Below are positions 1 to 64,000 of a stretch of 64,000 bases of DNA, in pieces. Source of the DNA: Burkholderia pyrrocinia (GTDB taxonomy: Bacteria; Pseudomonadota; Gammaproteobacteria; Burkholderiales; Burkholderiaceae). Every line of letters begins with the position of its first letter. Positions within the stretch are counted from its first letter, which is position 1. Under the pieces are notes generated by a model that was not told where the DNA came from, did no database searches, and saw only the letters and a list, made by a program, of their open reading frames with translations. The stretch covers positions 930,001 through 994,000 of the forward strand of contig NZ_CP094460.1 of the NCBI RefSeq assembly GCF_022809715.1, read 5' to 3'. The position numbers were made by a program, and so were the translations under genes.

Positions 1-1
1 C

Positions 2-2377
2 ACGCTGCCGAACGGCCAGCCCGCGCCGGCCGGCACGCAGATCGCGGTCGCGGCCGTCGACGAGGCGCTGCTCGAACTGATGCCGAACAACAGCTGGGAC
101 CTGCTCGACGCGATGCTGCGGCGGCGGGCATACGGCGTCGAGACGGCCACCGCGCAGATGGAAATCGTCGGCCGCCGCCACTTCGGCCGCAAGGCCGTGC
201 CGGCCGGCGGCGGCGGCGGCAGCGCGCCGACGCGCGAGCTGTTCGACACGCTGCTGCTGTGGAACCCGCGCGTGACGCTCGACGCGAACGGCAGCGCGAG
301 CGTCGAGGTGCCGCTGAACGACGCGCTCACGCGCTTCAGGATCGTCGCGATCGCGGCGGTCGGCCCCGACCGTTTCGGCACCGGCAGCACGTCGATCCGC
401 AGCACGCAGGATCTGCAGCTGATCTCCGGCCTGCCGCCGCTCGTGCGCGAAGGCGACGCGTTCCGCGCGCAGGTCACGCTGCGCAACACGACCGACCGCG
501 CGATGCAGGTCGTCGTGACGCCGCGCGTGACGGGCCTCGACGTCGCGCCGCAAACCGTGTCGCTCGCGGCCAATACGGCGACCGAGGTCGCGTGGACGAT
601 CACCGTGCCCGAGCAGGCGCTCGACGCGGCCGGCGCGCTGAACTGGCGCATCGAAGCGGCCGAGCAAGGCGGCAAGCGCGCGTCCGACGCGCTGGCGGTC
701 GCGCAGAAGGTCGTCCCTGCACTGCCGGTAACCGTGCAGCAGGCGACGCTCGCGCAGGTCGACGGCACGCTGACGGTGCCCGTGTCGGCACCGGCCGGCG
801 CCGTCAGCAACGCACAGGGCACGCCGCGCGGCGGCATCGCCGTGTCGCTGCAGTCGAAGCTGGCCGACGGCCTGCCCGGCGTGCGCCGCTGGTTCGAGCG
901 CTATCCGTACCGCTGCCTCGAACAGCAGGCGTCGCGCGCGATCGGCCTGCGCGACCCCGCGCAATGGCAGGCGCTGGTCGCACGCATGCCCGTCTATCTC
1001 GACAGCGACGGGCTCGCGAGCTACTTCCCGCCGTCGTCCGACGATTCGCACCACGGCAGCCCGACGCTGTCGTCGTACCTGCTCGTGCTGTCCGACGAGG
1101 CGAGCCGTGCCGACCCGCGCTTCGCGCTGCCGGAAGACCTGCGCACGCAGCTCGAAGCCGGGCTCGCGCGCTTCGTCGACGGCCGCCTCGAGCGCAACGC
1201 GTGGGCACCGCGCCAGGATCGCGACCTGCGCAAGCTCGCCGCGATCGAGGCGCTGTCGCGCTATGGTGCCGCGCAAGGCCGCATGCTCGGCTCGATCGAG
1301 ATCGCGCCGAACCAGTGGCCGACGTCGGCGGTGATCGACTATCACGCGATCCTGACGCGCGTGAAGGACATCCCGCAGCGCGACGAGAAACGCGCGCAGG
1401 TCGAACAGATCCTGCGCGCGCGCCTCACGTACCAGGGCACGCAGCTCGTGTTCTCGACCGCGCGCGACGACGACCTGTGGTGGCTGATGACGAGCAACGA
1501 GACCAACGCCGCGCGTCTCGCGATGGAATTCGCGGGCGACCCGGCGTGGAAGGACGAGATGCCGCGCATCACGGCCGGCCTGCTCGCGCTGCAGCGCCAG
1601 GGCGCGTGGCAGACGACGACGTCGAACGCGCTCGGGCTGCTCGCGGTCGAGCGCTTCTCGCGCACCTACGAGAGCACGCCCGTCTCCGGCGCGACGAAGG
1701 TCGCGCTCGGCGGCAACGAGCGCTCGATCTCGTGGTCGCAGGCGCCGGCCCCGGCCGACACGCCTGCATCGGCCACCGCCGCGACCCGCGCCGCCGCCGC
1801 GCGCAGCGTGCTGATGCCGTGGCCGCGCGCGTCGCAGGCACCGGCCACGCTGTCCGTCACGCAGGAAGGCACGGGCCGCCCGTGGGCGACGGTCGAGAGC
1901 CTCGCGGCCGTGCCGCTGCGCTCGCCGTTCGCGGCCGGCTACCGGATCACGAAGACCGTCACGCCGGTGTCGCCCGCCGTCAAGGGCGTGCTGACGCGCG
2001 GCGACGTCGTGCGCGTGCATCTCGACATCGATGCGCAGAGCGACATGACGTGGGTCGTCGTCAACGATCCGATCCCGTCCGGCGCGACGATCCTCGGTTC
2101 GGGCCTCGGCCGCGATTCCGAAGCGGCGACGCAGGGCGAGAAGACTCCGGACGGCGCGTGGCCGGCGTTCATCGAGCGCGATTTCGACGGCTATCGCGCG
2201 TACTACGACTATTTGCCGAAGGGCAAATTCTCGGTCGAGTACACGGTGCGGCTGAACAACGTCGGCACGTTCGGATTGCCGCCGACGCGCGTCGAGGCGC
2301 TGTACGCGCCGTCCGTGTATGGCCTGTGGCCGAACCCGCCGATGACCGTGAAGCCGGCCGACGCGGGCAAGCAGTGA
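2..2377 (+). CDS. Alpha-2-macroglobulin family protein, C-terminal part (5' end outside window)
   Basis: The frame is open from the window edge, so the N-terminal portion of this normally about 1500-2000-residue protein is missing here. The first visible residues (AAVDEALLEL) match the MG-domain segment before the thioester domain. The thioester motif Cys-Leu-Glu-Gln is encoded at 914-925 (context YPYRCLEQQ), so this is a thioester-forming type. Bacterial members are inner-membrane lipoproteins in the periplasm that trap attacking proteases through this bond. The C-terminal part contains the helical thioester domain and a receptor-binding-like beta domain ending near PPMTVKPADAGKQ. The stop lies 4 bases before the pbpC start, the classic yfhM-pbpC arrangement in which the protease trap is paired with a peptidoglycan repair enzyme. 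The family assignment is firm; the lipobox cannot be seen in this window. Confidence 0.95.
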   Translation, partial: TLPNGQPAPAGTQIAVAAVDEALLELMPNNSWDLLDAMLRRRAYGVETATAQMEIVGRRHFGRKAVPAGGGGGSAPTRELFDTLLLWNPRVTLDANGSASVEVPLNDALTRFRIVAIAAVGPDRFGTGSTSIRSTQDLQLISGLPPLVREGDAFRAQVTLRNTTDRAMQVVVTPRVTGLDVAPQTVSLAANTATEVAWTITVPEQALDAAGALNWRIEAAEQGGKRASDALAVAQKVVPALPVTVQQATLAQVDGTLTVPVSAPAGAVSNAQGTPRGGIAVSLQSKLADGLPGVRRWFERYPYRCLEQQASRAIGLRDPAQWQALVARMPVYLDSDGLASYFPPSSDDSHHGSPTLSSYLLVLSDEASRADPRFALPEDLRTQLEAGLARFVDGRLERNAWAPRQDRDLRKLAAIEALSRYGAAQGRMLGSIEIAPNQWPTSAVIDYHAILTRVKDIPQRDEKRAQVEQILRARLTYQGTQLVFSTARDDDLWWLMTSNETNAARLAMEFAGDPAWKDEMPRITAGLLALQRQGAWQTTTSNALGLLAVERFSRTYESTPVSGATKVALGGNERSISWSQAPAPADTPASATAATRAAAARSVLMPWPRASQAPATLSVTQEGTGRPWATVESLAAVPLRSPFAAGYRITKTVTPVSPAVKGVLTRGDVVRVHLDIDAQSDMTWVVVNDPIPSGATILGSGLGRDSEAATQGEKTPDGAWPAFIERDFDGYRAYYDYLPKGKFSVEYTVRLNNVGTFGLPPTRVEALYAPSVYGLWPNPPMTVKPADAGKQ

Positions 2378-2381
2378 GCGC

Positions 2382-4616
2382 GTGATGATCGATCGGGTTT
2401 TGCCGCGGCCGGCGCGTTTTGCCGGCCGCATATTCGTCGCCGTCGTGCTGGCCGCGCCGCTCGTCGCGCATGCGCTGCCCGGCTACGACGACGTGCGCCG
2501 CAACTGGCGCAGTTCCGACTGGGTGCTGCTCGCGCGCGACGGCACGCCGCTGCAGCGCACGCGCGTCGACCTCGCCGAACGGCGCGGCGACTGGGTGTCG
2601 CTCGCGGACGTATCGCCCGCGTTCCGCGAGGCGATCGTCGTCTCCGAGGACAAGCGCTTCTACGAACACAGCGGCGTCGACTGGCGCGGGATCGCCGGCG
2701 CCGCGTGGGGCAACCTGTGGAACGAGCGCACGCGCGGCGCGTCGACCGTGACGATGCAGCTCGCCGGACTGCTCAGCGATTCGCCGCGCCGCTCGGGCCA
2801 GCGCTCACTGCCGCAGAAGGCCACGCAGGCCATGAACGCGCTGCTGCTCGAACGCGGCTGGCGCAAGGACCAGATCCTCGAGGCGTACCTGAATCTCGTG
2901 CCGTTCCGCGGCGAGACGGTCGGGCTCGGCGCACTGTCGCAGGTGCTGTTCGGCAAGGCGCCGTCGGGCCTCGACGCGCGCGAGGCCGCGATCGCGGCCG
3001 CACTCGTGCGCGCGCCCAACGCGACGCCCGCGAAGGTCGCCGAGCGCGCATGCCGGATCCTGCGCGACATGCATGCCGAGCAGGCGTGCGCGTCGCTCGA
3101 CGGCTACGTGCAGCTCGTCACCGCGCGCCCGGCCAACGCCATACGCGACGACGGCGCCGCCCTCGCCCCGCACTTCGCGCGGCGCATCGCGGCCGAGGTC
3201 AGGCCGGCAGCCGGCGCGCAGGTCCGCACGACGCTCGATGCACCGCTGCAGCGCTTCGCGCGCGACACGCTGATGCGCGCGCTGACCGAACTCAATGCGC
3301 CCGCGCACCGGCGCAACGTACAGGACGGTGCGGTCGTCGTGATCGACAACGCGACCGGCGAGATTCGCGCGTGGGTCGGATCGTCGGGCGCGTTGTCGAG
3401 CGCGCGCGACGTCGATGCCGTGCTCGCACCGCGCCAGGCCGGCTCGACGCTCAAGCCGTTCCTTTATGCGCAGGCAATCGACGAAAAACGGCTGACCGCC
3501 GCGTCGCTGCTCGACGACGCGCCGATCAACCTCGCCACCGGCGGCGGCCTGTACATTCCGCAGAACTACGACAAGGATTTCAAGGGCTGGGTAAGCGTGC
3601 GCAGCGCGCTCGGCGGCTCGCTGAACGTGCCGGCCGTGCGCACGCTCGTGCTCGTCACGCCGCACCGCTTCGCGCGCACGCTGACCGCGCTCGGCCTGCC
3701 GCTCGCGCAGGAAGGCGACTACTACGGTTTCAGCCTCGCGCTCGGGAGTGCCGACGTCACGCTGCTGTCGCTGACCAACGCGTATCGCGCGCTCGCGAAC
3801 GGCGGCGTCGCGCGCAAGGTCGTCGACCTGCCTGCGCCGGCGTCCGGCGCGTCGGCGCCCGCGCATGCGGACGGCGGCACGCGCGTGTTCAGCGAGGCGG
3901 CCAGCTTCGTCGTTACCGACATCCTCTCCGACAACAATGCGCGCGTACGCACGTTCGGCTTCGACAACCCGCTCGCGACGCGCTTCTTCTCGGCGGTCAA
4001 GACCGGTACGAGCAAGGACATGCGCGACAACTGGACGGTAGGCTTCACGTCGCGCTATACGGTCGGCGTGTGGGTCGGCAATGCGGACGGCTCGCCGATG
4101 TGGGACGTGTCGGGTGTCACGGGCGCGTCGCCCGTGTGGTCGGCCGTCGTCGGCTACCTGCACCGCGACCTGCCGAGCCGCGCGCCGCGCGCGCCGGCCG
4201 GCGTCGAGACGCGCCGCATCACGTTCGAGCGCGACATCGAACCTGCACGCAGCGAGTGGTTCATCGCGGGAACGGCGGTCGACACGATCCGGCTCGCCGC
4301 GCCCGTCACGCCGGGCAAGGACGGTGCGCGCGCGCCGCTGACGATCGGCGCGCCGACCGACGGCACGATCTTCGCGATCGACCCGGACATTCCGCCGAAG
4401 AATCAGCGGATCTGGTTCGAACGCTCGGCCGGGCGCGCCGCGCGGTTCGCGTGGCGGCTCGACGACAAGGTGATCGGGCATGCCGACCGCGTCGCGTGGA
4501 TGCCGTGGCCGGGCCGGCACCGGCTCGAACTCGTCGATGCGCGCGGCAACGTCGCGGATGCGATCAGCTTCGAGGTGCGCGGCGCGTTCGCGAAGACGGC
4601 TGCGCGCAAGCCTTGA
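2382..4616 (+). CDS. pbpC: Penicillin-binding protein 1C (bifunctional glycosyltransferase/transpeptidase)
   Basis: 744 residues, close to E. coli PbpC (about 770). A membrane anchor lies at about residues 15-32. The glycosyltransferase (GT51) domain follows, with catalytic Glu89 in SEDKRFYEHSGVD and STVTMQLAGL around 121. The transpeptidase domain has S355-T-L-K358, S413-L-N and K540-T-G. The C-terminal ~100 residues form the PBP1C-specific beta domain. The start is GTG at 2382 or the next codon, ATG at 2385; the difference is one residue. It sits 4 bases after the alpha-2-macroglobulin stop and is almost certainly cotranscribed and translationally coupled with it. The inferred role is peptidoglycan synthesis or repair at damaged wall next to the macroglobulin trap. 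Confidence 0.96.
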   Translation: MMIDRVLPRPARFAGRIFVAVVLAAPLVAHALPGYDDVRRNWRSSDWVLLARDGTPLQRTRVDLAERRGDWVSLADVSPAFREAIVVSEDKRFYEHSGVDWRGIAGAAWGNLWNERTRGASTVTMQLAGLLSDSPRRSGQRSLPQKATQAMNALLLERGWRKDQILEAYLNLVPFRGETVGLGALSQVLFGKAPSGLDAREAAIAAALVRAPNATPAKVAERACRILRDMHAEQACASLDGYVQLVTARPANAIRDDGAALAPHFARRIAAEVRPAAGAQVRTTLDAPLQRFARDTLMRALTELNAPAHRRNVQDGAVVVIDNATGEIRAWVGSSGALSSARDVDAVLAPRQAGSTLKPFLYAQAIDEKRLTAASLLDDAPINLATGGGLYIPQNYDKDFKGWVSVRSALGGSLNVPAVRTLVLVTPHRFARTLTALGLPLAQEGDYYGFSLALGSADVTLLSLTNAYRALANGGVARKVVDLPAPASGASAPAHADGGTRVFSEAASFVVTDILSDNNARVRTFGFDNPLATRFFSAVKTGTSKDMRDNWTVGFTSRYTVGVWVGNADGSPMWDVSGVTGASPVWSAVVGYLHRDLPSRAPRAPAGVETRRITFERDIEPARSEWFIAGTAVDTIRLAAPVTPGKDGARAPLTIGAPTDGTIFAIDPDIPPKNQRIWFERSAGRAARFAWRLDDKVIGHADRVAWMPWPGRHRLELVDARGNVADAISFEVRGAFAKTAARKP

Positions 4617-4879
4617 GCGCGTGAGCCGGCTGCTCACAGGCTAGCCGCGTTGCCCGCAAGGCTCGCGCCGCTGAACTTCACGCCCGCCCCCTCGGGAGCG
4701 GCGCGCTCTCGTCGTTTTCAGTCGTCGCGCGACATAGGCCATTACGAAGGAAACTGAAAGGTTTCCGGCTGAACGGGCAAACGGGCGAGCAGCCGGCGAA
4801 TCGGGAACCTAGAATATGAGCAGCGCCGCCGTATTCCCGACGCCCACCGGTTGCCCCATTCTCCCGATTGCACGCGACC

Positions 4880-5569
4880 ATGAACATTCGTCATGAACGC
4901 TTCACCCGCCCCGCGCTGCGCACACTCTGCGTCGCAACGCTCGCGACGCTCCAGGCCTGCAACGGCGACGCCTGCTTCGGCGTGGATGTCTGCTTCAACA
5001 ACAACACGCAAACCGTCTCGCTGTCCGGCACGGCCGCCACGGGCAACGCGCTCGCGAGCGCGCCGGTGGCGGTCAGTTGCGCGGCAGGCTCCGCGACGAC
5101 GCTGACGGACGGCGGCGGCAACTACCGTGTGACGGTCAACGCCGCGCTGCCGTGCGTCATCACCGTGACATCGGGCGGCACGAGCCTGCATTCGCTCGCA
5201 TACGCGGGCGGCACCTTCAACACGACGCCCGAGACCGAACTGATGCTGGTCTATCTCGCGGCACAGCTCGGCACGAATACGGCCGGGCTGATCGGCAATT
5301 TCCAGGGCAATCTGCACTTCCAGCAGGTGATGGGCAGCCCGAATGCCGTGCAGGCCGCGCAATCGGCCGTCGTGACGAACCTGCAGCAGCGCTATGCGAT
5401 CACGCTCACGACGCCGGCGTTCCTGACGACGTCGTTCGTGGTCGGGCAACCGGGCGTCGACAGCGATCTCGGTGCGCTGGCAAAAGCGGGCGCGATCGAT
5501 TCGAATGGATTGCCGGATCCGGTTGCCGTTTCGCTTTTGACGCAGGCCGGCGCCGCGCATCCGCTGTAG
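4880..5569 (+). CDS. Putative lipoprotein with carboxypeptidase-regulatory-like beta domain
   Basis: 229 residues from ATG 4880; an in-frame ATG at 4868 would add four residues. The N-terminus is a signal peptide ending in a lipobox-like LQAC (about residues 24-27). A Cys-rich short segment follows (CNGDACFGVDVCF), and then a repeat-like beta stretch (SLSGTAATGNALASAPVAVSC, then NYRVTVNAALPCVITVTSGG) resembling a carboxypeptidase-regulatory or Ig-like fold. The C-terminal part is helical and has no motif I recognise. The gene is monocistronic: a 263-base gap separates it from pbpC and it converges on the acetyltransferase 29 bases downstream. Export is well supported; function is unknown. Confidence 0.75.
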   Translation: MNIRHERFTRPALRTLCVATLATLQACNGDACFGVDVCFNNNTQTVSLSGTAATGNALASAPVAVSCAAGSATTLTDGGGNYRVTVNAALPCVITVTSGGTSLHSLAYAGGTFNTTPETELMLVYLAAQLGTNTAGLIGNFQGNLHFQQVMGSPNAVQAAQSAVVTNLQQRYAITLTTPAFLTTSFVVGQPGVDSDLGALAKAGAIDSNGLPDPVAVSLLTQAGAAHPL

Positions 5570-5598
5570 GCGGCCTGCGGCGCGCAAGGAACCGAACG

Positions 5599-6120
5599 TC
5601 AGGCACCCGCTTCGTTCTCGTCGTCGGCCAGCAGCGCCCACCGTTCGTGGTCGCGCCATTCGCCGCCGATGCGCAGATAGCGCGGCGAAAACCCCTCTTT
5701 CCGGAAACCGAGCCGCCGAACCAGCGCGATCGACGCGTGGTTGCCGGGCTGGATGTTCGCTTCGAGCCGATGCAGCCCGAGTTCACCGAACGCGATGCCG
5801 ATCGTCGCGCGCAACGCGTCCGTCATCAGCCCCTTGCGGCTGAAATCCGCCATCCCGTAGTACCCGAGATACGCGCTCTGAAACACGCCGCCGACGATCT
5901 CGTTGAGGTTCACCACACCGACCACCGCCCCGGACGCCCGCTCCCGCGCGACGAGGCCGATATTCGGCCCCGTCAGACAGCGGGCGAACCACTGGTCGAA
6001 TCCTGCCTGGTCGGTGAACGAATCGACCCACGGCAGATGGTGGCTCCGGCTCGCGCGGTTGGCGGCGATCAGGTCGGCGGCGTCGGATCGGGCGACACGG
6101 TTCAGCAGGATCAGGCTCAT
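5599..6120 (-). CDS. GNAT N-acetyltransferase, RimJ/RimL type
   Basis: 173 residues, the usual length of ribosomal-protein-alanine acetyltransferase-like enzymes. The pattern fits the RimJ/RimL subfamily: an N-terminal half with LPWVDSF, the central VVGVVNLNEIVGG strand pair, the acetyl-CoA loop region FSRKGLMTDALR, and the C-terminal HRLEANIQPGNHASIALVRRLGF signature. It transfers acetyl from acetyl-CoA to an N-terminal or small-molecule amine; the substrate cannot be told from sequence. The upstream neighbour on the same strand is the Bcr-type exporter, 93 bases away, so the two could share a transcript. Confidence 0.9.
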   Translation of the reverse strand: MSLILLNRVARSDAADLIAANRASRSHHLPWVDSFTDQAGFDQWFARCLTGPNIGLVARERASGAVVGVVNLNEIVGGVFQSAYLGYYGMADFSRKGLMTDALRATIGIAFGELGLHRLEANIQPGNHASIALVRRLGFRKEGFSPRYLRIGGEWRDHERWALLADDENEAGA

Positions 6121-6213
6121 GATTCGGTCGGATGCGGTGTGTTGCGCAAGCGGTCCGGCAAGCGAGGCCGTTCCCTCCGCTTCGCCACCGCTCGCGATCG
6201 ATCAACGAAACGC

Positions 6214-7464
6214 CTACGCCGCCTCCCCACTCCCGCACACGACGACGGTCGCGGCCTGCTGCTGCGTCAGGTACCGCAGCAGCTTCGTCACCATCCATAC
6301 GACGATGAACGACAGCGCGACGAAAAACACCGCGAGCGGCGTCAGCACGTGGATCGACACGAACCCGGCCAGCCCCATCATCGCGGACGACACGAGCAGC
6401 AGCGCGCACCCGAGGATCGCGCTCGTCAGCCCCGCGATATGCGGAAACAGCGAATTGCCCTTGGCCATCAGCGTCGGATACATCGCGCCCGCGCAGAAAC
6501 CCATCACGAGCACCGGCGTCGCGAGCGTCCACACGCGCAGGCCGACGGTCAGCGCCAGCACCAGCATCGCGACCGACGCACCCGCCATCACGCGTGCACC
6601 GATGCGCAGCCGTTGCTCGGCGCTCGGCAGCCCGCGCCCGTGAATCCGGTTCGACAGCCCGCCGAGGAAATACATCAGGCCGATGCCGAGCGCGAGATAG
6701 CCGAAGAAGGTCGGCGGCTTGTGCAGCGTGGTCTGCACCATGAACGGCCCGACGATGTTGAACACGAGCAGGATGCTGTAGCACAGCCCCTGCGCGAGGA
6801 AGCAGCTCTGGAACACCGGGCTCGCCAGCACCTTGCCCGCGTTCGCGATCAGCGTGCGCGGCTCGAGATGCACCGGTTTCGGCAAGGTCTCTCGATAGCG
6901 CCACAGCAGCGCCCACATCACCAGCGAATAGACGAGCAGGAACACGAGGCAGGCGCGCCAGCCGAACCATTCCTGAAGGTGCGCGCCGATCACCGGCGCG
7001 ACGATCGGCGCGAGCCCCCACGCGATCGACATGTACGTGAACGCATGCATCAGCGCCTGGCCGGAGAACGAATCGGTGATGATCGCCTTCGCGAGCAGGT
7101 TGGTGGTCGCGATCCCGAAACCCTGCAGGCAGCGCGCCAGCACGAACGTCTCCAGGTTCTGCGCGCCGAGCGACAGCAGGCAGCCGATCGTGTAGATCAC
7201 GAGCCCGAACGCGAGCACGCGCTTGCGCCCGTACGCGTCGGCGATCGGGCCGAAGATGAGCTGGCCGAGCGCGTAGGCCGCCATGTAGCCGGACACGCTC
7301 GACTGGATCGCCTGCGGCGTCGTCGCGAACGAACGCGCCATGTCGGGCAGCGCGGGCACGTAGATGTCGATCGCAAGCTGGCCCGCGGACGCGAACAGGC
7401 AGATCAGGAACAGCAGGAAGCGCGGCGAATTCGACTCGCGCGCGGAAGTGAGCGTGGCGTTCAT
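6214..7464 (-). CDS. Bcr/CflA family drug resistance MFS transporter
   Basis: The chosen start at 7464 gives 416 residues with about 12 hydrophobic segments, which fits Bcr/CflA (about 400). TM1 ends with IDIYVPALPDMARSF, and TM2 and its loop read GYMAAYALGQLIFGPIADAYGRKRV, the motif A typical of Bcr exporters. An upstream in-frame ATG at 7524 would add 20 polar residues and lies inside a palindrome, so I reject it. The protein is a predicted proton-driven exporter of drugs or small metabolites in the inner membrane. The palindrome at 7503-7527 suggests control by a local repressor type, but no adjacent regulator gene is present. Confidence 0.93.
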   Translation of the reverse strand: MNATLTSARESNSPRFLLFLICLFASAGQLAIDIYVPALPDMARSFATTPQAIQSSVSGYMAAYALGQLIFGPIADAYGRKRVLAFGLVIYTIGCLLSLGAQNLETFVLARCLQGFGIATTNLLAKAIITDSFSGQALMHAFTYMSIAWGLAPIVAPVIGAHLQEWFGWRACLVFLLVYSLVMWALLWRYRETLPKPVHLEPRTLIANAGKVLASPVFQSCFLAQGLCYSILLVFNIVGPFMVQTTLHKPPTFFGYLALGIGLMYFLGGLSNRIHGRGLPSAEQRLRIGARVMAGASVAMLVLALTVGLRVWTLATPVLVMGFCAGAMYPTLMAKGNSLFPHIAGLTSAILGCALLLVSSAMMGLAGFVSIHVLTPLAVFFVALSFIVVWMVTKLLRYLTQQQAATVVVCGSGEAA

Positions 7465-7502
7465 GACGACTGGGAAGGATTCGGGCGGCGACGACGCGGC
7501 CG

Positions 7503-7527
7503 CGCATGTTCGAATTGCGAACATGCG
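7503..7527. promoter_or_regulatory. Perfect 10-bp-arm palindrome upstream of the bcr-type gene
   Basis: Arms CGCATGTTCG (7503-7512) and CGAACATGCG (7518-7527) surround AATTG. The core GCGAATTGCG-like string recurs at about 7538-7547. It lies 39-63 bases upstream of the chosen exporter start, where a dimeric repressor (TetR- or MarR-type) would act. The regulator is not encoded next to it. Confidence 0.55.
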
Positions 7528-7767
7528 TACGATCGTAGCGAATTGCGTATTGTGCCCGTTGTTGCGTCGAGCGACCGTATTCCCCTGGCGCGGGCGAGGT
7601 TGAAAGCCGATTGCAGCACGCGGGGAAATGCGCTAGCCGGGCCCGCTCCCGTCATTGGGGCGGCCCGGCCGCGGGCATGTTCCGCTACCGCGGCGACGCA
7701 CCGCCGCACGCGGGGCGTCAATCAACGCCGCACGTATGTCGCGCCCCGCTCGCCCCTGCCGTCAACT

Positions 7768-7791
7768 CCGCCGGCAGCGCCGGCGGGTTTT
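7768..7791 (+). terminator. Hairpin plus T-run on the plus strand with no plus-strand gene upstream
   Basis: Stem CCGCCGGC (7768-7775) and GCCGGCGG (7779-7786), loop AGC, followed by GTTTT. The orientation is that of a plus-strand intrinsic terminator, although both flanking genes are on the minus strand. It may terminate an unannotated small RNA from the 7530-7770 gap. The rest of the 7465-7812 gap holds the palindrome above and no convincing gene. Confidence 0.4.
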
Positions 7792-7812
7792 CATTGCGGC
7801 ACCGCATTCGGA

Positions 7813-8709
7813 TCAATACTGCGCCTGGTCAGTCGGATTCCTGAACAACTGCTTCATCTCCGCCGACAGCGGATAGTTGAGGCTCACGCCCTTCGGCGGA
7901 ATCGGCTGCGTGAACCACTGGTTGTAGAGCTTCTCGGCCGCGCCCGACGTCTGCATCTTCGCGATCACGCCATCGACCACATGCTTGAACGGCGGATCGT
8001 CCCTGCGCATCATGCATGCGTAGTTTTCGTGGACGAGCGGCGTGCCCGTCACCGCGTACGCGCCCGGGTTGCGGTCCTTCGCGATCTCGCCGTATAGCAG
8101 CGGCTCGTCCATCACGAACGCCACCGCGCGCCCGGTCGTGACGTTCATGAACGCTTCGGCGTGATCCTTCGCGCTGATGATCGTCATGTTCATCCCTTTC
8201 TCTTCGTTGAGCTTGCGCAGCAGGCGCTCGTCCGACGTGCCGGCTGTCGTCGCGACCGTCTTGCCGGCCAGGTCCGAGAAATCCTTCACGCCCGAATCCT
8301 TGCGCGTGCTGAAGCGGATGCCGTACAGAAAGATGCTGTTCGAGAACGCAGCCTGTTTCTGCCGCTCGAGCGTGTTCGTCGTCGATCCGCATTCGAAATC
8401 GATCGTCCCGTTCTGCAGCAGCGGAATCCGGTTCTGCGACGTGATCGGAATCTCCTTCACCGTGAGGTTCGGCAGGTTCAGTTCCGTCTTCAACTGGTCG
8501 ATGATGCGCGACGCGATGTCCCGCGAGTAGCCGATGTTCTTCTGCTGGTTGTCCGAATACGAGAACGGCACCGACGATTCGCGAATGCCCAGCGACACGA
8601 CGCCCGTGTCCTTGATCTTCTTCAGCGTACCGGTGAGAGCCTGCGCATGCGCGGCGCCCGCCAGCGCACAGGACAGCGCGACAGCCAGCCAACGGAAGCG
8701 GCGATCCAT
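7813..8709 (-). CDS. Glutamate/aspartate-type ABC transporter periplasmic binding protein
   Basis: 298 residues with a Sec signal peptide (MDRRFRWLAVALSCALAGAAHA). SBP family 3 (SBP_bac_3) features include LTGTLKKIKDTGVVSLGIRESSVPFSY, NGTIDFECGSTTNTLER and LAGKTVATTAGTSDERLL, all very close to GltI. It would capture acidic amino acids in the periplasm for an inner-membrane permease. The start is supported by CAGGAG 6 bases upstream of ATG 8709. No permease or ATPase genes (gltJKL) lie beside it, so it must use subunits encoded elsewhere. It is divergent from the subtilisin gene across 424 bases. Confidence 0.93.
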   Translation of the reverse strand: MDRRFRWLAVALSCALAGAAHAQALTGTLKKIKDTGVVSLGIRESSVPFSYSDNQQKNIGYSRDIASRIIDQLKTELNLPNLTVKEIPITSQNRIPLLQNGTIDFECGSTTNTLERQKQAAFSNSIFLYGIRFSTRKDSGVKDFSDLAGKTVATTAGTSDERLLRKLNEEKGMNMTIISAKDHAEAFMNVTTGRAVAFVMDEPLLYGEIAKDRNPGAYAVTGTPLVHENYACMMRRDDPPFKHVVDGVIAKMQTSGAAEKLYNQWFTQPIPPKGVSLNYPLSAEMKQLFRNPTDQAQY

Positions 8710-9133
8710 GCTTTTCTCCTGACGAAACGTTGATCGAATCGCGATCGTACGCCCGACAAAATTCGCACCGTATCAGGGAAAGCGTCAGGCGCCCTCCGCT
8801 AGGGCTACGCCGCGGGCTGCCGTTTGCCGTGGCGCGCAAAAACGCCCGCGCCTGCGCGTTTCGCCCGACCGGCCGCTTGCGGGCTCGACCCCACCTTCTG
8901 TGCCACCCGTTCCAAACGCGTGTTCGTGCTGCAATGCCGCAACGTAATCGTTTGCGTCTTGCTCTTTTTTCACACAAAACATACTCAAGAAGCCGCCACA
9001 GCGGCCGTTACCCAGTGCATGGCGCGTCGCAGCAACCCCGCCGCGACCACCAGACAAAAAACGACAAGGTCCGGTTTTGCCGGACCGGGCACACCGCCGG
9101 CACGACGGTTCTATACGAGGATCGACTTTCAAC
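8710..9133. other. Divergent intergenic region, gltI-like / subtilisin
   Basis: No gene is seen. The stretch at 8955-8990 is the most AT-rich part and could hold the plus-strand promoter. A GGTCCGG/CCGGACC hairpin (9068-9074, 9080-9086) sits in the predicted leader of the protease mRNA; on the minus strand it is followed by a T-rich tract and could also act as a terminator. Confidence 0.4.
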
Positions 9134-10786
9134 ATGAAAGCCAAACGTTTCAATTTCGCGCTGGCCAGTTCCGCTCATGCGCGCATGCTCGCCGGCATGT
9201 TGTCTGCCGCCGCCCTCCTGCCCCTCGCCGGCTGCGGCGGCGGAGGCGGCGACGGCAGCAACCCGTCGCCGACCAACGCAGCACCGGCCCCCGCCCCGAC
9301 GCCCGCCCCCGCGCCCGCCCCAACGACCCCGCCCACCACGTCCGGCAGCAACGCCTGCACGTCCCAGCAGGCGGCCGTGCAGATGGCCGCCCAGACCACG
9401 CCCGACGAGCCGCCGGTCGACCACCTGATCGTCAAGCTGAAAACGCTGACGGCCACGCGTGCGATGGCGGCCATCGACGACGGCACGCGGCTCGATGCGG
9501 TGATCCAGCGTTCGATGACGCGCTGGACGGCGCCGACGGCGACCGGCGCCGCACGTGCGTATGCGGCCTCGACGACGCAGACGCCGCTGAACGTGCAGGT
9601 CGAGCGGACGATCTCGAACGGCGCGGCCGTGCTGTCGCTCGGTCAGCGTGTCGCAGCCGCCGACGCGACGGCGCTCGCGCAGACATTCGCCGCCGACGCC
9701 GACGTCGACTACGCGGAACCGGATCACCCGATGAAGGTCCGCGACACGCCGAGCGACCCCAGCTACAGCCAGCAGTGGTATCTGTCCGACCCGACCGCCG
9801 GCGTCGACCTGCCGCCCGCATGGAACACGACCAAGGGTTCGCCGACCGTCGTCACGGCCGTGCTCGACACCGGCTATCGGCCGCACCCCGACCTCGTCGG
9901 CAACCTGTTGCCCGGCTACAGCTTCATCACCAACGTCAACACCAGCAACAACGGCCTGTCGCGCGGCCCCGACGCGACCGACCCGGGCGACTGGGTCACG
10001 CAGCAGGAACTCGACAACACGAGCGGCCCGTACTACCACTGCGCGAGCGAACCGAGCGCCAGCAGCTGGCACGGCACGCGCGTGATGGGCGTGATCGGCG
10101 CGACCGCCAACAACGGCATCGGCATCGCCGGCGTGTCATGGCTCGGCCGGATCCTGCCGGTCCGCGTGCTCGGCAAGTGCGGCGGCGTGACGAGCGACAT
10201 CGCCGACGCGATGCGCTGGGCGGCCGGCATTCCCGTCACCGGCGTACCGACGAACCCGACGCCCGCGAAAATCATCAACCTGAGCCTCGGCGGCGTCGGC
10301 GCATGCAGCACGACGTTCCAGCAGGCGATCGACGACGTGAACGCGAAGGGCGTGACTGTCGTCGTCGCCGCCGGCAACGACGGCCTGTCGACCGGGCTCG
10401 ACCAGCCTGCGAACTGCCGCGGCGTGATCAGCGTCGGTGCGACCGACGCGACCGGCCGCCGCGCATCGTTCAGCAACTTCGGCGCCAACATCACACTGAG
10501 CGCGCCGGGCGTCAACATCCTGTCGACGGCCAACAGCGGCACGACGACGCCGGGCGGCGACACCTACGGCCCGGCGAGCGGCACCAGCCTCGCGACGCCG
10601 CAGGTGACGGGTGTCGCCGCGCTGATGCTCGCGGTGAACGGCAACCTCACGCCCGCGCAGATCCAGCAGAAACTGCAAGGCGGCACGCGCGTGGCGAAGC
10701 TGGCGGCCGGCACGTCGTGCACCGCGATGCCGGCGGGCTCGGGCATTCTCGACGCAGGGACCGCCGTCGCGGCAGCCAACCGGTAA
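9134..10786 (+). CDS. Secreted subtilisin-like serine protease (S8), predicted lipoprotein
   Basis: 550 residues from ATG 9134. The signal peptide ends in a lipobox LAGC (Cys34), followed by a Gly run and a Pro/Ala linker (about 43-68). The pro-region spans about 90-200. The peptidase S8 domain follows, with the catalytic triad Asp245 (TAVLDTGYRPHPD), His313 (SSWHGTRV) and Ser485 (ASGTSLATPQVTG), and the oxyanion Asn in AAGNDG around 415. All three catalytic residues are intact, so it should be an active endoprotease anchored at or released from the envelope. The layout resembles the secreted S8 proteases of Burkholderia (MprA-like), but I cannot confirm orthology. A strong terminator follows. 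Confidence 0.94.
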   Translation: MKAKRFNFALASSAHARMLAGMLSAAALLPLAGCGGGGGDGSNPSPTNAAPAPAPTPAPAPAPTTPPTTSGSNACTSQQAAVQMAAQTTPDEPPVDHLIVKLKTLTATRAMAAIDDGTRLDAVIQRSMTRWTAPTATGAARAYAASTTQTPLNVQVERTISNGAAVLSLGQRVAAADATALAQTFAADADVDYAEPDHPMKVRDTPSDPSYSQQWYLSDPTAGVDLPPAWNTTKGSPTVVTAVLDTGYRPHPDLVGNLLPGYSFITNVNTSNNGLSRGPDATDPGDWVTQQELDNTSGPYYHCASEPSASSWHGTRVMGVIGATANNGIGIAGVSWLGRILPVRVLGKCGGVTSDIADAMRWAAGIPVTGVPTNPTPAKIINLSLGGVGACSTTFQQAIDDVNAKGVTVVVAAGNDGLSTGLDQPANCRGVISVGATDATGRRASFSNFGANITLSAPGVNILSTANSGTTTPGGDTYGPASGTSLATPQVTGVAALMLAVNGNLTPAQIQQKLQGGTRVAKLAAGTSCTAMPAGSGILDAGTAVAAANR

Positions 10787-10808
10787 GCGGCATCCTGCTT
10801 CGACGCAG

Positions 10809-10849
10809 CCGCGCGCATGCCGACATGGCGTGCGCGCGGTTTGTTTTTT
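10809..10849 (+). terminator. Intrinsic terminator of the subtilisin gene
   Basis: Stem CCGCGCGCA (10809-10817) with TGCGCGCGG (10831-10839), then TTTGTTTTTT. It lies 23 bases after the protease stop and separates it from the mgtA leader. Confidence 0.85.
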
Positions 10850-10971
10850 CAGGCGGCCGGCGATCGCTCATCGCCCTGGTTCCGTTTCTCAAAATAACAC
10901 CTGACAAAAAGGTTGACGCTTCGCACGACGAGCCTTTACCATCGCCCCCGTCTAATTACATGGAGTGTTCT

Positions 10972-11025
10972 GTGAACACCGATGCGAGTTGTAGTTGGTG
11001 CTCGACCAACTTGACTGCTGCCTGA
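10972..11025 (+). CDS. Short leader ORF upstream of mgtA, CSWC motif (uORF1)
   Basis: GTG start with GGAG 6 bases upstream gives the 17-residue peptide MNTDASCSWCSTNLTAA; an in-frame ATG at 10960 would add four residues. It has two Cys and a Trp in a CxxC arrangement. It begins about 500 bases ahead of the mgtA start in a region with no other gene, and a 9-bp stem follows 26 bases after its stop. I do not recognise a named family. It could be a regulatory leader peptide, or the first gene of the leader transcript. Coding is inferred from the ribosome binding site and position only. Confidence 0.45.
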   Translation: MNTDASCSWCSTNLTAA

Positions 11026-11051
11026 GGAAAACGCGCAGAGCCTCGTCTTCT

Positions 11052-11078
11052 GCCGCATCCCGGGAAGCAGGATGCGGC
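11052..11078 (+). promoter_or_regulatory. Hairpin in the mgtA leader
   Basis: Perfect stem GCCGCATCC (11052-11060) and GGATGCGGC (11070-11078) with a 9-base loop, just after uORF1. It is not followed by a T-run, so it is more likely a leader structure or Rho-related element than an intrinsic terminator. Confidence 0.5.
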
Positions 11079-11284
11079 GTCCTTCCGGCCTGACAGGCCA
11101 GATTCCCCGCCGAATTTTTCGATGTTGTCGAATGCACGCGACGCGCCGTCGCGCGTGTGCGTTCGTGTTGCGCGCGGCGCCAGCCGCGTGCGTTTTCCGT
11201 TCGCGTGCCGTCCGGCCGCGCGCCTTCGTGCGTGCGCGGCTGCCGATCGCCCGTGCCGATTACTCGCAACCGACAGGAGTGCAG

Positions 11285-11443
11285 ATGAACTCAGACGACA
11301 GTAGTCGATTACCGCTCGCCGGTGCGACGCTGCGCATCGACACTCCGACCGCACTCCGCGCGCCGGCGAGCGTTCCAGCCTTTACCGATCCACAGCCGAT
11401 CGCGTTTGACGCGACGCGGCGGGGAGCGCTCGTGCGTCGATAA
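11285..11443 (+). CDS. 52-residue leader ORF immediately upstream of mgtA (uORF2)
   Basis: ATG at 11285 is preceded by AGGAG with 5-base spacing, a better ribosome site than many genes here. The peptide starts MNSDDSSRLPLAG and carries several Asp/Pro clusters (RIDTPTA, FTDPQPIAFD). Its stop at 11441-11443 lies in the loop of a 9-bp stem and 46 bases before mgtA. Known mgtA leaders in enteric bacteria encode acidic, proline-rich peptides whose translation falters at low Mg2+ and so lets mgtA be transcribed. The composition and position here suggest the same principle, but the sequence is unrelated to MgtL as far as I can see. Coding status is inferred. Confidence 0.5.
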   Translation: MNSDDSSRLPLAGATLRIDTPTALRAPASVPAFTDPQPIAFDATRRGALVRR

Positions 11444-11461
11444 CGTCACGGCCGCTCCCCG
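11420..11461 (+). promoter_or_regulatory. Stem enclosing the uORF2 stop codon, ahead of mgtA
   Basis: CGGGGAGCG (11420-11428) pairs with CGCTCCCCG (11453-11461). A ribosome completing uORF2 would occlude the 5' arm, so stalling or drop-off inside uORF2 would change folding just before the mgtA ribosome site at about 11480. Confidence 0.5.
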
Positions 11462-11489
11462 TCCGCCGCCTCGCGCGCCAGGAGCGACC

Positions 11490-14252
11490 ATGACACAACG
11501 AAATCATTCTCAGAAAAAACAGCGCGGCTTCATCAAGACCGGCCCCGGTCAGCAGAACGAACCGCGCATCATGCGCGCCGCGCAGGAAGCGGCCCGCCCG
11601 CTCGAAGACACGCTGAAGTCGCTGCGCACCAGCACGCGCGGCCTCACCTACGACCAGGCCGCCGACCGCCTGCAGCACCACGGCCCGAACGAAATCGCGC
11701 ACGACAAGCCGCCGCACTGGTCCCGCCAGTTGCTGATGTCATTCCACAACCCGTTCGTCTACGTGCTGCTGGTGCTGGCCGCCATCAGCTTCTTCACCGA
11801 CGTCTGGTTCGCGGCGCCCGGCGATCGCGACTACGTCGGCATGACGATCCTGCTGACGATGGTCACGATCAGCGCGCTGCTGCGTTTCGTGCAGGAATTC
11901 CGTTCGCTGCGCGCGGCCGAGAAGCTCAAGGCGATGGTCCGCACGACGGCCACCGTGCAGCGCGCGATCACCGATATCGCCGAGCCGGCGCGCCGCGAGG
12001 TGCCGATGCGCGAGGTCGTGCCGGGCGACATCGTGCACCTGTCGGCCGGCGACATGATCCCCGCGGACGTGCGCCTGCTCGCGTCGCGCGACCTGTTCAT
12101 CAGCCAGGCCGTGCTCACCGGCGAAGCGCTGCCCGTCGAGAAATACGACACGCTCGGCGCGGTCGCCGGCAAATCGGCGAGCACCGGCACGGCCGGCGCG
12201 GCGAACGATGCATCGACGCCGCTGCTCGATCTCGAGAATGTCTGCTTCATGGGCACCAACGTCGTCAGCGGCACGGCGACGGCCGTCGTCGTCGCGACCG
12301 GCGAAGACACGTACTTCGGTTCGCTCGCACGCAACGTCGTGAGCCACAAGCGCATCGAGACGAGCTTCGACCGCGGCGTCTCGAGCGTGAGCTGGCTGCT
12401 GATCAAGTTCATGTTCGTGATGGTGCCGATCGTGTTCATGATCAACGGCCTGACCAAGGGCGACTGGCTGAGCGCACTCACGTTCGCGCTCGCGGTGGCC
12501 GTGGGTCTCACGCCCGAGATGCTGCCGATGATCGTCAGCGCGAACCTCGCGCGCGGCGCGATCGCGATGGCGCGCCGCAAGGTCGTCGTCAAGCGGTTGA
12601 ACTCGGTGCAGAACTTCGGCGCGATGGACGTGCTGTGCACCGACAAGACCGGCACGCTCACGCAGGACAAGATCATCCTCGAACACCACCTCGACCTGTC
12701 CGGTCATAAAAACGAGGAAATCCTGCGACTCGGCTGGCTGAACAGCTTCCACCAGAGCGGCCAGAAGAACCTGATCGACATCGCGGTCGTTGCACGCGCC
12801 GACGAGATCGGCGATCGCGCGAAGCCGCAGGGCTACAAGAAGATCGACGAGCTGCCGTTCGACTTCGTGCGGCGCCGCCTGTCGGTGGTCGTCGAGGATA
12901 CGCGCGGCACGCACCTGCTGGTCTGCAAGGGCGCGGTCGAGGAAATGCTGGCCGTCTCCACGCATGTGCAGGACGAAGACGGCGTGCGCCCGCTCGACTT
13001 CGTCGCGCGCAAGCGGCTGCTCGAACAGGCCAACGCATACAACGAGGACGGCTTCCGCGTGCTCGTGCTCGCAACGCGCATGATCCCGTGCGGCGACGAA
13101 CGCGAGCAGTACCGCACCGCCGACGAACGCGACCTCGTCGTGCGCGGCTTCCTCACCTTCCTCGATCCGCCGAAGGAGTCGGCCGCGCCGGCACTCGCCG
13201 CGCTGCGCGAGAACGGCGTCGCGGTGAAGGTGCTGACGGGCGACAACCCGACCGTCACGATGAAGGTGTGCCGCCAGGTCGGCCTCGAACCCGGCAAGCC
13301 GATCCTCGGCGCGGAAATCGAGGCGCTCGACGACGCAACGCTCGCGCAGGTGGTCGAACGCACGACCGTGTTCGCAAAGCTGACGCCGCTGCAGAAGGCG
13401 CGCATCGTCAAGGCGCTGCAGGCGAACGGGCACACTGTCGGCTTCCTCGGCGACGGCATCAACGATGCGCCCGCGCTGCGCGACGCCGACGTCGGCATCT
13501 CGGTCGACAGCGGCGCCGACATCGCGAAGGAAACCGCAGACATCATCCTGCTCGAAAAGAGCCTGATGGTGCTCGAGGAAGGCGTGATCAAGGGCCGCGA
13601 GACGTTCGGCAACATCCTGAAGTACCTGAACATGACCGCGAGCTCGAACTTCGGCAACGTGTTCTCGGTGCTCGTCGCCAGCGCGTTCCTGCCGTGGGAG
13701 CCGATGCTCGCGACGCAGCTGCTCGTGCTGAACCTGGTCTACGACACGTCGCAGATGCTGCTGCCGTGGGACAAGATGGATCCCGAGTTCCTGAAGAAGC
13801 CGCGCAAGTGGGAAGCCGGCAACATCAGCCGCTTCATGCTGTGGGTCGGGCCGACGTCGTCCGTGTTCGACATCACGACCTACGTGCTGATGTGGACCGT
13901 GTTCGGCGCGGGCGCGATGTATCACCTGAACGGCGGCACGAGCGGCCAGATCGTGATGAACTCGGGCTGGTTCATCGAGAGCCTCGTATCGCAGACGCTC
14001 GTCGTGCACCTGCTGCGCACGCAGAAGATCCCGTTCCTGCAAAGCACGGCCGCGCTGCCGGTGCTGCTGTCGACGTTCACCGCGATCGCGATCGGCTGCT
14101 GGCTGCCGTTCTCGCCGTTCGCGGATGCGCTCGGCTTCATGCACCTGCCGGGCACCTTCTGGCTGTGGCTCGCCGCGACGATGGTCGGCTACATCCTGCT
14201 CGCGCAGATCGTCAAGACGATCTACGTGCGCCGCTACAAGCAGTGGTTCTGA
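11490..14252 (+). CDS. mgtA: Magnesium-translocating P-type ATPase
   Basis: 920 residues from ATG 11490 with CAGGAG 7 bases upstream; the upstream-extended frame overlaps the leader and is rejected. The order fits P3B ATPases: an N-terminal basic segment, TM1-2 (about 82-135), an actuator domain with LTGEALPVEK at 209-218, TM4 with VGLTPEMLPMIV around 338-349, the phosphorylation motif D385-K-T-G-T-L-T, the hinge GDGINDAP, and the C-terminal TM bundle. It imports Mg2+ into the cytoplasm and is normally induced when Mg2+ is scarce. The 700-base leader with two short ORFs and hairpins fits leader-based control. A GC hairpin separates it from the next gene. Confidence 0.97.
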   Translation: MTQRNHSQKKQRGFIKTGPGQQNEPRIMRAAQEAARPLEDTLKSLRTSTRGLTYDQAADRLQHHGPNEIAHDKPPHWSRQLLMSFHNPFVYVLLVLAAISFFTDVWFAAPGDRDYVGMTILLTMVTISALLRFVQEFRSLRAAEKLKAMVRTTATVQRAITDIAEPARREVPMREVVPGDIVHLSAGDMIPADVRLLASRDLFISQAVLTGEALPVEKYDTLGAVAGKSASTGTAGAANDASTPLLDLENVCFMGTNVVSGTATAVVVATGEDTYFGSLARNVVSHKRIETSFDRGVSSVSWLLIKFMFVMVPIVFMINGLTKGDWLSALTFALAVAVGLTPEMLPMIVSANLARGAIAMARRKVVVKRLNSVQNFGAMDVLCTDKTGTLTQDKIILEHHLDLSGHKNEEILRLGWLNSFHQSGQKNLIDIAVVARADEIGDRAKPQGYKKIDELPFDFVRRRLSVVVEDTRGTHLLVCKGAVEEMLAVSTHVQDEDGVRPLDFVARKRLLEQANAYNEDGFRVLVLATRMIPCGDEREQYRTADERDLVVRGFLTFLDPPKESAAPALAALRENGVAVKVLTGDNPTVTMKVCRQVGLEPGKPILGAEIEALDDATLAQVVERTTVFAKLTPLQKARIVKALQANGHTVGFLGDGINDAPALRDADVGISVDSGADIAKETADIILLEKSLMVLEEGVIKGRETFGNILKYLNMTASSNFGNVFSVLVASAFLPWEPMLATQLLVLNLVYDTSQMLLPWDKMDPEFLKKPRKWEAGNISRFMLWVGPTSSVFDITTYVLMWTVFGAGAMYHLNGGTSGQIVMNSGWFIESLVSQTLVVHLLRTQKIPFLQSTAALPVLLSTFTAIAIGCWLPFSPFADALGFMHLPGTFWLWLAATMVGYILLAQIVKTIYVRRYKQWF

Positions 14253-14272
14253 TTCCGTTCGGATAACGACGT

Positions 14273-14301
14273 GCCGGCCCGCGCAACGCGCGCGGGCCGG
14301 C
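14273..14301 (+). terminator. 12-bp GC hairpin after mgtA
   Basis: GCCGGCCCGCGC (14273-14284) pairs with GCGCGGGCCGGC (14290-14301), loop AACGC. There is no T-run, so termination may be partial and the following gene could still be expressed from mgtA transcription. Confidence 0.5.
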
Positions 14302-14328
14302 CGCTCACGATGCAATACGGGTGATGCA

Positions 14329-15072
14329 ATGAAAAGAATCCTTCCGCTCGCAGCCGCGAGCGCCCTCCTCGCACCGCTCGACGCCTATCCGGCCCATCCG
14401 CTCGTCAGCGACGATACGGGCACGCAGGGCAATGCGAACTGGCAGTTCGAGTTCAACGCCGAGGAAACCTCGAAACAGGAAGACAGCGGCCGCCACCAGC
14501 TATGGAACGCGACGCTCACGCGCGGGTTCGGCGAACACGTCGACCTCTACGTCAACGCGCCTTATACGCATCTGCAAACGCGCACCGACGAAAACGGCGC
14601 GGGCATCGGCGATGTCGAGATCGGCATGAAATGGCGCTTCGTCGAACGCGGGCCGCTGTCGCTCGCGCTGAAACCGAAGGTGACGATGCCGACCGGCAAC
14701 GACGGTCGCGGGCTCGGCACGGGCCGCGTCGGCACCGGCGCGACGCTGCTCGCGCAGGCCGACGTCGCGCGCTTCTCGCTGCTCGCGAATGCGGGCCTCG
14801 CGTACCAGCCGAATCGTCAGGGCGACCTGACGTCGATCTGGGCCGTGTCGGGCGCGGCGCTCTACAAGGCGACCGACCGGCTGCAGCTCGCGGTCGACGT
14901 CGGCATGTCGCGCAACACCGAAAGCACCGCCGGCGCGAATCCGGCGTTCGTGCTCGCGGGCGCGATCTATTCGCCGACGCGCTGGCTCGATCTCGACGTC
15001 GGCTACCGGCACGGGCTGAACGACCAGACCTACCGTCATTCGGTGATGGGCGGCGTGACGGCGCGGTGGTGA
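14329..15072 (+). CDS. Outer-membrane beta-barrel-like protein (MetA-pathway phenol-degradation family type)
   Basis: 247 residues with a signal peptide (MKRILPLAAASALLAPLDAYPA). The rest is a series of amphipathic beta strands (NWQFEFNAEETSK, VDLYVNAPYTHLQT, IGDVEIGMKWRF, LALKPKVTMPTGN, WLDLDVGYRHGLN) ending VMGGVTARW. This pattern matches the putative outer-membrane transporters of the phenol MetA family (PF13557). The cargo is unknown. It lies 76 bases after mgtA on the same strand, so partial cotranscription is possible. The family call is from pattern only. Confidence 0.75.
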   Translation: MKRILPLAAASALLAPLDAYPAHPLVSDDTGTQGNANWQFEFNAEETSKQEDSGRHQLWNATLTRGFGEHVDLYVNAPYTHLQTRTDENGAGIGDVEIGMKWRFVERGPLSLALKPKVTMPTGNDGRGLGTGRVGTGATLLAQADVARFSLLANAGLAYQPNRQGDLTSIWAVSGAALYKATDRLQLAVDVGMSRNTESTAGANPAFVLAGAIYSPTRWLDLDVGYRHGLNDQTYRHSVMGGVTARW

Positions 15073-15113
15073 TACACAGGCTGGCGCGGTGAATGCGTCG
15101 GGCTGCAACACGA

Positions 15114-15138
15114 CGGGCCGCATCAGCGGCCCGTTCCT
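15114..15138 (+). terminator. Terminator-like hairpin after the outer-membrane protein
   Basis: CGGGCCGC (15114-15121) pairs with GCGGCCCG (15126-15133), followed by TTCCTTT. It lies between convergent genes and may serve both. Confidence 0.5.
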
Positions 15139-15462
15139 TTATCCGGCGTCGTTCGCGCCGAACAGTTGCGCGCACATCGCGCGCCCTTCGTCGGTCAGCG
15201 TGGCGCTGCCGGTACCGTCCTCGTTCAGCGTCGTCGCGCTCAGGCCCGCGGCATCGAGCTGCGTCAGCACGCGGCGCAACGTGCTCATCGGCAGTTGCGC
15301 GCGTTTCGCGATCTTCGGCAGCGACCACGTCTTGCCCGCCGGATCGTTCGCGGCCTCGTTCAGCGTCGCGAGTGTCGCAACGAGTGCGGGATCGAGCGGG
15401 GATTCGTCGGATTCTGAAGTCATCGGTTCGGGTTCGTGAGCCGGTGCCGGACCGGCATTCAT
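15139..15462 (-). CDS. Small winged-helix DNA-binding protein
   Basis: 107 residues from ATG 15462, or 94 from the in-frame ATG at 15423; neither has a clear ribosome site. The C-terminal 80 residues read as a winged helix: LVATLATLNEAAN, then a recognition region LPKIAKRAQLPMSTLRRVLTQLDAAGL and a wing TTLNEDGTGSATLTDEGRAM, similar to MarR/IclR-type HTH domains without an effector domain. It is likely a transcriptional regulator, and its target is unknown. It follows the LysR gene on the same strand by 38 bases and may be cotranscribed with it. Confidence 0.75.
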   Translation of the reverse strand: MNAGPAPAHEPEPMTSESDESPLDPALVATLATLNEAANDPAGKTWSLPKIAKRAQLPMSTLRRVLTQLDAAGLSATTLNEDGTGSATLTDEGRAMCAQLFGANDAG

Positions 15463-15500
15463 TCAGGAGGAGGATGCAATCGCGAGCACTATACGCCGCG

Positions 15501-16376
15501 TCACGCACCCTTGATCGCGGCGCGCATGAACGACACGAAATGCGTCGTGACGGGATCGTCGCGGCCCGACAGCCACGCGAGCCCCACGCGCCACTTCGCG
15601 TCCCTGCCGTCGAGCGGCAGCACCGTCGCGTCGCGCAGCAGGTACTGCGCGCGCGACGGGATGAACGCGACGCCAACGCCGGCCGCGACCGAGGTCAGCA
15701 CCGATTGCACATCTTCGGCCTGCTGCGTCACGTGCGGCACGAAGCGGCGCTCGACGCACCATCGGTCGATCTGCGCGGCAAGCCCCGGGCCGCGCGCCCG
15801 CTGCAGCGCGATGAAGCCGATCTCGTTGAGCACGTCGAGGTCGGCCGGCACGCGCTTGAAGCCGAGATGCGGCGGCACCGCGAGCGCGAGCCCTTCGTCG
15901 ATCACCTTGAACGACGACAGCCCGTCGTCGGACGGCAGGCGCAGGAACCCGGCATCGAGCTTGCCCGCACGCAGCCGGCGCGTCTGCTCGGACGACGACA
16001 GGTCGCTCAGCGTGACGGCGATGCCCGGATTGCGGCGACGAAATTCCGCGACCAGCTTCGGCACGAGCGTCAGCACGGACAGGCAGATGCCGAGCCGCAG
16101 ATGCCCGCGCTGCCCGCTGGTCGCCTCCCGCGCACGCGCGAGGATCTCGTCGGCATCGCGCACGAGCGCCTGCGCATCGGGCAGGAAGCGTTCGCCGAAC
16201 GGTGTCAGCTCCGCGCCGTGCCGCCCGCGCTCGAACAGCTTGCCGCCGAGGCTCGCCTCGAGCGCGCCGATCTGCTTGCTCAGTGCCGGCTGGCTCATGT
16301 GCAGCGCATCGGCCGCGCGGCTGAAATGGCACAGCTCGGTGACCGTCAGAAACGTTCGCAGCAGTTTCAGTTCCAT
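15501..16376 (-). CDS. LysR-family transcriptional regulator
   Basis: 291 residues. The N-terminal HTH (MELKLLRTFLTVTELCHFSRAADALHMSQPALSKQIGALEASLGGKLFER-type, residues 1-60) is followed by a periplasmic-binding-protein-like effector domain, similar to the BenM/CatM/CbbR group. There is no adjacent divergent enzyme gene: about 560 non-coding bases lie upstream, so its target cannot be inferred from position. Confidence 0.93.
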   Translation of the reverse strand: MELKLLRTFLTVTELCHFSRAADALHMSQPALSKQIGALEASLGGKLFERGRHGAELTPFGERFLPDAQALVRDADEILARAREATSGQRGHLRLGICLSVLTLVPKLVAEFRRRNPGIAVTLSDLSSSEQTRRLRAGKLDAGFLRLPSDDGLSSFKVIDEGLALAVPPHLGFKRVPADLDVLNEIGFIALQRARGPGLAAQIDRWCVERRFVPHVTQQAEDVQSVLTSVAAGVGVAFIPSRAQYLLRDATVLPLDGRDAKWRVGLAWLSGRDDPVTTHFVSFMRAAIKGA

Positions 16377-16937
16377 TCTTGAAGGGAATCGTAACGATCG
16401 AAATATTCATTTTACTGATCGAATGCGATGACGTTCAATACGGGCATGCCCTTCCCGGAATTTACTGTCATGTCACTAGATCCCGTGTCCGAATGCGTGG
16501 CGGTCCCATCCTGCGATGGCGCGGCTGCAAACGAACGCACCGCCGCCGTCGATACGCGCGCACCGAAGCGTCGTGCCGAACGCAGCGACGGACGCAGCCG
16601 CCGTTTTCGCTTCGGCGATGCGATCGAAGACGCGCCGCCACGCGCCGCGACGGGTTCGATCGCGATCAGTTTTGCGGTCGTGTCGCGGCGGAACTGGCCG
16701 CGCTGAACTGCGCCGCATCCTGCGGTGTGCCGGCCCGGAACGGCACGCCTTTACGATTTTTCACGGCATGCGTGCCGTTGATCGACAGCAAAAGAACGAC
16801 CCGAATCTGCCTGCATCACGCGCCATTGCGCGCGATCCAATCGTCATCGCCACGCGATCGACCGTATAATTTCCCGCACCCGCTGACCGCCCATGCATTC
16901 CGCGCAGCCGCATCGCGCGTGAAAAGGAGACTTTCGC
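16377..16937. other. 561-base gap between LysR and the S11 peptidase
   Basis: No convincing gene is seen; the open frames here are Arg/Ala-rich artefacts. The first 80 bases are AT-rich (LysR promoter side). A consensus TATAAT at 16865-16870 gives a plausible promoter about 60 bases before the peptidase start. Confidence 0.5.
16865..16870 (+). promoter_or_regulatory. Consensus -10 box for the S11 peptidase gene
   Basis: TATAAT occurs 68 bases before the TTG start, a rare exact match in this GC-rich window. No good -35 is visible. Confidence 0.45.
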
Positions 16938-18020
16938 TTGACCGGCCTCATCGCGCGCCTGCGTCGCGCCCGGACCACCCTGATCCTCGCCCTCTCGTTC
17001 CTGCTGCTCGCGTTCGCCGCGAACGCGTCCGCGCAGCGCGCGCAGCCGCATCGCACCGCACATGTCCATGCGCATGCGAAAGCCGTCAAGAAGAAGCCCG
17101 CCCACCGCAAGGTCAAAGCCGTCAAGCATCGCCGCCCGCACGCGAAGCATCGTGCGGTCAAGCGTCATGCGGCGCCCGCCCCGCAGCATCGCCGTGCGAA
17201 GCGCACGACCGCCGTACGCCCGCGCCCGGCCGCCGCCAAACCGCGCCTGATGGCAAGCTGCGGCTATACCCCGCGCGCGGTCAGATCGTTGCATTCACGC
17301 GCGGCCTATGTGCTCGACGTCGACTCCGGCACACCGCTGCTGGCCCGCAACGCGCGCACCGTGCGGCCGATAGCGTCGATCTCGAAGCTGATGACGGCCG
17401 TCGTCGCACGCGACGCGGATCGTCCGCTGAACGGCGTGCTGCGCGTCACCGCGCACGATCGCGACACGATCAAGTTCACCGGTTCCCGATTGCAGGTCGG
17501 CTCGGAGCTGTCGCGCCGCGACATGTTCCATATCGCGCTGATGTCGTCGGAAAACCGCGCGGCCGCCGCGCTGAGCCGCGACTATCCGGGCGGGCGCGCC
17601 GCGTTCGTCAAGGCGATGAACCGAGAAGCGCGCCGGCTCGGCATGCGCCACACGCACTTCAGGGAGCCGACCGGCCTGTCGCCGCACAACGTGTCGACCG
17701 CCGAGGATCTCGCGAAGCTCGTCGGCGCGGCGGCGCAGGATCCGCTGATCCGCTATTTCTCGACGGATACGTCGACCACCGTGCGCCCCGGCGACGGCGA
17801 GCTGCTGTACGTGAATTCCGACCCGCTCGTCCGCTATCGCCGCCTGCCGATCCGGCTGCAGAAGACGGGCTTCATCAACGAATCGGGGCACGGCGTCGTG
17901 ATGGGCATGCGCGTGAAGGGCCGCCGCGAAACGGTCGTGCTGCTCGGCGCGCCGACCCGCGCCGGCGTATCGAGCGACGCACTCAAAATCCATCGCTGGC
18001 TGACCTGCTCGATCCAGTAA
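16938..18020 (+). CDS. D-alanyl-D-alanine carboxypeptidase/endopeptidase (peptidase S11, PbpG-like)
   Basis: 360 residues from a TTG start, chosen because AAGGAG sits 8 bases upstream and the signal peptide (ILALSFLLLAFAANASA) begins right after. Residues 35-100 form an unusual His/Lys/Arg/Ala-rich linker. The S11 domain then shows S147-I-S-K150, S204-E-N206 and K309-T-G311. It cleaves D-Ala from peptidoglycan stem peptides or D,D cross-links in the periplasm; the size of the catalytic part fits the PbpG endopeptidase group more than DacA, which has an extra C-terminal domain. The basic linker may bind teichoic-like or LPS phosphates or simply span the wall; this is conjecture. Confidence 0.93.
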   Translation: MTGLIARLRRARTTLILALSFLLLAFAANASAQRAQPHRTAHVHAHAKAVKKKPAHRKVKAVKHRRPHAKHRAVKRHAAPAPQHRRAKRTTAVRPRPAAAKPRLMASCGYTPRAVRSLHSRAAYVLDVDSGTPLLARNARTVRPIASISKLMTAVVARDADRPLNGVLRVTAHDRDTIKFTGSRLQVGSELSRRDMFHIALMSSENRAAAALSRDYPGGRAAFVKAMNREARRLGMRHTHFREPTGLSPHNVSTAEDLAKLVGAAAQDPLIRYFSTDTSTTVRPGDGELLYVNSDPLVRYRRLPIRLQKTGFINESGHGVVMGMRVKGRRETVVLLGAPTRAGVSSDALKIHRWLTCSIQ

Positions 18021-18064
18021 GCGCGCACAGGCGGCCGGCGCGTTCACCCTACGGGAGCGATGCC

Positions 18065-18301
18065 ATGCAGGACGAATACCGCTTCAGCGCATTCGGACGG
18101 CTGCTCGCCGTCGTGCGTACGAACGGCCACTGGGCCGTGTTCGATCTCGGCGCCGAAGGCAAGCGGCGCCCGGCCAACCTGCAGATTCCATCCGCGCTCG
18201 CCGCGGACGAACTCGCGCAATATCTCGGCGACCTGCTGCACGAGGACGCCACACCTAAATACAGCGAAGTCGTGCCGGTCGCCCTGCCGCGCCGCACGTA
18301 A
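18065..18301 (+). CDS. Conserved-looking small hypothetical protein (78 aa)
   Basis: The 78-residue frame from ATG 18065 is preceded by GGGAG 8 bases upstream. The protein is soluble, beta-rich at the start (MQDEYRFSAFGRLLAVVRTNGHWAVFDLG) and helical at the end (LAADELAQYLGDLLHEDA), with Gly and Trp placements typical of a real fold. No signal peptide or known motif is present. It begins 44 bases after the S11 peptidase on the same strand and could be cotranscribed. I do not recognise a function. Confidence 0.75.
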   Translation: MQDEYRFSAFGRLLAVVRTNGHWAVFDLGAEGKRRPANLQIPSALAADELAQYLGDLLHEDATPKYSEVVPVALPRRT

Positions 18302-18339
18302 CCGCTCGCCTGGCGGTGACGCGGCCTGCCGATCAATTA

Positions 18340-18367
18340 GACAGTTAAACTTGCAAGTTTAACTGTC
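18340..18367. promoter_or_regulatory. Perfect 28-bp palindrome, operator of the marR operon
   Basis: GACAGTTAAACTTG (18340-18353) is followed directly by its exact reverse complement (18354-18367). It is AT-rich in a GC-rich setting and ends 19 bases before the marR start, so it must overlap the promoter or start region. MarR proteins bind such palindromes to repress their own operon. Confidence 0.85.
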
Positions 18368-18386
18368 GTGTTCTAAGATCCGCCGC

Positions 18387-18830
18387 ATGAACCCGCCACG
18401 CAAACCCGGCGTTTCCGCCGACCTCGTCGCCGCCGACCTGACCCTCGCGGTCGGCCAGTTGATCCGCCGGCTCCGCTCCGAGATCGAATCCGAAGGGCTC
18501 GGCATGTCCCAGACGAGTGCGCTCGCGCGGCTCGAACGGCACGGGCCGATGACGACCGCCGATCTCGCGCGCGCCGAGGCGATGAAACCGCAGTCGATGA
18601 AGGCGATCCTCGCGAGCCTCGAGGAAGACGGTCTCGTCGAACGCGAACCGCATCCGACCGACGGCCGCCAGATCCTGTTCATGCTGACCGCCGCCGGCCT
18701 CGCCGCACGCCGCAAGCGCAATGCCGCGAAGCACAAGTGGCTTGGCGCGGCGATCGAAAGGCTCGATCCAGAAGACATCGACACGCTCGCCGCCGCGATC
18801 CCGCTGATCCGTCGCATCGGCGAGCAATGA
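18387..18830 (+). CDS. MarR-family transcriptional regulator
   Basis: 147 residues, standard for MarR. The winged helix spans about 40-110, with MSQTSALARLERHGPMTTADLARAEAMKPQSMKAILASLEEDGLVEREPHPTDGRQILFMLT; the DxR wing motif appears as DGRQ. It sits directly behind the 28-bp palindrome and ahead of an isochorismatase-fold enzyme and an MFS exporter, so it is very likely the autoregulating repressor of that three-gene operon, released by a small aromatic or drug-like ligand. Confidence 0.95.
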   Translation: MNPPRKPGVSADLVAADLTLAVGQLIRRLRSEIESEGLGMSQTSALARLERHGPMTTADLARAEAMKPQSMKAILASLEEDGLVEREPHPTDGRQILFMLTAAGLAARRKRNAAKHKWLGAAIERLDPEDIDTLAAAIPLIRRIGEQ

Positions 18831-18897
18831 CCCCGGCCTGCGCGCCACGCGGCATTCGCGCGCCCGCCTTCCTTCGTCCATTCCACGGAGCCCCATC

Positions 18898-19461
18898 ATG
18901 AGCGCAACCCGTCTCGACACGAACACGGCACTCGTCGTCATCGACCTGCAGAAAGGCATCGTCGCCCTCCCCACCGCACACCCGGTCGCGCCGGTGGTCG
19001 CGCATGCCCGCGAACTGCTCGACGCATTCCGCAGCCGCGGCCTGCCGGTCGTGCTCGTCAACGTCGCCGGCGTCGCACCGGGCCGCACGCAGCAGCAGGT
19101 GCGCCTGGACGCGCTGCCCACCGACTGGACCGAACTCGTGCCCGAACTGAACCGGCAACCGGGCGACCATGTCGTGACGAAAAAAACCTGGGGCGCGTTT
19201 ACCGGCACCGATCTCGACGCGCACCTGAAGGCGGCCGGCGTCACGCAGATCGTGCTGACCGGCGTCGCGACGAGCATCGGCGTCGAATCGACCGCGCGGC
19301 AGGCCCACGAACTCGGCTACAACGTGACGCTCGCCGTCGACGCGATGACCGACCTCAACGCGGACGCGCACGCGAACAGTATCGAATGTCTGTTCCCGCG
19401 CCTCGGCGAAACGGGCTCGACGCAGGACATCGTCGCGCTGCTCGACCGGCGCGGCGCGTGA
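18898..19461 (+). CDS. Isochorismatase-fold hydrolase lacking the nucleophilic cysteine
   Basis: 187 residues. The isochorismatase fold is clear: Asp16 in VVIDLQKGI, Lys95/Lys96 in VTKKTWGAF and the cis-peptide region VLTGVATSIGVESTARQAHELG. In cysteine hydrolases (nicotinamidase, carbamoylases) the residue after TSI is the catalytic Cys; here it is Gly128, as in true isochorismatases and PhzD, which do not use a Cys. The substrate may therefore be a vinyl ether such as isochorismate rather than an amide; this is inference. It is the second gene of the marR operon, 67 bases after marR, and its stop overlaps the exporter start. Confidence 0.9.
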   Translation: MSATRLDTNTALVVIDLQKGIVALPTAHPVAPVVAHARELLDAFRSRGLPVVLVNVAGVAPGRTQQQVRLDALPTDWTELVPELNRQPGDHVVTKKTWGAFTGTDLDAHLKAAGVTQIVLTGVATSIGVESTARQAHELGYNVTLAVDAMTDLNADAHANSIECLFPRLGETGSTQDIVALLDRRGA

Positions 19462-20912
19462 GCGACCGACGCGCACAGCCGGCGCCGGGCCGCGCGGCCG
19501 GCCGGCTCGCTCCGTCGATCTGGAAGGTCAGCGCGGTCGCGACGCTCGGCTCGCTGCTGTCGCAGCTCGACGCGACGATCGTCAACGTATCGCTGTCGAG
19601 CCTCGCGACCGACCTGCATGCGGGCCTGTCGACGATCCAGTGGGTGACGAGCGGCTACCTGCTCGCGCTGACGCTGGTGCTGCCGCTGAACGGCTGGCTC
19701 GTCGACCGCATCGGCGCGAAGGCGCTGTACCTGTGGTGCTTCTCCGCGTTCACGCTCACGTCGGCGCTGTGCGGGCTCGCGTGGTCCGCGCCGTCATTGA
19801 TCGCGTTCCGCGTGCTGCAAGGCGTCAGCGGCGGGCTGCTCGCGCCGATGGCGCAGATGATGATCGCGCGCGTCGCCGGCCAGCAGATGGCCCGCGTGAT
19901 CGGCTACGCGGCGGTGCCCGTGCTGCTCGCGCCGATCCTCGGCCCCGTGGTCGCCGGCGCGATCCTGCAGTACGCGTCGTGGCGCTGGCTGTTTCTCGTG
20001 AACCTGCCCGTCGGTGTGCTGGCGCTCGCGCTGGCCGCGCGGTTCCTGCCGGGCGACCGGGACGACGCGCAACCGCGCAAACTCGACTGGATCGGCCTCG
20101 CCTTGCTGTCGCCGGGACTCGTGCTGTTCCTGTATGGCGCCGAGCGGATCGGCACGGCGCTCGGCATCGCCGCGATCGCATGCTCTGCGCTGCTGCTCGT
20201 CGCGTTCGTGCGCTTCGAGCAACGCAAGGGCGAACACGCACTGATCGATCTCGCGCTGTTTCGCTCCCGCGTATTCGGCGCGGCGGCCGGCACGCAGTTC
20301 CTGTCGAACGGCGCGATGTACGCGGGCCAGATGCTGATTCCCGTGTTCCTGATCCAGGCGTGCGGGCGCTCGCCGGGCGAGATGGGCTGGCTGCTCGCGC
20401 CGCTCGGGCTCGGCATGCTCGTCACCTATCCGTCGATGGGCGCGTTGACGAGCCGGTTCGGCGTGCGCCGGCTGGCCGCCGCCGGTGCGTTGCTCGCCTT
20501 CGTCGCAACGCTGCCGTTCGTGTCCCTCGCGCTGACCGGCTACGATCCGTACGTGCTCGTGCCGGCGCTGTTTCTGCGCGGCATGGGCCAGAGCGCGATC
20601 GGTGCGCCGTCGATCTCCGCCGCGTATGCGTCGGTCGAGCGCCGCAACCTGCCGATGGCGACGACGTCGCTCAATATCGTGCAGCGCCTCGGCGGCCCGA
20701 CGTTCACGACGATATGCACGCTGTTCCTCGCATGGCGGCTACAGGCCGAATCGTCGGCGGGCGGCGGCACGCAAGCCGCCGCTTACGCGTGGGCGTTCGG
20801 CCTGCTTTGCGTGCTGCACGCGGCGAGCTTCGTCACGACGCTGCGGCTGCCGTTGTGGTCGGCCGGTACGGGCGGGCGATCGGCCGGCGCCGCGCGCTTC
20901 GGTTCGCGCTGA
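19458..20912 (+). CDS. DHA2-family MFS drug exporter (EmrB/QacA type)
   Basis: The chosen GTG start at 19458 overlaps the isochorismatase stop (GTGA), giving 484 residues and translational coupling; a longer frame from 19386 would lie inside the upstream gene. About 14 TM segments are predicted. TM1 reads SLLSQLDATIVNVSLSSLA, and motif A follows TM2 (LPLNGWLVDRIGAKALYLW). It is a predicted proton-coupled exporter in the inner membrane. Third gene of the MarR operon; its cargo is probably the inducer sensed by the MarR protein or a product of the isochorismatase-like enzyme. Confidence 0.94.
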   Translation: MSDRRAQPAPGRAAGRLAPSIWKVSAVATLGSLLSQLDATIVNVSLSSLATDLHAGLSTIQWVTSGYLLALTLVLPLNGWLVDRIGAKALYLWCFSAFTLTSALCGLAWSAPSLIAFRVLQGVSGGLLAPMAQMMIARVAGQQMARVIGYAAVPVLLAPILGPVVAGAILQYASWRWLFLVNLPVGVLALALAARFLPGDRDDAQPRKLDWIGLALLSPGLVLFLYGAERIGTALGIAAIACSALLLVAFVRFEQRKGEHALIDLALFRSRVFGAAAGTQFLSNGAMYAGQMLIPVFLIQACGRSPGEMGWLLAPLGLGMLVTYPSMGALTSRFGVRRLAAAGALLAFVATLPFVSLALTGYDPYVLVPALFLRGMGQSAIGAPSISAAYASVERRNLPMATTSLNIVQRLGGPTFTTICTLFLAWRLQAESSAGGGTQAAAYAWAFGLLCVLHAASFVTTLRLPLWSAGTGGRSAGAARFGSR

Positions 20913-20949
20913 GCGCGAGGGGCGCCGCACGACGCGCGCGGCTTCCCGG

Positions 20950-21549
20950 CTACGGCAGCCACATCGGCACGATCGACACCACGAGCAGCACGCCCAACCC
21001 GACATTCAGGCAGCGCCACTGCCGCTCCGTGCGCAACACGCGCGCGAACAGCAGCCCGGCGAAACACCACAGCGACAGCGACGCCATCGCGGCCAAGCCG
21101 AACGCCAGCCCGAGCAATACGCCGAGCCGCGCCGGCCCGGACGCGAGCGCGGCGAACGACGCGGCCGCGCCGAGCGTCATCGCCCAGCCTTTCGGGTTGT
21201 GCCAGAGCATCCAGACGCCGCTGACGAACCCTTGCGGCCGGTGCACGGCGGCATCGAGCCGCGGCTTGCCGCCGCGCCCGATGCGCACGGCCAGCCACAC
21301 GAGATACAACGAGCCGGCCGCCTTCATCGCGAGTTGCAACGCGGGCAGCGCAAGCAATACGCTGCCGAGCCCGGCCGCGGCCGCGGCCGCCATCGACGCC
21401 AGGCCGGCCGCGATGCCGGCCATCAGCGGCAGCGACCGCCGATAGCCGAAATGGGCGCCCGATGCGGTTGCGAGCGTCGTCGCGCCGCCCGGCGTCACGG
21501 TGGACACGATCACGAACAGCATCAGCGGCAGGTAGTCGCGAAGCAGCAC
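20950..21549 (-). CDS. LysE/RhtB family amino-acid exporter
   Basis: 199 residues from a GTG start at 21549, chosen because GGGAG lies 7 bases upstream and the frame opens with LLRDYLPLMLFVIVSTVTPGG; the longer frame adds 18 basic residues. Six TM segments and the LysE signature (STVTPGGATTLATASGAHFGYRRSLPLMAGIAAG) are visible. It exports an amino acid or a homoserine-like compound. It is divergent from a LysR gene 105 bases away, the usual exporter-regulator pairing. Confidence 0.93.
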   Translation of the reverse strand: MLLRDYLPLMLFVIVSTVTPGGATTLATASGAHFGYRRSLPLMAGIAAGLASMAAAAAAGLGSVLLALPALQLAMKAAGSLYLVWLAVRIGRGGKPRLDAAVHRPQGFVSGVWMLWHNPKGWAMTLGAAASFAALASGPARLGVLLGLAFGLAAMASLSLWCFAGLLFARVLRTERQWRCLNVGLGVLLVVSIVPMWLP

Positions 21550-21654
21550 GGAGGCTCCCGGTTGTCGTCGTCGAAGCCCCCGTTTTACCCGCGATCTTTC
21601 CATTACGACAGCGAAAGCTTTTTATGCCTGCCATTAGCGTTCATAATCCGACGC

Positions 21655-22521
21655 ATGGCACGCAATCTCGACATCGCGCTGCTGCGCGCCTTCGTCACGG
21701 TCGCCGATCATCGCAGCATGACGGCGGCCAGCCGCGCGCTGCACCTGACGCAAGGCGCGGTCAGCCAGCAGGTCGCGCGGCTCGAAACGCTGTCCGGCCC
21801 GCTGTTCGTCCGCGAGCATCGCAACCTGCTGCTCACCGCGGCCGGCGAGCGGCTGCTCGAACAGGCGCGCCGGCTGCTCGCCGTGCACGATGCGCTGCTG
21901 ACCGACCTGACGGCCGGCGCGGTCGAAGGCGCCGTTCGCGTCGGCGCACCGCAGGATCTCGTCGGCACCTGTCTCGCGCCGATCCTGAAAGGCTATGCGC
22001 AAGCGCATCCGCAGGTCGCGCTCTCGCTCGTGTGCGCGGCATCGCCGGAACTGCGCCGGGGGCTCACGCAGGGCGATCTCGACGTCGCGCTGATCGAGGC
22101 GCCGGTCGGGCCGTCGCGCGGCGAATGCATCGCGGTCGACCGGCTGGTCTGGGTCGGCGCGAAAGGCGGCACCGCGCATCGGAACATGCCGCTGCCGGTG
22201 TCGATGGTCGCGCCGGCCTGCGCGTTCCGCCCGACCGTGCTCGACGCGCTGCGCGGCAGCGATCGCGCATGGCGCACCGTGTTCGAGAACGGCAGCTTCG
22301 ACGCGACGGCCGCGACCGTGCGCTCCGATCTCGCGGTGACCGTGTGGCTCGCGTCCACCGTGCCGGCCGACCTCGACATCCTGCCCGCCGGCAGCGGCCT
22401 GCCCGCGCTGCCGAATTTCGCGATCAACCTTCATCTGCCGCGCGGCCAGCGCACGCCGGCCGCGACGGAACTGGCCCGCCACCTGCGCAACGGCTTCGCG
22501 CGCTTCCGCACGGCCGCCTAG
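21655..22521 (+). CDS. LysR-family regulator divergent from the LysE exporter
   Basis: 288 residues from ATG 21655. The HTH is at 1-60 (LDIALLRAFVTVADHRSMTAASRALHLTQGAVSQQVARLE) and the effector domain is shortened but complete. Position suggests it senses the amino acid exported by the divergent gene and activates it. It converges on the SulP gene 12 bases downstream. Confidence 0.93.
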   Translation: MARNLDIALLRAFVTVADHRSMTAASRALHLTQGAVSQQVARLETLSGPLFVREHRNLLLTAAGERLLEQARRLLAVHDALLTDLTAGAVEGAVRVGAPQDLVGTCLAPILKGYAQAHPQVALSLVCAASPELRRGLTQGDLDVALIEAPVGPSRGECIAVDRLVWVGAKGGTAHRNMPLPVSMVAPACAFRPTVLDALRGSDRAWRTVFENGSFDATAATVRSDLAVTVWLASTVPADLDILPAGSGLPALPNFAINLHLPRGQRTPAATELARHLRNGFARFRTAA

Positions 22522-22533
22522 CGCCGGTTCACG

Positions 22534-24252
22534 CTACACGGTGCCCGGCTCCTGCGGCGACGGTGTCGTGCCCGCCGCCTCCAGCGCCTGATGCAGCGTC
22601 GCGAAGATGCACGACGCGCCGACGACCTCGGTGATCCGGTGACGATCCATGTCCGCGCGCAGATAGCGGCTGACGCGCCCGAACAGCACGCCGATTCCGC
22701 GCGCGTGCAGCGTCTTGACGAGATCGGTCACGGTCCGCGCGGCCGAATAGTCGAGATCGGTGATCGCGCCCGCATCGACGACGAACCAGCGCGGCGGCAC
22801 CGGCGCCGCATCGACGAGTTCGGTCACTTCGGCAGCGAACAGATGGTCGTTCGCGAAGAACAGGCCGGAACCGAACCGGTAGACGATCAGCCCCGGCGCC
22901 GTCATCGCGCCGGGCCGCGTCGGCACCGGCTGCCACCGTCCGTTGCCTTCGACCGGCTCGAGCACCATCGTGTGCGGCTGGTAGCTGTGGCGCACGTGCC
23001 GCATCAGCGACAACGCGACGGCCAGCAGGATGCCCTGCTCGACGCCGACCGTCACGACGGCCACGGCCGTCACCAGCGCGAGCGTGAATTCGCCGGGGCT
23101 TTCGTTGCGGATCGCCGCGAGGCTGCGCACGTTGATCAGCCCGAGCGCGATCGTAAACACGATGCCGGCCAGCACCGCATGCGGCAGATACTGCAGGGTC
23201 GTGCCGAGGAACAGCAGCACGACGACCACGACGGCGGCGAACGCAAGGTGCCCGATCTGGCTGCGCACGCCCGCGCCATCGGCCATCGCCGTCTGTGTCG
23301 GGCTGCCGTTGACGACGAACGCGCCGCCGACCGCGGCGGCCGCATTCGCGGCCGCGAGCCCGAGGATGTCGGCGTTGGTGTCGACGTCCTCGCCGTACTG
23401 CTGCGCGAACACGCGCGCGGCGGCCGCGCTCTGCGCGATGATCATCACGAAGCACGACGCGGCGACCGGCACGAGATCGAGGAACTGCTGCCACGTGACG
23501 GACGGCCAGCGCAGCGGCGGCAGCCCGCCCGCGACGGGCCCGAGCACCGCGATGCCGTGCGCGGCGAAGCCGAACGCATGGCTCGCGGCGATGCTGCCCG
23601 CGACCGCGATCATCGGCATCGGCACGCGCGGCACGAACCGCTTGCACACGAGAATCGCGACGACCACGAGTGCCGCGAGCGCGAAGGTCGGCCGGTTCGC
23701 GTGGACGAGATGCGTGACGACATAGGCGAGTTGCGCGAGGCTGCGCGATGCCGGGTACGGCACGGCCAGGCCGAGCATGTCGCCGAGCATCGCGATCGAC
23801 ACCTGCACGCCCACGCCGGCGAGAAAGCCGACCAGCACCGTGCGCGACAGGAAATCGGCGAGAAAGCCGAGCTTGAAGACGCGCGCGAGCAGCAGCATCG
23901 CGGCGGTCAGCAGCGCGACCATGCCGGCCAGCGCCGCATAGTCGGCGCTGCCGGCCGGCGCCATCTTCGCAAGCCGGCTCGCGAAGATCGTCGCGGTCGC
24001 GGAATCGGCGGCGACCACCAGATGGCGCGACGCACCGAAGCACGCGAACGCGATGAGCGGCAGGAACACCGTGTAAAGGCCCGTGACGGCAGGCATGCCG
24101 GCGATGCGCGCGTAACCGAGCACCTGCGGGATGTCCATCGACGCGAGCGAAATGCCCGCGAATACATCGCGGATGGCCCCCGCGCGGCGGATCGGCAGGA
24201 TGCCTTTCAGCAACCGCACGCGTGACGGAGGGTTTTCGCTGGAATCTTGCAT
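22534..24252 (-). CDS. SulP/SLC26 family anion permease with STAS domain
   Basis: 572 residues from ATG 24252; an extension to 24330 is polar and unlikely. The hydrophobic core of 10-14 TM segments starts with the SulP signature (AGISLASMDIPQVLGYARIAGMPAVTGLYTVFLPLIAFACFG). The C-terminal STAS domain covers about 430-560 (WFVVDAGAITDLDYSAARTVTDLVKTLHARGIGVLFGRV). It moves sulfate, bicarbonate or dicarboxylates; no carbonic anhydrase or cys genes sit alongside to decide which. Confidence 0.94.
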   Translation of the reverse strand: MQDSSENPPSRVRLLKGILPIRRAGAIRDVFAGISLASMDIPQVLGYARIAGMPAVTGLYTVFLPLIAFACFGASRHLVVAADSATATIFASRLAKMAPAGSADYAALAGMVALLTAAMLLLARVFKLGFLADFLSRTVLVGFLAGVGVQVSIAMLGDMLGLAVPYPASRSLAQLAYVVTHLVHANRPTFALAALVVVAILVCKRFVPRVPMPMIAVAGSIAASHAFGFAAHGIAVLGPVAGGLPPLRWPSVTWQQFLDLVPVAASCFVMIIAQSAAAARVFAQQYGEDVDTNADILGLAAANAAAAVGGAFVVNGSPTQTAMADGAGVRSQIGHLAFAAVVVVVLLFLGTTLQYLPHAVLAGIVFTIALGLINVRSLAAIRNESPGEFTLALVTAVAVVTVGVEQGILLAVALSLMRHVRHSYQPHTMVLEPVEGNGRWQPVPTRPGAMTAPGLIVYRFGSGLFFANDHLFAAEVTELVDAAPVPPRWFVVDAGAITDLDYSAARTVTDLVKTLHARGIGVLFGRVSRYLRADMDRHRITEVVGASCIFATLHQALEAAGTTPSPQEPGTV

Positions 24253-24732
24253 GCGTGAAATGCGTGATGACGAAGTAACGGGGTGACGCGGTTCGCGAAG
24301 TCGTTCGCGCATCGTGCCTCGGGCAGGCATCGCATGGCAAGTGCGCGAAGCTGCCGCGTATCGCTCACCGTCGGCGAGCGACGCAACGGCAGCGCATGCA
24401 ATGCCCGCATGATTGCATGGATCGCCGGTCCGGCGCTGTCACCCGCGAGGGCCCGCCGCAAAGGCTTCGAGTCGACTGCGGGCATACGCGCGACGCATCC
24501 GGTAACCGGTGCGCACACCGGCTTGCGGTGATGCGGATTCGCCTTTCACCCTCACCCGATTACAGAGGATACCTGCGCAATGGTGAGAGGGTTCGGGAGC
24601 CGCGCGACGCGCGTCAGACTCATGCGCCCGGAACCCGATGGCACAATCACGGTCCCTTTCATGTGCCCTTCACCGGGCGCGCGCCGCGTCGCGGCGCCGA
24701 TTCAACGCACAAGAAGGCCCCTGTCTGCCCCT
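24253..24732. other. 480-base divergent gap, sulP / mscS
   Basis: No gene or strong regulatory structure is recognised. It should hold two divergent promoters. Confidence 0.4.
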
Positions 24733-25974
24733 ATGACCCTGAACGAATCCTGGTTTGCGCCGCTCGTCGGCCTCCTCGTCCTGCTCGCCGCCGCCGGCGC
24801 AATCACCGCGGCCGTCCATTTCCTGCTGTTTCGCGTGGTCGCGCGGCTCGCGCGGCTGTCGGCCACGCGCGTCGACGACGCGCTGTTCGAGTTCGGCGCG
24901 TTCAGGTGGCTGAACCGCATCGTCCCGTTCGTCGTGATCAAGCTAGGCCTCGGCGCGGTGCCCGGCATTCCCGACACGGCCGTGCAGGTCGCCGACAAGG
25001 TGCTGTTCGCGCTGATCGTGTTCCTCGTGACGATGACCATCAGCGCGACGCTGTCCGCGCTCGAACACACGCACCGCACGCACCATCGCGACCAGCCGCG
25101 CCTGTCGCTGAAAGGCGCGATGCAGCTCGTCAAGCTCGTGATGTTCATCACGGCCGCGCTGGTCGTGATCGGCGATGCGACCGGCAAGCAGATCGGCCTG
25201 CTGCTGTCCGGCATCGGCGCGATGTCCGCCGTGCTGATGCTGATCTTCAAGGACACGCTGCTCGGCCTCGTCGCGGGCGTGCAGCTGTCGTCGAACGACA
25301 TGCTGCGGATCGGCGACTGGATCACGATGCCGTCGGCCGGCGCGGACGGCACGGTCATCGACATCACGCTGAACACCGTGAAGGTCGCGAACTTCGATCA
25401 CACGATCATCACGGTGCCGACGTGGAAACTGATCACCGAGAGCTACCAGAACTGGCGCGGGATGACCGAGGCGGGCGGCCGCCGCATCAAGCGCGCGCTG
25501 TTCGTCGACGCGACGAGCGTGCGCTTTCTCTCCAGCGACGAGATCGAGCGGCTCGAACGCCTGACGCTGCTGAAGGACTATCTCGAGGACAAGGTCGACG
25601 CGATCGAGCAATGGAACGGTACGCTCGGCGCGGCGGGCGATTGCCCGGCAAACCGCCGCCAGCTGACGAATCTCGGCACGTTCCGCGCGTATGTCGCGAA
25701 CTACCTGAAGGGCCATCCGCGGATCCGCCGCGACATGACGTGCATGGCGCGGCAGTTGCCGCTCACGGCCGAAGGCATTCCGCTCGAACTGTACTGCTTC
25801 ACCGATACGACGTCGTGGGTCGACTACGAGACCATCCAGTCCGACCTGTTCGATCACCTGATCGCGGTGCTGCCGGAGTTCGGGCTGCGCGTGTACCAGC
25901 ACCCGTCGGGCTTCGACATGCGGCAGATGGCCGGCGCCGTGCAAGCCGGGCTGCAAGCGCCGCACGCGGGTTGA
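24733..25974 (+). CDS. Mechanosensitive ion channel, MscS family (YbdG/MscM-like)
   Basis: 413 residues from ATG 24733; the longer frame from 24580 adds 51 non-hydrophobic residues. Five TM segments are followed by the MscS pore and beta domain: IGLLLSGIGAMSAVLMLIFKDTLLGLVAGVQLSSNDMLRIGDWITMPSAGADGTVIDITLNTVKV at about 150-225, then a cytoplasmic domain. Length and C-terminus fit YbdG rather than the shorter MscS. It releases solutes on osmotic downshock. It is a single-gene unit. Confidence 0.93.
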   Translation: MTLNESWFAPLVGLLVLLAAAGAITAAVHFLLFRVVARLARLSATRVDDALFEFGAFRWLNRIVPFVVIKLGLGAVPGIPDTAVQVADKVLFALIVFLVTMTISATLSALEHTHRTHHRDQPRLSLKGAMQLVKLVMFITAALVVIGDATGKQIGLLLSGIGAMSAVLMLIFKDTLLGLVAGVQLSSNDMLRIGDWITMPSAGADGTVIDITLNTVKVANFDHTIITVPTWKLITESYQNWRGMTEAGGRRIKRALFVDATSVRFLSSDEIERLERLTLLKDYLEDKVDAIEQWNGTLGAAGDCPANRRQLTNLGTFRAYVANYLKGHPRIRRDMTCMARQLPLTAEGIPLELYCFTDTTSWVDYETIQSDLFDHLIAVLPEFGLRVYQHPSGFDMRQMAGAVQAGLQAPHAG

Positions 25975-26029
25975 CGCATGCCACGGCGGCCGGCCACCGG
26001 CCGCCGCCTGCCACCCGGCATTGCGCCGT

Positions 26030-27451
26030 TCACCTCGCCGCGCACTCCGATGCGAGCCGCCCCAGCACCTTCAGCGCTTCCTCGATCTGCCGCGACCACG
26101 GATAGCTGTAGTTGAGCCGGATGAAATGCCGGTAATCGGTGCCCGCAGAAAACATGTGCCCGGGCCCAACGGTGATCCGCTGCGCGAGCGCGAGCGTGTA
26201 GAGCTTCATCGCATCGACCTGCGGCGGCAGCTCGACCCACAGCACATACCCGCCCTGCGGCTGCGACAGCCGCGTGCCTTCCGGAAAGAACCGCCGCACC
26301 ATCGCGCTCATCAGGCTCGCCTGCTGCGCGTACTGCTTGCGCATGCGCCGCAGGTGGAAATCGTAGCCGTCATGTTTCAGGTACTCGGCGATCGCCAGTT
26401 GCTCGATCGCGGGCGTCGCGAGCGTGTTCAGGAATTTCAGCTTCTCGACCTGGTCGCGGTAGCGGCCCGGCATCGCCCAGCCGATCCGGTAGCGCGGCGA
26501 CAGGCTTTTCGTGAACGACGCGCAATGCAGCACGAGCCCGTCGCGGTCGAACGATTTCAGTGCGCTCGGCGTCGTGTCGCCGAAGTGCAGCTCGTGATAG
26601 ACGTCGTTCTCGATCGCCGGCACGCCGTGCTTCGCCAGCAGCTCGACGAGCGCGCGCTTGCGCGCGTCGGGCATCTGGAAGCCGAGCGGATTCTGGAAAT
26701 TCGACATCACCATGCACGCGGCGATGCGCTCGCGCTCGAGGATCCGTTCGAGCGCGTCGAGATCGATGCCGTCGACCGGATGCGTCGCGACTTCGAGCGC
26801 ACGCATGCCCATCCGCTCGATCGCGTGCAGCATCGCGTAGAACGTCGGCGACTCGACGGCGATCGTGTCGCCCGGCTTCGCGACGGCCTGCAGGCACAGG
26901 TTGATCGCCTCGGTCGCGCCGATCGTCATCACGATCTCGCCCGGCTCGACCGCGATTCCGCGCTCCGCGTAACGCCGCGCGATCTGGCGGATCAGTTCCT
27001 GGTTGCCGGGCGGCAGGTCGTCGATCACGCCCCAGCGCGTGCGGCGGCGCCCGATCGCCTGCGCATAGCGCGCGAGGCGCTGCACCGGGAACTGCGATGC
27101 ATCGGGATACGGCGAACCGAGCGGCACCGCATCGTCGCGCGCGATCGAGCGCAGCGTCGACAGCACGAGCCGGCTCACGTCCACCGCCGACGGCTCGGCC
27201 GCCGGCGCGGACATGTGCAGCTCGGCCTCGGCCGGCGCTGCCGCGCGCGCCCGCACGAAATAGCCCGACTGCGGCCGGCTTTCGATCAGGCCGCGGCTTT
27301 CCAGCACGAGGTACGCGCGCAGCACGGTCGTGACGCTGAGCTGCTGCTGCCGGCTCGCCTGCCGGACCGACGGAATCCGCTCGCCGGGCCGGTACACGCC
27401 GCGTTCGATCTGCGCCTGGAGATCGTCGGCCAGTTGTTCGTAACGCTTCAC
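26030..27451 (-). CDS. MocR-type GntR regulator with aminotransferase fold
   Basis: 473 residues from GTG 27451, chosen for the GGGAGG ribosome site 3 bases upstream; the track extension to 27580 would run into the divergent promoter. The GntR winged helix is at 1-75 (KRYEQLADDLQAQIERGVYRPGERIPSVRQASRQQQLSVTTVLRAYLVLESRGLI). A fold-type I aminotransferase domain follows, with the PLP lysine in ASFTKSLSPRYRIGW. MocR regulators bind PLP and often control the divergent gene, here the molybdoenzyme. Confidence 0.94.
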   Translation of the reverse strand: MKRYEQLADDLQAQIERGVYRPGERIPSVRQASRQQQLSVTTVLRAYLVLESRGLIESRPQSGYFVRARAAAPAEAELHMSAPAAEPSAVDVSRLVLSTLRSIARDDAVPLGSPYPDASQFPVQRLARYAQAIGRRRTRWGVIDDLPPGNQELIRQIARRYAERGIAVEPGEIVMTIGATEAINLCLQAVAKPGDTIAVESPTFYAMLHAIERMGMRALEVATHPVDGIDLDALERILERERIAACMVMSNFQNPLGFQMPDARKRALVELLAKHGVPAIENDVYHELHFGDTTPSALKSFDRDGLVLHCASFTKSLSPRYRIGWAMPGRYRDQVEKLKFLNTLATPAIEQLAIAEYLKHDGYDFHLRRMRKQYAQQASLMSAMVRRFFPEGTRLSQPQGGYVLWVELPPQVDAMKLYTLALAQRITVGPGHMFSAGTDYRHFIRLNYSYPWSRQIEEALKVLGRLASECAAR

Positions 27452-27515
27452 GCGCCTCCCTTTCAACTTCCCTTCAACAACACAGTTGCGATCCGCACTG
27501 CCTGAATGGCCGAAA

Positions 27516-27548
27516 CTGTACTCTTTTTTGAAGTGAACAGGTGTACAC
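27516..27548. promoter_or_regulatory. CTGTACTC / GTGTACAC direct repeat between mocR and the molybdoenzyme
   Basis: CTGTACTC (27516-27523) and GTGTACAC (27541-27548) are spaced 25 bases apart in the same orientation, around a T-run. MocR/PdxR-type regulators bind direct repeats about two helical turns apart, so this is a candidate operator for both divergent genes. Confidence 0.5.
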
Positions 27549-27606
27549 ACAGCCGCACGGGTGCCGCGCGTACTCTGCACCCATCGACCCCGACACCTGC
27601 TGCACC

Positions 27607-29931
27607 ATGAAAAAGAAATCCGCCACCGCGCGCATCGAACCGTACACCCACCCGGCCGCCGGCTGGGGCGCGCTGAAAGCCGTCACGATCAACCTGATCA
27701 AGGAAAAGGTCGCCGGCGGCAACTACCGCACGCTGCTGCGCCAGAACCAGCCGGACGGCTTCGACTGCCCCGGCTGCGCGTGGCCCGACCGCCAGCACGC
27801 ATCGACGTTCGAATTCTGCGAGAACGGCGTGAAGGCGGTGGCCGCCGAAGCGACGAGCAAGCGCGTGACGCCCGAATTCTTCGCCGCGCATACCGTCACC
27901 GAGCTGCTCGAACAGTCGGATTTCGAACTCGAACAGCACGGCCGGCTCACCGACCCGATGGCGTACGACGCGCAGACCGACCGCTACGTGCCGATCGCGT
28001 GGGACGACGCGTTCGCACTGATCGCGCGCCACCTGCGCGCACTGCCCGACCCGAACCAGGCCGCGTTCTACACGTCCGGCCGCGCGAGCAACGAAGCGGC
28101 GTTCCTGTACCAGCTGCTCGTGCGGCGGTACGGCACGAACAACTTCCCCGACTGCTCGAACATGTGCCACGAGGCGACGAGCCGCGGGCTGCCCGCGTCG
28201 GTCGGCGTCGGCAAGGGCACCGTCACGCTCGACGATTTCGAGCACGCGGACACGCTGCTGATCTTCGGCCAGAACCCTGCGACCAACCATCCGCGGATGA
28301 TGGGCGAACTGCGCGAGTGCGCGAAGCGCGGCGCGACGATCGTGTCGATCAATCCGTTGAAGGAACGCGGCCTCGAACGTTTCGCCGATCCGCAAAGCCC
28401 GCTCGAGATGCTGACGATGTCGGGCACAAAGATCGCATCGACGTTCGTCCAGCCGACGATCGGCGGCGATTTCGCGCTGATCAAGGGGATGGCGAAACGC
28501 GTGCTCGAACTCGACGACGCCGCGCGCGCCACCGGTGTGCCGCGCGTGCTCGACACCGCGTTCATCGGCGAGCACACGGCCGGCTTCGACGCGTTCGCCG
28601 ACGATCTGCGCAACGAAAGCTGGTCCGCGCTGACGGCTGAAAGCGGCGTGCCGTACGAGCAGATCGACGGCCTTGCACAGCTCTATGCGCGCAGCGAGCG
28701 CGTGATCGCGACGTGGGGCATGGGCATCACGCAGCACAAGCATTCGGTCGCGACCGTGCAGATGCTGACGAACCTGATGCTGATGCGCGGCAACATCGGC
28801 CGCCCCGGCGCCGGCCTGTGCCCGGTGCGCGGCCACTCGAACGTGCAGGGCAACCGCACGGTCGGCATCGAGGAAAAGCCGTCACAGGCGTTCCTCGACC
28901 GGCTCGGCCACGTGTTCGATTTCGAACCGCCGCGCCACCACGGCTACGACGTCGTCGAGACGATCGAGGGGATGCTCGAAGGCCGCGTGAAGGTGCTGAT
29001 CGGCCTCGGCGGCAACTTCGCGATGGCGACGCCCGACACGCCGCGCACGTGGGAAGGCATGCGCCGCTGCGACCTGTCGGTGCACATCACGACGAAACTG
29101 AACCGCAGCCACCTGATCCACGGCCGCGACGCGCTGATCCTGCCGACGCTCGGCCGCACCGAGATCGACCTGCAGGACAACGTCGCGCAAGGCGTGACGG
29201 TCGAGGATTCGATGAGCATGGTCCACGTGTCGTACGGGATGAACAAGCCGGCGTCGCCGAACCTGATGTCGGAGCCCGCGATCGTCGCGCATATGGGCCA
29301 CGCGCTGTTCGGCAGCGGCAAGATCGACTGGCTCGCGTACAAGGACGATTACGCGAAGATCCGCGACGCGATCGAGGCAACGCTCGACGACTTCTACGAC
29401 TACAACACGCGCATCGCGCGGCCGGGCGGCTTCCACCTGCGCGTCGCATCGCGCGACCGCGAATGGCTCACGCCGACGGCCAAGGCGAACTTCATCGCGC
29501 ACGCGCTGCCGACCGACACGCCGATCCAGCGCGCCCGCGCGCTGCACGGCGAACGCCTGATGACGCTGATGACGACGCGCTCGCACGACCAGTACAACAC
29601 GACCGTCTACGGGCTCGACGACCGCTATCGCGGCGTGTTCGGCCAGCGCCGCGTGGTGTTCGCCAACCGCGACGATCTCGCGATGCTCGGCCTGAAGGCC
29701 GGCGAATGGGTCGACATGGAAACCGTGTGGCACGACGGCATCGAGCGGCGCGCGGACGGCTTCCTGCTCGTCGAGTACGACATCCCGCGCGGCTGCATCG
29801 GCGCGTACTACCCGGAAACCAACCCGCTCGTGCCGCTCGACAGCGTCGGCGACGTGTGCAACACGCCGACGTCGAAGTCGGTGCCCGTGCTGCTGCATCG
29901 CGCGGCCGCGCCGGCATCGACCGCCGCCTGA
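27607..29931 (+). CDS. FdhF/YdeP-family molybdopterin oxidoreductase
   Basis: 774 residues from ATG 27607, near YdeP (about 760). Cys54, Cys57 and Cys71 (FDCPGCAWPD...FEFCENG) mark the N-terminal cluster region. NMCHEATSRGLP supplies Cys187, where formate dehydrogenase H has selenocysteine. Molybdopterin-guanine dinucleotide-binding stretches include LLIFGQNPATNHPRM, WGMGITQHKHS and RGNIGRPGAGLCPVRGHSNVQGNRT. The YdeP group is linked to acid resistance in enteric bacteria; the electron partner is unknown. It is divergent from mocR and followed 12 bases later by a bestrophin gene, probably one operon. Confidence 0.93.
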   Translation: MKKKSATARIEPYTHPAAGWGALKAVTINLIKEKVAGGNYRTLLRQNQPDGFDCPGCAWPDRQHASTFEFCENGVKAVAAEATSKRVTPEFFAAHTVTELLEQSDFELEQHGRLTDPMAYDAQTDRYVPIAWDDAFALIARHLRALPDPNQAAFYTSGRASNEAAFLYQLLVRRYGTNNFPDCSNMCHEATSRGLPASVGVGKGTVTLDDFEHADTLLIFGQNPATNHPRMMGELRECAKRGATIVSINPLKERGLERFADPQSPLEMLTMSGTKIASTFVQPTIGGDFALIKGMAKRVLELDDAARATGVPRVLDTAFIGEHTAGFDAFADDLRNESWSALTAESGVPYEQIDGLAQLYARSERVIATWGMGITQHKHSVATVQMLTNLMLMRGNIGRPGAGLCPVRGHSNVQGNRTVGIEEKPSQAFLDRLGHVFDFEPPRHHGYDVVETIEGMLEGRVKVLIGLGGNFAMATPDTPRTWEGMRRCDLSVHITTKLNRSHLIHGRDALILPTLGRTEIDLQDNVAQGVTVEDSMSMVHVSYGMNKPASPNLMSEPAIVAHMGHALFGSGKIDWLAYKDDYAKIRDAIEATLDDFYDYNTRIARPGGFHLRVASRDREWLTPTAKANFIAHALPTDTPIQRARALHGERLMTLMTTRSHDQYNTTVYGLDDRYRGVFGQRRVVFANRDDLAMLGLKAGEWVDMETVWHDGIERRADGFLLVEYDIPRGCIGAYYPETNPLVPLDSVGDVCNTPTSKSVPVLLHRAAAPASTAA

Positions 29932-29943
29932 CGGAGCCCGACG

Positions 29944-30864
29944 ATGATCGTTCGTCCGCGCGAGCACTGGCTGCGGATGCTGCTCGTCTGGAACGGCTCG
30001 GTGCTGCCGACCATCCTGCCGCAGCTCGTGCTGACGCTCGCGATCAGCCTCGTCGCGGTGTGGGGCGGCGGCCGCGTGCTCGGCGAGAAAGTGCCGCTGA
30101 ACCCGACGCCGTTCACGCTGATCGGCCTGACGCTGGCCATCTTCGCGGGCTTTCGCAACAACGCAAGCTACGACCGCTACCGCGAGGCGCGGCAACTGTG
30201 GGGCGGCGTGCTGACCGCCACGCGCACGCTGGTGTCGCAGGCGCTCTGCTACGGCGCGGTCGATAAGGATGACGATGCGCGGCGCGCGTTCGTGCGGACG
30301 GTCGTCGCGTTCGTCTATGCGCTCAAGCATCAACTGCGCGGCACCGATCCGGCCGCGGACCTGCGCGCGCTGCTCGACAGCGGCACCTATGCGCACGTCG
30401 CCGCCGCGCGGTTCCGCCCGATCGCGATCGTGCACGGGCTGCGCGAAGCGTTCGCCGCGCGCGCCGATGCGGGCCGCCTCGCCGACACGCGCCTGTGGAT
30501 GCTCGACGCGCGCCTCGACGAGCTCGTCGCGATGGTGAGCGGCTGCGAGCGCATCGCGTCGACGCCGATCCCGTTTTCGTACGACGTGCTGCTGCACCGG
30601 ACCATCTATGCGTACTGCGTGCTGCTGCCGTTCGGCCTGGTCGACTCGATCGGCGCGGCGACGCCGTTCGTCACCGTGTTCGTCGCGTATACGCTGATCG
30701 CGCTCGATGCGATCGCGCATGCGATCGCCGAGCCGTTCGGCGACGGGCCGAACCATCTCGCACTCGATGCGATCACGCGGCAGATCGAACGTACGCTGCT
30801 CGAGCTGAACCGCGAGCCGCTGCCGGCGGAAGTGACGCCCGGCCGGTCCTATCGGCTCACCTGA
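29944..30864 (+). CDS. Bestrophin-family membrane protein
   Basis: 306 residues, the length of bacterial bestrophins. The features are the N-terminal VRPREHWLRMLLVWNGSVLP, the paired hydrophobic stretches after it, FTLIGLTLAIFAGFRNNASYDRYREARQLWGG (family core), and C-terminal DAIAHAIAEPFGDGPNHLALDAITRQIE. It probably forms an anion or cation channel in the inner membrane. It lies 12 bases after the molybdoenzyme stop with CGGAG before its ATG, so it is cotranscribed. Confidence 0.92.
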   Translation: MIVRPREHWLRMLLVWNGSVLPTILPQLVLTLAISLVAVWGGGRVLGEKVPLNPTPFTLIGLTLAIFAGFRNNASYDRYREARQLWGGVLTATRTLVSQALCYGAVDKDDDARRAFVRTVVAFVYALKHQLRGTDPAADLRALLDSGTYAHVAAARFRPIAIVHGLREAFAARADAGRLADTRLWMLDARLDELVAMVSGCERIASTPIPFSYDVLLHRTIYAYCVLLPFGLVDSIGAATPFVTVFVAYTLIALDAIAHAIAEPFGDGPNHLALDAITRQIERTLLELNREPLPAEVTPGRSYRLT

Positions 30865-30886
30865 CCCACCGCCCGCGCCGCGCCGC

Positions 30887-32935
30887 TCAGCCGTGGCGCG
30901 CGCGCAGGAAGCCGCCGTGCGCGGCAGCTGCATCGGCAATGCGCCGCAGCAACACGATGCCGCGCAGCAACGCGTACGTATCGTCACCGCCGCGAGCGGC
31001 CACGCGCCGCCGCAGCACACGGGCCGCCGCGTCGCAGGTCCGGTCGAGCTGCGCGAATTCCCAGCGCGCGACCCGTCCACGCACCACGGTCGCCGCACGG
31101 CGCACGGCCGGCTCGCGCGCCGCCAGTTCGGCGAGCGACAGCAGGCTGTCGCCGATTCCCCAGATCGCCAGCAGGTCGCGCATGTCGCGCTCGATCAGCG
31201 TCTGCGGCAGGCTGCCCGCGAACCCGAGTTCGCGCGCGAGACGGTCGGCCGTGCGGCTCAACCACGTGCTCGCGGACCACGCACTCGGGTCGCGCGCAAT
31301 GGCGGCCAGATCGCGGCGCACCGCGCGATGCAGGCGCCGCCGGCTGGTGCCGGGATCGCCCGGAAACACGAGCGCGAACACCAGCGCGCCGAACGCGATC
31401 CCGAGCAGCGTCGAGACGGCGTCATTCAGGAACGCGGCGTCGCCGATGCGCGCCGTATTGTCCGGCGACGTGAAATTCCAGAAGAAGATCGAAAACGCGC
31501 TGCCCATCGCGGCCGTGCGCGGATGACGCATCGCGATGCCGGTGCCGATCAGGAACACGCCGAGGATGTAGGCCAGCATCTCGAAGCCCGACACCGCGGG
31601 CAGCAGGATGAAATTGCAGACGACGCCCGCGACGGCCGCGCACGCCGAGCCCTTCAGGAAGCCGACGACTGCACGCACCGAGTTCGGGCGGGTCGAGAAC
31701 AATGCGCCGACCACCGCCGTGATCGCGACGAAACCGGCGCCCGACGGCCACGCGGTGACGATCCAGAGCGCCGACGCGGCCAGCACCGCGACGAACGCGC
31801 GGATGCCGTTGTGCCAGGCGAGCACCGCATCGTGATGGAACGCATAGCGCACGCGCGTCGGCGGCGGCTCCGACCGATCGAGCCGCGCCTGGCTCGCGAA
31901 CGCGTGGTCGAAGCCCGCGAGCAGCGCCGCCAGCCGGTCGAGCATCAGCAAGCGCGACGTGTCGGGGCCGGCCGACCCGGCGGCCTCCGAGCGCAGCGCG
32001 TCGTTCACGCGCGAGCGCAACGCCGCCATCTCGCGCCCCAGGTCGCCTGACGCGCCCGGCTCGCGCGATGCGGCGACGCCGTCGAGCAAGCGTGCCGCAT
32101 CGTCCACCAGCGGGTCCGGCGCATCGCCGCCGCGCGCGCCATGTTCGCGAATCGCCTGCCCCGCCGCCTGCGCGGTCAGCACACCCAGCGCCGCGGCACG
32201 CAGATGGCCGATCGCGTTGCGCACCGGCGGTGCGCCGGCGGCCGCGTATTCGGCCGCCGTATCGAGTTCGAGCGCGTCCGCGAACAGCCGGTGTACCGCT
32301 GCGCCGTTCGGCTCGCGGCGCAGCGCGCCCGCGCCGACGGCAACCGCGCGATCGAGATAGCGCGCGAGCCGCGTGCGCACGTCCGTCAGCGGCGCGCCCG
32401 GCGCGAAGATCGTTTCGAACGCCGCGCCGCACAGGATGCCGATCACCACGTACAGGAAACGCGCGATCGCGATGTCGAACGCATGCAGCGGCGCGGACGC
32501 CGCGTCCATCGCGATGATCGCGGCCGTGTAACCCGCGAGCACCGCCGCATACGCACGGAAATTCCTTTGGAACGTCGCGACGCCCGCGCACAGGCCGATC
32601 CACGCGGCGAGCGCCGTCAGGAACAACTCGGGCGTCTGCGCAAATGCGCCGGTCAGCGCGAGCGCGACGGCCGCGCCGATCGCGGTGCCGAGAATCCGGT
32701 ACTGACTCTTCGACAGCCCCATCCCGCGGCTGCCCTGCGCGACGATCCACACGGTCGACGCGGCCCATTTCGGGTCGTCGAGGTTCATCCGGAATGCAAT
32801 GTAGAGCGCGAGCAACGACGCGGCCGTATTGCGCAGCGCGAACGCGACGGCACCGGGCGGCAGCGTCGGACGCGCGTCGCGCAGCGCGGCCCGGACGGCC
32901 GCGAGCGGCGGCAGGCTGGGGAAAGCGAATTTCAT
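30887..32935 (-). CDS. FUSC-family inner-membrane efflux protein (YccS/AaeB type)
   Basis: 682 residues from ATG 32935; an upstream start at 32968 adds 11 residues. Two hydrophobic blocks of about six TM segments each (about 20-170 and 370-510) flank cytoplasmic domains, the layout of AaeB/FusC aromatic-acid pumps. PKWAASTVWIVAQGSRGMGLSKSQYRILGTAIGAAVALAL is the N-terminal FUSC signature. There is no membrane-fusion partner gene nearby. It is divergent from a LysR gene. Confidence 0.92.
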   Translation of the reverse strand: MKFAFPSLPPLAAVRAALRDARPTLPPGAVAFALRNTAASLLALYIAFRMNLDDPKWAASTVWIVAQGSRGMGLSKSQYRILGTAIGAAVALALTGAFAQTPELFLTALAAWIGLCAGVATFQRNFRAYAAVLAGYTAAIIAMDAASAPLHAFDIAIARFLYVVIGILCGAAFETIFAPGAPLTDVRTRLARYLDRAVAVGAGALRREPNGAAVHRLFADALELDTAAEYAAAGAPPVRNAIGHLRAAALGVLTAQAAGQAIREHGARGGDAPDPLVDDAARLLDGVAASREPGASGDLGREMAALRSRVNDALRSEAAGSAGPDTSRLLMLDRLAALLAGFDHAFASQARLDRSEPPPTRVRYAFHHDAVLAWHNGIRAFVAVLAASALWIVTAWPSGAGFVAITAVVGALFSTRPNSVRAVVGFLKGSACAAVAGVVCNFILLPAVSGFEMLAYILGVFLIGTGIAMRHPRTAAMGSAFSIFFWNFTSPDNTARIGDAAFLNDAVSTLLGIAFGALVFALVFPGDPGTSRRRLHRAVRRDLAAIARDPSAWSASTWLSRTADRLARELGFAGSLPQTLIERDMRDLLAIWGIGDSLLSLAELAAREPAVRRAATVVRGRVARWEFAQLDRTCDAAARVLRRRVAARGGDDTYALLRGIVLLRRIADAAAAHGGFLRARHG

Positions 32936-33081
32936 TCGGCGAGCATACGGTCGCGCGCAGCCCGCCACTACGGGGCGCCGACAGGATGCGTTATTGCGCC
33001 GCGCAGGATAATCGGCGCGACACGAAGCGATCCGGCGCGCGACGGTAAGATGCCCACTGACCGAACACTGAAACGAGCCGT

Positions 33082-33984
33082 ATGGACTTCGAGAGCATCC
33101 GGATATTCTTGCGCGTGGTGGAACGCGGCAACTTCACCGCCGCCGCCACGCAACTCGACATGCCGCTCAGCCGCGTGAGCCGCAAGGTCAGGCAGCTCGA
33201 GGACGATCTCGGCGTCCAGCTGCTGTACCGCACCACGCGCCGCGTGTCCGTCACCGAAGCCGGGCGCGACTACTACGAGCGTTGCCTGCGCGCCGAGGAC
33301 ATCCTGCTCGATGCGGACCGCCAGGCCCGCGCGCTGCGCACGGAGCCCGAAGGGACGCTGCGCGTGCTGGTGCCCTACTCGATCGGCCTGTTCGAGCTGG
33401 AGCCGGCGCTCGCCGAGTTTCACCGGCGTTACCCGCTGGTCCAGCTCGTGCTGATCTACGACAACAGCGCGCTCGACCTCGTCGAACACGGCTTCGACGT
33501 CGCGCTGCGCGCGGGCGTGCTGAACGATTCCGGCTATATCGCGCGCTCGCTCGGCTGGTCACATGCGAAGCTCGCCGCAAGCCCCGCCTATCTCGATCGC
33601 GCCGGCCGACCGCAAACGCCGCAGGATCTCGTCGAACACGACATCCTGTTCGTCGGCCGCGACACGCCTGGCCTGACGCTGCGGCTCACCAACGCGGCCG
33701 GCGACGTGGCCGACGTGCCGGTGCGGCCCGTGCTGATCTCGAACGAATCGGTCACGGTGCTGCGCCAGGCCGCGAGCGGCGGCGGCATCGCGCTGATCTC
33801 CACGCATTACACCGCGCGGCGGCTCGCGAAGAACGAACTCGAAATCGTGCTGCCCGACTGGCACCGCACCGACGACATCGAGCTTCACGTGCTCTACCCG
33901 CGGCGCGCGACGCTCGACAGCAAGGTGCGCGCGTTCGTCGAGTTCCTGACGGAAGTCTTCACCGCGTGGCGGACCGTGCCTTGA
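33082..33984 (+). CDS. LysR-family regulator divergent from the FUSC pump
   Basis: 300 residues. The HTH spans 1-60 (DFESIRIFLRVVERGNFTAAATQLDMPLSRVSRKVRQLEDDLGVQLLYRTTRRVSVTEAG), followed by an effector domain of the CrgA-like group. The 146-base divergent gap suggests that it regulates the FUSC pump. Confidence 0.93.
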   Translation: MDFESIRIFLRVVERGNFTAAATQLDMPLSRVSRKVRQLEDDLGVQLLYRTTRRVSVTEAGRDYYERCLRAEDILLDADRQARALRTEPEGTLRVLVPYSIGLFELEPALAEFHRRYPLVQLVLIYDNSALDLVEHGFDVALRAGVLNDSGYIARSLGWSHAKLAASPAYLDRAGRPQTPQDLVEHDILFVGRDTPGLTLRLTNAAGDVADVPVRPVLISNESVTVLRQAASGGGIALISTHYTARRLAKNELEIVLPDWHRTDDIELHVLYPRRATLDSKVRAFVEFLTEVFTAWRTVP

Positions 33985-34035
33985 CCGGCAATCGATGTGT
34001 CACATTCGGATTATTGCGGCACACGAAAGGATTTA

Positions 34036-34089
34036 ATGAGCGCGCGAGCGTTGATCGTCGTTCGACGCATCGTTAGCCTGTGCCGATGA
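34036..34089 (+). CDS. Possible 17-residue leader peptide ahead of the DHA2 exporter
   Basis: ATG 34036 follows AAAGGA by 5 bases and encodes MSARALIVVRRIVSLCR. A 7-bp stem (CGACGCG 34134-34140 with CGCGTCG 34146-34152) lies 45 bases after its stop. It is alone in a 375-base gap before the exporter. The evidence is only the ribosome site and the stem, so this may be chance. Confidence 0.25.
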   Translation: MSARALIVVRRIVSLCR

Positions 34090-34359
34090 AAAACGACCAC
34101 AGCCGCTACGGCAGCCACGTGCCAACTGCCCGCCGACGCGTCACGCGCGTCGCGCCTTCCTGACCGGCTATATCCCGCCTCCCGGAGCCCGCCACGGCTT
34201 CGTCGATCCGTTTGAACGCTTGAACCGCGCGCGGTGCGTATCGGTTCCGTTCGTCCCGTTCGTCCATTTCGCGGCTCGTCCCGCGCAGGCGCCGCACGCG
34301 CGTGCGCAACGGTCGGCGTGCGCGCCGCGCCAGGCGCCCCTCCATCACGCAGGAACACC

Positions 34360-35919
34360 ATGTCATCTCCGTCCTCCCCGGGCCCGTTGTCGGGCGGCCG
34401 GCTCGCGATCGGCACGATCGCGGTATCGCTCGCCATGTTCATGAACGTGCTCGACTCGTCGATCGCGAACGTCGCGATTCCGACGATTTCCGGCGATCTC
34501 GGCGTGTCGGTCGACGAAGGCACGTGGGTGATCACGATCTTCGCGGCCGCGAACGCGGTGTCGATTCCGCTGACGGGCTGGCTCACGCAGCGCTTCGGCC
34601 AGGTGCGCCTGTTCATCACGTCGATCCTGCTGTTCGTGTTCGCGTCGTGGCTGTGCGGGATCGCACCGAACCTGCCGACGCTGCTCGCCGCGCGGATTTT
34701 GCAGGGCGCGGTCGCGGGGCCGCTCGCGCCGCTGTCGCAGGCGCTGCTGCTCGGCGCGTGGCCGCGGCAGAAATCGTCGAGCGCGCTCGCACTGTGGTCG
34801 ATGACGGCGCTCGTCGGCCCGATCGCGGGGCCGTCGCTCGGCGGCTGGATCACGTACGACTACAACTGGTCGTGGATCTTCTACATCAACATCCCGGTCG
34901 GCTTCTTCGCGGCGGCCGTCACGTGGATCGTGTTCCGCGATCGGGAATCGGCCACGCGCCGCATGCCGATCGACACGGTCGGCCTGCTGCTGCTCGTGCT
35001 GTGGGTCGCGTCGCTGCAGATCATGCTCGACAAGGGCAAGGACCTCGACTGGTTCAACTCGCCCGTCGTCGTCGCACTGGGCATCGTCGCGCTGATCGGC
35101 TTCGCGTTCTTCCTCGTGTGGGAGCTGACCGAGAAGAATCCGATCGTCGACCTGCGGCTCTTCACGCAGCGCAATTTCGCGGGCGGCACGATCGCGATCT
35201 CGGTGGCCTACGGGATGTTCTTCGGCACGCTGGTGCTGCTGCCGCAGTGGATGCAGGGCTATCTCGGCTACCGCGCGGTCGATTCGGGGCTCGCCACCGC
35301 GCCGCTCGGGATCTTCGCGATCCTGCTCACGCCGGTCATGGGGCGCCTGCTGCCGCGCACCGATCCGCGCTACATCGCGACGCTCGCGTTCATCGGCTTC
35401 GCGGTCGTCTTCATGATGCGCACCACGTTCTACACCGATGTCTCCCACTGGGACCTCGTGCTGCCGACGCTGCTGCAAGGCATTCCGATGGCGATGTTCT
35501 TCGTGCCGCTGACGTCGATCATCCTGTCCGGGCTGCCGCCGGAAAAGATCCCGGCCGCGGCCGGCCTGTCGAATTTCGGCCGCACGTTCTGCGGCGCGGT
35601 GGGCACGTCGCTGATCGGCAATGCGTGGAACGACCGCACGATCCTGCATCATGTGCGGCTCACCGAACAGGCGAGCGTCACCAACCCGATCTTCGCGCAG
35701 CAGGTCGGCGCGACGCGCTCGCTGCTGCACCTGAGCCCCGATTCCGCACTCGCGTTCTTCAACGCATCGGTCGATTCGCAGGCAGCCGTGATGGGGTTGA
35801 ACGACATCTTCTACGTGTCGGCGATCATCTTCATCGCGATCATTCCGCTGATCTGGATCACGAAACCGTCGCGCTCGGGCGGCGGCGATGCCGATGCGGC
35901 GGCGGCCGGCGCGCATTGA
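34360..35919 (+). CDS. DHA2-family MFS exporter, EmrB-like
   Basis: 519 residues from ATG 34360 (AGGA 5 bases upstream). Fourteen TM segments are predicted: TM1 LAIGTIAVSLAMFMNVLDSSIANVAIPTISGDLGVS and motif C-like GPIAGPSLGGWITYDYNWSWIFYINIPVGF, both characteristic of EmrB. EmrB normally works with an EmrA membrane-fusion protein and an outer-membrane channel; no such genes are beside it, so it is an orphan or pairs with distant partners. The upstream 375-base gap holds the possible leader peptide. Confidence 0.94.
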   Translation: MSSPSSPGPLSGGRLAIGTIAVSLAMFMNVLDSSIANVAIPTISGDLGVSVDEGTWVITIFAAANAVSIPLTGWLTQRFGQVRLFITSILLFVFASWLCGIAPNLPTLLAARILQGAVAGPLAPLSQALLLGAWPRQKSSSALALWSMTALVGPIAGPSLGGWITYDYNWSWIFYINIPVGFFAAAVTWIVFRDRESATRRMPIDTVGLLLLVLWVASLQIMLDKGKDLDWFNSPVVVALGIVALIGFAFFLVWELTEKNPIVDLRLFTQRNFAGGTIAISVAYGMFFGTLVLLPQWMQGYLGYRAVDSGLATAPLGIFAILLTPVMGRLLPRTDPRYIATLAFIGFAVVFMMRTTFYTDVSHWDLVLPTLLQGIPMAMFFVPLTSIILSGLPPEKIPAAAGLSNFGRTFCGAVGTSLIGNAWNDRTILHHVRLTEQASVTNPIFAQQVGATRSLLHLSPDSALAFFNASVDSQAAVMGLNDIFYVSAIIFIAIIPLIWITKPSRSGGGDADAAAAGAH

Positions 35920-36188
35920 TTCGCGGCGGCCGGGCCCCGCGCCGCAAACCGCAGACGTAATAAAGACTTGCAATCGATACAGGCCGACACGTCAACAACC
36001 GGTGCCCGCTCCGCGTTTTCTCATCAAGCGCCCACGATTCGGACGCGCAACGACAGGAGAAAACACCGTGCGAGCCCTTCGCGATCGGCGCCACGCCGTG
36101 CCAGCACGCGCATCCGCGCCGCGAAGAGGTCAACCGGCGTCTCGCAAACCAGAATCGCCGCATCCATCACGAAGTGAAGGAAGGCGAG

Positions 36189-36347
36189 ATGTCGCACGCA
36201 CAGGCCGCGCGCCTGCACCGTGACGACCGCAAGATCCGCCGGGAAGAGCGGGACATGGCCGCGCAGGATCACGGCCACATTACGAAGAGCGAACAGCGCG
36301 TGCTGAACCGGCAGGAAAATGCGGTCAGCAACAAGATCGGCCAGTAA
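36189..36347 (+). pseudogene. C-terminal remnant of a small secreted Lys/Arg/Gln-rich protein
   Basis: From ATG 36189 the frame encodes 52 charged helical residues (MSHAQAARLHRDDRKIRREE onward, ending NRQENAVSNKIGQ). The same frame stays open upstream, with related sequence (EEVNRRLANQNRRIHHEVKEGE at about 36123-36188), but no start or signal peptide is in that frame. A good ribosome site (CAGGAG, GTG 36068) starts a different frame. This looks like a gene that lost its signal peptide or acquired a frameshift. Alternatively a short cytoplasmic protein is made from 36189. Confidence 0.5.
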
Positions 36348-36386
36348 GCGACCACAACAAGCGCCCAAGCGCCATCGCCTGAAACG

Positions 36387-36422
36387 CCCGCTGCCGCCGT
36401 GCGGCAGCGGGTGCTTGTTGTA
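36387..36422 (+). terminator. 11-bp hairpin terminator
   Basis: CCCGCTGCCGC (36387-36397) pairs with GCGGCAGCGGG (36401-36411), loop CGT, followed by TGCTTGTTGTAT. It ends the small remnant gene. Confidence 0.7.
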
Positions 36423-36595
36423 TCGAATCGTTTCAACGTGCCATCCGCGTCAAATGCCGCGGGTATACTCCGTCGTCAGCCGCTCGCCGTATCGACCGTC
36501 AAAAACGGCCCGATTCCGGGCGGTTTCGTCGCGAAGCTTCGCGTTTCGCCTCCCCCGCGCCCCAGCCTCGACACGAGACACTCGACGATCCGACC

Positions 36596-36928
36596 ATGAA
36601 ACGATTCCTGCTGCTCCTCCCCGCCGCCCTGCTCGCCGCCTGCGGTTCCGCCCCTTCGTCCAACTCGGCCGCATCCGGCGCAGCGCCGATGATCTACGTG
36701 TCGTCGCAACGTCCGGCCCACGCGATCGCCAACTGCCTCGACAGCCGCCTGTCGGGCACCGAGCAGTCGCAGCACAACGGCGTGACCGACATTGCCGTCG
36801 GCTCGAATGCGTACTTCGTCACGCTGACGCCGTCGGGCAACGGCTCGGTCGTCAAGGTCGTGCGCGGCTCGGGCAGCGAGCCGCCCGAGGAAGCGATGCG
36901 CTTCGCGATCGCGCGCTGCGTGATCTGA
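36596..36928 (+). CDS. Small putative lipoprotein
   Basis: 110 residues with a clear lipoprotein signal (MKRFLLLLPAALLAACG; lipobox LAAC). The mature part has two Cys (NCLDSRL and ARCVI) and a compact beta pattern (GVTDIAVGSNAYFVTLTP, GSVVKVVRGS). It is a single gene with no clue to function; the next gene downstream is a peptide-binding protein 131 bases away on the same strand. Confidence 0.8.
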   Translation: MKRFLLLLPAALLAACGSAPSSNSAASGAAPMIYVSSQRPAHAIANCLDSRLSGTEQSQHNGVTDIAVGSNAYFVTLTPSGNGSVVKVVRGSGSEPPEEAMRFAIARCVI

Positions 36929-37059
36929 TCCGACACCTGCCTGCGCCGGGCGCCCGCCCGGCCCGTTCCCGCGCGCCACCGCGCGCGCATCGAATATTTT
37001 CATCCGGGCAGCCGTCGATGAGAGAATCGCACCCACGATTCCCTTTCAACGGAGCCCGC

Positions 37060-38649
37060 ATGAAGCACCTGCTGTCCCGGCTGTTCGTCAGCGCCGCGCT
37101 CGTCGCGCTTGTTCCGGCGCTGCCGGTGCAGGCCGCCACGCCGCCCGGCATCTTCGTCGTCGCCACGCAGCTCGGCGAATTCACGACCCTCGACCCGAGC
37201 GGGATCTACGAACTGGTGCCGTCCGAGTACGTCGCGAACACCTACGAACGCCTGGTGCGCGTCGACCTGAAGGACCCGACGCGCTTCGACGGGCAGATCG
37301 CGCAATCGTGGACGGTCGGCGCCGACGGCGTGACCTACACGTTCAAGCTGCGCCCCGGCCTCGCGTTCCACTCCGGCAACCCGGTGACCGCCGACGACGT
37401 CGCGTGGTCGCTGCAGCGCACCATCCTGCTCGACAAGGGGCCGGCCGGCGTGCTCGCCGATCTCGGCCTCACGAAGGCGAACGTGACCCAGAAGGTACGC
37501 GCGATCGACCCGCAGACCGTCGTGCTCGAAACCGACCGCAAGTACGCGCCGAGCTTCGTGCTCAACGTGCTGAGCGCGTGCCCGGCATCGGTGTTCGACA
37601 AGAAGCTGCTGCTGTCGCACCAGCAGGGCAACGATTTCGGCAGCGGCTGGCTCAGGACCAACGACGCGGGCTCGGGCCCGTACCAGCTCGTCAAGTGGAC
37701 GCCGAACGAAAGCATCGTGCTGCAGCGTTTCGACAAATACCGCACGCCGTACCCGATGAAGCGCGTCGTGCTGCGCCACGTGCCCGAAGCGTCCGCGCAG
37801 CGGCTGCTGCTGGAGAACGGCGACGCCGACGCCGCGCGCAACCTGAGCCCCGACAGCCTCGCCGCGCTGACGAAGGCCGGCAAGATCAAGGTCGCGTCGT
37901 GGCCGGTGTCCGCGCTGCTGTACCTGAGCCTGAACACGAAGAACCCGAACCTCGCGAAGCCCGACGTGCAGCAGGCGATGAAATGGCTCGTCGACTACGA
38001 CGGCATCCAGCGCAACATCGTCAGCACGACCTACAAGGTGCATGAAACCTTCCTGCCCGAGGGCTTCCTCGGCACGCTGAACGCGCGGCCGTACAAGCAG
38101 GACGTCGCGAAGGCGAAGGCGCTGCTCGCGAAGGCCGGCTTGCCGAACGGCTTCGACGTGACGATGGACATGCCGAACGACTATCCGTACCTCGAGATCG
38201 CGCAGGCGCTGCAGGCAAACTTCGCGCAGGGCGGCATCCGCGTGAAGCTGATCCCCGGCGATGCGAAGCAGGCGATCGGCAAGTACCGCGCGCGCCAGCA
38301 CGACATCTTCATCGGCGAATGGTCGCCCGACTACATGGACCCGAACAGCAACGCGCGCGGCTTCGCGTGGAACCCGGACAACTCGGACCAGTCGCCGACC
38401 AAGATGCTCGCGTGGCGCAATAGCTGGGACATTCCGCAACTGACGAAGGATACCGAGGCCGCGCTCGTCGAGCCGTCGCCCGCGAAGCGCGCGCAGCGGT
38501 ACGAAGCGCTGCAGAAGGCCGTGCTCGCGAACTCGCCGTTCATCATCATGTTCGAGAAGGTCGTGCAGGTCGCGACGCGTCCCGGCGCGACCGGGCCGGA
38601 AATCGGGCCGATCAACGACCTCGTGTCATACCGGACGCTCGCGAAGTAA
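37060..38649 (+). CDS. Peptide ABC transporter binding protein, orphan paralogue of ddpA
   Basis: 529 residues from ATG 37060 (GGAG 6 bases upstream) with a Sec signal (LFVSAALVALVPALPVQA). SBP family 5 domain, close in sequence to the ddpA product at 45322: blocks such as YTFKLRPGLAFHSGNPVTADDVAWS, KKLLLSHQQGNDFG and ETFLPEGFLGTLNARPYK are shared almost residue for residue. No permease or ATPase genes follow, so it may deliver a second dipeptide to the DdpBCDF machinery 8 kb away. It would act in the periplasm. Confidence 0.93.
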   Translation: MKHLLSRLFVSAALVALVPALPVQAATPPGIFVVATQLGEFTTLDPSGIYELVPSEYVANTYERLVRVDLKDPTRFDGQIAQSWTVGADGVTYTFKLRPGLAFHSGNPVTADDVAWSLQRTILLDKGPAGVLADLGLTKANVTQKVRAIDPQTVVLETDRKYAPSFVLNVLSACPASVFDKKLLLSHQQGNDFGSGWLRTNDAGSGPYQLVKWTPNESIVLQRFDKYRTPYPMKRVVLRHVPEASAQRLLLENGDADAARNLSPDSLAALTKAGKIKVASWPVSALLYLSLNTKNPNLAKPDVQQAMKWLVDYDGIQRNIVSTTYKVHETFLPEGFLGTLNARPYKQDVAKAKALLAKAGLPNGFDVTMDMPNDYPYLEIAQALQANFAQGGIRVKLIPGDAKQAIGKYRARQHDIFIGEWSPDYMDPNSNARGFAWNPDNSDQSPTKMLAWRNSWDIPQLTKDTEAALVEPSPAKRAQRYEALQKAVLANSPFIIMFEKVVQVATRPGATGPEIGPINDLVSYRTLAK

Positions 38650-38869
38650 TCGCGGCCGCGGTGCGACGTGCTGGCCGACGGGCAGGCGCAGCGCAAGGGC
38701 ACCGGACTGATGGCGCATTTCCGGTATCGGGTCGCGGCCGGCTCGGTCATCACGCTGCGCTCGACGAGCCTCGGCGGCCAGCAGCGCAACGCGATCTGGC
38801 GGCTGCGCGAAGCACCGGACATGCAGCACAGTGGGCGGCGCCCCGGCGGTCGCCGCGCACCGCCGCCGT

Positions 38870-40177
38870 TCAATTGAATGCCGCCCACACCAGATACGCA
38901 TTCAGCCCGACGATCACGATCGTCGCCGCGCCGGCGACGATCCGCAACGGCATCCGCATCGCGTAGGCGCCCATCACGTCCTCGCGCGCCGACAGCATCA
39001 GCAGCGCGATCATCGGCATCGGCAGCACGAAACTCAGCACGACCTGGCTCGCCACCATCGCGCGCGTGACGTCGCAGCCAAATGCGACCACCGCGAACGC
39101 GGGTGCGATCGTCACCGCGCGCCGCACCAATATCGACATGCGGCGGCGGATGAACCCCTGCATCACGACCTGCCCGGCCATCGTGCCGACCACCGAACTC
39201 GACACGCCCGACGTCAGCAGCGCGACGAGAAACAGCGCACCGGCCGCCGGCCCGAGCACCGGGATCAGCGTGTGATACGCGTCGCCGATGTCGGTCATGC
39301 CCGGCGCGCTCAGGTGGAACGCCGACGACGCCATCATCACCATCGCGAGATTCACGAACCCGGCCAGCCCGAGCGCGACGACGACCTCGCGGTTCGAGAA
39401 ACGCACGAGCCGCCGCCGTTCCGTGTCGTCGCGCGGCGCGGCGCGATCCTGCGTCAGGCCCGAATGCAGATACAGCGTGTGCGGCATGATCGTCGCGCCG
39501 ATGATCCCGACCGCGATCGTCAGCGCCGCATGATCCGGAATCTGCGGGACGACCAGGTGGAACGCGGCTGCGTGCCAGTCCTGCGGCGCGATCAGCAGTT
39601 CGCCGAGATAACACGCGCCGATCACGCCGACCAGCGCCGCGATCGCGGCTTCCAGCGGCCGGAAGCCGCGCTTTTCGAGCGCGAGGATCGCGCAGGTCGC
39701 GCACGCCGTCGCGATCATCCCCGCGAACAGCGACAGGTGGCACAACAGCCCGAATGCGAGCGCGCCGCCGAGGAATTCGGCGAGATCGGTCGCCATCGCG
39801 GCGATCTCGGACGCGGCCCACATGCCCCACACGACCGACGCGGGGAAACGGTCTCGGCACAGCTCCGCGAGATTGCGGCCGGTCACGATGCCGAGCTTCG
39901 CCGACATCGCCTGGAACAGCATCGCGATCGCGTTCGCGGCCAGCACGACCCACAGCAGCCGGTAGCCGTACGCGGCGCCGGCCTGGATGTTGGTCGCGAA
40001 GTTGCCGGGATCCATATAGCCGATCGACGCGATCACGGCCGGGCCGACGAACGGCAGCAGCGCGGCGACACCGGTGCGGCGCCCTTCCAGCGCGGCGCGC
40101 GCCGCGTCGTCGGCGCGCTCGGGAGACAGAGCCGGCAGCGCGAAGCCGCCGGCGGATTTGCTCGTGACGGGAACCAT
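38870..40177 (-). CDS. mntH: NRAMP family manganese/divalent metal importer
   Basis: 435 residues from ATG 40177; the longer frame adds 26 polar residues. NRAMP metal-site motifs are present: D56-P-G-N59 in TM1 and M231-P-H233 in TM6 (GATIMPHTLYLHSGL). About 11 TM segments. It imports Mn2+ (and Fe2+) with protons. It lies 96 bases downstream of the oxalate decarboxylase on the same strand, with a GC stem (40231-40253) between them, so the two probably form an operon. Oxalate decarboxylases need Mn, so the pairing is functionally sensible. Confidence 0.93.
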   Translation of the reverse strand: MVPVTSKSAGGFALPALSPERADDAARAALEGRRTGVAALLPFVGPAVIASIGYMDPGNFATNIQAGAAYGYRLLWVVLAANAIAMLFQAMSAKLGIVTGRNLAELCRDRFPASVVWGMWAASEIAAMATDLAEFLGGALAFGLLCHLSLFAGMIATACATCAILALEKRGFRPLEAAIAALVGVIGACYLGELLIAPQDWHAAAFHLVVPQIPDHAALTIAVGIIGATIMPHTLYLHSGLTQDRAAPRDDTERRRLVRFSNREVVVALGLAGFVNLAMVMMASSAFHLSAPGMTDIGDAYHTLIPVLGPAAGALFLVALLTSGVSSSVVGTMAGQVVMQGFIRRRMSILVRRAVTIAPAFAVVAFGCDVTRAMVASQVVLSFVLPMPMIALLMLSAREDVMGAYAMRMPLRIVAGAATIVIVGLNAYLVWAAFN

Positions 40178-40230
40178 GGTGTGTTGTATTCCGTTCGGAT
40201 AAGGAAGGCTGGCCCTGAAGCGGGCACCGC

Positions 40231-40253
40231 GGCCGGCCTGCCGCCTGCCGGCC
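40231..40253 (-). promoter_or_regulatory. Intercistronic stem, oxdC-mntH
   Basis: GGCCGGC (40231-40237) and GCCGGCC (40247-40253) with a 9-base loop and no T-run. It is more likely an mRNA processing or stability element, or an attenuating hairpin, than a terminator. Confidence 0.35.
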
Positions 40254-40273
40254 ACGGCAGAACGACGGCGGCG

Positions 40274-41530
40274 TTACAGCGGCACGACGTCCGGGCGGTT
40301 GCGCGGAAACTGCGCGATCACGTCCGGCGCGAGGTTCAGGTGCGCCTCGACGAGCTTCGGCGGCGTGTGCGCGAGCCAGTCGGACAGCGACACCTCGGCG
40401 TAGCGGTCGGTCTTGAAGATCTCGAGGAACACCAGGTCGGTCTTGCCGGTGTTCTGCACGTAGTGGCCGAGGCTCTTCTTCACGTAGCCGACGTCGCCCG
40501 CGCGGAAGTCGGCCGTCTGCGCCTTCGGCCCCGTGTCGAACACGGTCATCCTGGCCTCGCCCTGCAGGTAGTACTGCCATTCGTCCGCGTTCGGATGCCA
40601 GTGCAGCTCGCGCATGCCGCCCGGATGCACGGTGACGAACGCCGCCGCGACGGTCGTCGACACGTTGAAGTTGGTGCTGTCCGCGATCCGCACTTCGCCG
40701 CCGCGCGTCTTCCTGACCGGCTTCATGTCGCCGAGCGAGAAGATGAACGGATGCGGCGGCGCACCGGCCGACGAAGCCGACGCGCGCTGCGCTTGCGCAA
40801 GCGGGCCGGGCTCGTCGCCCTGGAAGATCCACAGGTTGTCGAGCGGAACGTTCCTGAACGCATCGGCCGGCACGCCGAAGTTCAGCGCGAGCACGTCGGG
40901 CGGCGTATGCGCGATCCAGTCGGTCAACAGCAGCGTATTGAATTCCGACGCACGGCCGTTATCGAACGCGAGCAGGAATTCGGCGCCGTCGGTGCCGAGG
41001 CCCTGCAGTGAATGCGGCAGGCCCGGCGGGAAATACCAGAGATCGCCGGTTTTCACGTCCTGCACCGACGGCCGCCCCAGTTCGTCGAGCACCGTGATCC
41101 GGCAGCGGCCGTCGAGCATGATCGCCCACTCGGCCTGCTGGTGCCAGTGCATCTCGCGAATGCCGCCGCGCGTCAGGCGCATGTTGACGCCGGAAATGGT
41201 TTCCGAAATCGCAAAATCGTCCTGCGTGACTTCGCGCGCCCACCCGCCATTTTGAATTCGTTTATGGGCATTATTGAACGACGCCCAGAATAATGGCATC
41301 CCGTTGATATCGGTGGCCGGCGGATCCTGAAAAGACGGAAACTGGTTGGCGATTGCCGGATTTTTCGGACCAGGATCGGTCAGGCTCTGGCGGTTGCGCG
41401 CATTCACAGCGCCTTCCGGCGGGCTGTCCGGATTGCCGAACGAGGCGGCCTTGGCCGATACCGCGATGCCCGCGGCGGCAATGGCGCCGGCCGTACCCGC
41501 CAGCATCTTGCGTCGAGAAAGATTCGTCAT
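40274..41530 (-). CDS. oxdC: Oxalate decarboxylase, bicupin, Tat-exported
   Basis: 418 residues. A twin-arginine signal (LSRRKMLAGTAGAIAAAGIAVSAKAA) predicts folded export to the periplasm. There are two cupin domains: N-terminal ligands H128, H130, E134, H173; C-terminal H310, H312, E317, H356. The active-site lid 195-199 reads SEFNT, where Bacillus OxdC has SENST; the proton-donor Glu196 is kept, which favours decarboxylase over oxidase activity. Reaction: oxalate to formate and CO2, Mn-dependent. It is first in a probable operon with the Mn importer. Upstream is an AT-rich 420-base region. Confidence 0.93.
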   Translation of the reverse strand: MTNLSRRKMLAGTAGAIAAAGIAVSAKAASFGNPDSPPEGAVNARNRQSLTDPGPKNPAIANQFPSFQDPPATDINGMPLFWASFNNAHKRIQNGGWAREVTQDDFAISETISGVNMRLTRGGIREMHWHQQAEWAIMLDGRCRITVLDELGRPSVQDVKTGDLWYFPPGLPHSLQGLGTDGAEFLLAFDNGRASEFNTLLLTDWIAHTPPDVLALNFGVPADAFRNVPLDNLWIFQGDEPGPLAQAQRASASSAGAPPHPFIFSLGDMKPVRKTRGGEVRIADSTNFNVSTTVAAAFVTVHPGGMRELHWHPNADEWQYYLQGEARMTVFDTGPKAQTADFRAGDVGYVKKSLGHYVQNTGKTDLVFLEIFKTDRYAEVSLSDWLAHTPPKLVEAHLNLAPDVIAQFPRNRPDVVPL

Positions 41531-41952
41531 GATTTCCTCTTCATTCTTGCGATTGAGCGAATTTCCATTACGGAATACTTGCCGTTTTTCTGATTATCGA
41601 AAATCGAACACCCCGTGACGCAAGTTAAATCCAAATCGCCACAAAACTTAAATGAATTATTAATCTGAATTAATGATTTAATCTGATCGGCTTTAATTTT
41701 GTAATTATTGCGGTGCGGAGGGGTGCCGGGCGGCGACGGATGTCGGCGAATCGGTCAGGTCCGGTGAATACGGAAATACGACCGTGGTAGGTCGTGATGT
41801 CACGAATGGCGACGAGAAACGATTGATGCGCGCAACGCGCGATCACCGATGCGATACGATGCAGTCGATTCGGATCACTGATCGTGAAAAACGGAAAACA
41901 GGCGAACGCCGATACGTCGAACATCGGCTAACCGGGCCGCGTCGGCCACGGT
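41531..41952. other. AT-rich gap upstream of oxdC
   Basis: No gene. The stretch 41560-41720 is far more AT-rich than anything nearby, with direct repeats TTAATCTGA at 41660-41668 and 41678-41686. It likely holds the oxdC promoter and a regulator or H-NS-type binding region. The hipA stop lies at the far end. Confidence 0.5.
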
Positions 41953-43287
41953 TTACTCCCGCGGCATGTCGGCGAGCCGTTGCGCGGCGAACCGCAATCC
42001 GCCCAGAATGCGCTCCGCGACCCTCGCCGGAAACCCGGGAGGCAGTGCAGCGCCGACCGACTCGATCACGTGCGGCGTCATCGCAATGAGCCGTTCGACG
42101 ATCGGCGTCGCGATATCGCCGAGCAGGCAATATTCGGCCATTGCGGTGAAGTGCCGTCGCGTGATGTCGCGCATCGCATAGTGCTTGCGCTTGCCGTGCA
42201 CGGCCATCGCGAGCTTCGCCTTGTGCCACGACCACTGGTTCGCGCCATCGCCTTCGACCGGCCAGATCGACATCACGTCGTAAAGCGGCGTGAGGCGGAA
42301 ACGGCCGCCCGGCAGCAGGCGCAGGCTGAAGTTCTTCGCATGCCCGTCCGGTGCAGCGAGCATCCAGAACACGATCAGGGCCGCGAACAGTGTGTCGAGA
42401 TCCTCGCGCGCCGTTTCCGAACGGCGCAGAAGGCCGGCCAGGTCGGGCACGCCGGGGCCGCCCTGCGACTCGTACTTCAGGTGAGGCGGCACGCCGAGCG
42501 CCTGGCAGAAATCCTCCTGCGGCAAGCGCAACAGCCACCCGCCGTCACGATGCAACACACGATCGAACCGTTCGACCGACAGTACCTTGTGCGCGCCGAA
42601 ACGCACGATTTCCGCACCCGCCGCGGGCAGGCCGAACGCTCGCAGGATCGCGAGACACAGCCACTCGTTCTCGACGGAGGCCGTGAGATCGGCCCGCTTG
42701 TTGCCGACCAGCCCGAGCGGCAACTTGAGAATATGCGTCGTCGGCGTGGCGCCATGCGGGCGCATCCAGCGCCCGTCGTGAAACAGCAGTGCGGTCTTTT
42801 CCTGCGCACCGGCCAGCGACAGCCGGAAATCGTCGTCGTCTTCGGCCCCCGTCGCCACACCGCTCGCCTGATCGAGCACGCGTGCGACGTCCTCGTCCGA
42901 CAGCGGCGTACCGTCGATGCGATCCAGGCCGGCTGGCGCATCGTCTTCGCCGAGCAATTGCACCGCCCCGACGCAGTCACGGCCGAGCGCAGCAAGCAGA
43001 TCGAACGGCTCGGTCGTCGCCGTGCCGAACCGGGCGGCCAATCGGCGCCGAATGGCGTCGCTGTCCGGAAGCAGGTTGTCGAAGTAATGATTGACGCGTT
43101 CGCCGCGCAACGGGGCATCGCCGACACCAAACGGCAGCGACAGCGACAACGGGCGGCCGACGGCCGACTGCTTCCAGCCGGCGTCGTACAGCAGCTCCAT
43201 GTCGCCGCGAGCGGGAATCCGCCATGTGCCGACCCTCTGGCCATTCGTCCAGATCGACAGCGCGCGCGTGTGCGATTTGCGTCCCAT
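41953..43287 (-). CDS. hipA: HipA-family serine/threonine kinase toxin
   Basis: 444 residues, the HipA length. The N-terminal HipA_N domain (about 1-110) is followed by the kinase: glycine-rich/ATP segment FRLSLAGAQEKTALLF (155-169), GATPTTHILKLP (179-190), catalytic D314 and N319 in APDGHAKNFS, and metal-binding D337 in LTPLYDVMS. The catalytic residues are intact. HipA phosphorylates tRNA synthetases and slows growth until bound by HipB. It starts 3 bases after the hipB stop. It is an intact toxin-antitoxin pair with no sign of decay. Confidence 0.95.
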   Translation of the reverse strand: MGRKSHTRALSIWTNGQRVGTWRIPARGDMELLYDAGWKQSAVGRPLSLSLPFGVGDAPLRGERVNHYFDNLLPDSDAIRRRLAARFGTATTEPFDLLAALGRDCVGAVQLLGEDDAPAGLDRIDGTPLSDEDVARVLDQASGVATGAEDDDDFRLSLAGAQEKTALLFHDGRWMRPHGATPTTHILKLPLGLVGNKRADLTASVENEWLCLAILRAFGLPAAGAEIVRFGAHKVLSVERFDRVLHRDGGWLLRLPQEDFCQALGVPPHLKYESQGGPGVPDLAGLLRRSETAREDLDTLFAALIVFWMLAAPDGHAKNFSLRLLPGGRFRLTPLYDVMSIWPVEGDGANQWSWHKAKLAMAVHGKRKHYAMRDITRRHFTAMAEYCLLGDIATPIVERLIAMTPHVIESVGAALPPGFPARVAERILGGLRFAAQRLADMPRE

Positions 43288-43290
43288 CGC

Positions 43291-43539
43291 TTACCACTCG
43301 GCGGCGGCTGAGTCGCGCCCGTCCTTCGTGCGGATGCTGAGTTCGAGACCGTACAGCGCGGTCAGCTCGAGCAGCTGGCTGAGCGACAGGCTTTCGGTAC
43401 GCGTGGTTTCGAGCAGCGACAGTCGCGACTGGCCCACGCCGATTCGCACTGCCGCTTCAGCTTGCGTCAGACCCTTGGCTTGACGCGCGGAAGACAGGAT
43501 TTCGCCCAGTTGCGCGGGCGTATTGACGATGAAATTCAC
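43291..43539 (-). CDS. hipB: HipB-type HTH antitoxin
   Basis: 82 residues from GTG 43539 (weak CAGGA upstream); the extension to 43587 would read through the operator repeats. XRE-type helix-turn-helix: LGEILSSARQAKGLTQAEAAVRIGVGQSRLSLLETTRTESLSLSQLLELTALYGLELSI. It neutralises HipA and, as a dimer, represses the operon; the four repeats directly upstream are its natural binding sites. Confidence 0.93.
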   Translation of the reverse strand: MNFIVNTPAQLGEILSSARQAKGLTQAEAAVRIGVGQSRLSLLETTRTESLSLSQLLELTALYGLELSIRTKDGRDSAAAEW

Positions 43540-43556
43540 GGCGCGTATTCCTGTAG

Positions 43557-43651
43557 GCAATAAACGCAGTATATTCCCGACAGGCATAAACGCAAATTAT
43601 TCCCCACATGCATAAACGCGAAATATGCCTGTCAGACATAAAACTCCCCTT
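43557..43651. promoter_or_regulatory. Four 26-bp-spaced repeats, hipBA operator
   Basis: TAAACGC begins at 43561, 43587 and 43613, and a degenerate TAAAAC at 43639: exactly 26 bases each time. Each copy sits in a longer unit (GCATAAACGC, then an A/T tract and TTCCCC). They lie just upstream of hipB on the minus strand. E. coli hipBA also has several spaced operators. Confidence 0.85.
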
Positions 43652-43744
43652 GCACACCACCACCCCGCCGCCGAACGCGCTTTCGACCCTATCACCCATC
43701 CTCACACCATAGTTTTTATCCGCTGGCGCGAATGATTTTGGCTT

Positions 43745-43789
43745 TGTTAGATGGATGACATTCGATCAACAGACGACAACGATCTAACA
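43745..43789. promoter_or_regulatory. TGTTAGAT inverted repeat ahead of rpiR
   Basis: TGTTAGAT (43745-43752) and ATCTAACA (43782-43789) flank 29 bases, ending 4 bases before the rpiR start codon. It is a candidate autoregulatory operator of the ddp operon. Confidence 0.5.
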
Positions 43790-43793
43790 TCCA

Positions 43794-44669
43794 ATGACCT
43801 GCGCGTTTGCCCGTACCGTCGAATCCCGCTATGCCGAGCTGACGCCGACCGCCAAGCGCATCGCGAGCTACATGCTCGCGAACCTCGACCGGCTTGGACT
43901 CGAGACGGCCGACCAGATCGCGCAGCAGGCCGGCACGAGCGGCATCTCGGTCGGGCGCTTCCTGCGCAGCGTCGGCTACCGCAATCTCGACGACCTGAAG
44001 CGCGAACTGCGCGGCGGCGGCGATCGCCCGTGGATGATCACCGACCGGCTCGACGAATACCGCCGCGTCGCCGGCACGCAACCGGCCGAAGACAGCGGCA
44101 GCGACGGCACGCTCGCGTCGTCGCTCGAACGCGAGCTCGATGCGATCCGCCACGTGTACCGGCTCGCCGAAGGCCCCGTGTTCGCGCAGGTCGCCGATCG
44201 CATCGCGCATGCCGACGCCGTATTCATCCTCGGCATCCAGTCGACGCGCGGCATCAGCAACGCGTTCAGCAGCTACCTCGAATACCTGCGCCCGCGCGTG
44301 TTCTATTCCGACGGCCAGTCGGGTTCGTATGTCGATTCGCTGAACTCCGAATTCGAGCGGCCGTACTGCATCGTCACCGACACGCGCGCGTATTCGCGCA
44401 GCGCACGCCGCTATTGCCAGGCGGCCGCCGAGCTTGGGCAGCCGTTCGCGCTGGTCACCGATCTCTCGTGCCCGTGGGCACGCGAATGGCCGGCCGACCT
44501 GCTGCAGGTGAAGACCGACGTCGGCCAGTTCTGGGATTCGCTCGCGCCGCTCACCTGCCTGTTCAACCTGCTGATCACGGCCGTCGTCGACCGCCTCGGC
44601 CCCGCGATCGACCGGCGCGTCGCGCGCAACCGCGAACTGCAGCACACGTTCGACCAATTCGAATCCTGA
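43794..44669 (+). CDS. RpiR-family regulator of the ddp operon
   Basis: 291 residues. The N-terminal RpiR HTH (about 1-77: ARTVESRYAELTPTAKRIASYMLANLDRLGLETADQIAQQAGTSGISVGRFLRSVGY) is followed by a SIS domain (about 115-260), normally a phosphosugar sensor. It is the first gene of the operon, 27 bases before ddpX. A SIS sensor suggests that a muropeptide-derived sugar phosphate or dipeptide signal controls dipeptide recycling; this is inference. Confidence 0.93.
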   Translation: MTCAFARTVESRYAELTPTAKRIASYMLANLDRLGLETADQIAQQAGTSGISVGRFLRSVGYRNLDDLKRELRGGGDRPWMITDRLDEYRRVAGTQPAEDSGSDGTLASSLERELDAIRHVYRLAEGPVFAQVADRIAHADAVFILGIQSTRGISNAFSSYLEYLRPRVFYSDGQSGSYVDSLNSEFERPYCIVTDTRAYSRSARRYCQAAAELGQPFALVTDLSCPWAREWPADLLQVKTDVGQFWDSLAPLTCLFNLLITAVVDRLGPAIDRRVARNRELQHTFDQFES

Positions 44670-44696
44670 GCGAGCCTGAACCAACCTGAACCGCCG

Positions 44697-45260
44697 ATGA
44701 ACGACCACCGCCTCGTCGAAATCACGCCCGCCACGCATCGCGTCGACCTCGATCTCGTCTACGCGACCGACCGCAACCTGACCGGCAAGCCGATCTACCG
44801 CCGCGCGCACTGCCTGCTGCTGGAGCCGGCCGAAGCCGCATTGCGCCGCGCGGTGGACGTCGCCGCGCAGGCCGGCTTCACGCTGCGCATCTACGACGCG
44901 TACCGGCCGCCGCAAGCGCAGCAGGTGCTGTGGGATTTCCTGCCCGATCCGAACTTCATCGCCGATCTCGGCCGCGGCTCGAATCACAGCCGCGGCACCG
45001 CGCTCGACCTGACGCTGGTCGGCGCGAACGGCGAGCCGCTCGACATGGGCACGGGCTTCGACGAGATGGTCGCCGCGTCCGGCCATTTCCACGCAGGGCT
45101 GCCCGAAGCCGTGCAACGCAACCGCCTGCTGCTGCTCGGCGTGATGCACGCGGCCGGCTTCGCGCACATCGACAGCGAATGGTGGCACTACGAACTGCCC
45201 GGCTCGCACGCGTTGCCGCAGATCGACAACGCGGCGAGCGGCCCGTGGCGCCTGATGTGA
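44697..45260 (+). CDS. ddpX: D-alanyl-D-alanine dipeptidase (DdpX/VanX type)
   Basis: 187 residues, the DdpX length. The zinc site is complete: His and Asp in SNHSRGTALDLTL, and catalytic Glu plus His in DSEWWHYEL. The substrate Arg region RIYDAYRPPQAQQVLWDF is conserved. It splits D-Ala-D-Ala in the cytoplasm into two D-Ala for catabolism. In vancomycin-resistant Gram-positives VanX serves resistance; here its place beside the ABC importer shows a nutrient and recycling role. Confidence 0.95.
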   Translation: MNDHRLVEITPATHRVDLDLVYATDRNLTGKPIYRRAHCLLLEPAEAALRRAVDVAAQAGFTLRIYDAYRPPQAQQVLWDFLPDPNFIADLGRGSNHSRGTALDLTLVGANGEPLDMGTGFDEMVAASGHFHAGLPEAVQRNRLLLLGVMHAAGFAHIDSEWWHYELPGSHALPQIDNAASGPWRLM

Positions 45261-45321
45261 TGCACGTCCCGTTATCGTTTTACGTTCACCCATTGCACGT
45301 TCACCTCACGATGGAGCGCAC

Positions 45322-46923
45322 ATGAAACCCCTGACATCCCGGCTCGTCGCGGCGCTGGCCGCCGCGTCCGTTCTCGCCGCCGTTCCGCTTTCCGCCGCGT
45401 ACGCGGAAACGCCGAAGGACCTGTTCGTGATGGCCACGCTGCTCGACGAATTCACGACGCTCGACCCGGGCGAGATCTACGAGCTGGTGCCGGAGGAATA
45501 CGTCGCGAACACGTACGACCGGCTCGTGCGTGTCGACCTGCGCGATCCGTCGAAATTCAACGGCGATGTCGCGCAGTCGTGGACGGTGAGCACCGACGGG
45601 CTGACCTATACGTTCAAGCTGCGCGCCGGCCTCAAGTTCCATTCGGGCAACCCGCTGACGGCCGACGACGTCGCATGGTCGATCCAGCGCGCGGTGCTGC
45701 TCGACAAGGGCCCGGCCGCCGTGCTGACCGGCATCGGCCTCACGAAGGCGAACGTCGCGGCGAACGTGAAGAAGCTCGACGACCTGACTGTGTCGGTCAC
45801 GACCGACCGCAAATACGCGCCGACCTTCGTGCTGAACGTGCTCGGCTCGTGGCCCGCGTCGGTGCTGGACAAGAAGCTGCTGCTGTCGCACCAGCAGGGC
45901 AACGACTTCGGCAACGCATGGCTGAAAACCAACGAGGCCGGCTCCGGCGCGTACAGGCTGGTCAAGTGGACGGCCGGCGACAGCATCGTGCTGCAACGCT
46001 TCGACGGCTACCGCCTGCCGCTCGCGATGAAGCGCATCGTGCTGCGCCACGTGCCCGAAGCCGCGAGCCAGCGCCTGCTGCTGGAAAACGGCGACGTCGA
46101 TGCCGCACGCGACCTGAGCCCCGACGATCTCGCTTCGGTCGTGAAATCCGGCAAGGCGAAGGTTTCGGCGTCGCCGCAGGCGACGCTGCTGTATCTCGGC
46201 CTGAACACGAAGAACCCGACGCTCGCGAAGCCCGACGTGCAGGAAGCGCTGAAGTGGCTCGTCGACTATGCCGGCATCCAGGGCAATGTCGTGAAGACGA
46301 CCTACAAGGTGCACCAGACCTTCCTGCCCGAAGGCTTCCTCGGCACGCTGAACGCGAACCCGTACAAGCTCGACGTCGCGAAGGCGAAGGCGCTGCTCGC
46401 GAAGGCCGGCGTGCCCGGCGGCTTCACGGTGACGATGGACGTGCGCAACGACTATCCGTACACGGAGATCGCGCAGGCCGTGCAGGCGAACTTCGCGCAG
46501 GCGGGCATCAAGGTGCAGCTGATCCCCGGCGACAACAAGCAGACGCTCGCGAAATACCGCGCGCGCCAGCACGACATCTACATCGGCGAATGGTCGGCCG
46601 ACTACATCGATCCGCACAGCAACGCGCAGGGCTTCGCGTGGAATCCGGACAATTCCGACAAGTCGAGCTATAAAATGCTGGCCTGGCGCAACAGCTGGGA
46701 CATCCCGCAGCTCACGAAGCAAACCGACACCGCGCTCGCCGAACCGACCGCCGCGAAACGCGCGCAGCTCTACCAGGCGATGCAGAAGGACGTGCTCGCG
46801 CGCTCGCCGTTCGTGATCATGTTCGAGAAAGTCGCGCAGGTGGCGACGCGGCCCGGCGTGAGCGGGCTCGAAGTCGGGCCGATCAACGATCTCGTGTCGT
46901 ACCGCAACCTGAAGAAGCAATAA
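45322..46923 (+). CDS. ddpA: D-Ala-D-Ala/dipeptide ABC transporter binding protein
   Basis: 533 residues with a Sec signal (VAALAAASVLAAVPLSAAYA) and an SBP family 5 domain. It sits between ddpX and the permease genes (61 bases from ddpX, 10 from ddpB). It binds the dipeptide in the periplasm. A close paralogue lies at 37060. Confidence 0.94.
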   Translation: MKPLTSRLVAALAAASVLAAVPLSAAYAETPKDLFVMATLLDEFTTLDPGEIYELVPEEYVANTYDRLVRVDLRDPSKFNGDVAQSWTVSTDGLTYTFKLRAGLKFHSGNPLTADDVAWSIQRAVLLDKGPAAVLTGIGLTKANVAANVKKLDDLTVSVTTDRKYAPTFVLNVLGSWPASVLDKKLLLSHQQGNDFGNAWLKTNEAGSGAYRLVKWTAGDSIVLQRFDGYRLPLAMKRIVLRHVPEAASQRLLLENGDVDAARDLSPDDLASVVKSGKAKVSASPQATLLYLGLNTKNPTLAKPDVQEALKWLVDYAGIQGNVVKTTYKVHQTFLPEGFLGTLNANPYKLDVAKAKALLAKAGVPGGFTVTMDVRNDYPYTEIAQAVQANFAQAGIKVQLIPGDNKQTLAKYRARQHDIYIGEWSADYIDPHSNAQGFAWNPDNSDKSSYKMLAWRNSWDIPQLTKQTDTALAEPTAAKRAQLYQAMQKDVLARSPFVIMFEKVAQVATRPGVSGLEVGPINDLVSYRNLKKQ

Positions 46924-46933
46924 GATTCGCCGC

Positions 46934-48004
46934 ATGTCGACTCCCGCCTCCTCCCTCGAAGCACTGCGCACGCTGCCCGCGCGGCGCCCGGCCGTACGCT
47001 GGGCACTGCGCGTGCTGCGCTGGGCGCTCACGCTCGCCGTCACGTTCGCGGGGCTGCTCGCGCTGACGTTCGTGATCGGCCGCAAGGTGCCGATCGATCC
47101 CGTGCTCGCGATCCTCGGCGATCGCGCGTCGGCCGATGCGTACGCAGCCGAACGCATCGCGCTCGGGCTCGACAAGCCGCTCGTCACGCAATTCCTGATC
47201 TACGCGCGCGACGTGCTGCACGGCAATCTCGGCGTGTCGCTGCTGACCGCGAACCCCGTGCTCGACGACATCAGGCGCGTGTTCCCGGCCACGCTCGAAC
47301 TGGCGACGATCGCGACGCTGATCGGCATCGCGATCGGCGTGCCGCTCGGCGTCGCGGCCGCCGTGAAGCACAACCGGCCGATCGATCACATCGCGCGCTT
47401 CGTCGGGCTGATCGGCAATTCCGTGCCGGTGTTCTGGCTCGGGCTGATGGGGCTGCTGCTGTTCTACGCGCGGCTGCACTGGGTCGGCGGGCCCGGCCGG
47501 CTCGATCCCGTGTACGACGGAATGGTCGATCCGCGCACGGGCAGCCTGCTGATCGACGCGGTGCTCGCCGGCGAGTGGGACGTGTTCCGCAACGCGGTGT
47601 CGCACATCGCGCTGCCGGCCGCGATCCTCGGCTACTACTCCGTCGCGTATCTCAGCCGCATGACGCGCTCGTTCATGCTCGACCAGTTGAGCCAGGAATA
47701 CATCGTCACCGCGCGCGCGAAGGGCTTGTCCGAGCGCCGCGTGATCTGGCGGCATGCGTTCGGCAACATCGCAGTGCCGCTGCTCACCGTGATCGCGCTC
47801 ACGTACAGCAACCTGCTCGAAGGCTCGGTGCTGACCGAGATCGTGTTCGCGTGGCCGGGGCTCGGCTCGTACCTGACCGGCGCGCTGCTGAACGCCGACA
47901 TGAGCGCGGTGCTCGGCGCGACGCTCGTGATCGGCGCGATGTTCATCACCGTCAACCTGCTGACCGACGCACTGTACCGCGTGTTCGATCCGCGAGCGCG
48001 CTGA
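46934..48004 (+). CDS. ddpB: Dipeptide ABC transporter permease
   Basis: 356 residues, binding-protein-dependent permease of the DppB/OppB type. An N-terminal extension (MSTPASSLEALRTLPARRPAVRW) precedes TM1; the EAA-like loop YIVTARAKGLSERRVIWRHAFGNIAVPLLTVIAL is present near the C-terminus. It forms the inner-membrane channel with DdpC. Confidence 0.95.
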   Translation: MSTPASSLEALRTLPARRPAVRWALRVLRWALTLAVTFAGLLALTFVIGRKVPIDPVLAILGDRASADAYAAERIALGLDKPLVTQFLIYARDVLHGNLGVSLLTANPVLDDIRRVFPATLELATIATLIGIAIGVPLGVAAAVKHNRPIDHIARFVGLIGNSVPVFWLGLMGLLLFYARLHWVGGPGRLDPVYDGMVDPRTGSLLIDAVLAGEWDVFRNAVSHIALPAAILGYYSVAYLSRMTRSFMLDQLSQEYIVTARAKGLSERRVIWRHAFGNIAVPLLTVIALTYSNLLEGSVLTEIVFAWPGLGSYLTGALLNADMSAVLGATLVIGAMFITVNLLTDALYRVFDPRAR

Positions 48005-48070
48005 GGGCCGTTTCGACATGACCGCTTCCACCCTGCTTCTTTCATCGCCCATGCCGAAGGTCGTCCAATC

Positions 48071-48985
48071 ATGAACGCCGAGCGCCTCACGCTGCGCGCG
48101 TGGCTGCTTTCCGATGCGCCCGCGTCGCGCTCGCAGGCCGCGCTCGGCCTCGCGTACCGACGCTGGCGCCGTTTCGCCACGAATCCGCTCAACCTGTTCG
48201 GGCTCGCGATCCTCGTCGCGCTGATCGTCGTCGCGATCGTCGGTCCGCTGATCATGCCGCACGATCCGCTGCGCCAGGTGCTGTCCGACCGCCTGCTGCC
48301 GCCCGGCTCGCCGTCGCACTGGTTCGGCACCGACCAGCTCGGCCGCGACATCCTCTCGCGGCTGATCGCCGGCTCGCGCCTCACGCTCGGCATCGCGCTG
48401 CTCGTCGTCGTGATCGTCGTGCCGATCGGGCTGCTGATCGGCACGACGGCCGGCTATTGCGGCGGCTTCGTCGACAGCGTGCTGATGCGCATCACCGACA
48501 TCGCGCTCGCGTTCCCGAAGATCGTGCTTGCGCTCGCGTTCGCGGCCGCACTCGGACCCGGCGTGATCAATGCGGTCGTCGCGATCTCGATCACCGCATG
48601 GCCCGCGTATGCGCGGCTCGCACGCGCCGAGACGATCCGCATCGCTCAGGCCGACTACATCCATGCCGCGCGGCTGCAGGGTGCATCGGGCCCGCGGATC
48701 CTGCTGCGCTACATCGTGCCGCTGTGCATGTCGTCGGTGATCGTGCGTGCGACGCTCGACATGGCCGGCATCATCCTGACCGTCGCGGGCCTCGGCTTTC
48801 TCGGCCTCGGCGCGCAGCCGCCGAGCCCCGAGTGGGGCTTCATGGTCGCGTCGGGCCGCAACGTGCTGCTCGACGCATGGTGGGTCGCGACGCTTCCCGG
48901 CATCGCGATCCTGCTCGTGAGCCTCGCGTTCAACCTGCTCGGCGACGGGCTGCGCGACGTCTTCGATCCCCGTCATGGAGCGTGA
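48071..48985 (+). CDS. ddpC: Dipeptide ABC transporter permease
   Basis: 304 residues, DppC/OppC type: a cytoplasmic N-terminus, HDPLRQVLSDRLLPPGSPSHWFGTDQLGRDILSRLIAGSR (family signature at about 65-100) and the EAA loop YIHAARLQGASGPRILLRYIVPL. It is 66 bases after ddpB. Its stop overlaps the ATP-binding gene start region. Confidence 0.95.
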   Translation: MNAERLTLRAWLLSDAPASRSQAALGLAYRRWRRFATNPLNLFGLAILVALIVVAIVGPLIMPHDPLRQVLSDRLLPPGSPSHWFGTDQLGRDILSRLIAGSRLTLGIALLVVVIVVPIGLLIGTTAGYCGGFVDSVLMRITDIALAFPKIVLALAFAAALGPGVINAVVAISITAWPAYARLARAETIRIAQADYIHAARLQGASGPRILLRYIVPLCMSSVIVRATLDMAGIILTVAGLGFLGLGAQPPSPEWGFMVASGRNVLLDAWWVATLPGIAILLVSLAFNLLGDGLRDVFDPRHGA

Positions 48986-48986
48986 C

Positions 48987-49901
48987 ATGCCGATGAATAC
49001 CGCCACCGCGCCCGCGCCGCTCTGCGAGATCGACGGGCTGAAGATCGGCTTTCGCGGGCACGACGGCGTCGTGTCCGATGCCGTGCGCGACCTGTCGCTG
49101 ACGCTCGCGCCGGGCGAACGGCTCGGCATCGTCGGCGAATCGGGTTCCGGCAAATCGCTGACGGGCCGCGCGCTGCTCGGCCTGCTGCCCGACGCCGCGC
49201 GCTGGTCGGCGCGCACGATGCGCTTCGGCGGCCACGACCTGCTCGCAATGAACCCGCGCGAACGCCGGCGGCTGTGCGGCAGCCAGATGGGCATGATCCT
49301 GCAGGACCCGAAATATTCGTTGAACCCGGTGATGACGGTCGCGAAGCAGATGGGCGAAGCGTTCCGCCTGCACGAGCCCGGGCTGCGCGGCCGCGCGTTG
49401 CGCGAACGGATCGTCGACGCGCTCGCGGCCGTGCAGATCCGCGACCCGGCGCGCGTCGCCGATGCGTATCCGCACGAGTTGTCGGGCGGCATGGGCCAGC
49501 GCGTGATGATCGCGATGATGGTGTCGACCGGCCCGCGCCTGCTGATCGCCGACGAACCGACGTCCTCGCTCGACGTCGCGGTCTCGATGCAGGTGCTCGC
49601 GGTGCTCGACGCGATGATCGCGCGGCATGGTACGGGCCTGATGTTCATCAGCCACGACCTGCCGCTCGTGATGTCGTTCTGCGATCGCGTCGCGGTGATG
49701 TACGCGGGCCGCGTGGTCGAAACCTGCGCCGCGCGCGACCTGCGCGACGCGTCTCATCCCTATACGCGCGGGCTGCTCGCGGCGAACCCGCCGCTCGCGA
49801 ACCCGCCGGACGAACTGCCCGTGCTGCGGCGCGATCCGGCCTGGCTCGATCCCGCGCCGCCGTCCATCCCGCCCGCCGATCGACAGGAGGCTGCACGATG
49901 A
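48987..49901 (+). CDS. ddpD: Dipeptide ABC transporter ATP-binding protein
   Basis: 304 residues from ATG 48987, preferred because GGAG lies 6 bases upstream; ATG 48975 inside ddpC would add four residues. Walker A GESGSGKSLTG, signature LSGGMGQRVMIA, Walker B LLIADEPTSSLD and switch His ISHDLP are all intact. The C-terminal oligopeptide extension (YAGRVVETCAA...HPYTRGLLAANP) is typical of DppD. Its stop overlaps ddpF (ATGA). Confidence 0.95.
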   Translation: MPMNTATAPAPLCEIDGLKIGFRGHDGVVSDAVRDLSLTLAPGERLGIVGESGSGKSLTGRALLGLLPDAARWSARTMRFGGHDLLAMNPRERRRLCGSQMGMILQDPKYSLNPVMTVAKQMGEAFRLHEPGLRGRALRERIVDALAAVQIRDPARVADAYPHELSGGMGQRVMIAMMVSTGPRLLIADEPTSSLDVAVSMQVLAVLDAMIARHGTGLMFISHDLPLVMSFCDRVAVMYAGRVVETCAARDLRDASHPYTRGLLAANPPLANPPDELPVLRRDPAWLDPAPPSIPPADRQEAAR

Positions 49902-50674
49902 TCGACGTCGATCACGCATCGATCCGTTTCCCGACCCGCACGGGTCACGTCGACGCCGTGCGCGACGCGAGCTTCGCGGTGCGCGACGGCGAGGTGTTCG
50001 GGCTCGTCGGCGAATCGGGCTCCGGCAAGTCGACGCTGCTGCGCGCGCTGACCGGCCTCGTGCCGCTCGCGGCCGGCAGCCTGTCGATCGACGGCCGGCC
50101 GGTCGGCGGCACGCTCGACCGCGCATTCCGCCGTCACGTGCAGATGGTGTTCCAGGATCCGTACGCGTCGCTGCATCCGCGCTTCACGGTCGACCAGACG
50201 CTGCGCGAACCGCTGTCGATCCACGAGATCGGCGACGCCGACACACGGATCGCCCGCGCGCTGGCCGAGGTCGGCCTCGGTCCCGCGTTCCGCTTCCGCT
50301 ATCCGCACCAGTTGTCGGGCGGCCAGCGGCAGCGCGTCGCGATCGCACGCGCGCTGATCGTCGAGCCGCGCGTGCTGCTGCTCGACGAACCGACGTCCGC
50401 GCTCGACGTGTCGGTGCAAGCCGAGATCCTGAACCTGCTGCGCCGCCTGCACCGCGAACGTAACCTGACGATGATCCTCGTCAGCCACAACCTCGCGGTG
50501 ATCGGCTTCCTGTGCCAGCGCGTCGCCGTGATGCAGCATGGCGAGATCGTCGAGCAGCTTCGGGTCGAGGACGTGCGCGCCGGCCAGGTCGCGCGCGACT
50601 ACACGCGCACGCTGCTGCAAGCGACCGAAGGCTACCGCCGTCTCGCCCCGGTGACTGGCGCACCGCACGCCTGA
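49898..50674 (+). CDS. ddpF: Dipeptide ABC transporter ATP-binding protein
   Basis: 258 residues from ATG 49898, which overlaps the ddpD stop and has CAGGAGG 6 bases upstream. Walker A GESGSGKSTLL, signature LSGGQRQRVAIA, Walker B VLLLDEPTSALD and switch His VSHNLA are complete. It is the last gene of the ddp operon. Confidence 0.95.
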   Translation: MIDVDHASIRFPTRTGHVDAVRDASFAVRDGEVFGLVGESGSGKSTLLRALTGLVPLAAGSLSIDGRPVGGTLDRAFRRHVQMVFQDPYASLHPRFTVDQTLREPLSIHEIGDADTRIARALAEVGLGPAFRFRYPHQLSGGQRQRVAIARALIVEPRVLLLDEPTSALDVSVQAEILNLLRRLHRERNLTMILVSHNLAVIGFLCQRVAVMQHGEIVEQLRVEDVRAGQVARDYTRTLLQATEGYRRLAPVTGAPHA

Positions 50675-50803
50675 CATCTGCGCGACGCGCCGGCATGCGA
50701 TACTCCGCACACCACGCGCCGGCTTGCCGCCGCGTGGAACGCTTGTGCGCCGCACGGGTCAATTTCCTTTCGTCAACAGCTCAACAGCAATAGGGAGGCG
50801 TTC

Positions 50804-51058
50804 ATGCTGCAATTCATCGAAACCCTGGTCGTCGGGCTCATCGTCGGCCTCCTCGCCCGCGCGCTCAAGCCCGGCGACGACAAGATGGGCATCCTGATGA
50901 CGGCCGTACTCGGCGTCGTCGGCGCGCTGGTCGCCGGCTACGTCGGCCGCGCCGCCGGCTGGTATGCGCCGGGCCAGGGTGCGGGCTGGATCGCATCGAT
51001 CGTCGGCGCGATCGTGCTGCTCGTGATCGTCGGCGCGGTGCGCAAGCGCATGGCCTGA
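50804..51058 (+). CDS. GlsB/YeaQ/YmgE family small membrane protein
   Basis: 84 residues, mostly hydrophobic: LQFIETLVVGLIVGLLARALKPGDDKMGILMTAVLGVVGALVAGYVGRAAGW, then a third hydrophobic stretch. The family (transglycosylase-associated, stress-induced) has three TM segments and Gly-rich helices. GGGAGG lies 7 bases before ATG. It is a single-gene unit closed by a strong terminator. Confidence 0.93.
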   Translation: MLQFIETLVVGLIVGLLARALKPGDDKMGILMTAVLGVVGALVAGYVGRAAGWYAPGQGAGWIASIVGAIVLLVIVGAVRKRMA

Positions 51059-51082
51059 TCGCGCCGCCGCACCGCCCCACGC

Positions 51083-51120
51083 AAAACGGCCGCTCGTCAT
51101 CACGAGCGGCCGTTTTCTTT
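51083..51120 (+). terminator. Strong intrinsic terminator
   Basis: AAAACGGCCGCTCGT (51083-51097) pairs perfectly with ACGAGCGGCCGTTTT (51102-51116) and runs into TTTTCTTTT. The A-tract arm makes it bidirectional. Confidence 0.93.
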
Positions 51121-51422
51121 TGGCGAACGACGCTTGGCGCTACTACCGATTCGTTGATTCCGCAACGATTCACCCGCAAAAAACGGCGTCCGCCGGCAAC
51201 CGTCCCTCTGGTTTACTACACCGGCATTACCCGGGCTTGCGGCCGCTCAATTTTGAGATAAATTGATTGAAGGAATACGCCGCAGTTTGCTTATTCCCGT
51301 TACTTCCGTTTTTTCATTCAAGAGGTCCGATGGATTTGCCGTTTACGCAGTCAGCATCGCGGCGATGACGGACTGCCACCCGAGCGGCCCCGCTGCGACG
51401 CGCTTCCTCTCTGGAGCCTGTC
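51121..51422. other. 302-base gap before the pilin-like gene
   Basis: No gene. The part at 51246-51275 is AT-rich (TTTTGAGATAAATTGATTG) and may hold the promoter of the next gene. Confidence 0.4.
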
Positions 51423-51758
51423 ATGAAGCATCGCCTGTTCGCCGCCTCGTTCGCTCTGGCTGCCTCGCTTCTGGCCACGTCCTCGTCCTTTGCCGCCGGC
51501 GCGTCCGGCACCATCTACTTCTCCGGCATGATCGTCGAGCCGCCCTGCTCGTTCGCGCTCGATACGCCCAACGCCGCGCCCGCTCGCGTGCGCGCCGACT
51601 GCCCGCGGCCGGCAACCGGCCAGATCGCGTTCGTCGACGCGGCGAGCATGCAGGCCGTCAAGACCACGACCTTTACTCAGGCCTCGCGCGCAATCGTTTT
51701 ACCGAACCGTCCGGGCAACAATCTCGCGCCGATGATCGCCGTCGTGACCTACCAGTAA
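51423..51758 (+). CDS. Secreted type 1 pilin-like protein, short
   Basis: 111 residues with a Sec signal (MKHRLFAASFALAASLLATSSSFAAG). The mature start GTIYFSGMIVEPPCSFAL and the paired Cys (PPC, ADC) follow the type 1 fimbrin pattern (GxIxFxGxIxxxxC). Fimbrins are about 170-180 residues and end in a Tyr-containing beta strand; this one ends VVTYQ but lacks the middle third. There is no chaperone or usher gene nearby. It is either a divergent small secreted protein or a shrunken orphan pilin. Confidence 0.75.
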   Translation: MKHRLFAASFALAASLLATSSSFAAGASGTIYFSGMIVEPPCSFALDTPNAAPARVRADCPRPATGQIAFVDAASMQAVKTTTFTQASRAIVLPNRPGNNLAPMIAVVTYQ

Positions 51759-51804
51759 CACCGGCCGCCCGCGCGGCGCGCGGCGGGTCCGGCGCGGCCG
51801 CGCG

Positions 51805-52680
51805 TCAGTCGCGATGGCGCGCGATCCAGTCGCTGAACGCGCGGATCTTCTGCTGGTTGCCGATGTTCTCGGGATAGACGAAGAAGTAGCGTGCGCCGGT
51901 CTCGAGCACGATGTCGAACGGCCGTTCGAGCCGGCGCGCGCTGACGTCGTCGTCGACGAGCGTCACGTCGCCGATCGCGACGCCGAAGCCCTGCATCGCC
52001 GCGTTCGTCGCGAGATCGAGCGTGTCGAAGGTCGGCCCGCGCGCGGGATCGACGCCGCGCTCGCCCGCATGATCGAGCCAGGCACGCCAGTCGCGATGGT
52101 CGCGGGTCGGATGCAGCAGCGTATGACGCGCGAGATCGCCCACCGCCTCGAGCGGCGACGCCTGCCGCAACTCCGGTGCGCATACCGGCGTCAGCCGTTC
52201 GTCGAACAGCGGCAGTGCGAATATGCCCGCGCCGGGGGGCGCCGTGCCGTAGACGATTGCCGCGTCGAACGGCTCGGTCGAGAAATCGACGACGTGCTGC
52301 CACGCGGTCGTGATCTGCACATGGAGATCGGGATGCTCGCCCTGGAAGCGCATGATGCGCGGCAGCATCCAGCGGATCACGCAGGTCGGCACCTTCAGCG
52401 CGAGATCGGTGCGCTGACGCGTGAGCTTCATCGAGATGTCCTCGATCCGCGCGAAGCTCTCGTTGACCACCGGCAGCAGCTGCTCGCCCTCCGCCGTCAG
52501 CGTGAGGCCCTTCGCATGGCGCTTGAACAGCGGAAAGCCGTAATGCGCCTCGAGCGTCTGGATCTGCCGGCTCACCGCGCCCTGCGTGATGCATAGCTGC
52601 TCGGCCGCGCGCGTGAAGCTGCGGTGGCGAGCCACCGTCGAGAAGATCTGCAGCGCGTGCAGGGGCGGAAGTCGGCGCAT
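51805..52680 (-). CDS. LysR-family regulator, GcvA-like
   Basis: 291 residues. The HTH RLPPLHALQIFSTVARHRSFTRAAEQLCITQGAVSRQIQTLEAHYGFPLFKRHAKGLTLTAEGEQL is of the GcvA/AmpR branch. It lies 97 bases downstream of the beta-lactamase-like gene on the same strand. AmpR/PenR regulators are divergent from their lactamase, so this is probably not that pairing; it may be cotranscribed after the lactamase-like gene. Confidence 0.93.
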   Translation of the reverse strand: MRRLPPLHALQIFSTVARHRSFTRAAEQLCITQGAVSRQIQTLEAHYGFPLFKRHAKGLTLTAEGEQLLPVVNESFARIEDISMKLTRQRTDLALKVPTCVIRWMLPRIMRFQGEHPDLHVQITTAWQHVVDFSTEPFDAAIVYGTAPPGAGIFALPLFDERLTPVCAPELRQASPLEAVGDLARHTLLHPTRDHRDWRAWLDHAGERGVDPARGPTFDTLDLATNAAMQGFGVAIGDVTLVDDDVSARRLERPFDIVLETGARYFFVYPENIGNQQKIRAFSDWIARHRD

Positions 52681-52777
52681 GAAAAGGCACAGGAAACGGA
52701 AGGACCGCGCGCCGACGCCGGCGCGCGCTGACCGACACGATAAGCCAAACGCCGGCTTTGCGCGAGGCGCGCGCCGC

Positions 52778-53677
52778 TCAGGCCGTTGCGGCCAGTGCGC
52801 CCGCCGCGATGCGCGCCGCCGATGCGACGACGTCCGCGCGAGCCGCAGCGTCGGCCTGCGGCTGCGTGAACGACACGGCCATCACGAGCGGCGCGCGCGA
52901 CGGCGGCCACAGCACCGCGACGTCGGTCGTCGTGCCGTACCCGCCCGTGCCGGCCTTGTCCGCGACGCGCCAGCCGGGCGGCACGCCCGCCGCAATGCCG
53001 GTCGCGCCGCGCGCGCCGCCGACCATCCATTCCGTCAGTTGCGCGCGCTGCGGTTCGCGCAGCGTGTCGCCGAGCAGCAGCCGCTGCAGCGTGTCGACCA
53101 TCGCGACCGGCGTCGACGTGTCGCGTTCGTCATCCGGCACGGCCTTGTTCAGTTCGGGTTCCCAGTGATCGAGGCGAAACGTCGTGTCGCCGCTCTCGTG
53201 TGCGAACGACGTGACGGCCTGCGGGCCGCCGAGCACGCCCATCAGCAGGTTGCCCGCGCCTTTGTCGCCCGAGCGCAGCATCGCGTCGCAAAGCTGCGCG
53301 ATCGTCATGCCCGTGTCGACATGGCTTTCCGTGATCGGCGAACCCGACACGACTTCGTAGCGACGGTACAGGATGCGGCGCGGCAGCAGCGACGCGTCGA
53401 GCGCGCCGCGCGCGAGTATCGCGCCGGCGGCGACGACCGCATACGTGCCGCACAAAGGAAAGCGCTCGCGCGCGTGGTGGGCGATGCGCACGCCGTTCGA
53501 CGTATCGAGCGCGGCGACGCCGAGCCGGCCGTTCGACGCTTTCTCGAGTGCGGCGAGTTCGGCTTGCGCGGCGTGGGCGCGCCCCTGGTCGGCGACCGGC
53601 GCTGACGTGCACGCGGCGACGAACGGTGCGGCAACGGCGGCAAGCAACAGCGAGCGGCGTGTCGGAGAGTGTTCCAT
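52778..53677 (-). CDS. Class A beta-lactamase homologue with lost catalytic residues, Tat lipoprotein
   Basis: 299 residues from ATG 53677. The signal SPTRRSLLLAAVAAPFVAAC combines a twin-arginine motif with a lipobox (Cys23). The class A fold is unmistakable (SGSPITESHVDTGMTIAQLCDAML, WEPELN, GYGTTTDVAVLWP), but the active site is changed: at Ser70/Lys73 it reads C-G77-T-Y-A80, SDN is G137-D138-K139, and KTG is K241-A-G. Only Glu166 (E173 in WEPELN) and Lys234 remain. It cannot work as a serine lactamase. It may bind without hydrolysis, or serve another role. I would not call it a resistance gene. Confidence 0.93.
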   Translation of the reverse strand: MEHSPTRRSLLLAAVAAPFVAACTSAPVADQGRAHAAQAELAALEKASNGRLGVAALDTSNGVRIAHHARERFPLCGTYAVVAAGAILARGALDASLLPRRILYRRYEVVSGSPITESHVDTGMTIAQLCDAMLRSGDKGAGNLLMGVLGGPQAVTSFAHESGDTTFRLDHWEPELNKAVPDDERDTSTPVAMVDTLQRLLLGDTLREPQRAQLTEWMVGGARGATGIAAGVPPGWRVADKAGTGGYGTTTDVAVLWPPSRAPLVMAVSFTQPQADAAARADVVASAARIAAGALAATA

Positions 53678-53887
53678 GGATGAGGTGTGTTCTGTCGGAA
53701 ACGATGGCACGAAGCAACGCGGGCGCGCATCGGCGATGCACGCCCGTTCACGCCGACGGCCGCCCGCGACGGCATTCGTCGCCGCATCCCCGAAAGACGC
53801 TCGTCGGCCCCGCGCGAAGCGCGGGATTCGCAAACAGCCCCTAGCCTAGCAGCGACAGTCGTCGCGTTCCAGCAGAACGGCCCGGCT

Positions 53888-54751
53888 TCATCCTTGCGAA
53901 GAAGGCAGATACGGCATCGGATTCACCGGCTTGCCGTCGCGCCGCACCTCGAACAGCAGCGCGACGCGCGAATTGTCGAGGTCGCCCATCTCGGCGATCG
54001 CATCGCCCTGGCGCACGATGTCGCCCGTCTTCACGAGCAGCTTGCGGTTATGCGCATAGGCGGTCAGGAAATCCGCGTTGTGCTGGACGATGATCAGGCT
54101 GCCGTAATCGTTCAGGCCGGTGCCCGCGTACATCACGCGGCCGTCGGCCGCCGCGCGAACCGGGTCGCCCGGCCGGCCGGCGATCTGGATGCCGCGGTTC
54201 TGGCCCGGCCGAAACCCCTCGACGATCTTGCCGTTTGCGGGCCACTTGAGCGCGACGCCGCCCGCATGCCGCTTCGTTTCCTTCACGACCTGACGGTCGC
54301 TCGCCGTCGATGCGGTTGCCTGTGCCGTTGCCTGATTGCCGGCCACCGCATCGCTCGCCGCGGCCGGCGCGGCGGCCTGCGTGCCGGCCGTGCCCGACGA
54401 CGGCGGCAGCGGCTGCTGCCTGACGATGCGCAGCACCTGCCCCTTGCGCAGCTTGCCGTTCGCGCCCAGCTTGTTCCAGGTGCGCAGGTCGGCAACGCTG
54501 CAGTTGTTCGCGGACGCGATGCCCGTCAGCGTGTCGCCGCGTTTCACGACGTACTTTTGCGCGACGAGAATCGGCGCCGGCGGCAGCGTGGCGGCCGACG
54601 GCGCAGCGACGGGCTGGCTCGACGGCGACGGCTGCCCCGCCAGCGTGTCGCTCGGCGGGACGGACTGCGTATTTGCACAACCGGCCATGACGAGCACGGC
54701 GGCCAGGCCCGGCAGCCACGCCGCGTTGCGGCAAATCTCGCGCGTTTTCAT
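53888..54751 (-). CDS. NlpD-like LysM/M23 lipoprotein, probable amidase activator
   Basis: 287 residues. Lipobox MAGC (Cys25) follows the signal; the LysM domain is about 67-112 (YVVKRGDTLTGIASANNCSVADLRTWNKL). An Ala/Thr linker leads to the M23/LytM domain (about 160-285). The zinc ligands are altered as in E. coli NlpD: NRGIQIAG for the His/Asp motif and LLFEVR for HxH, with AYAHN kept. So it should activate amidases rather than cut. It acts in the periplasm or at the outer membrane during cell separation. There is no rpoS/pcm context. Confidence 0.93.
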   Translation of the reverse strand: MKTREICRNAAWLPGLAAVLVMAGCANTQSVPPSDTLAGQPSPSSQPVAAPSAATLPPAPILVAQKYVVKRGDTLTGIASANNCSVADLRTWNKLGANGKLRKGQVLRIVRQQPLPPSSGTAGTQAAAPAAASDAVAGNQATAQATASTASDRQVVKETKRHAGGVALKWPANGKIVEGFRPGQNRGIQIAGRPGDPVRAAADGRVMYAGTGLNDYGSLIIVQHNADFLTAYAHNRKLLVKTGDIVRQGDAIAEMGDLDNSRVALLFEVRRDGKPVNPMPYLPSSQG

Positions 54752-54986
54752 GGACGATCAACTCCGATTTGACAATCTTTCAAGCATCTCAAAAACGGAA
54801 CGGCCGACGTGTAACCGGATGCAAACAATGATGACAAACGATCACGAACGGGACGCCGGCCGACATTCGCTACCGGTAATACGGTCCGATCCCGAAAAAC
54901 TTGATGGTCTTTTCGCGTGAAAACGGAAGAATTTTCGTCTCAGGAGACTATGACGGATTGATTTCAATAGGAGCGTGCCGCCGCGC

Positions 54987-55097
54987 TCAACGCAGCCATG
55001 CGACGAGTTCGGAACAGGCCCACGCAATGCCGATGCACAGGAACAACACATGCAACGCGATCTTGAACGACACACCCCACGACGAATCGATCTGCAT
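54987..55097 (-). CDS. 36-residue single-pass membrane protein
   Basis: From ATG 55097 with GGGGAG 6 bases upstream, the frame encodes MQIDSSWGVSFKIALHVLF and continues CIGIAWACSELVAWLR to a stop at 54987-54989. One hydrophobic helix (about residues 10-30, with two Cys) is flanked by short polar ends, the build of real small membrane proteins. It is the only coding-looking frame in the 500-base gap between the NlpD-like gene and LysR. Family unknown. Confidence 0.65.
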   Translation of the reverse strand: MQIDSSWGVSFKIALHVLFLCIGIAWACSELVAWLR

Positions 55098-55254
55098 GAC
55101 TGGCTCCCCGGTATTGAGATGCGGCCATGATCGGGCATCGATCGTGCCCCGAAAATGCGGAACCGGCGAATCGGGTCTCAGGCTGCGCCTGAGACCGGCG
55201 CTGCGGTTCCTGCTAACTTATCGGCCATTCCAACGCTATCGCTCCCCGCCCATC

Positions 55255-56151
55255 ATGCGCTTCGACCTGACCGACCTGCGGCTCTTCCTGAACATCTGCG
55301 AGGCCGGCACGATCACGAGCGGCGCCGAACGCACGCACATCACGCTGCAGGCCGCGAGCGAGCGCATCCGCGGCATGGAGGACGAGCTCGGCGTGCCGCT
55401 ACTGCACCGGACCAAGTCGGGCGCGCAGGCGACCGACGCCGGCCGCGCGCTCGAACACCACGCGCGCACGGTGCTACAGCAGATCGACCACATGCGCGGC
55501 GAACTGCAGCAATACGGTCAGGGGCTGCGCGGCCATATCCGGCTGCTGTGCAACACGGCGTCGCTGAGCGAATACCTGCCCGACGCGCTGGCCGATTACC
55601 TGCCGCATCATCCGAAGCTGTCGATCAGCGTCGAGGAGCGCTCGAGCCAGGAGATCGTGCATGCGATCCGCAACAAGACCGCCGAGGTCGGCATCGTTGC
55701 CGATTCGGTCGGGCTCGGCGGGCTCGAACAGAAACCGTTCCGCGAGGACTGGCTGATCGTCGTCGTGCCGGCCGCGCATCCGCTCGCGTCGCACGACAAG
55801 GTCGCGTTCGACGCGATCGCCGACGCCGATTTCATCGGCCTCACCGACGGCAGTGCGCTGCAGGTGCACCTGGCCGACCAGGCGCGCGCGCTCGGCAAGC
55901 GGATCCGCTATCGCGCGCAACTGAGGAGCTTCGACGCGATCTGCCGCGTGATCGCGAGCGGCGTGGGTATCGGCATCGTGTCGCGGCACGCGGCCGAGCG
56001 CGCGATGCAAACGCTGGACGTGCGGCTCGTCGAGCTGGCCGATCCGTGGAGCCACCGGAAGCTGACGCTCTGCGCGCGGTCGTTCGACGCGTTGCCGAAG
56101 TACACGCGGGAGTTCGTGGCGTTTTTGTCCGGCGAAACAGCACCGCGGTGA
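55255..56151 (+). CDS. LysR-family regulator
   Basis: 298 residues from ATG 55255. The HTH is RFDLTDLRLFLNICEAGTITSGAERTHITLQAASERIRGMEDELGVPLLHRT; a full effector domain follows. The gene is followed 46 bases later on the same strand by a SnoaL-like gene and is probably cotranscribed with it; the usual divergent target is absent (upstream is the 36-residue protein on the other strand). Confidence 0.93.
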   Translation: MRFDLTDLRLFLNICEAGTITSGAERTHITLQAASERIRGMEDELGVPLLHRTKSGAQATDAGRALEHHARTVLQQIDHMRGELQQYGQGLRGHIRLLCNTASLSEYLPDALADYLPHHPKLSISVEERSSQEIVHAIRNKTAEVGIVADSVGLGGLEQKPFREDWLIVVVPAAHPLASHDKVAFDAIADADFIGLTDGSALQVHLADQARALGKRIRYRAQLRSFDAICRVIASGVGIGIVSRHAAERAMQTLDVRLVELADPWSHRKLTLCARSFDALPKYTREFVAFLSGETAPR

Positions 56152-56197
56152 CGCGCGCCGCATTCGACCCACCCCACCGACACACGGAGGCACGGCC

Positions 56198-56584
56198 ATG
56201 ACCGACACCGATCTCGCCACCCGCTACCGCGCGTATATCGACTGCCTGAACCGGCAGGACTGGCCGTCACTCGGCCAGTATGTCGACGACAACGTGATCC
56301 ACAACGACCGGCCGCTCGGCCTCGCCGGTTACCGCGCGATGCTGGAACAGGACTTTCGCGACATTCCCGATCTCCGTTTCGACATCCGGCTGCTCGCGTG
56401 CGAGCCGCCGCGCGTCGCGAGCCGGCTTCGCTTCGCGTGTTCGCCGAAAGGGACGTTCATGGGGCTCGCCGTCGACGGCAGGAAGGTCACGTTCGCCGAG
56501 AACGTGTTCTACGAGTTCCACGACGGCAAGATCCGCCAGGTCTGGTCGGTGATCGACAAGGCGGCGATCGAGGCTCAGCTTTAG
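56198..56584 (+). CDS. SnoaL-like/NTF2-fold polyketide-cyclase-type protein
   Basis: 128 residues. The NTF2-like pattern is clear: TRYRAYIDCLNRQDWPSLGQYVDDNVIHNDRPLGLAGYRAMLEQDFRDIPDLRFDIRLLACEPPRVASRLRF, then VFYEFHDGKIRQVWSVID. This is the ester cyclase/SnoaL family, whose bacterial members act on small hydrophobic substrates or have no known activity. It starts with GGAGG 9 bases upstream. Likely paired with the LysR gene. Confidence 0.9.
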   Translation: MTDTDLATRYRAYIDCLNRQDWPSLGQYVDDNVIHNDRPLGLAGYRAMLEQDFRDIPDLRFDIRLLACEPPRVASRLRFACSPKGTFMGLAVDGRKVTFAENVFYEFHDGKIRQVWSVIDKAAIEAQL

Positions 56585-57081
56585 CAGCGCCGGCGAGGCC
56601 GGGCGCCGGTCATGATCGATGCGCCGACGCCCGGCTCGATTCGTTTCGATCCTTATGGATAACGTTTTCTCTAAAATGTGATCAAACGCGCATCGCAGGA
56701 GAGCGAGCCCGCCTGCCGCTTCAGTATCGGTATCCTGCGCTGCACCCAATCGACTTCGGAAAAAATTCCCCGCAATTTCCGCGTAATCCCGATCTCGCCC
56801 CACACCTCCCTCTTCCCACTATTCGGGTTTCTACCGGCGCCTCCAGCGTCAAAGTTCATTGACATCAAGCCGTTCGATGCCTAAATTTGGAAAACGTTTT
56901 CCAATGTATCAGCGCGACGCCGGCCACGGCCCGCGCAGGGGGAACGCTTGCCCGCTCGAGTTGTGATTCAGGCCATCCGTCTTCAGGGATCAGGGTTGCA
57001 AGGCGGAGGTCAGGTACGGGCGTCGAGCGCGGCAACGGCCACACCTGCCCGTCCTTCATCACTATTCAAACTGGAGACACA
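56585..57081. other. 497-base regulatory gap upstream of the large lipoprotein
   Basis: No gene. It contains the 18-bp LacI-type palindrome (next entry) and a related half-site GATAACGTTTTCT around 56658-56671. It is fairly AT-rich near 56650-56690 and 56855-56905. Confidence 0.55.
56887..56904. promoter_or_regulatory. Perfect 18-bp LacI/GalR-type operator
   Basis: TTGGAAAAC is followed by its exact reverse complement (GTTTTCCAA), with the AACGTT centre typical of LacI-family sites. It lies about 180 bases before the large lipoprotein start. No LacI-family gene is in the window. Confidence 0.75.
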
Positions 57082-59250
57082 ATGCATCCGCGCAGCAGAT
57101 TCGCGCTCGGCGCCGCGCTCAGCGCCCTTTCCGTCCTGTTCGTCAGCGCGTGCGGCGGCAGCGACGTGACCGACACGCCGCCGCAGTCGTCGTCGCCCCC
57201 GCCTTCGACACCCACACTCGCGGCGAACTCGCTGCAGGCGCTCGTCTACGGCGCGCCCGACACCAGCGTGCCGGCCGGCACGAACATTCCCGCCACGATG
57301 ATGGGCCAGATGCGCGCGCTGTTCGACCTGATCCGGAAATCGCCCGACTTCACGCAGGTCGTGATGGATCTCGGCGACGGCACGCCGGTGCACGTGCTCG
57401 ATACCAACACCGGCGACAAATTCCTGCCCGGCAAGCTCGCGCTCGGCCTGTCGTACATCCTGATCGACATGAAGTCGAAGGGCGACCCGCAATACGCGAG
57501 CTACCTCGCGACGTACCAGACGATCACGACCGCGATGATGGCGCAGTCGGGCGGCAACTACGCGTATGCGAACACGTCGTGGGGCGAGTACTACTACCTC
57601 GTCGCGCTGAACAACCTGAAGGCGCACGGGATGCTCAACGAAGTCTTCAGCGACGCGATGCTCGCGACGCTGCAGCAGCGGCTCACCTTCTGCGACATGT
57701 TCGGCCCCGACGCGAGCGGCAAGACCAGTACGTGCCCGGCCGCCGGCACGCCGATCGACATCGCGTCGCTCAACACCGCGCAGAACTACTATGCGGTGTC
57801 CTACGGAATCGCCGGGCTGCGGCAGAAGCTCGGCTGGAGCAGCCCGTCGTTCGCGTCGGCGACCGATCCGTCCGTCGCGACGATGGGTGCGCGCGACGCG
57901 CTGCTGTACACGCTCGCGAACCACATCCGCAAGGATTCGTCGGGCGGGTTCTCGGACGAAGCGTCGAACACGCACACGACCTTTTACGACCAGGCCCGCT
58001 TCGACCGCTACAGCACGCTGCTGATCGGCGAAGTGGTCGAGCGCACGTTCGAGATGGGTAACGAAGCGAATCTCACACCGGAACTGAAGGGTTATCTGCG
58101 CAAGTCGGTCGACCTGATCCTGCCGCAGCTGAACACCGACGGCCAGGGCTTCAACTACGGCCGCTCGATCGGCCCGTACGGCGATTCCGCGTTCATGGAA
58201 GTGCTGACGGCCGCGGCCAACGCCGGTGTGCTGTCCGACCAGGAGAAGCAGGTCGCGTATGCATTCATCTACCGGGCCGCGCATCGCTTCGACACCTACT
58301 GGTACGACCCGTCGCTGCCGACGCCGTCGGTGAACATGTGGGTCAAGGGCCGCGGCACCGACACGTATCGCGGCAAGCCGCGCGTGATGGGCGAGAACTT
58401 CAGTCTGCTGCACCAGTACCTGTACGTGAACGCGTGGTGGAACAAGCTCGGCTTCGGCGGCAAGGCGCCGATGGCGGATGCGGACTACAACGCGTGGCTC
58501 GACGCGCTGCCGCGCTACACGCTCACCTGGTACAACCAGCCCGGCGACACCGCGCATCCGTACAGCGCGGCGCTGCTCACCGTACGCGACGGCCGGCGCG
58601 TGATCAACCTGAACCTCAGCCAGGCGCCCGACTACAACTCGTTCACGCCGTACTACCCGGTACCGTTCTCCGACAAGCTGATCTATGGCACGACCGATCT
58701 AGGCTACGCGCTGCTGGTGCCGCAGGTGTCGTACAACGGGAAGACCTACATTCCCGTCACGTACTACAGGAACCTGAACGTGCAGCAGGCCAACGGCCAG
58801 GTGATCGTGTCGTTCGATACCGCGAAATTCCGTCTCGCGTCGAAGAACGCGGCGTACACGACCGATCTCGACCTGCAGGTGCATACGGTACTGACGTTCG
58901 CGCACGGCACGGTCGCTCGCAGCGATACGCTGAGTTCGGGCACGCTCGCCGGCAACCTGTCGGTCGAGACGGACTTCACGTCGTTCGCGGATTTCGCGTC
59001 CACGCACGCCAACGGCGACGGCATATCGGTGGCATACGCGAACAGCGCTGCGACCGGCTATACGGCATCCGGGTTCGACAACTGCGTGCTGTCCGCCTTC
59101 GACACGGCAAACGGCGCGACGAATCCGCTGTCGACGACGCCTATCGGCCAGTTGCATTCGAACTTCGCGTGCACGACGAAGCCGTTTGCGCTCGGCGCGG
59201 GCACGACCCGCACGCTCGGTTGGACGCTGAAATACGCCGATCCGGCCTGA
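57082..59250 (+). CDS. Large secreted lipoprotein, possible carbohydrate-active enzyme
   Basis: 722 residues from ATG 57082 (CTGGAG 6 bases upstream). Lipobox VSAC (Cys24), then a Ser/Pro linker. Residues about 60-470 are helical and Tyr/Trp-rich (TSWGEYYYLVALNNLKAHGM, FNYGRSIGPYGDSAFMEV); the last 250 are beta-rich (TDLDLQVHTVLTFAHGTVA, GTTRTLGWTLKY). A helical toroid plus beta-sandwich is the plan of several polysaccharide lyases and hydrolases, but I cannot name the family or the catalytic residues. The LacI-type operator upstream supports a sugar-linked role. Confidence 0.85.
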   Translation: MHPRSRFALGAALSALSVLFVSACGGSDVTDTPPQSSSPPPSTPTLAANSLQALVYGAPDTSVPAGTNIPATMMGQMRALFDLIRKSPDFTQVVMDLGDGTPVHVLDTNTGDKFLPGKLALGLSYILIDMKSKGDPQYASYLATYQTITTAMMAQSGGNYAYANTSWGEYYYLVALNNLKAHGMLNEVFSDAMLATLQQRLTFCDMFGPDASGKTSTCPAAGTPIDIASLNTAQNYYAVSYGIAGLRQKLGWSSPSFASATDPSVATMGARDALLYTLANHIRKDSSGGFSDEASNTHTTFYDQARFDRYSTLLIGEVVERTFEMGNEANLTPELKGYLRKSVDLILPQLNTDGQGFNYGRSIGPYGDSAFMEVLTAAANAGVLSDQEKQVAYAFIYRAAHRFDTYWYDPSLPTPSVNMWVKGRGTDTYRGKPRVMGENFSLLHQYLYVNAWWNKLGFGGKAPMADADYNAWLDALPRYTLTWYNQPGDTAHPYSAALLTVRDGRRVINLNLSQAPDYNSFTPYYPVPFSDKLIYGTTDLGYALLVPQVSYNGKTYIPVTYYRNLNVQQANGQVIVSFDTAKFRLASKNAAYTTDLDLQVHTVLTFAHGTVARSDTLSSGTLAGNLSVETDFTSFADFASTHANGDGISVAYANSAATGYTASGFDNCVLSAFDTANGATNPLSTTPIGQLHSNFACTTKPFALGAGTTRTLGWTLKYADPA

Positions 59251-59278
59251 GCGGTGCGACCGCCGTCCTGTTATCGCT

Positions 59279-59309
59279 CCCGAAGCCGGCAGCAGAAACC
59301 GGCTTCGGG
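59279..59309. terminator. Hairpin between convergent genes
   Basis: CCCGAAGCCGG (59279-59289) pairs with CCGGCTTCGGG (59299-59309), loop CAGCAGAAA. It lies between the lipoprotein and the oppositely oriented TauE gene. Confidence 0.65.
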
Positions 59310-59352
59310 ATGTTTCGGGACGGCGGGCATCACGCTCCGCGGCGATACCCGC

Positions 59353-60093
59353 TTACAGCCACCCCGAGGCGGCCATGTACGCACCGAGCGCAATCAGCCC
59401 GACGAAGAAGCAGCGCCTGAACGCCTTCTCGCTCATCACGCGCCGCGCGTATTGCCCGCCGGCCATTCCGGCCAGAGCCGGCACGAGTGCGAGCGCCGAC
59501 ACGCCGAGATCGACCGTCTGCAGCGCGCCCGTCACGCGCAACTGCAAGCCGAGCGCGATCGTCGATGCGGTAAACGACAGCCCGAGCGCCTGGATCAGGT
59601 CGTCCTTCGACAGCCGCAGCGCCTGCAGGTACGGCACGGCCGGCACGACGAACACGCCGGTCGCGGCCGTCACGACACCCGTCAGGTAGCCGACCACGGC
59701 CGACAGCCAGGTTTCGTGACGCCCCGGCGCGGGCAGCCGCGCGGCGGCCAGCCCCCACAGCCCGTAGGCGATCAGCACCACGCCCAGCGCCGCATGCGTC
59801 CATGTGCTGCCGGCCGCGAGCGCGGGCAGTCCGCCCGTCAGCGTGCCGATCGCGAGACCGGCGAGCAGCGGCCACAAGCGACGCAGCAACGGCCCGAACG
59901 ACGGGCCGAGCCACAACTGCCACACATTGGTGATGAACGACGGCACGAGCAGCAGGCTCGCCGCGGCCGACGGCGGCATCGCGAGCGTCAGCAACCCCAT
60001 CGCGATCGTCGGCAGCCCGAGCCCGATCATTCCCTTCACCGCGCCGGCCAGCAGGAAAACCAGCACGATGATCGTCAGCGTATGAATTTGCAT
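59353..60093 (-). CDS. TauE/SafE family sulfite/organosulfonate exporter-like protein
   Basis: 246 residues with eight hydrophobic segments and the family repeat GAVKGMIGLGLPTIAMGLLTLAM near the start, and GYLTGVVTAATGVFVVPAVPYLQALRLSKDDLIQALGLSF in the second half. It exports sulfoacetate, sulfite or related compounds; the substrate is not defined by neighbours. Confidence 0.92.
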   Translation of the reverse strand: MQIHTLTIIVLVFLLAGAVKGMIGLGLPTIAMGLLTLAMPPSAAASLLLVPSFITNVWQLWLGPSFGPLLRRLWPLLAGLAIGTLTGGLPALAAGSTWTHAALGVVLIAYGLWGLAAARLPAPGRHETWLSAVVGYLTGVVTAATGVFVVPAVPYLQALRLSKDDLIQALGLSFTASTIALGLQLRVTGALQTVDLGVSALALVPALAGMAGGQYARRVMSEKAFRRCFFVGLIALGAYMAASGWL

Positions 60094-60230
60094 GGAGGGC
60101 GTTCCGTCCGGTCGGGTTGAATACGGCGCCGATGGTGAACCGCCGTCAGTCCGCCCGCCATCTGGTTTTGCCTGAGGCTGGCTAGGGCCCGTCGGGCGGG
60201 CATGTCGGGCAACCGTTCAGGCCCCATGGA

Positions 60231-60509
60231 TCACCCCCGCGCCTGCTCGCTGTCGAGGTGAGCCATCGGTGAAGCCGGATAGCAGTCACCGGTAGCCGCC
60301 CCGGCGGGAACCGCCGTTTCGATGCGAGAGGGATCATTGACCGTTAGTTGCAATTCAGGCGCGTGCAATGCGTCTTTCAATTGCGTGCGCTTGCGCGCGC
60401 CGACCAGCGGCACGATGTCGATGCCGTGCGACAGCACCCACGCGATCGTGACCCGGGCCGGATTGCTGCCCTTCTCGTCGGCGATCGTGCGCAGCGCGTC
60501 GACCTTCAC
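60231..60509 (-). pseudogene. C-terminal remnant of an aldo/keto reductase
   Basis: 93 codons from GTG 60509. The sequence reads as the end of an aldo/keto reductase: VKVDALRTIADEKGSNPARVTIAWVLSHGIDIVPLVGARKRTQLKDALHAPELQLT, including the NADP-binding VPLVGARKRTQL motif. The first two thirds of the gene (about 230 residues with catalytic Tyr/Lys/Asp/His) are absent: upstream comes directly the divergent LysR gene. It is a deletion remnant, not an active enzyme. Confidence 0.85.
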
Positions 60510-60635
60510 GTGGTGAATGGATGGACCGGATTGTCGGTGCATCTCGGCGCGCGATAAACGCGAAACGCTCCACCCAACCATTCCGCGCTGATTAACAATG
60601 GAGCCTGTTCCAACCCGCCAACGCTCCTGCCCCGC

Positions 60636-61547
60636 ATGGACCACCTGCAAGCAATGCGCATCTTCGCGCGCGTCGCCCATCTCGGCAGCTTCACGAAAGC
60701 GGCCGAGCAGTTGCAACTGCCACGCCCGACGGTGAGCAACGCCGTCCAGTATCTGGAAAAGCACCTGAATATCCGCCTGCTGCAGCGCACGACGCGGCGC
60801 GTCGCGCTGACCGCCGAGGGCGCGACCTATTACGAGCGCTGCGTGCAGTTGCTGGCCGATCTCGACGATGCGGAATCGCTGTTCGAGGACGCCCGCGCGT
60901 CGCCGCGCGGCGTGATCCGCGTCGACCTGCCCGAGCGCTTCGCGCTGAACCAGGTGATTCCGGCGCTGCCGGATTTTCATGCGCGCTATCCCGACCTGCG
61001 CGTCATGATCAGCACGACCGACCGCTTCGTCGATCTCGTCTCCGACGGCATCGACTGCGCGGTGCGGGTCGGCGTGCTGTCCGACACGTCGCTCGTCGCG
61101 CGGCGGATCGGCGAGATGGCGCAGGTCAACTGCGCGTCGCCCGCGTATCTCGCGCGCCACGGCACGCCGCGATCACCGGACGAACTGCCCGACCACGTCG
61201 CGGTCGGCTATTTCTCGAGCCGCACGGGCCGCGAGCTGGACTGGGAATATGCGGACATGGATACGGGCGAGCTGCACACGGTGAAGATGCGCAGCATCGT
61301 GTCGGTGAACAGCTCGCAAGCGTATCTCGCGTGCTGTCTCGCGGGCCTCGGGCTGATCCAGGCGCCGCGCGACGGGCTCGCGCCGCTGTTCGCCGACGGC
61401 TCGCTGGTCGAAGTGCTGCCGGAATGGCATGCCGAGCCGCTGCCCGTGTCGGTGGTGTTCCCGCACGGGCGCCATCTCGCGCCGCGCGTGCGGATCTTCG
61501 TCGACTGGCTCGCGGAAACGCTCGGCGGCACGCGCCAGGCGGGCTGA
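60636..61547 (+). CDS. LysR-family regulator
   Basis: 303 residues. The HTH MDHLQAMRIFARVAHLGSFTKAAEQLQLPRPTVSNAVQYLEKHLNIRLLQRTTRRVALTAEG is of the CrgA-like group, with a complete effector domain. It is divergent from the aldo/keto reductase remnant, which was probably its regulated target. Confidence 0.93.
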   Translation: MDHLQAMRIFARVAHLGSFTKAAEQLQLPRPTVSNAVQYLEKHLNIRLLQRTTRRVALTAEGATYYERCVQLLADLDDAESLFEDARASPRGVIRVDLPERFALNQVIPALPDFHARYPDLRVMISTTDRFVDLVSDGIDCAVRVGVLSDTSLVARRIGEMAQVNCASPAYLARHGTPRSPDELPDHVAVGYFSSRTGRELDWEYADMDTGELHTVKMRSIVSVNSSQAYLACCLAGLGLIQAPRDGLAPLFADGSLVEVLPEWHAEPLPVSVVFPHGRHLAPRVRIFVDWLAETLGGTRQAG

Positions 61548-61555
61548 CAAGGGCC

Positions 61556-61581
61556 GGCCCGGGGCACCCCGGCCCCGGGCC
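61556..61581. terminator. 10-bp GC stem between convergent LysR and porin genes
   Basis: GGCCCGGGGC (61556-61565) pairs with GCCCCGGGCC (61572-61581). It has no T-run, but its position between two stops suggests transcript ends. Confidence 0.5.
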
Positions 61582-61590
61582 GCCGCCCGT

Positions 61591-62745
61591 TCAGAACTTG
61601 TGGCGGATTGCGGCGCGCACCGCGAACTGGTTCGACGACGACGACGGGCCGTCCGTCCCGACGACGTAGCCGCCGTCGGCCGCCGTGCCGGTCTTGTCGC
61701 CGCCGACCTTCTGCCACGCGCCCTGCAGATAGACGTCGGTGCGCTTCGACAGGCTGTAGTCGGCCATCAGGCCGACCGTGTGGTACTTCGGCTTGAACGA
61801 GCCGGCCGCGGCATCGAACTTGCCGTCCGTGTACACGTACTGCGCGCCGAGATAGAAATCGGGCGTGAGCTGGTACTTGCCGTTGATCTCGAAGTTCTGG
61901 AACTTCGTCGCGGTCAGCCCGAGGCCGGCGAACGTCGAGGCCGGCAGGTAGACGGTCGACACCGGGTTCTTCACGTCCGTCTTCGTATAGACGAAGCCGA
62001 CCGTTGCCGGGCCGAACGTGTAGTTGACGCCGCCGCCGAAGATGCGCAGGCGATCGGCGACGAAGTTCGCGTCGTCGGCCGCGATCGCGCCCGCGCTGCC
62101 GATGCCCGGGTTGTTCGCCTGCAGGTATGCGGCCGCGACCTGCAGCCCGGCCAGCGAATACTGCGCACCGATGCTGTACTGGCGGTTGTTCGAGAAACCG
62201 GTGCTGTTGCTGAAGCTGTACGTGCCGCCCAACGTCAGGCCGTTCCAGTCGGGGCTCGCGTACTTGACCGTGTTGTTGACGCGGAACGAGTTGTCCGTGT
62301 TGTCGTTGTCGAACGGGTGCGAGAACAGCGTGCCGCCCCAGTTGCCGTTCGCGGTCAGCGGCGCGAGATAGTCGACGACGGAATCGTACTGGCGGCCGAA
62401 GGTCAGCGTGCCGAAGCGCGACTCGCTCAGCCCGACGAACGCCTGGCGGCCGAACATGCGGCCGCCCTGGTTGAGCCGGCCGTTGTTCACGTCGAAACCG
62501 TTTTCCAGCGTGAAGATCGCCTTGAGCCCGCCGCCGAGATCCTCGCTGCCCTTCAGGCCCCAGCGGCTGCCTTGCGCGAAACCGCTCGCGAGCTGGTAAT
62601 TCGTCTTTCCGACCCCATTGACGTTCACGTTGTTCGTGTAATTGAAGCCTTCGTCGATCAGGCCGTACAGCGTCACGCTGTTCTGGGCAAAGGCCGGCGC
62701 GGCGAAGGCAGCGAGCGCGGCTGCAAAAATGACGTGCTTCTTCAT
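61591..62745 (-). CDS. Gram-negative trimeric porin, Burkholderia OmpC-like
   Basis: 384 residues. Signal MKKHVIFAAALAAFAAPAFA, mature start QNSVTLYGLIDEGFNYTNN and the typical SRWGLKGSEDLGGGLKAIFTLENGFD, GRQAFVGLSESRFGTLTFGRQYD; the C-terminus ends in Phe (IRHKF), the outer-membrane assembly signal. It is a 16-strand general-diffusion porin. It is monocistronic; the 380 bases upstream carry no other gene. Confidence 0.96.
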   Translation of the reverse strand: MKKHVIFAAALAAFAAPAFAQNSVTLYGLIDEGFNYTNNVNVNGVGKTNYQLASGFAQGSRWGLKGSEDLGGGLKAIFTLENGFDVNNGRLNQGGRMFGRQAFVGLSESRFGTLTFGRQYDSVVDYLAPLTANGNWGGTLFSHPFDNDNTDNSFRVNNTVKYASPDWNGLTLGGTYSFSNSTGFSNNRQYSIGAQYSLAGLQVAAAYLQANNPGIGSAGAIAADDANFVADRLRIFGGGVNYTFGPATVGFVYTKTDVKNPVSTVYLPASTFAGLGLTATKFQNFEINGKYQLTPDFYLGAQYVYTDGKFDAAAGSFKPKYHTVGLMADYSLSKRTDVYLQGAWQKVGGDKTGTAADGGYVVGTDGPSSSSNQFAVRAAIRHKF

Positions 62746-63127
62746 GACGGATCTCCGGAGCCGAGGGCCGGGCGGGCCGAGCGCCCGGCGAATTGTTTCG
62801 TCTGTTTTGTGTATGGCCCGCAGGGCGGACGACGCGGTGTGCGGCCGCGTGAGGACAAAATGGTGTCACGTCGCAAATCGTCCGTCCATCGGGGTAAGGA
62901 AACCGCGCGCAAAGCGTTGCGCTCTCCCAACTGCCCCGTTGCGCAGACAGCCTGACCGGGCTTGTCGGCAGCGGCAGTCCGGCCCGCCATCCGCGTAAAC
63001 CCGACAAGCGTCGCATCGGTGGCACAATGCGCATCCGTTCGCCATTTCTTCACGAAGTCATGCTTCACCCCGATTCATGCGCGGCATGTGCCGGCCGCGC
63101 ACGCGACCCGCGCCGGGCGGCGGTCCG
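62746..63127. other. 382-base gap, porin / opgC-family gene
   Basis: No gene recognised. It should contain the porin promoter (minus strand) and that of the following plus-strand gene; no clear boxes stand out. Confidence 0.4.
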
Positions 63128-64000
63128 ATGACCGCGCCTGCCCGGGCCGGCCGCTACGCCGAGCTCGATTTCTTCCGCGGCCTCGTGCTGCTCGTCATCG
63201 TCGTCGACCATATCGGCGGCAGCATCCTGTCGCGCGTGACGCTGCACGCGTACGCGCTGTGCGACGCGGCCGAGGTATTCGTGTTCCTCGGCGGCTTCGC
63301 GACCGCGATCGCGTACAACTCGCTCGCCGAACGGCACGACGAGGCCGCCGCGCGCCAGCGCTTCATCCTGCGCGCGTTCGAGATCTACCGCGCGTTCCTC
63401 GTGACGGCCGGCCTGATGCTGCTGATCACGGCCGCGCTGAACGCGTTCGCGATCGACGGCCCGAACATGCCGACCAACGATCTCGACGGCCTGCTCCACA
63501 AGCCGCTCGCCGCGCTGCGCGACATCCTGCTGTTCCGCCGCCAGCCGTACCTCGCGTCGGTGCTGCCGATGTACGCGTTCTTCGCGCTGCTCGTCCCGCT
63601 CGCACTGCCGCTCGCGCGCACGCAGCCGTGGCTGATGCTCGCGTTCAGCGGATCGCTGTGGTACGCGGCACCGCACGTCGCGCGCTTTTTGCCGACCGTC
63701 GAAGGCGCGCCGTGGGACTTCAACCCGTTCGCGTGGCAGTTCCTGTTCGTGCTCGGCGTGATCGCGCGCTGCCAGCCCGTCTACCAGACGCTCGCGCCCA
63801 GGCCGCAGGGCTGGCTGCTCACGGCCGTGTCGCTCGCGATCGTCGCCGCCGGCGCGTACTACCGGCTGCGCATCGAACCGTTCCCGACCGATCCGTCGAT
63901 CAAGCAGAATCTCGGCGCACTGCGGCTCGTGAACTTCCTCGCGATCGCGTGGCTCGCGGCCAAGCTCGTGCACCTCGGCTGGATGAAGAAGGTCGCGCAC
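63128..64000 (+). CDS. OpgC-family membrane protein, N-terminal part (runs off the window)
   Basis: The open frame from ATG 63128 continues to the window edge, so 291 residues are visible. It starts MTAPARAGRYAELDFFRGLVLLVIVVDHIGGSILSRVTLHAYALCDAAEVFVFLGGFATAIAYNS, the OpgC signature (RDxxxDxxRGxxL-like start followed by the multi-TM domain). At least seven hydrophobic segments are visible. OpgC adds succinyl groups to periplasmic glucans in the inner membrane; Burkholderia members may modify other glycans. The opgGH genes are not in view. Confidence 0.92.
   Translation, partial: MTAPARAGRYAELDFFRGLVLLVIVVDHIGGSILSRVTLHAYALCDAAEVFVFLGGFATAIAYNSLAERHDEAAARQRFILRAFEIYRAFLVTAGLMLLITAALNAFAIDGPNMPTNDLDGLLHKPLAALRDILLFRRQPYLASVLPMYAFFALLVPLALPLARTQPWLMLAFSGSLWYAAPHVARFLPTVEGAPWDFNPFAWQFLFVLGVIARCQPVYQTLAPRPQGWLLTAVSLAIVAAGAYYRLRIEPFPTDPSIKQNLGALRLVNFLAIAWLAAKLVHLGWMKKVAH

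What the first reader, a model, noticed from the sequence alone, without database searches (positions are those of the whole stretch)
52778..53677. A class A beta-lactamase that has lost its active site but kept its fold
The 299-residue protein aligns with class A lactamases throughout, but Ser70 is Gly77, Lys73 is Ala80, SDN is GDK (137-139) and KTG is KAG (241-243); only Glu166 (E173) and Lys234 (K241) remain. The frame is intact, a Tat-plus-lipobox signal is present and codon use is normal, so it seems maintained as a non-hydrolytic protein. It may bind beta-lactams or muropeptides as a sensor or scavenger; that function is my speculation.
Basis: partly seen in the sequence, partly recalled or inferred. 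Interest (0 to 1): 0.8.

Follow-up and report, generated by a model that had tools for sequence, protein, structure and literature searches.

The report
PenA*, a dead beta-lactamase kept alive
The gene is a real but already published "dead" relative of an antibiotic-destroying enzyme, carried by Burkholderia cepacia-type bacteria; evolution still protects the protein although its active site is gone, and its job is unknown.

Summary
The protein has a class A beta-lactamase fold but lacks Ser70, Lys73, Ser130 and Asn132. It is already known: PMC7157819 (2020) calls it PenA*, shows that the B. ubonensis protein hydrolyses neither nitrocefin nor ampicillin, that deletion changes none of four MICs, and that three beta-lactams do not induce it. 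Two orthologues are in the PDB (5IHV, 5HX9). Added here: the loss is one ancient event (53 of 53 orthologues among 65 genus genomes; one clade, sister to active PenA at the same nlpD1 locus). All 53 genomes also carry the active paralogue PenB; none was found in the 9 genomes with an active nlpD1-linked PenA. PenA* is under strong purifying selection (omega 0.095; PenB 0.183; 22 genomes), but its former substrate pocket is no longer specially conserved, unlike PenB's. NlpD1, encoded just upstream, is the best candidate partner; that step is inference (about 0.3).

The parts
52778..53677 (-). penA* : 299-residue class A beta-lactamase pseudoenzyme (the finding)
53609..53677 (-). residues 1-23: twin-arginine signal and lipobox VAAC (Cys23), present by pattern in 53 of 53 orthologues
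53438..53449 (-). residues 77-80 G-T-Y-A where class A enzymes have S70-x-x-K73
53357..53380 (-). residues 100-107 RRILYRRY (Ambler 93-100); all but residue 102 invariant in 53 of 53 PenA*; Ambler 96-100 vary in PenB; candidate new functional surface, statistically only suggestive
53261..53269 (-). residues 137-139 G-D-K where class A enzymes have S130-D-N132
53147..53161 (-). residues 173-177 E-P-E-L-N, omega loop kept (E166 53 of 53, N170 52 of 53)
52949..52957 (-). residues 241-243 K-A-G at the KTG site; Ambler 234, 235 and 237 vary between orthologues
53678..53887 (-). 210-bp nlpD1-penA* intergenic region with GC-rich inverted repeats
53888..54751 (-). nlpD1: LysM/M23-type (dLytM) lipoprotein gene, upstream, same direction; domain reading from PMC6045580 and from the sequence; transcribed with penA in B. 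pseudomallei according to PMC6045580
51805..52680 (-). LysR-type regulator gene downstream, same strand; in 53 of 53 PenA* loci and 6 of 9 active-PenA loci

Best explanation
This is PenA*, the positional orthologue of PenA of the pseudomallei group, which lost catalysis once, before the cepacia-complex lineages split, in genomes that carry a second, active, PenR-linked enzyme (PenB). Inferred working: the product is exported by Tat and anchored by its lipobox cysteine, probably in the outer membrane facing the peptidoglycan. It lacks the nucleophile and so cannot form the usual acyl-enzyme. It is kept for its folded body and surface, not for its old pocket: most likely as a non-catalytic protein-binding partner in the cell envelope, with the co-encoded amidase activator NlpD1 as the likeliest partner. 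How likely: identity 0.97; retention by purifying selection 0.95; pocket-independent (protein-binding) role 0.55; NlpD1 as the partner 0.3. Shown here: sequence, distribution, selection, pocket relaxation. From papers: lack of activity, no MIC effect, no induction. Inferred: location, partner and function.
For: Catalytic residues absent in 53 of 53 orthologues found in 65 genus genomes. PenA* is one clade (100/100), sister to active PenA at the same locus (joint clade 99/91), apart from PenB (71 of 120 sequences). Active-PenA loci share the neighbourhood: nlpD1 upstream in 9 of 9, the LysR gene downstream in 6 of 9. All 53 PenA* genomes also hold PenB. Omega 0.095 against PenB 0.183, NlpD1 0.162, LysR 0.047 in the same 22 of 53 genomes. 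Changes at 23 pocket positions: PenA* 56 of 703, PenB 27 of 753, Fisher P 4e-4; at 11 core positions, chosen after, 33 against 0. Lipobox present in 53 of 53 PenA*, while 3 of 53 PenB copies lack the cysteine. Rate covariation on 49 of 53 genomes, 6 genes: PenA*-NlpD1 is the highest of 15 pairs (rho 0.44). Fold kept: model mean pLDDT 90, 5IHV 1.3 A rmsd. No activity, no induction, no MIC effect: PMC7157819 passages.
Against: No source I read reports an interaction of PenA* with NlpD1 or any protein. Two genomes (G025, G052) keep nlpD1 and the LysR gene with no beta-lactamase gene between them, so NlpD1 does not need a partner there. In B. thailandensis penL was expressed and induced differently from the nlpD1 orthologue, from a promoter of its own (PMC9426598 passages), which weakens the operon argument. 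Rate covariation also links PenA* with LysR2 (0.30) and PenB (0.29), and neighbours share history. The RRILYRRY patch: clustering of frozen sites P 0.003, but their number (21) is not above chance (24.4), and two further tests gave no significance (permutation P 0.25; 85% of circular shifts as extreme). [quoted passage not shown] the passages do not name this gene).
Confidence: 0.55

Rival explanations
1. Non-covalent beta-lactam or muropeptide binder (sensor or scavenger): the emptied pocket still holds ligands and reports or sequesters them.
For: Fold kept. Glu166 and Gly236 invariant, Asn170 in 52 of 53. Engineered S70G CTX-M enzymes hold beta-lactams in crystals (entry titles). In 5IHV an ethanediol takes over the contacts of the lost Lys73 (PMC12073871 passages).
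Against: The pocket is no more conserved than the rest of the protein (mean rate 0.98 against 0.91, permutation P 0.65) while PenB's is (0.45 against 0.90, P 0.009). Positions 234, 235 and 237 changed 6, 11 and 8 times in PenA* and never in PenB; position 220 is Gly in 53 of 53 PenA* and Arg in 52 of 52 PenB. No MIC effect and no induction.
Confidence: 0.15
2. A different catalytic activity has replaced beta-lactam hydrolysis, using for instance the invariant Glu166 and the new residue at 132.
For: Glu166, Asp131 and Gly220 invariant; position 132 is K in 50, R in 2 and Q in 1 of 53.
Against: Several positions around the pocket vary freely; no catalytic dyad is evident; no substrate is suggested by the neighbourhood.
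Confidence: 0.08
3. Evolutionary relic: no function, kept only by its position behind nlpD1.
For: No phenotype in the passages I saw; the gene can be absent from the locus.
Against: Omega 0.095 over 22 genomes, about half that of the active PenB; intact frame with stop codon in 53 of 53; signal and lipobox kept.
Confidence: 0.04

Closest known systems
PenA* of Burkholderia cepacia complex bacteria (Somprasong et al. 2020, PMC7157819; first noted for B. multivorans by their ref 23, Becka et al. 2018, not read)
   Same: Same gene: same lost motifs, EXXLN kept, non-canonical K(T/R/A)G, nlpD1 operon position, Tat and lipobox
   Different: Nothing essential. The window orthologue is one more member; the genus-wide distribution, omega and pocket-relaxation figures are added here
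PDB 5IHV (B. ambifaria) and 5HX9 (B. vietnamiensis); 'inactive beta-lactamase group' of PMC12073871
   Same: 91% and 86% identical in the structure alignment; 5IHV has the same L-C-G-T-Y-A, GDK and KAG motifs
   Different: 5HX9 reads KRG at the KAG site
PenA / PenI / PenL of the B. pseudomallei group (active)
   Same: Same locus next to nlpD1 and sister clade
   Different: Has Ser70, Lys73, SDN and KTG; 52-56% identical; no PenB found in those genomes
PenB of the B. cepacia complex (active, PenR-linked)
   Same: Class A fold, Tat signal, about 48-56% identical; present in all 53 PenA* genomes
   Different: Active motifs, divergent LysR neighbour in most loci, pocket strongly conserved

Membership tests
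Class A beta-lactamase (as an active enzyme) | Ser70-x-x-Lys73 | tested here: not met
   G-T-Y-A; position 70 Gly 51, Ala 2 and position 73 Ala 52, Thr 1 of 53 orthologues
Class A beta-lactamase (as an active enzyme) | Ser130-Asp-Asn132 | tested here: not met
   G-D-K in the window; Ser130 in 0 of 53 and Asn132 in 0 of 53
Class A beta-lactamase (as an active enzyme) | Glu166 and Asn170 in the omega loop | tested here: met
   E 53 of 53, N 52 of 53
Class A beta-lactamase (as an active enzyme) | Lys234-Thr/Ser-Gly236 | tested here: not met
   KAG in the window; Lys234 in 47 of 53, Thr/Ser235 in 9 of 53, Gly236 in 53 of 53
Class A beta-lactamase (as an active enzyme) | Hydrolysis of a beta-lactam | not testable with these tools
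   Published negative for the B. ubonensis orthologue (PMC7157819 passages)
Class A beta-lactamase superfamily (as a fold and lineage) | Sequence and structural homology over the whole domain | tested here: met
PenA* group | nlpD1 upstream in the same direction | tested here: met
   Window, and 52 of 53 orthologous loci; the remaining one (L061) is cut by its contig end
PenA* group | Conserved replacement motifs plus Tat signal and lipobox | tested here: met
PenA* group | Descent from the PenA lineage, not PenB | tested here: met
   Clade PenA*+PenA 99/91, PenA* 100/100 (71 of 120 sequences)
Partner of the amidase activator NlpD1 | Physical or functional interaction with NlpD1 | tested here: inconclusive
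   Rate covariation rho 0.44, highest of 15 pairs, but linked neighbours and only 6 genes

The most novel reading that the evidence does not exclude
A beta-lactamase turned into a non-catalytic envelope adaptor: with PenB carrying resistance, the nlpD1-linked copy was freed from its pocket and fixed as a lipoprotein that binds NlpD1 or its amidase through a surface including the RRxLYRRY segment, so that cell separation is modulated by a former resistance enzyme.
Probability: 0.2. Interest if true: 0.65.

Novelty: already known. Interest (0 to 1): 0.33.

Why it matters
PenA* is a clean natural example of an antibiotic-resistance enzyme that lost catalysis once and was then kept. The 2020 paper states that its authors do not know why it is maintained. 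The comparison here narrows the question: selection acts on the protein but not specially on the former pocket, so a search for beta-lactam ligands looks less promising than a search for protein partners. Practical point: NCBIfam's general class A model still scores it above its cut-off (288.7 against 200), so automatic annotation can count a non-resistance gene as a beta-lactamase.

Tried and rejected
Recent decay: rejected, 53 of 53 orthologues lack the residues, and the 29 of them put in the tree form one clade. Convergent loss elsewhere: none in the 17 non-genus loci that passed E 1e-90 (398 family genomes searched, genus members included; motifs), nor in 43 further named relatives; these are relatives above a cut-off, not all class A enzymes.

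Local conserved patch: frozen sites cluster (7 of 21 within 15 residues, P 0.003), but the number of such sites (21) is not more than expected by chance (24.4, sd 3.4), and the window test gave permutation P 0.25 and 85% of circular shifts as extreme. I keep it as a lead only.

Rate covariation: the first run used a LysR2 query translated in the wrong frame (my coordinate error) and is void for LysR2; one search repeats it in the right frame. In 'LysR2' therefore marks only the presence of that DNA. In one search PenA*-NlpD1 (0.33) did not stand out from PenA*-PenB (0.33).

Intergenic RNA structure: strong GC-rich stems in each sequence but a poor consensus fold over the 44 regions of 150-300 bases that were aligned, of 52; not pursued. 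In one search the lipobox pattern counted 47 of 53 PenB; reading the six misses, 3 lack the cysteine (L112, L128, L135) and 3 have NAC; L150, counted as a hit, has an uncertain start and probably a false match.

Choices made after seeing data: the 23 pocket positions are recalled class A positions, listed after the motif table had been seen; the 11 'core' positions were chosen. One search left three rows (L108, L110, L150) out of its 52-row PenB set; one search used L150.

Paper searches for a function of PenA*: searches listed no paper that by its title or abstract gives one; the library holds open-licence papers only, and 2 of 10 searches were unused. Papers seen as passages only: PMC12073871, PMC7157819 (plus its section 10), PMC6045580, PMC9426598, PMC10412643.

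Full report
1. What is there. The frame at 52778-53677 is on the minus strand, 299 residues, no internal stop. It scores on Pfam Beta-lactamase2 and Beta-lactamase and above the cut-off of NCBIfam bla_class_A, but below the cut-offs of the specific PEN models among the 25 of 94 matches shown.

2. It is already known. The best PDB matches are 5IHV and 5HX9, titled as beta-lactamases of B. ambifaria and B. vietnamiensis and released in 2016. PMC12073871 (passages) puts 5IHV in an 'inactive beta-lactamase group' of two structures. PMC7157819 (passages; section 10) names the gene PenA*. It reports the same missing motifs in five species; no growth on ampicillin and no nitrocefin hydrolysis for the B. 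ubonensis protein made in E. coli; unchanged MICs of meropenem, imipenem, ceftazidime and amoxicillin after deletion (all but ceftazidime at the top of the range, so only a fall could have shown); no induction by imipenem, meropenem or ceftazidime; and an nlpD1 operon position. Its authors write that they do not yet know why the bacteria maintain it.

3. Distribution. In 65 genomes of the genus (the window's own included) every genome has a class A match at E 1e-20. I fetched and read the motifs of 53 orthologues (L032-L084): position 70 is Gly in 51 and Ala in 2, position 73 Ala in 52 and Thr in 1, Ser130 in none, Asn132 in none. All 53 also have a PenB-type gene at another locus. Of the other 12 genomes, 9 have an active-motif PenA beside nlpD1 and no PenB-type match at the 1e-20 cut-off; one of the 9, G014, has a further, distant class A gene. 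Two (G025, G052) have active-motif enzymes elsewhere and an nlpD1-LysR junction without a beta-lactamase gene. One (G057, 82% complete) shows only a class A fragment at a contig end and could not be judged. A named scan gave 75 loci: 32 PenA* (all without Ser70 and Lys73), including B. cenocepacia, B. cepacia, B. ambifaria, B. dolosa, B. ubonensis, B. stagnalis and B. guangdongensis, and 43 relatives, all with Ser70 and Lys73. In the family, 17 loci outside the genus that passed E 1e-90 all carry Ser70 and Lys73.

4. History. A maximum-likelihood tree of 71 of 120 sequences (29 of 53 PenA*, 9 of 9 nlpD1-linked active PenA, 30 of 55 PenB-type, 3 of 3 others) has PenA* as one clade (100/100) on a stem of 0.4, sister to active PenA (joint 99/91), with PenB separate; two PenB-type rows (L108, L110) branch deeper. 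With the shared neighbourhood (nlpD1 in 9 of 9 active-PenA loci, the LysR gene in 6 of 9) this makes PenA* the positional orthologue of the pseudomallei-group PenA and the loss a single ancient event. No ancestral sequence was made.

5. Selection. In 22 of the 53 genomes (every second of the first 44 loci), codon-model omega is 0.095 for PenA*, 0.183 for PenB, 0.162 for NlpD1 and 0.047 for the LysR gene; pairwise NG86 medians are 0.189, 0.320, 0.288 and 0.093 over 231 pairs each. A first run without kappa and without rate variation gave 0.134 for PenA*. So the dead enzyme is more constrained than the living one.

6. What is conserved. Over 23 recalled pocket positions the mean site rate in PenA* (53 sequences) is that of the mature protein (0.98 against 0.91, P 0.65), whereas in PenB (52 sequences) it is half (0.45 against 0.90, P 0.009). 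Parsimony steps in the same 53 genomes: pocket 56 of 703 in PenA* against 27 of 753 in PenB, P 4e-4; the core 11 positions 33 against 0. The loss of conservation is concentrated at 234, 235, 237 and 216; some pocket positions (104, 105, 167, 244, 276) changed less in PenA* than in PenB, and 69, 71, 131, 166, 220, 236 and 238 never changed. My reading is that the scaffold around helix 2 and the omega loop is needed for folding while substrate-carboxylate recognition is not needed. Lys73 to Ala and Asn132 to Lys go together; that the new lysine fills the lost charge is my inference and untested.

7. A possible new surface. Twenty-one positions never change in PenA* but change five times or more in PenB; seven lie within Ambler 86-100 (P 0.003). 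The total of 21 is not more than chance, and window tests were not significant. The segment RRILYRRY is therefore a lead, not a result. From memory (no call), the neighbouring loop of TEM-1 is part of the surface gripped by the inhibitor protein BLIP, which would show that this side of the fold can bind proteins.

8. Mechanism. The keeping of signal and lipobox (53 of 53; signal region 25 steps against 49 in PenB, P 0.017) says that export and anchoring matter. The co-directional nlpD1 gene, co-transcribed with penA in B. pseudomallei according to PMC6045580 (passages), and the highest rate covariation of 15 gene pairs (rho 0.44) make NlpD1 the best candidate partner. Against it: linked genes share history, LysR2 and PenB also correlate (0.30, 0.29), nlpD1 can live without the gene, and in B. 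thailandensis penL is induced separately from nlpD1 (PMC9426598 passages). I put NlpD1 partnership at 0.3.

Noticed in passing
L246 1495-3304 and L247 1495-3321 (genomes G052, G025): nlpD1 and the LysR gene stand side by side with no beta-lactamase gene between them, though both genomes carry class A enzymes elsewhere: either loss or absence of the gene at this locus.
   Followed up: partly
own genome G000:C2:1324097-1325011 (L002, L092): The active-motif paralogue PenB with a divergent LysR-type neighbour.
   Followed up: yes
L112, L128, L135: Three of 53 PenB copies have lost the lipobox cysteine and may be soluble periplasmic enzymes, whereas no PenA* of 53 has.
   Followed up: no
G052, G025, G047, G063, G064, G014 (L089-L091 fetched): A further, distant class A match (39-42% identical) in six genus genomes; the three fetched have Ser70, Lys73 and SDN.
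   Followed up: no
window 53678-53887: GC-rich inverted repeats between nlpD1 and penA*, at the place of the attenuator described for B. pseudomallei penA, without an obvious T run.
   Followed up: partly
window 51423-51758: Small secreted-looking protein gene facing the LysR gene, matched in 53 of 53 PenA* loci and at 45-48% in three active-PenA loci and in G025 and G052; function unknown.
   Followed up: no
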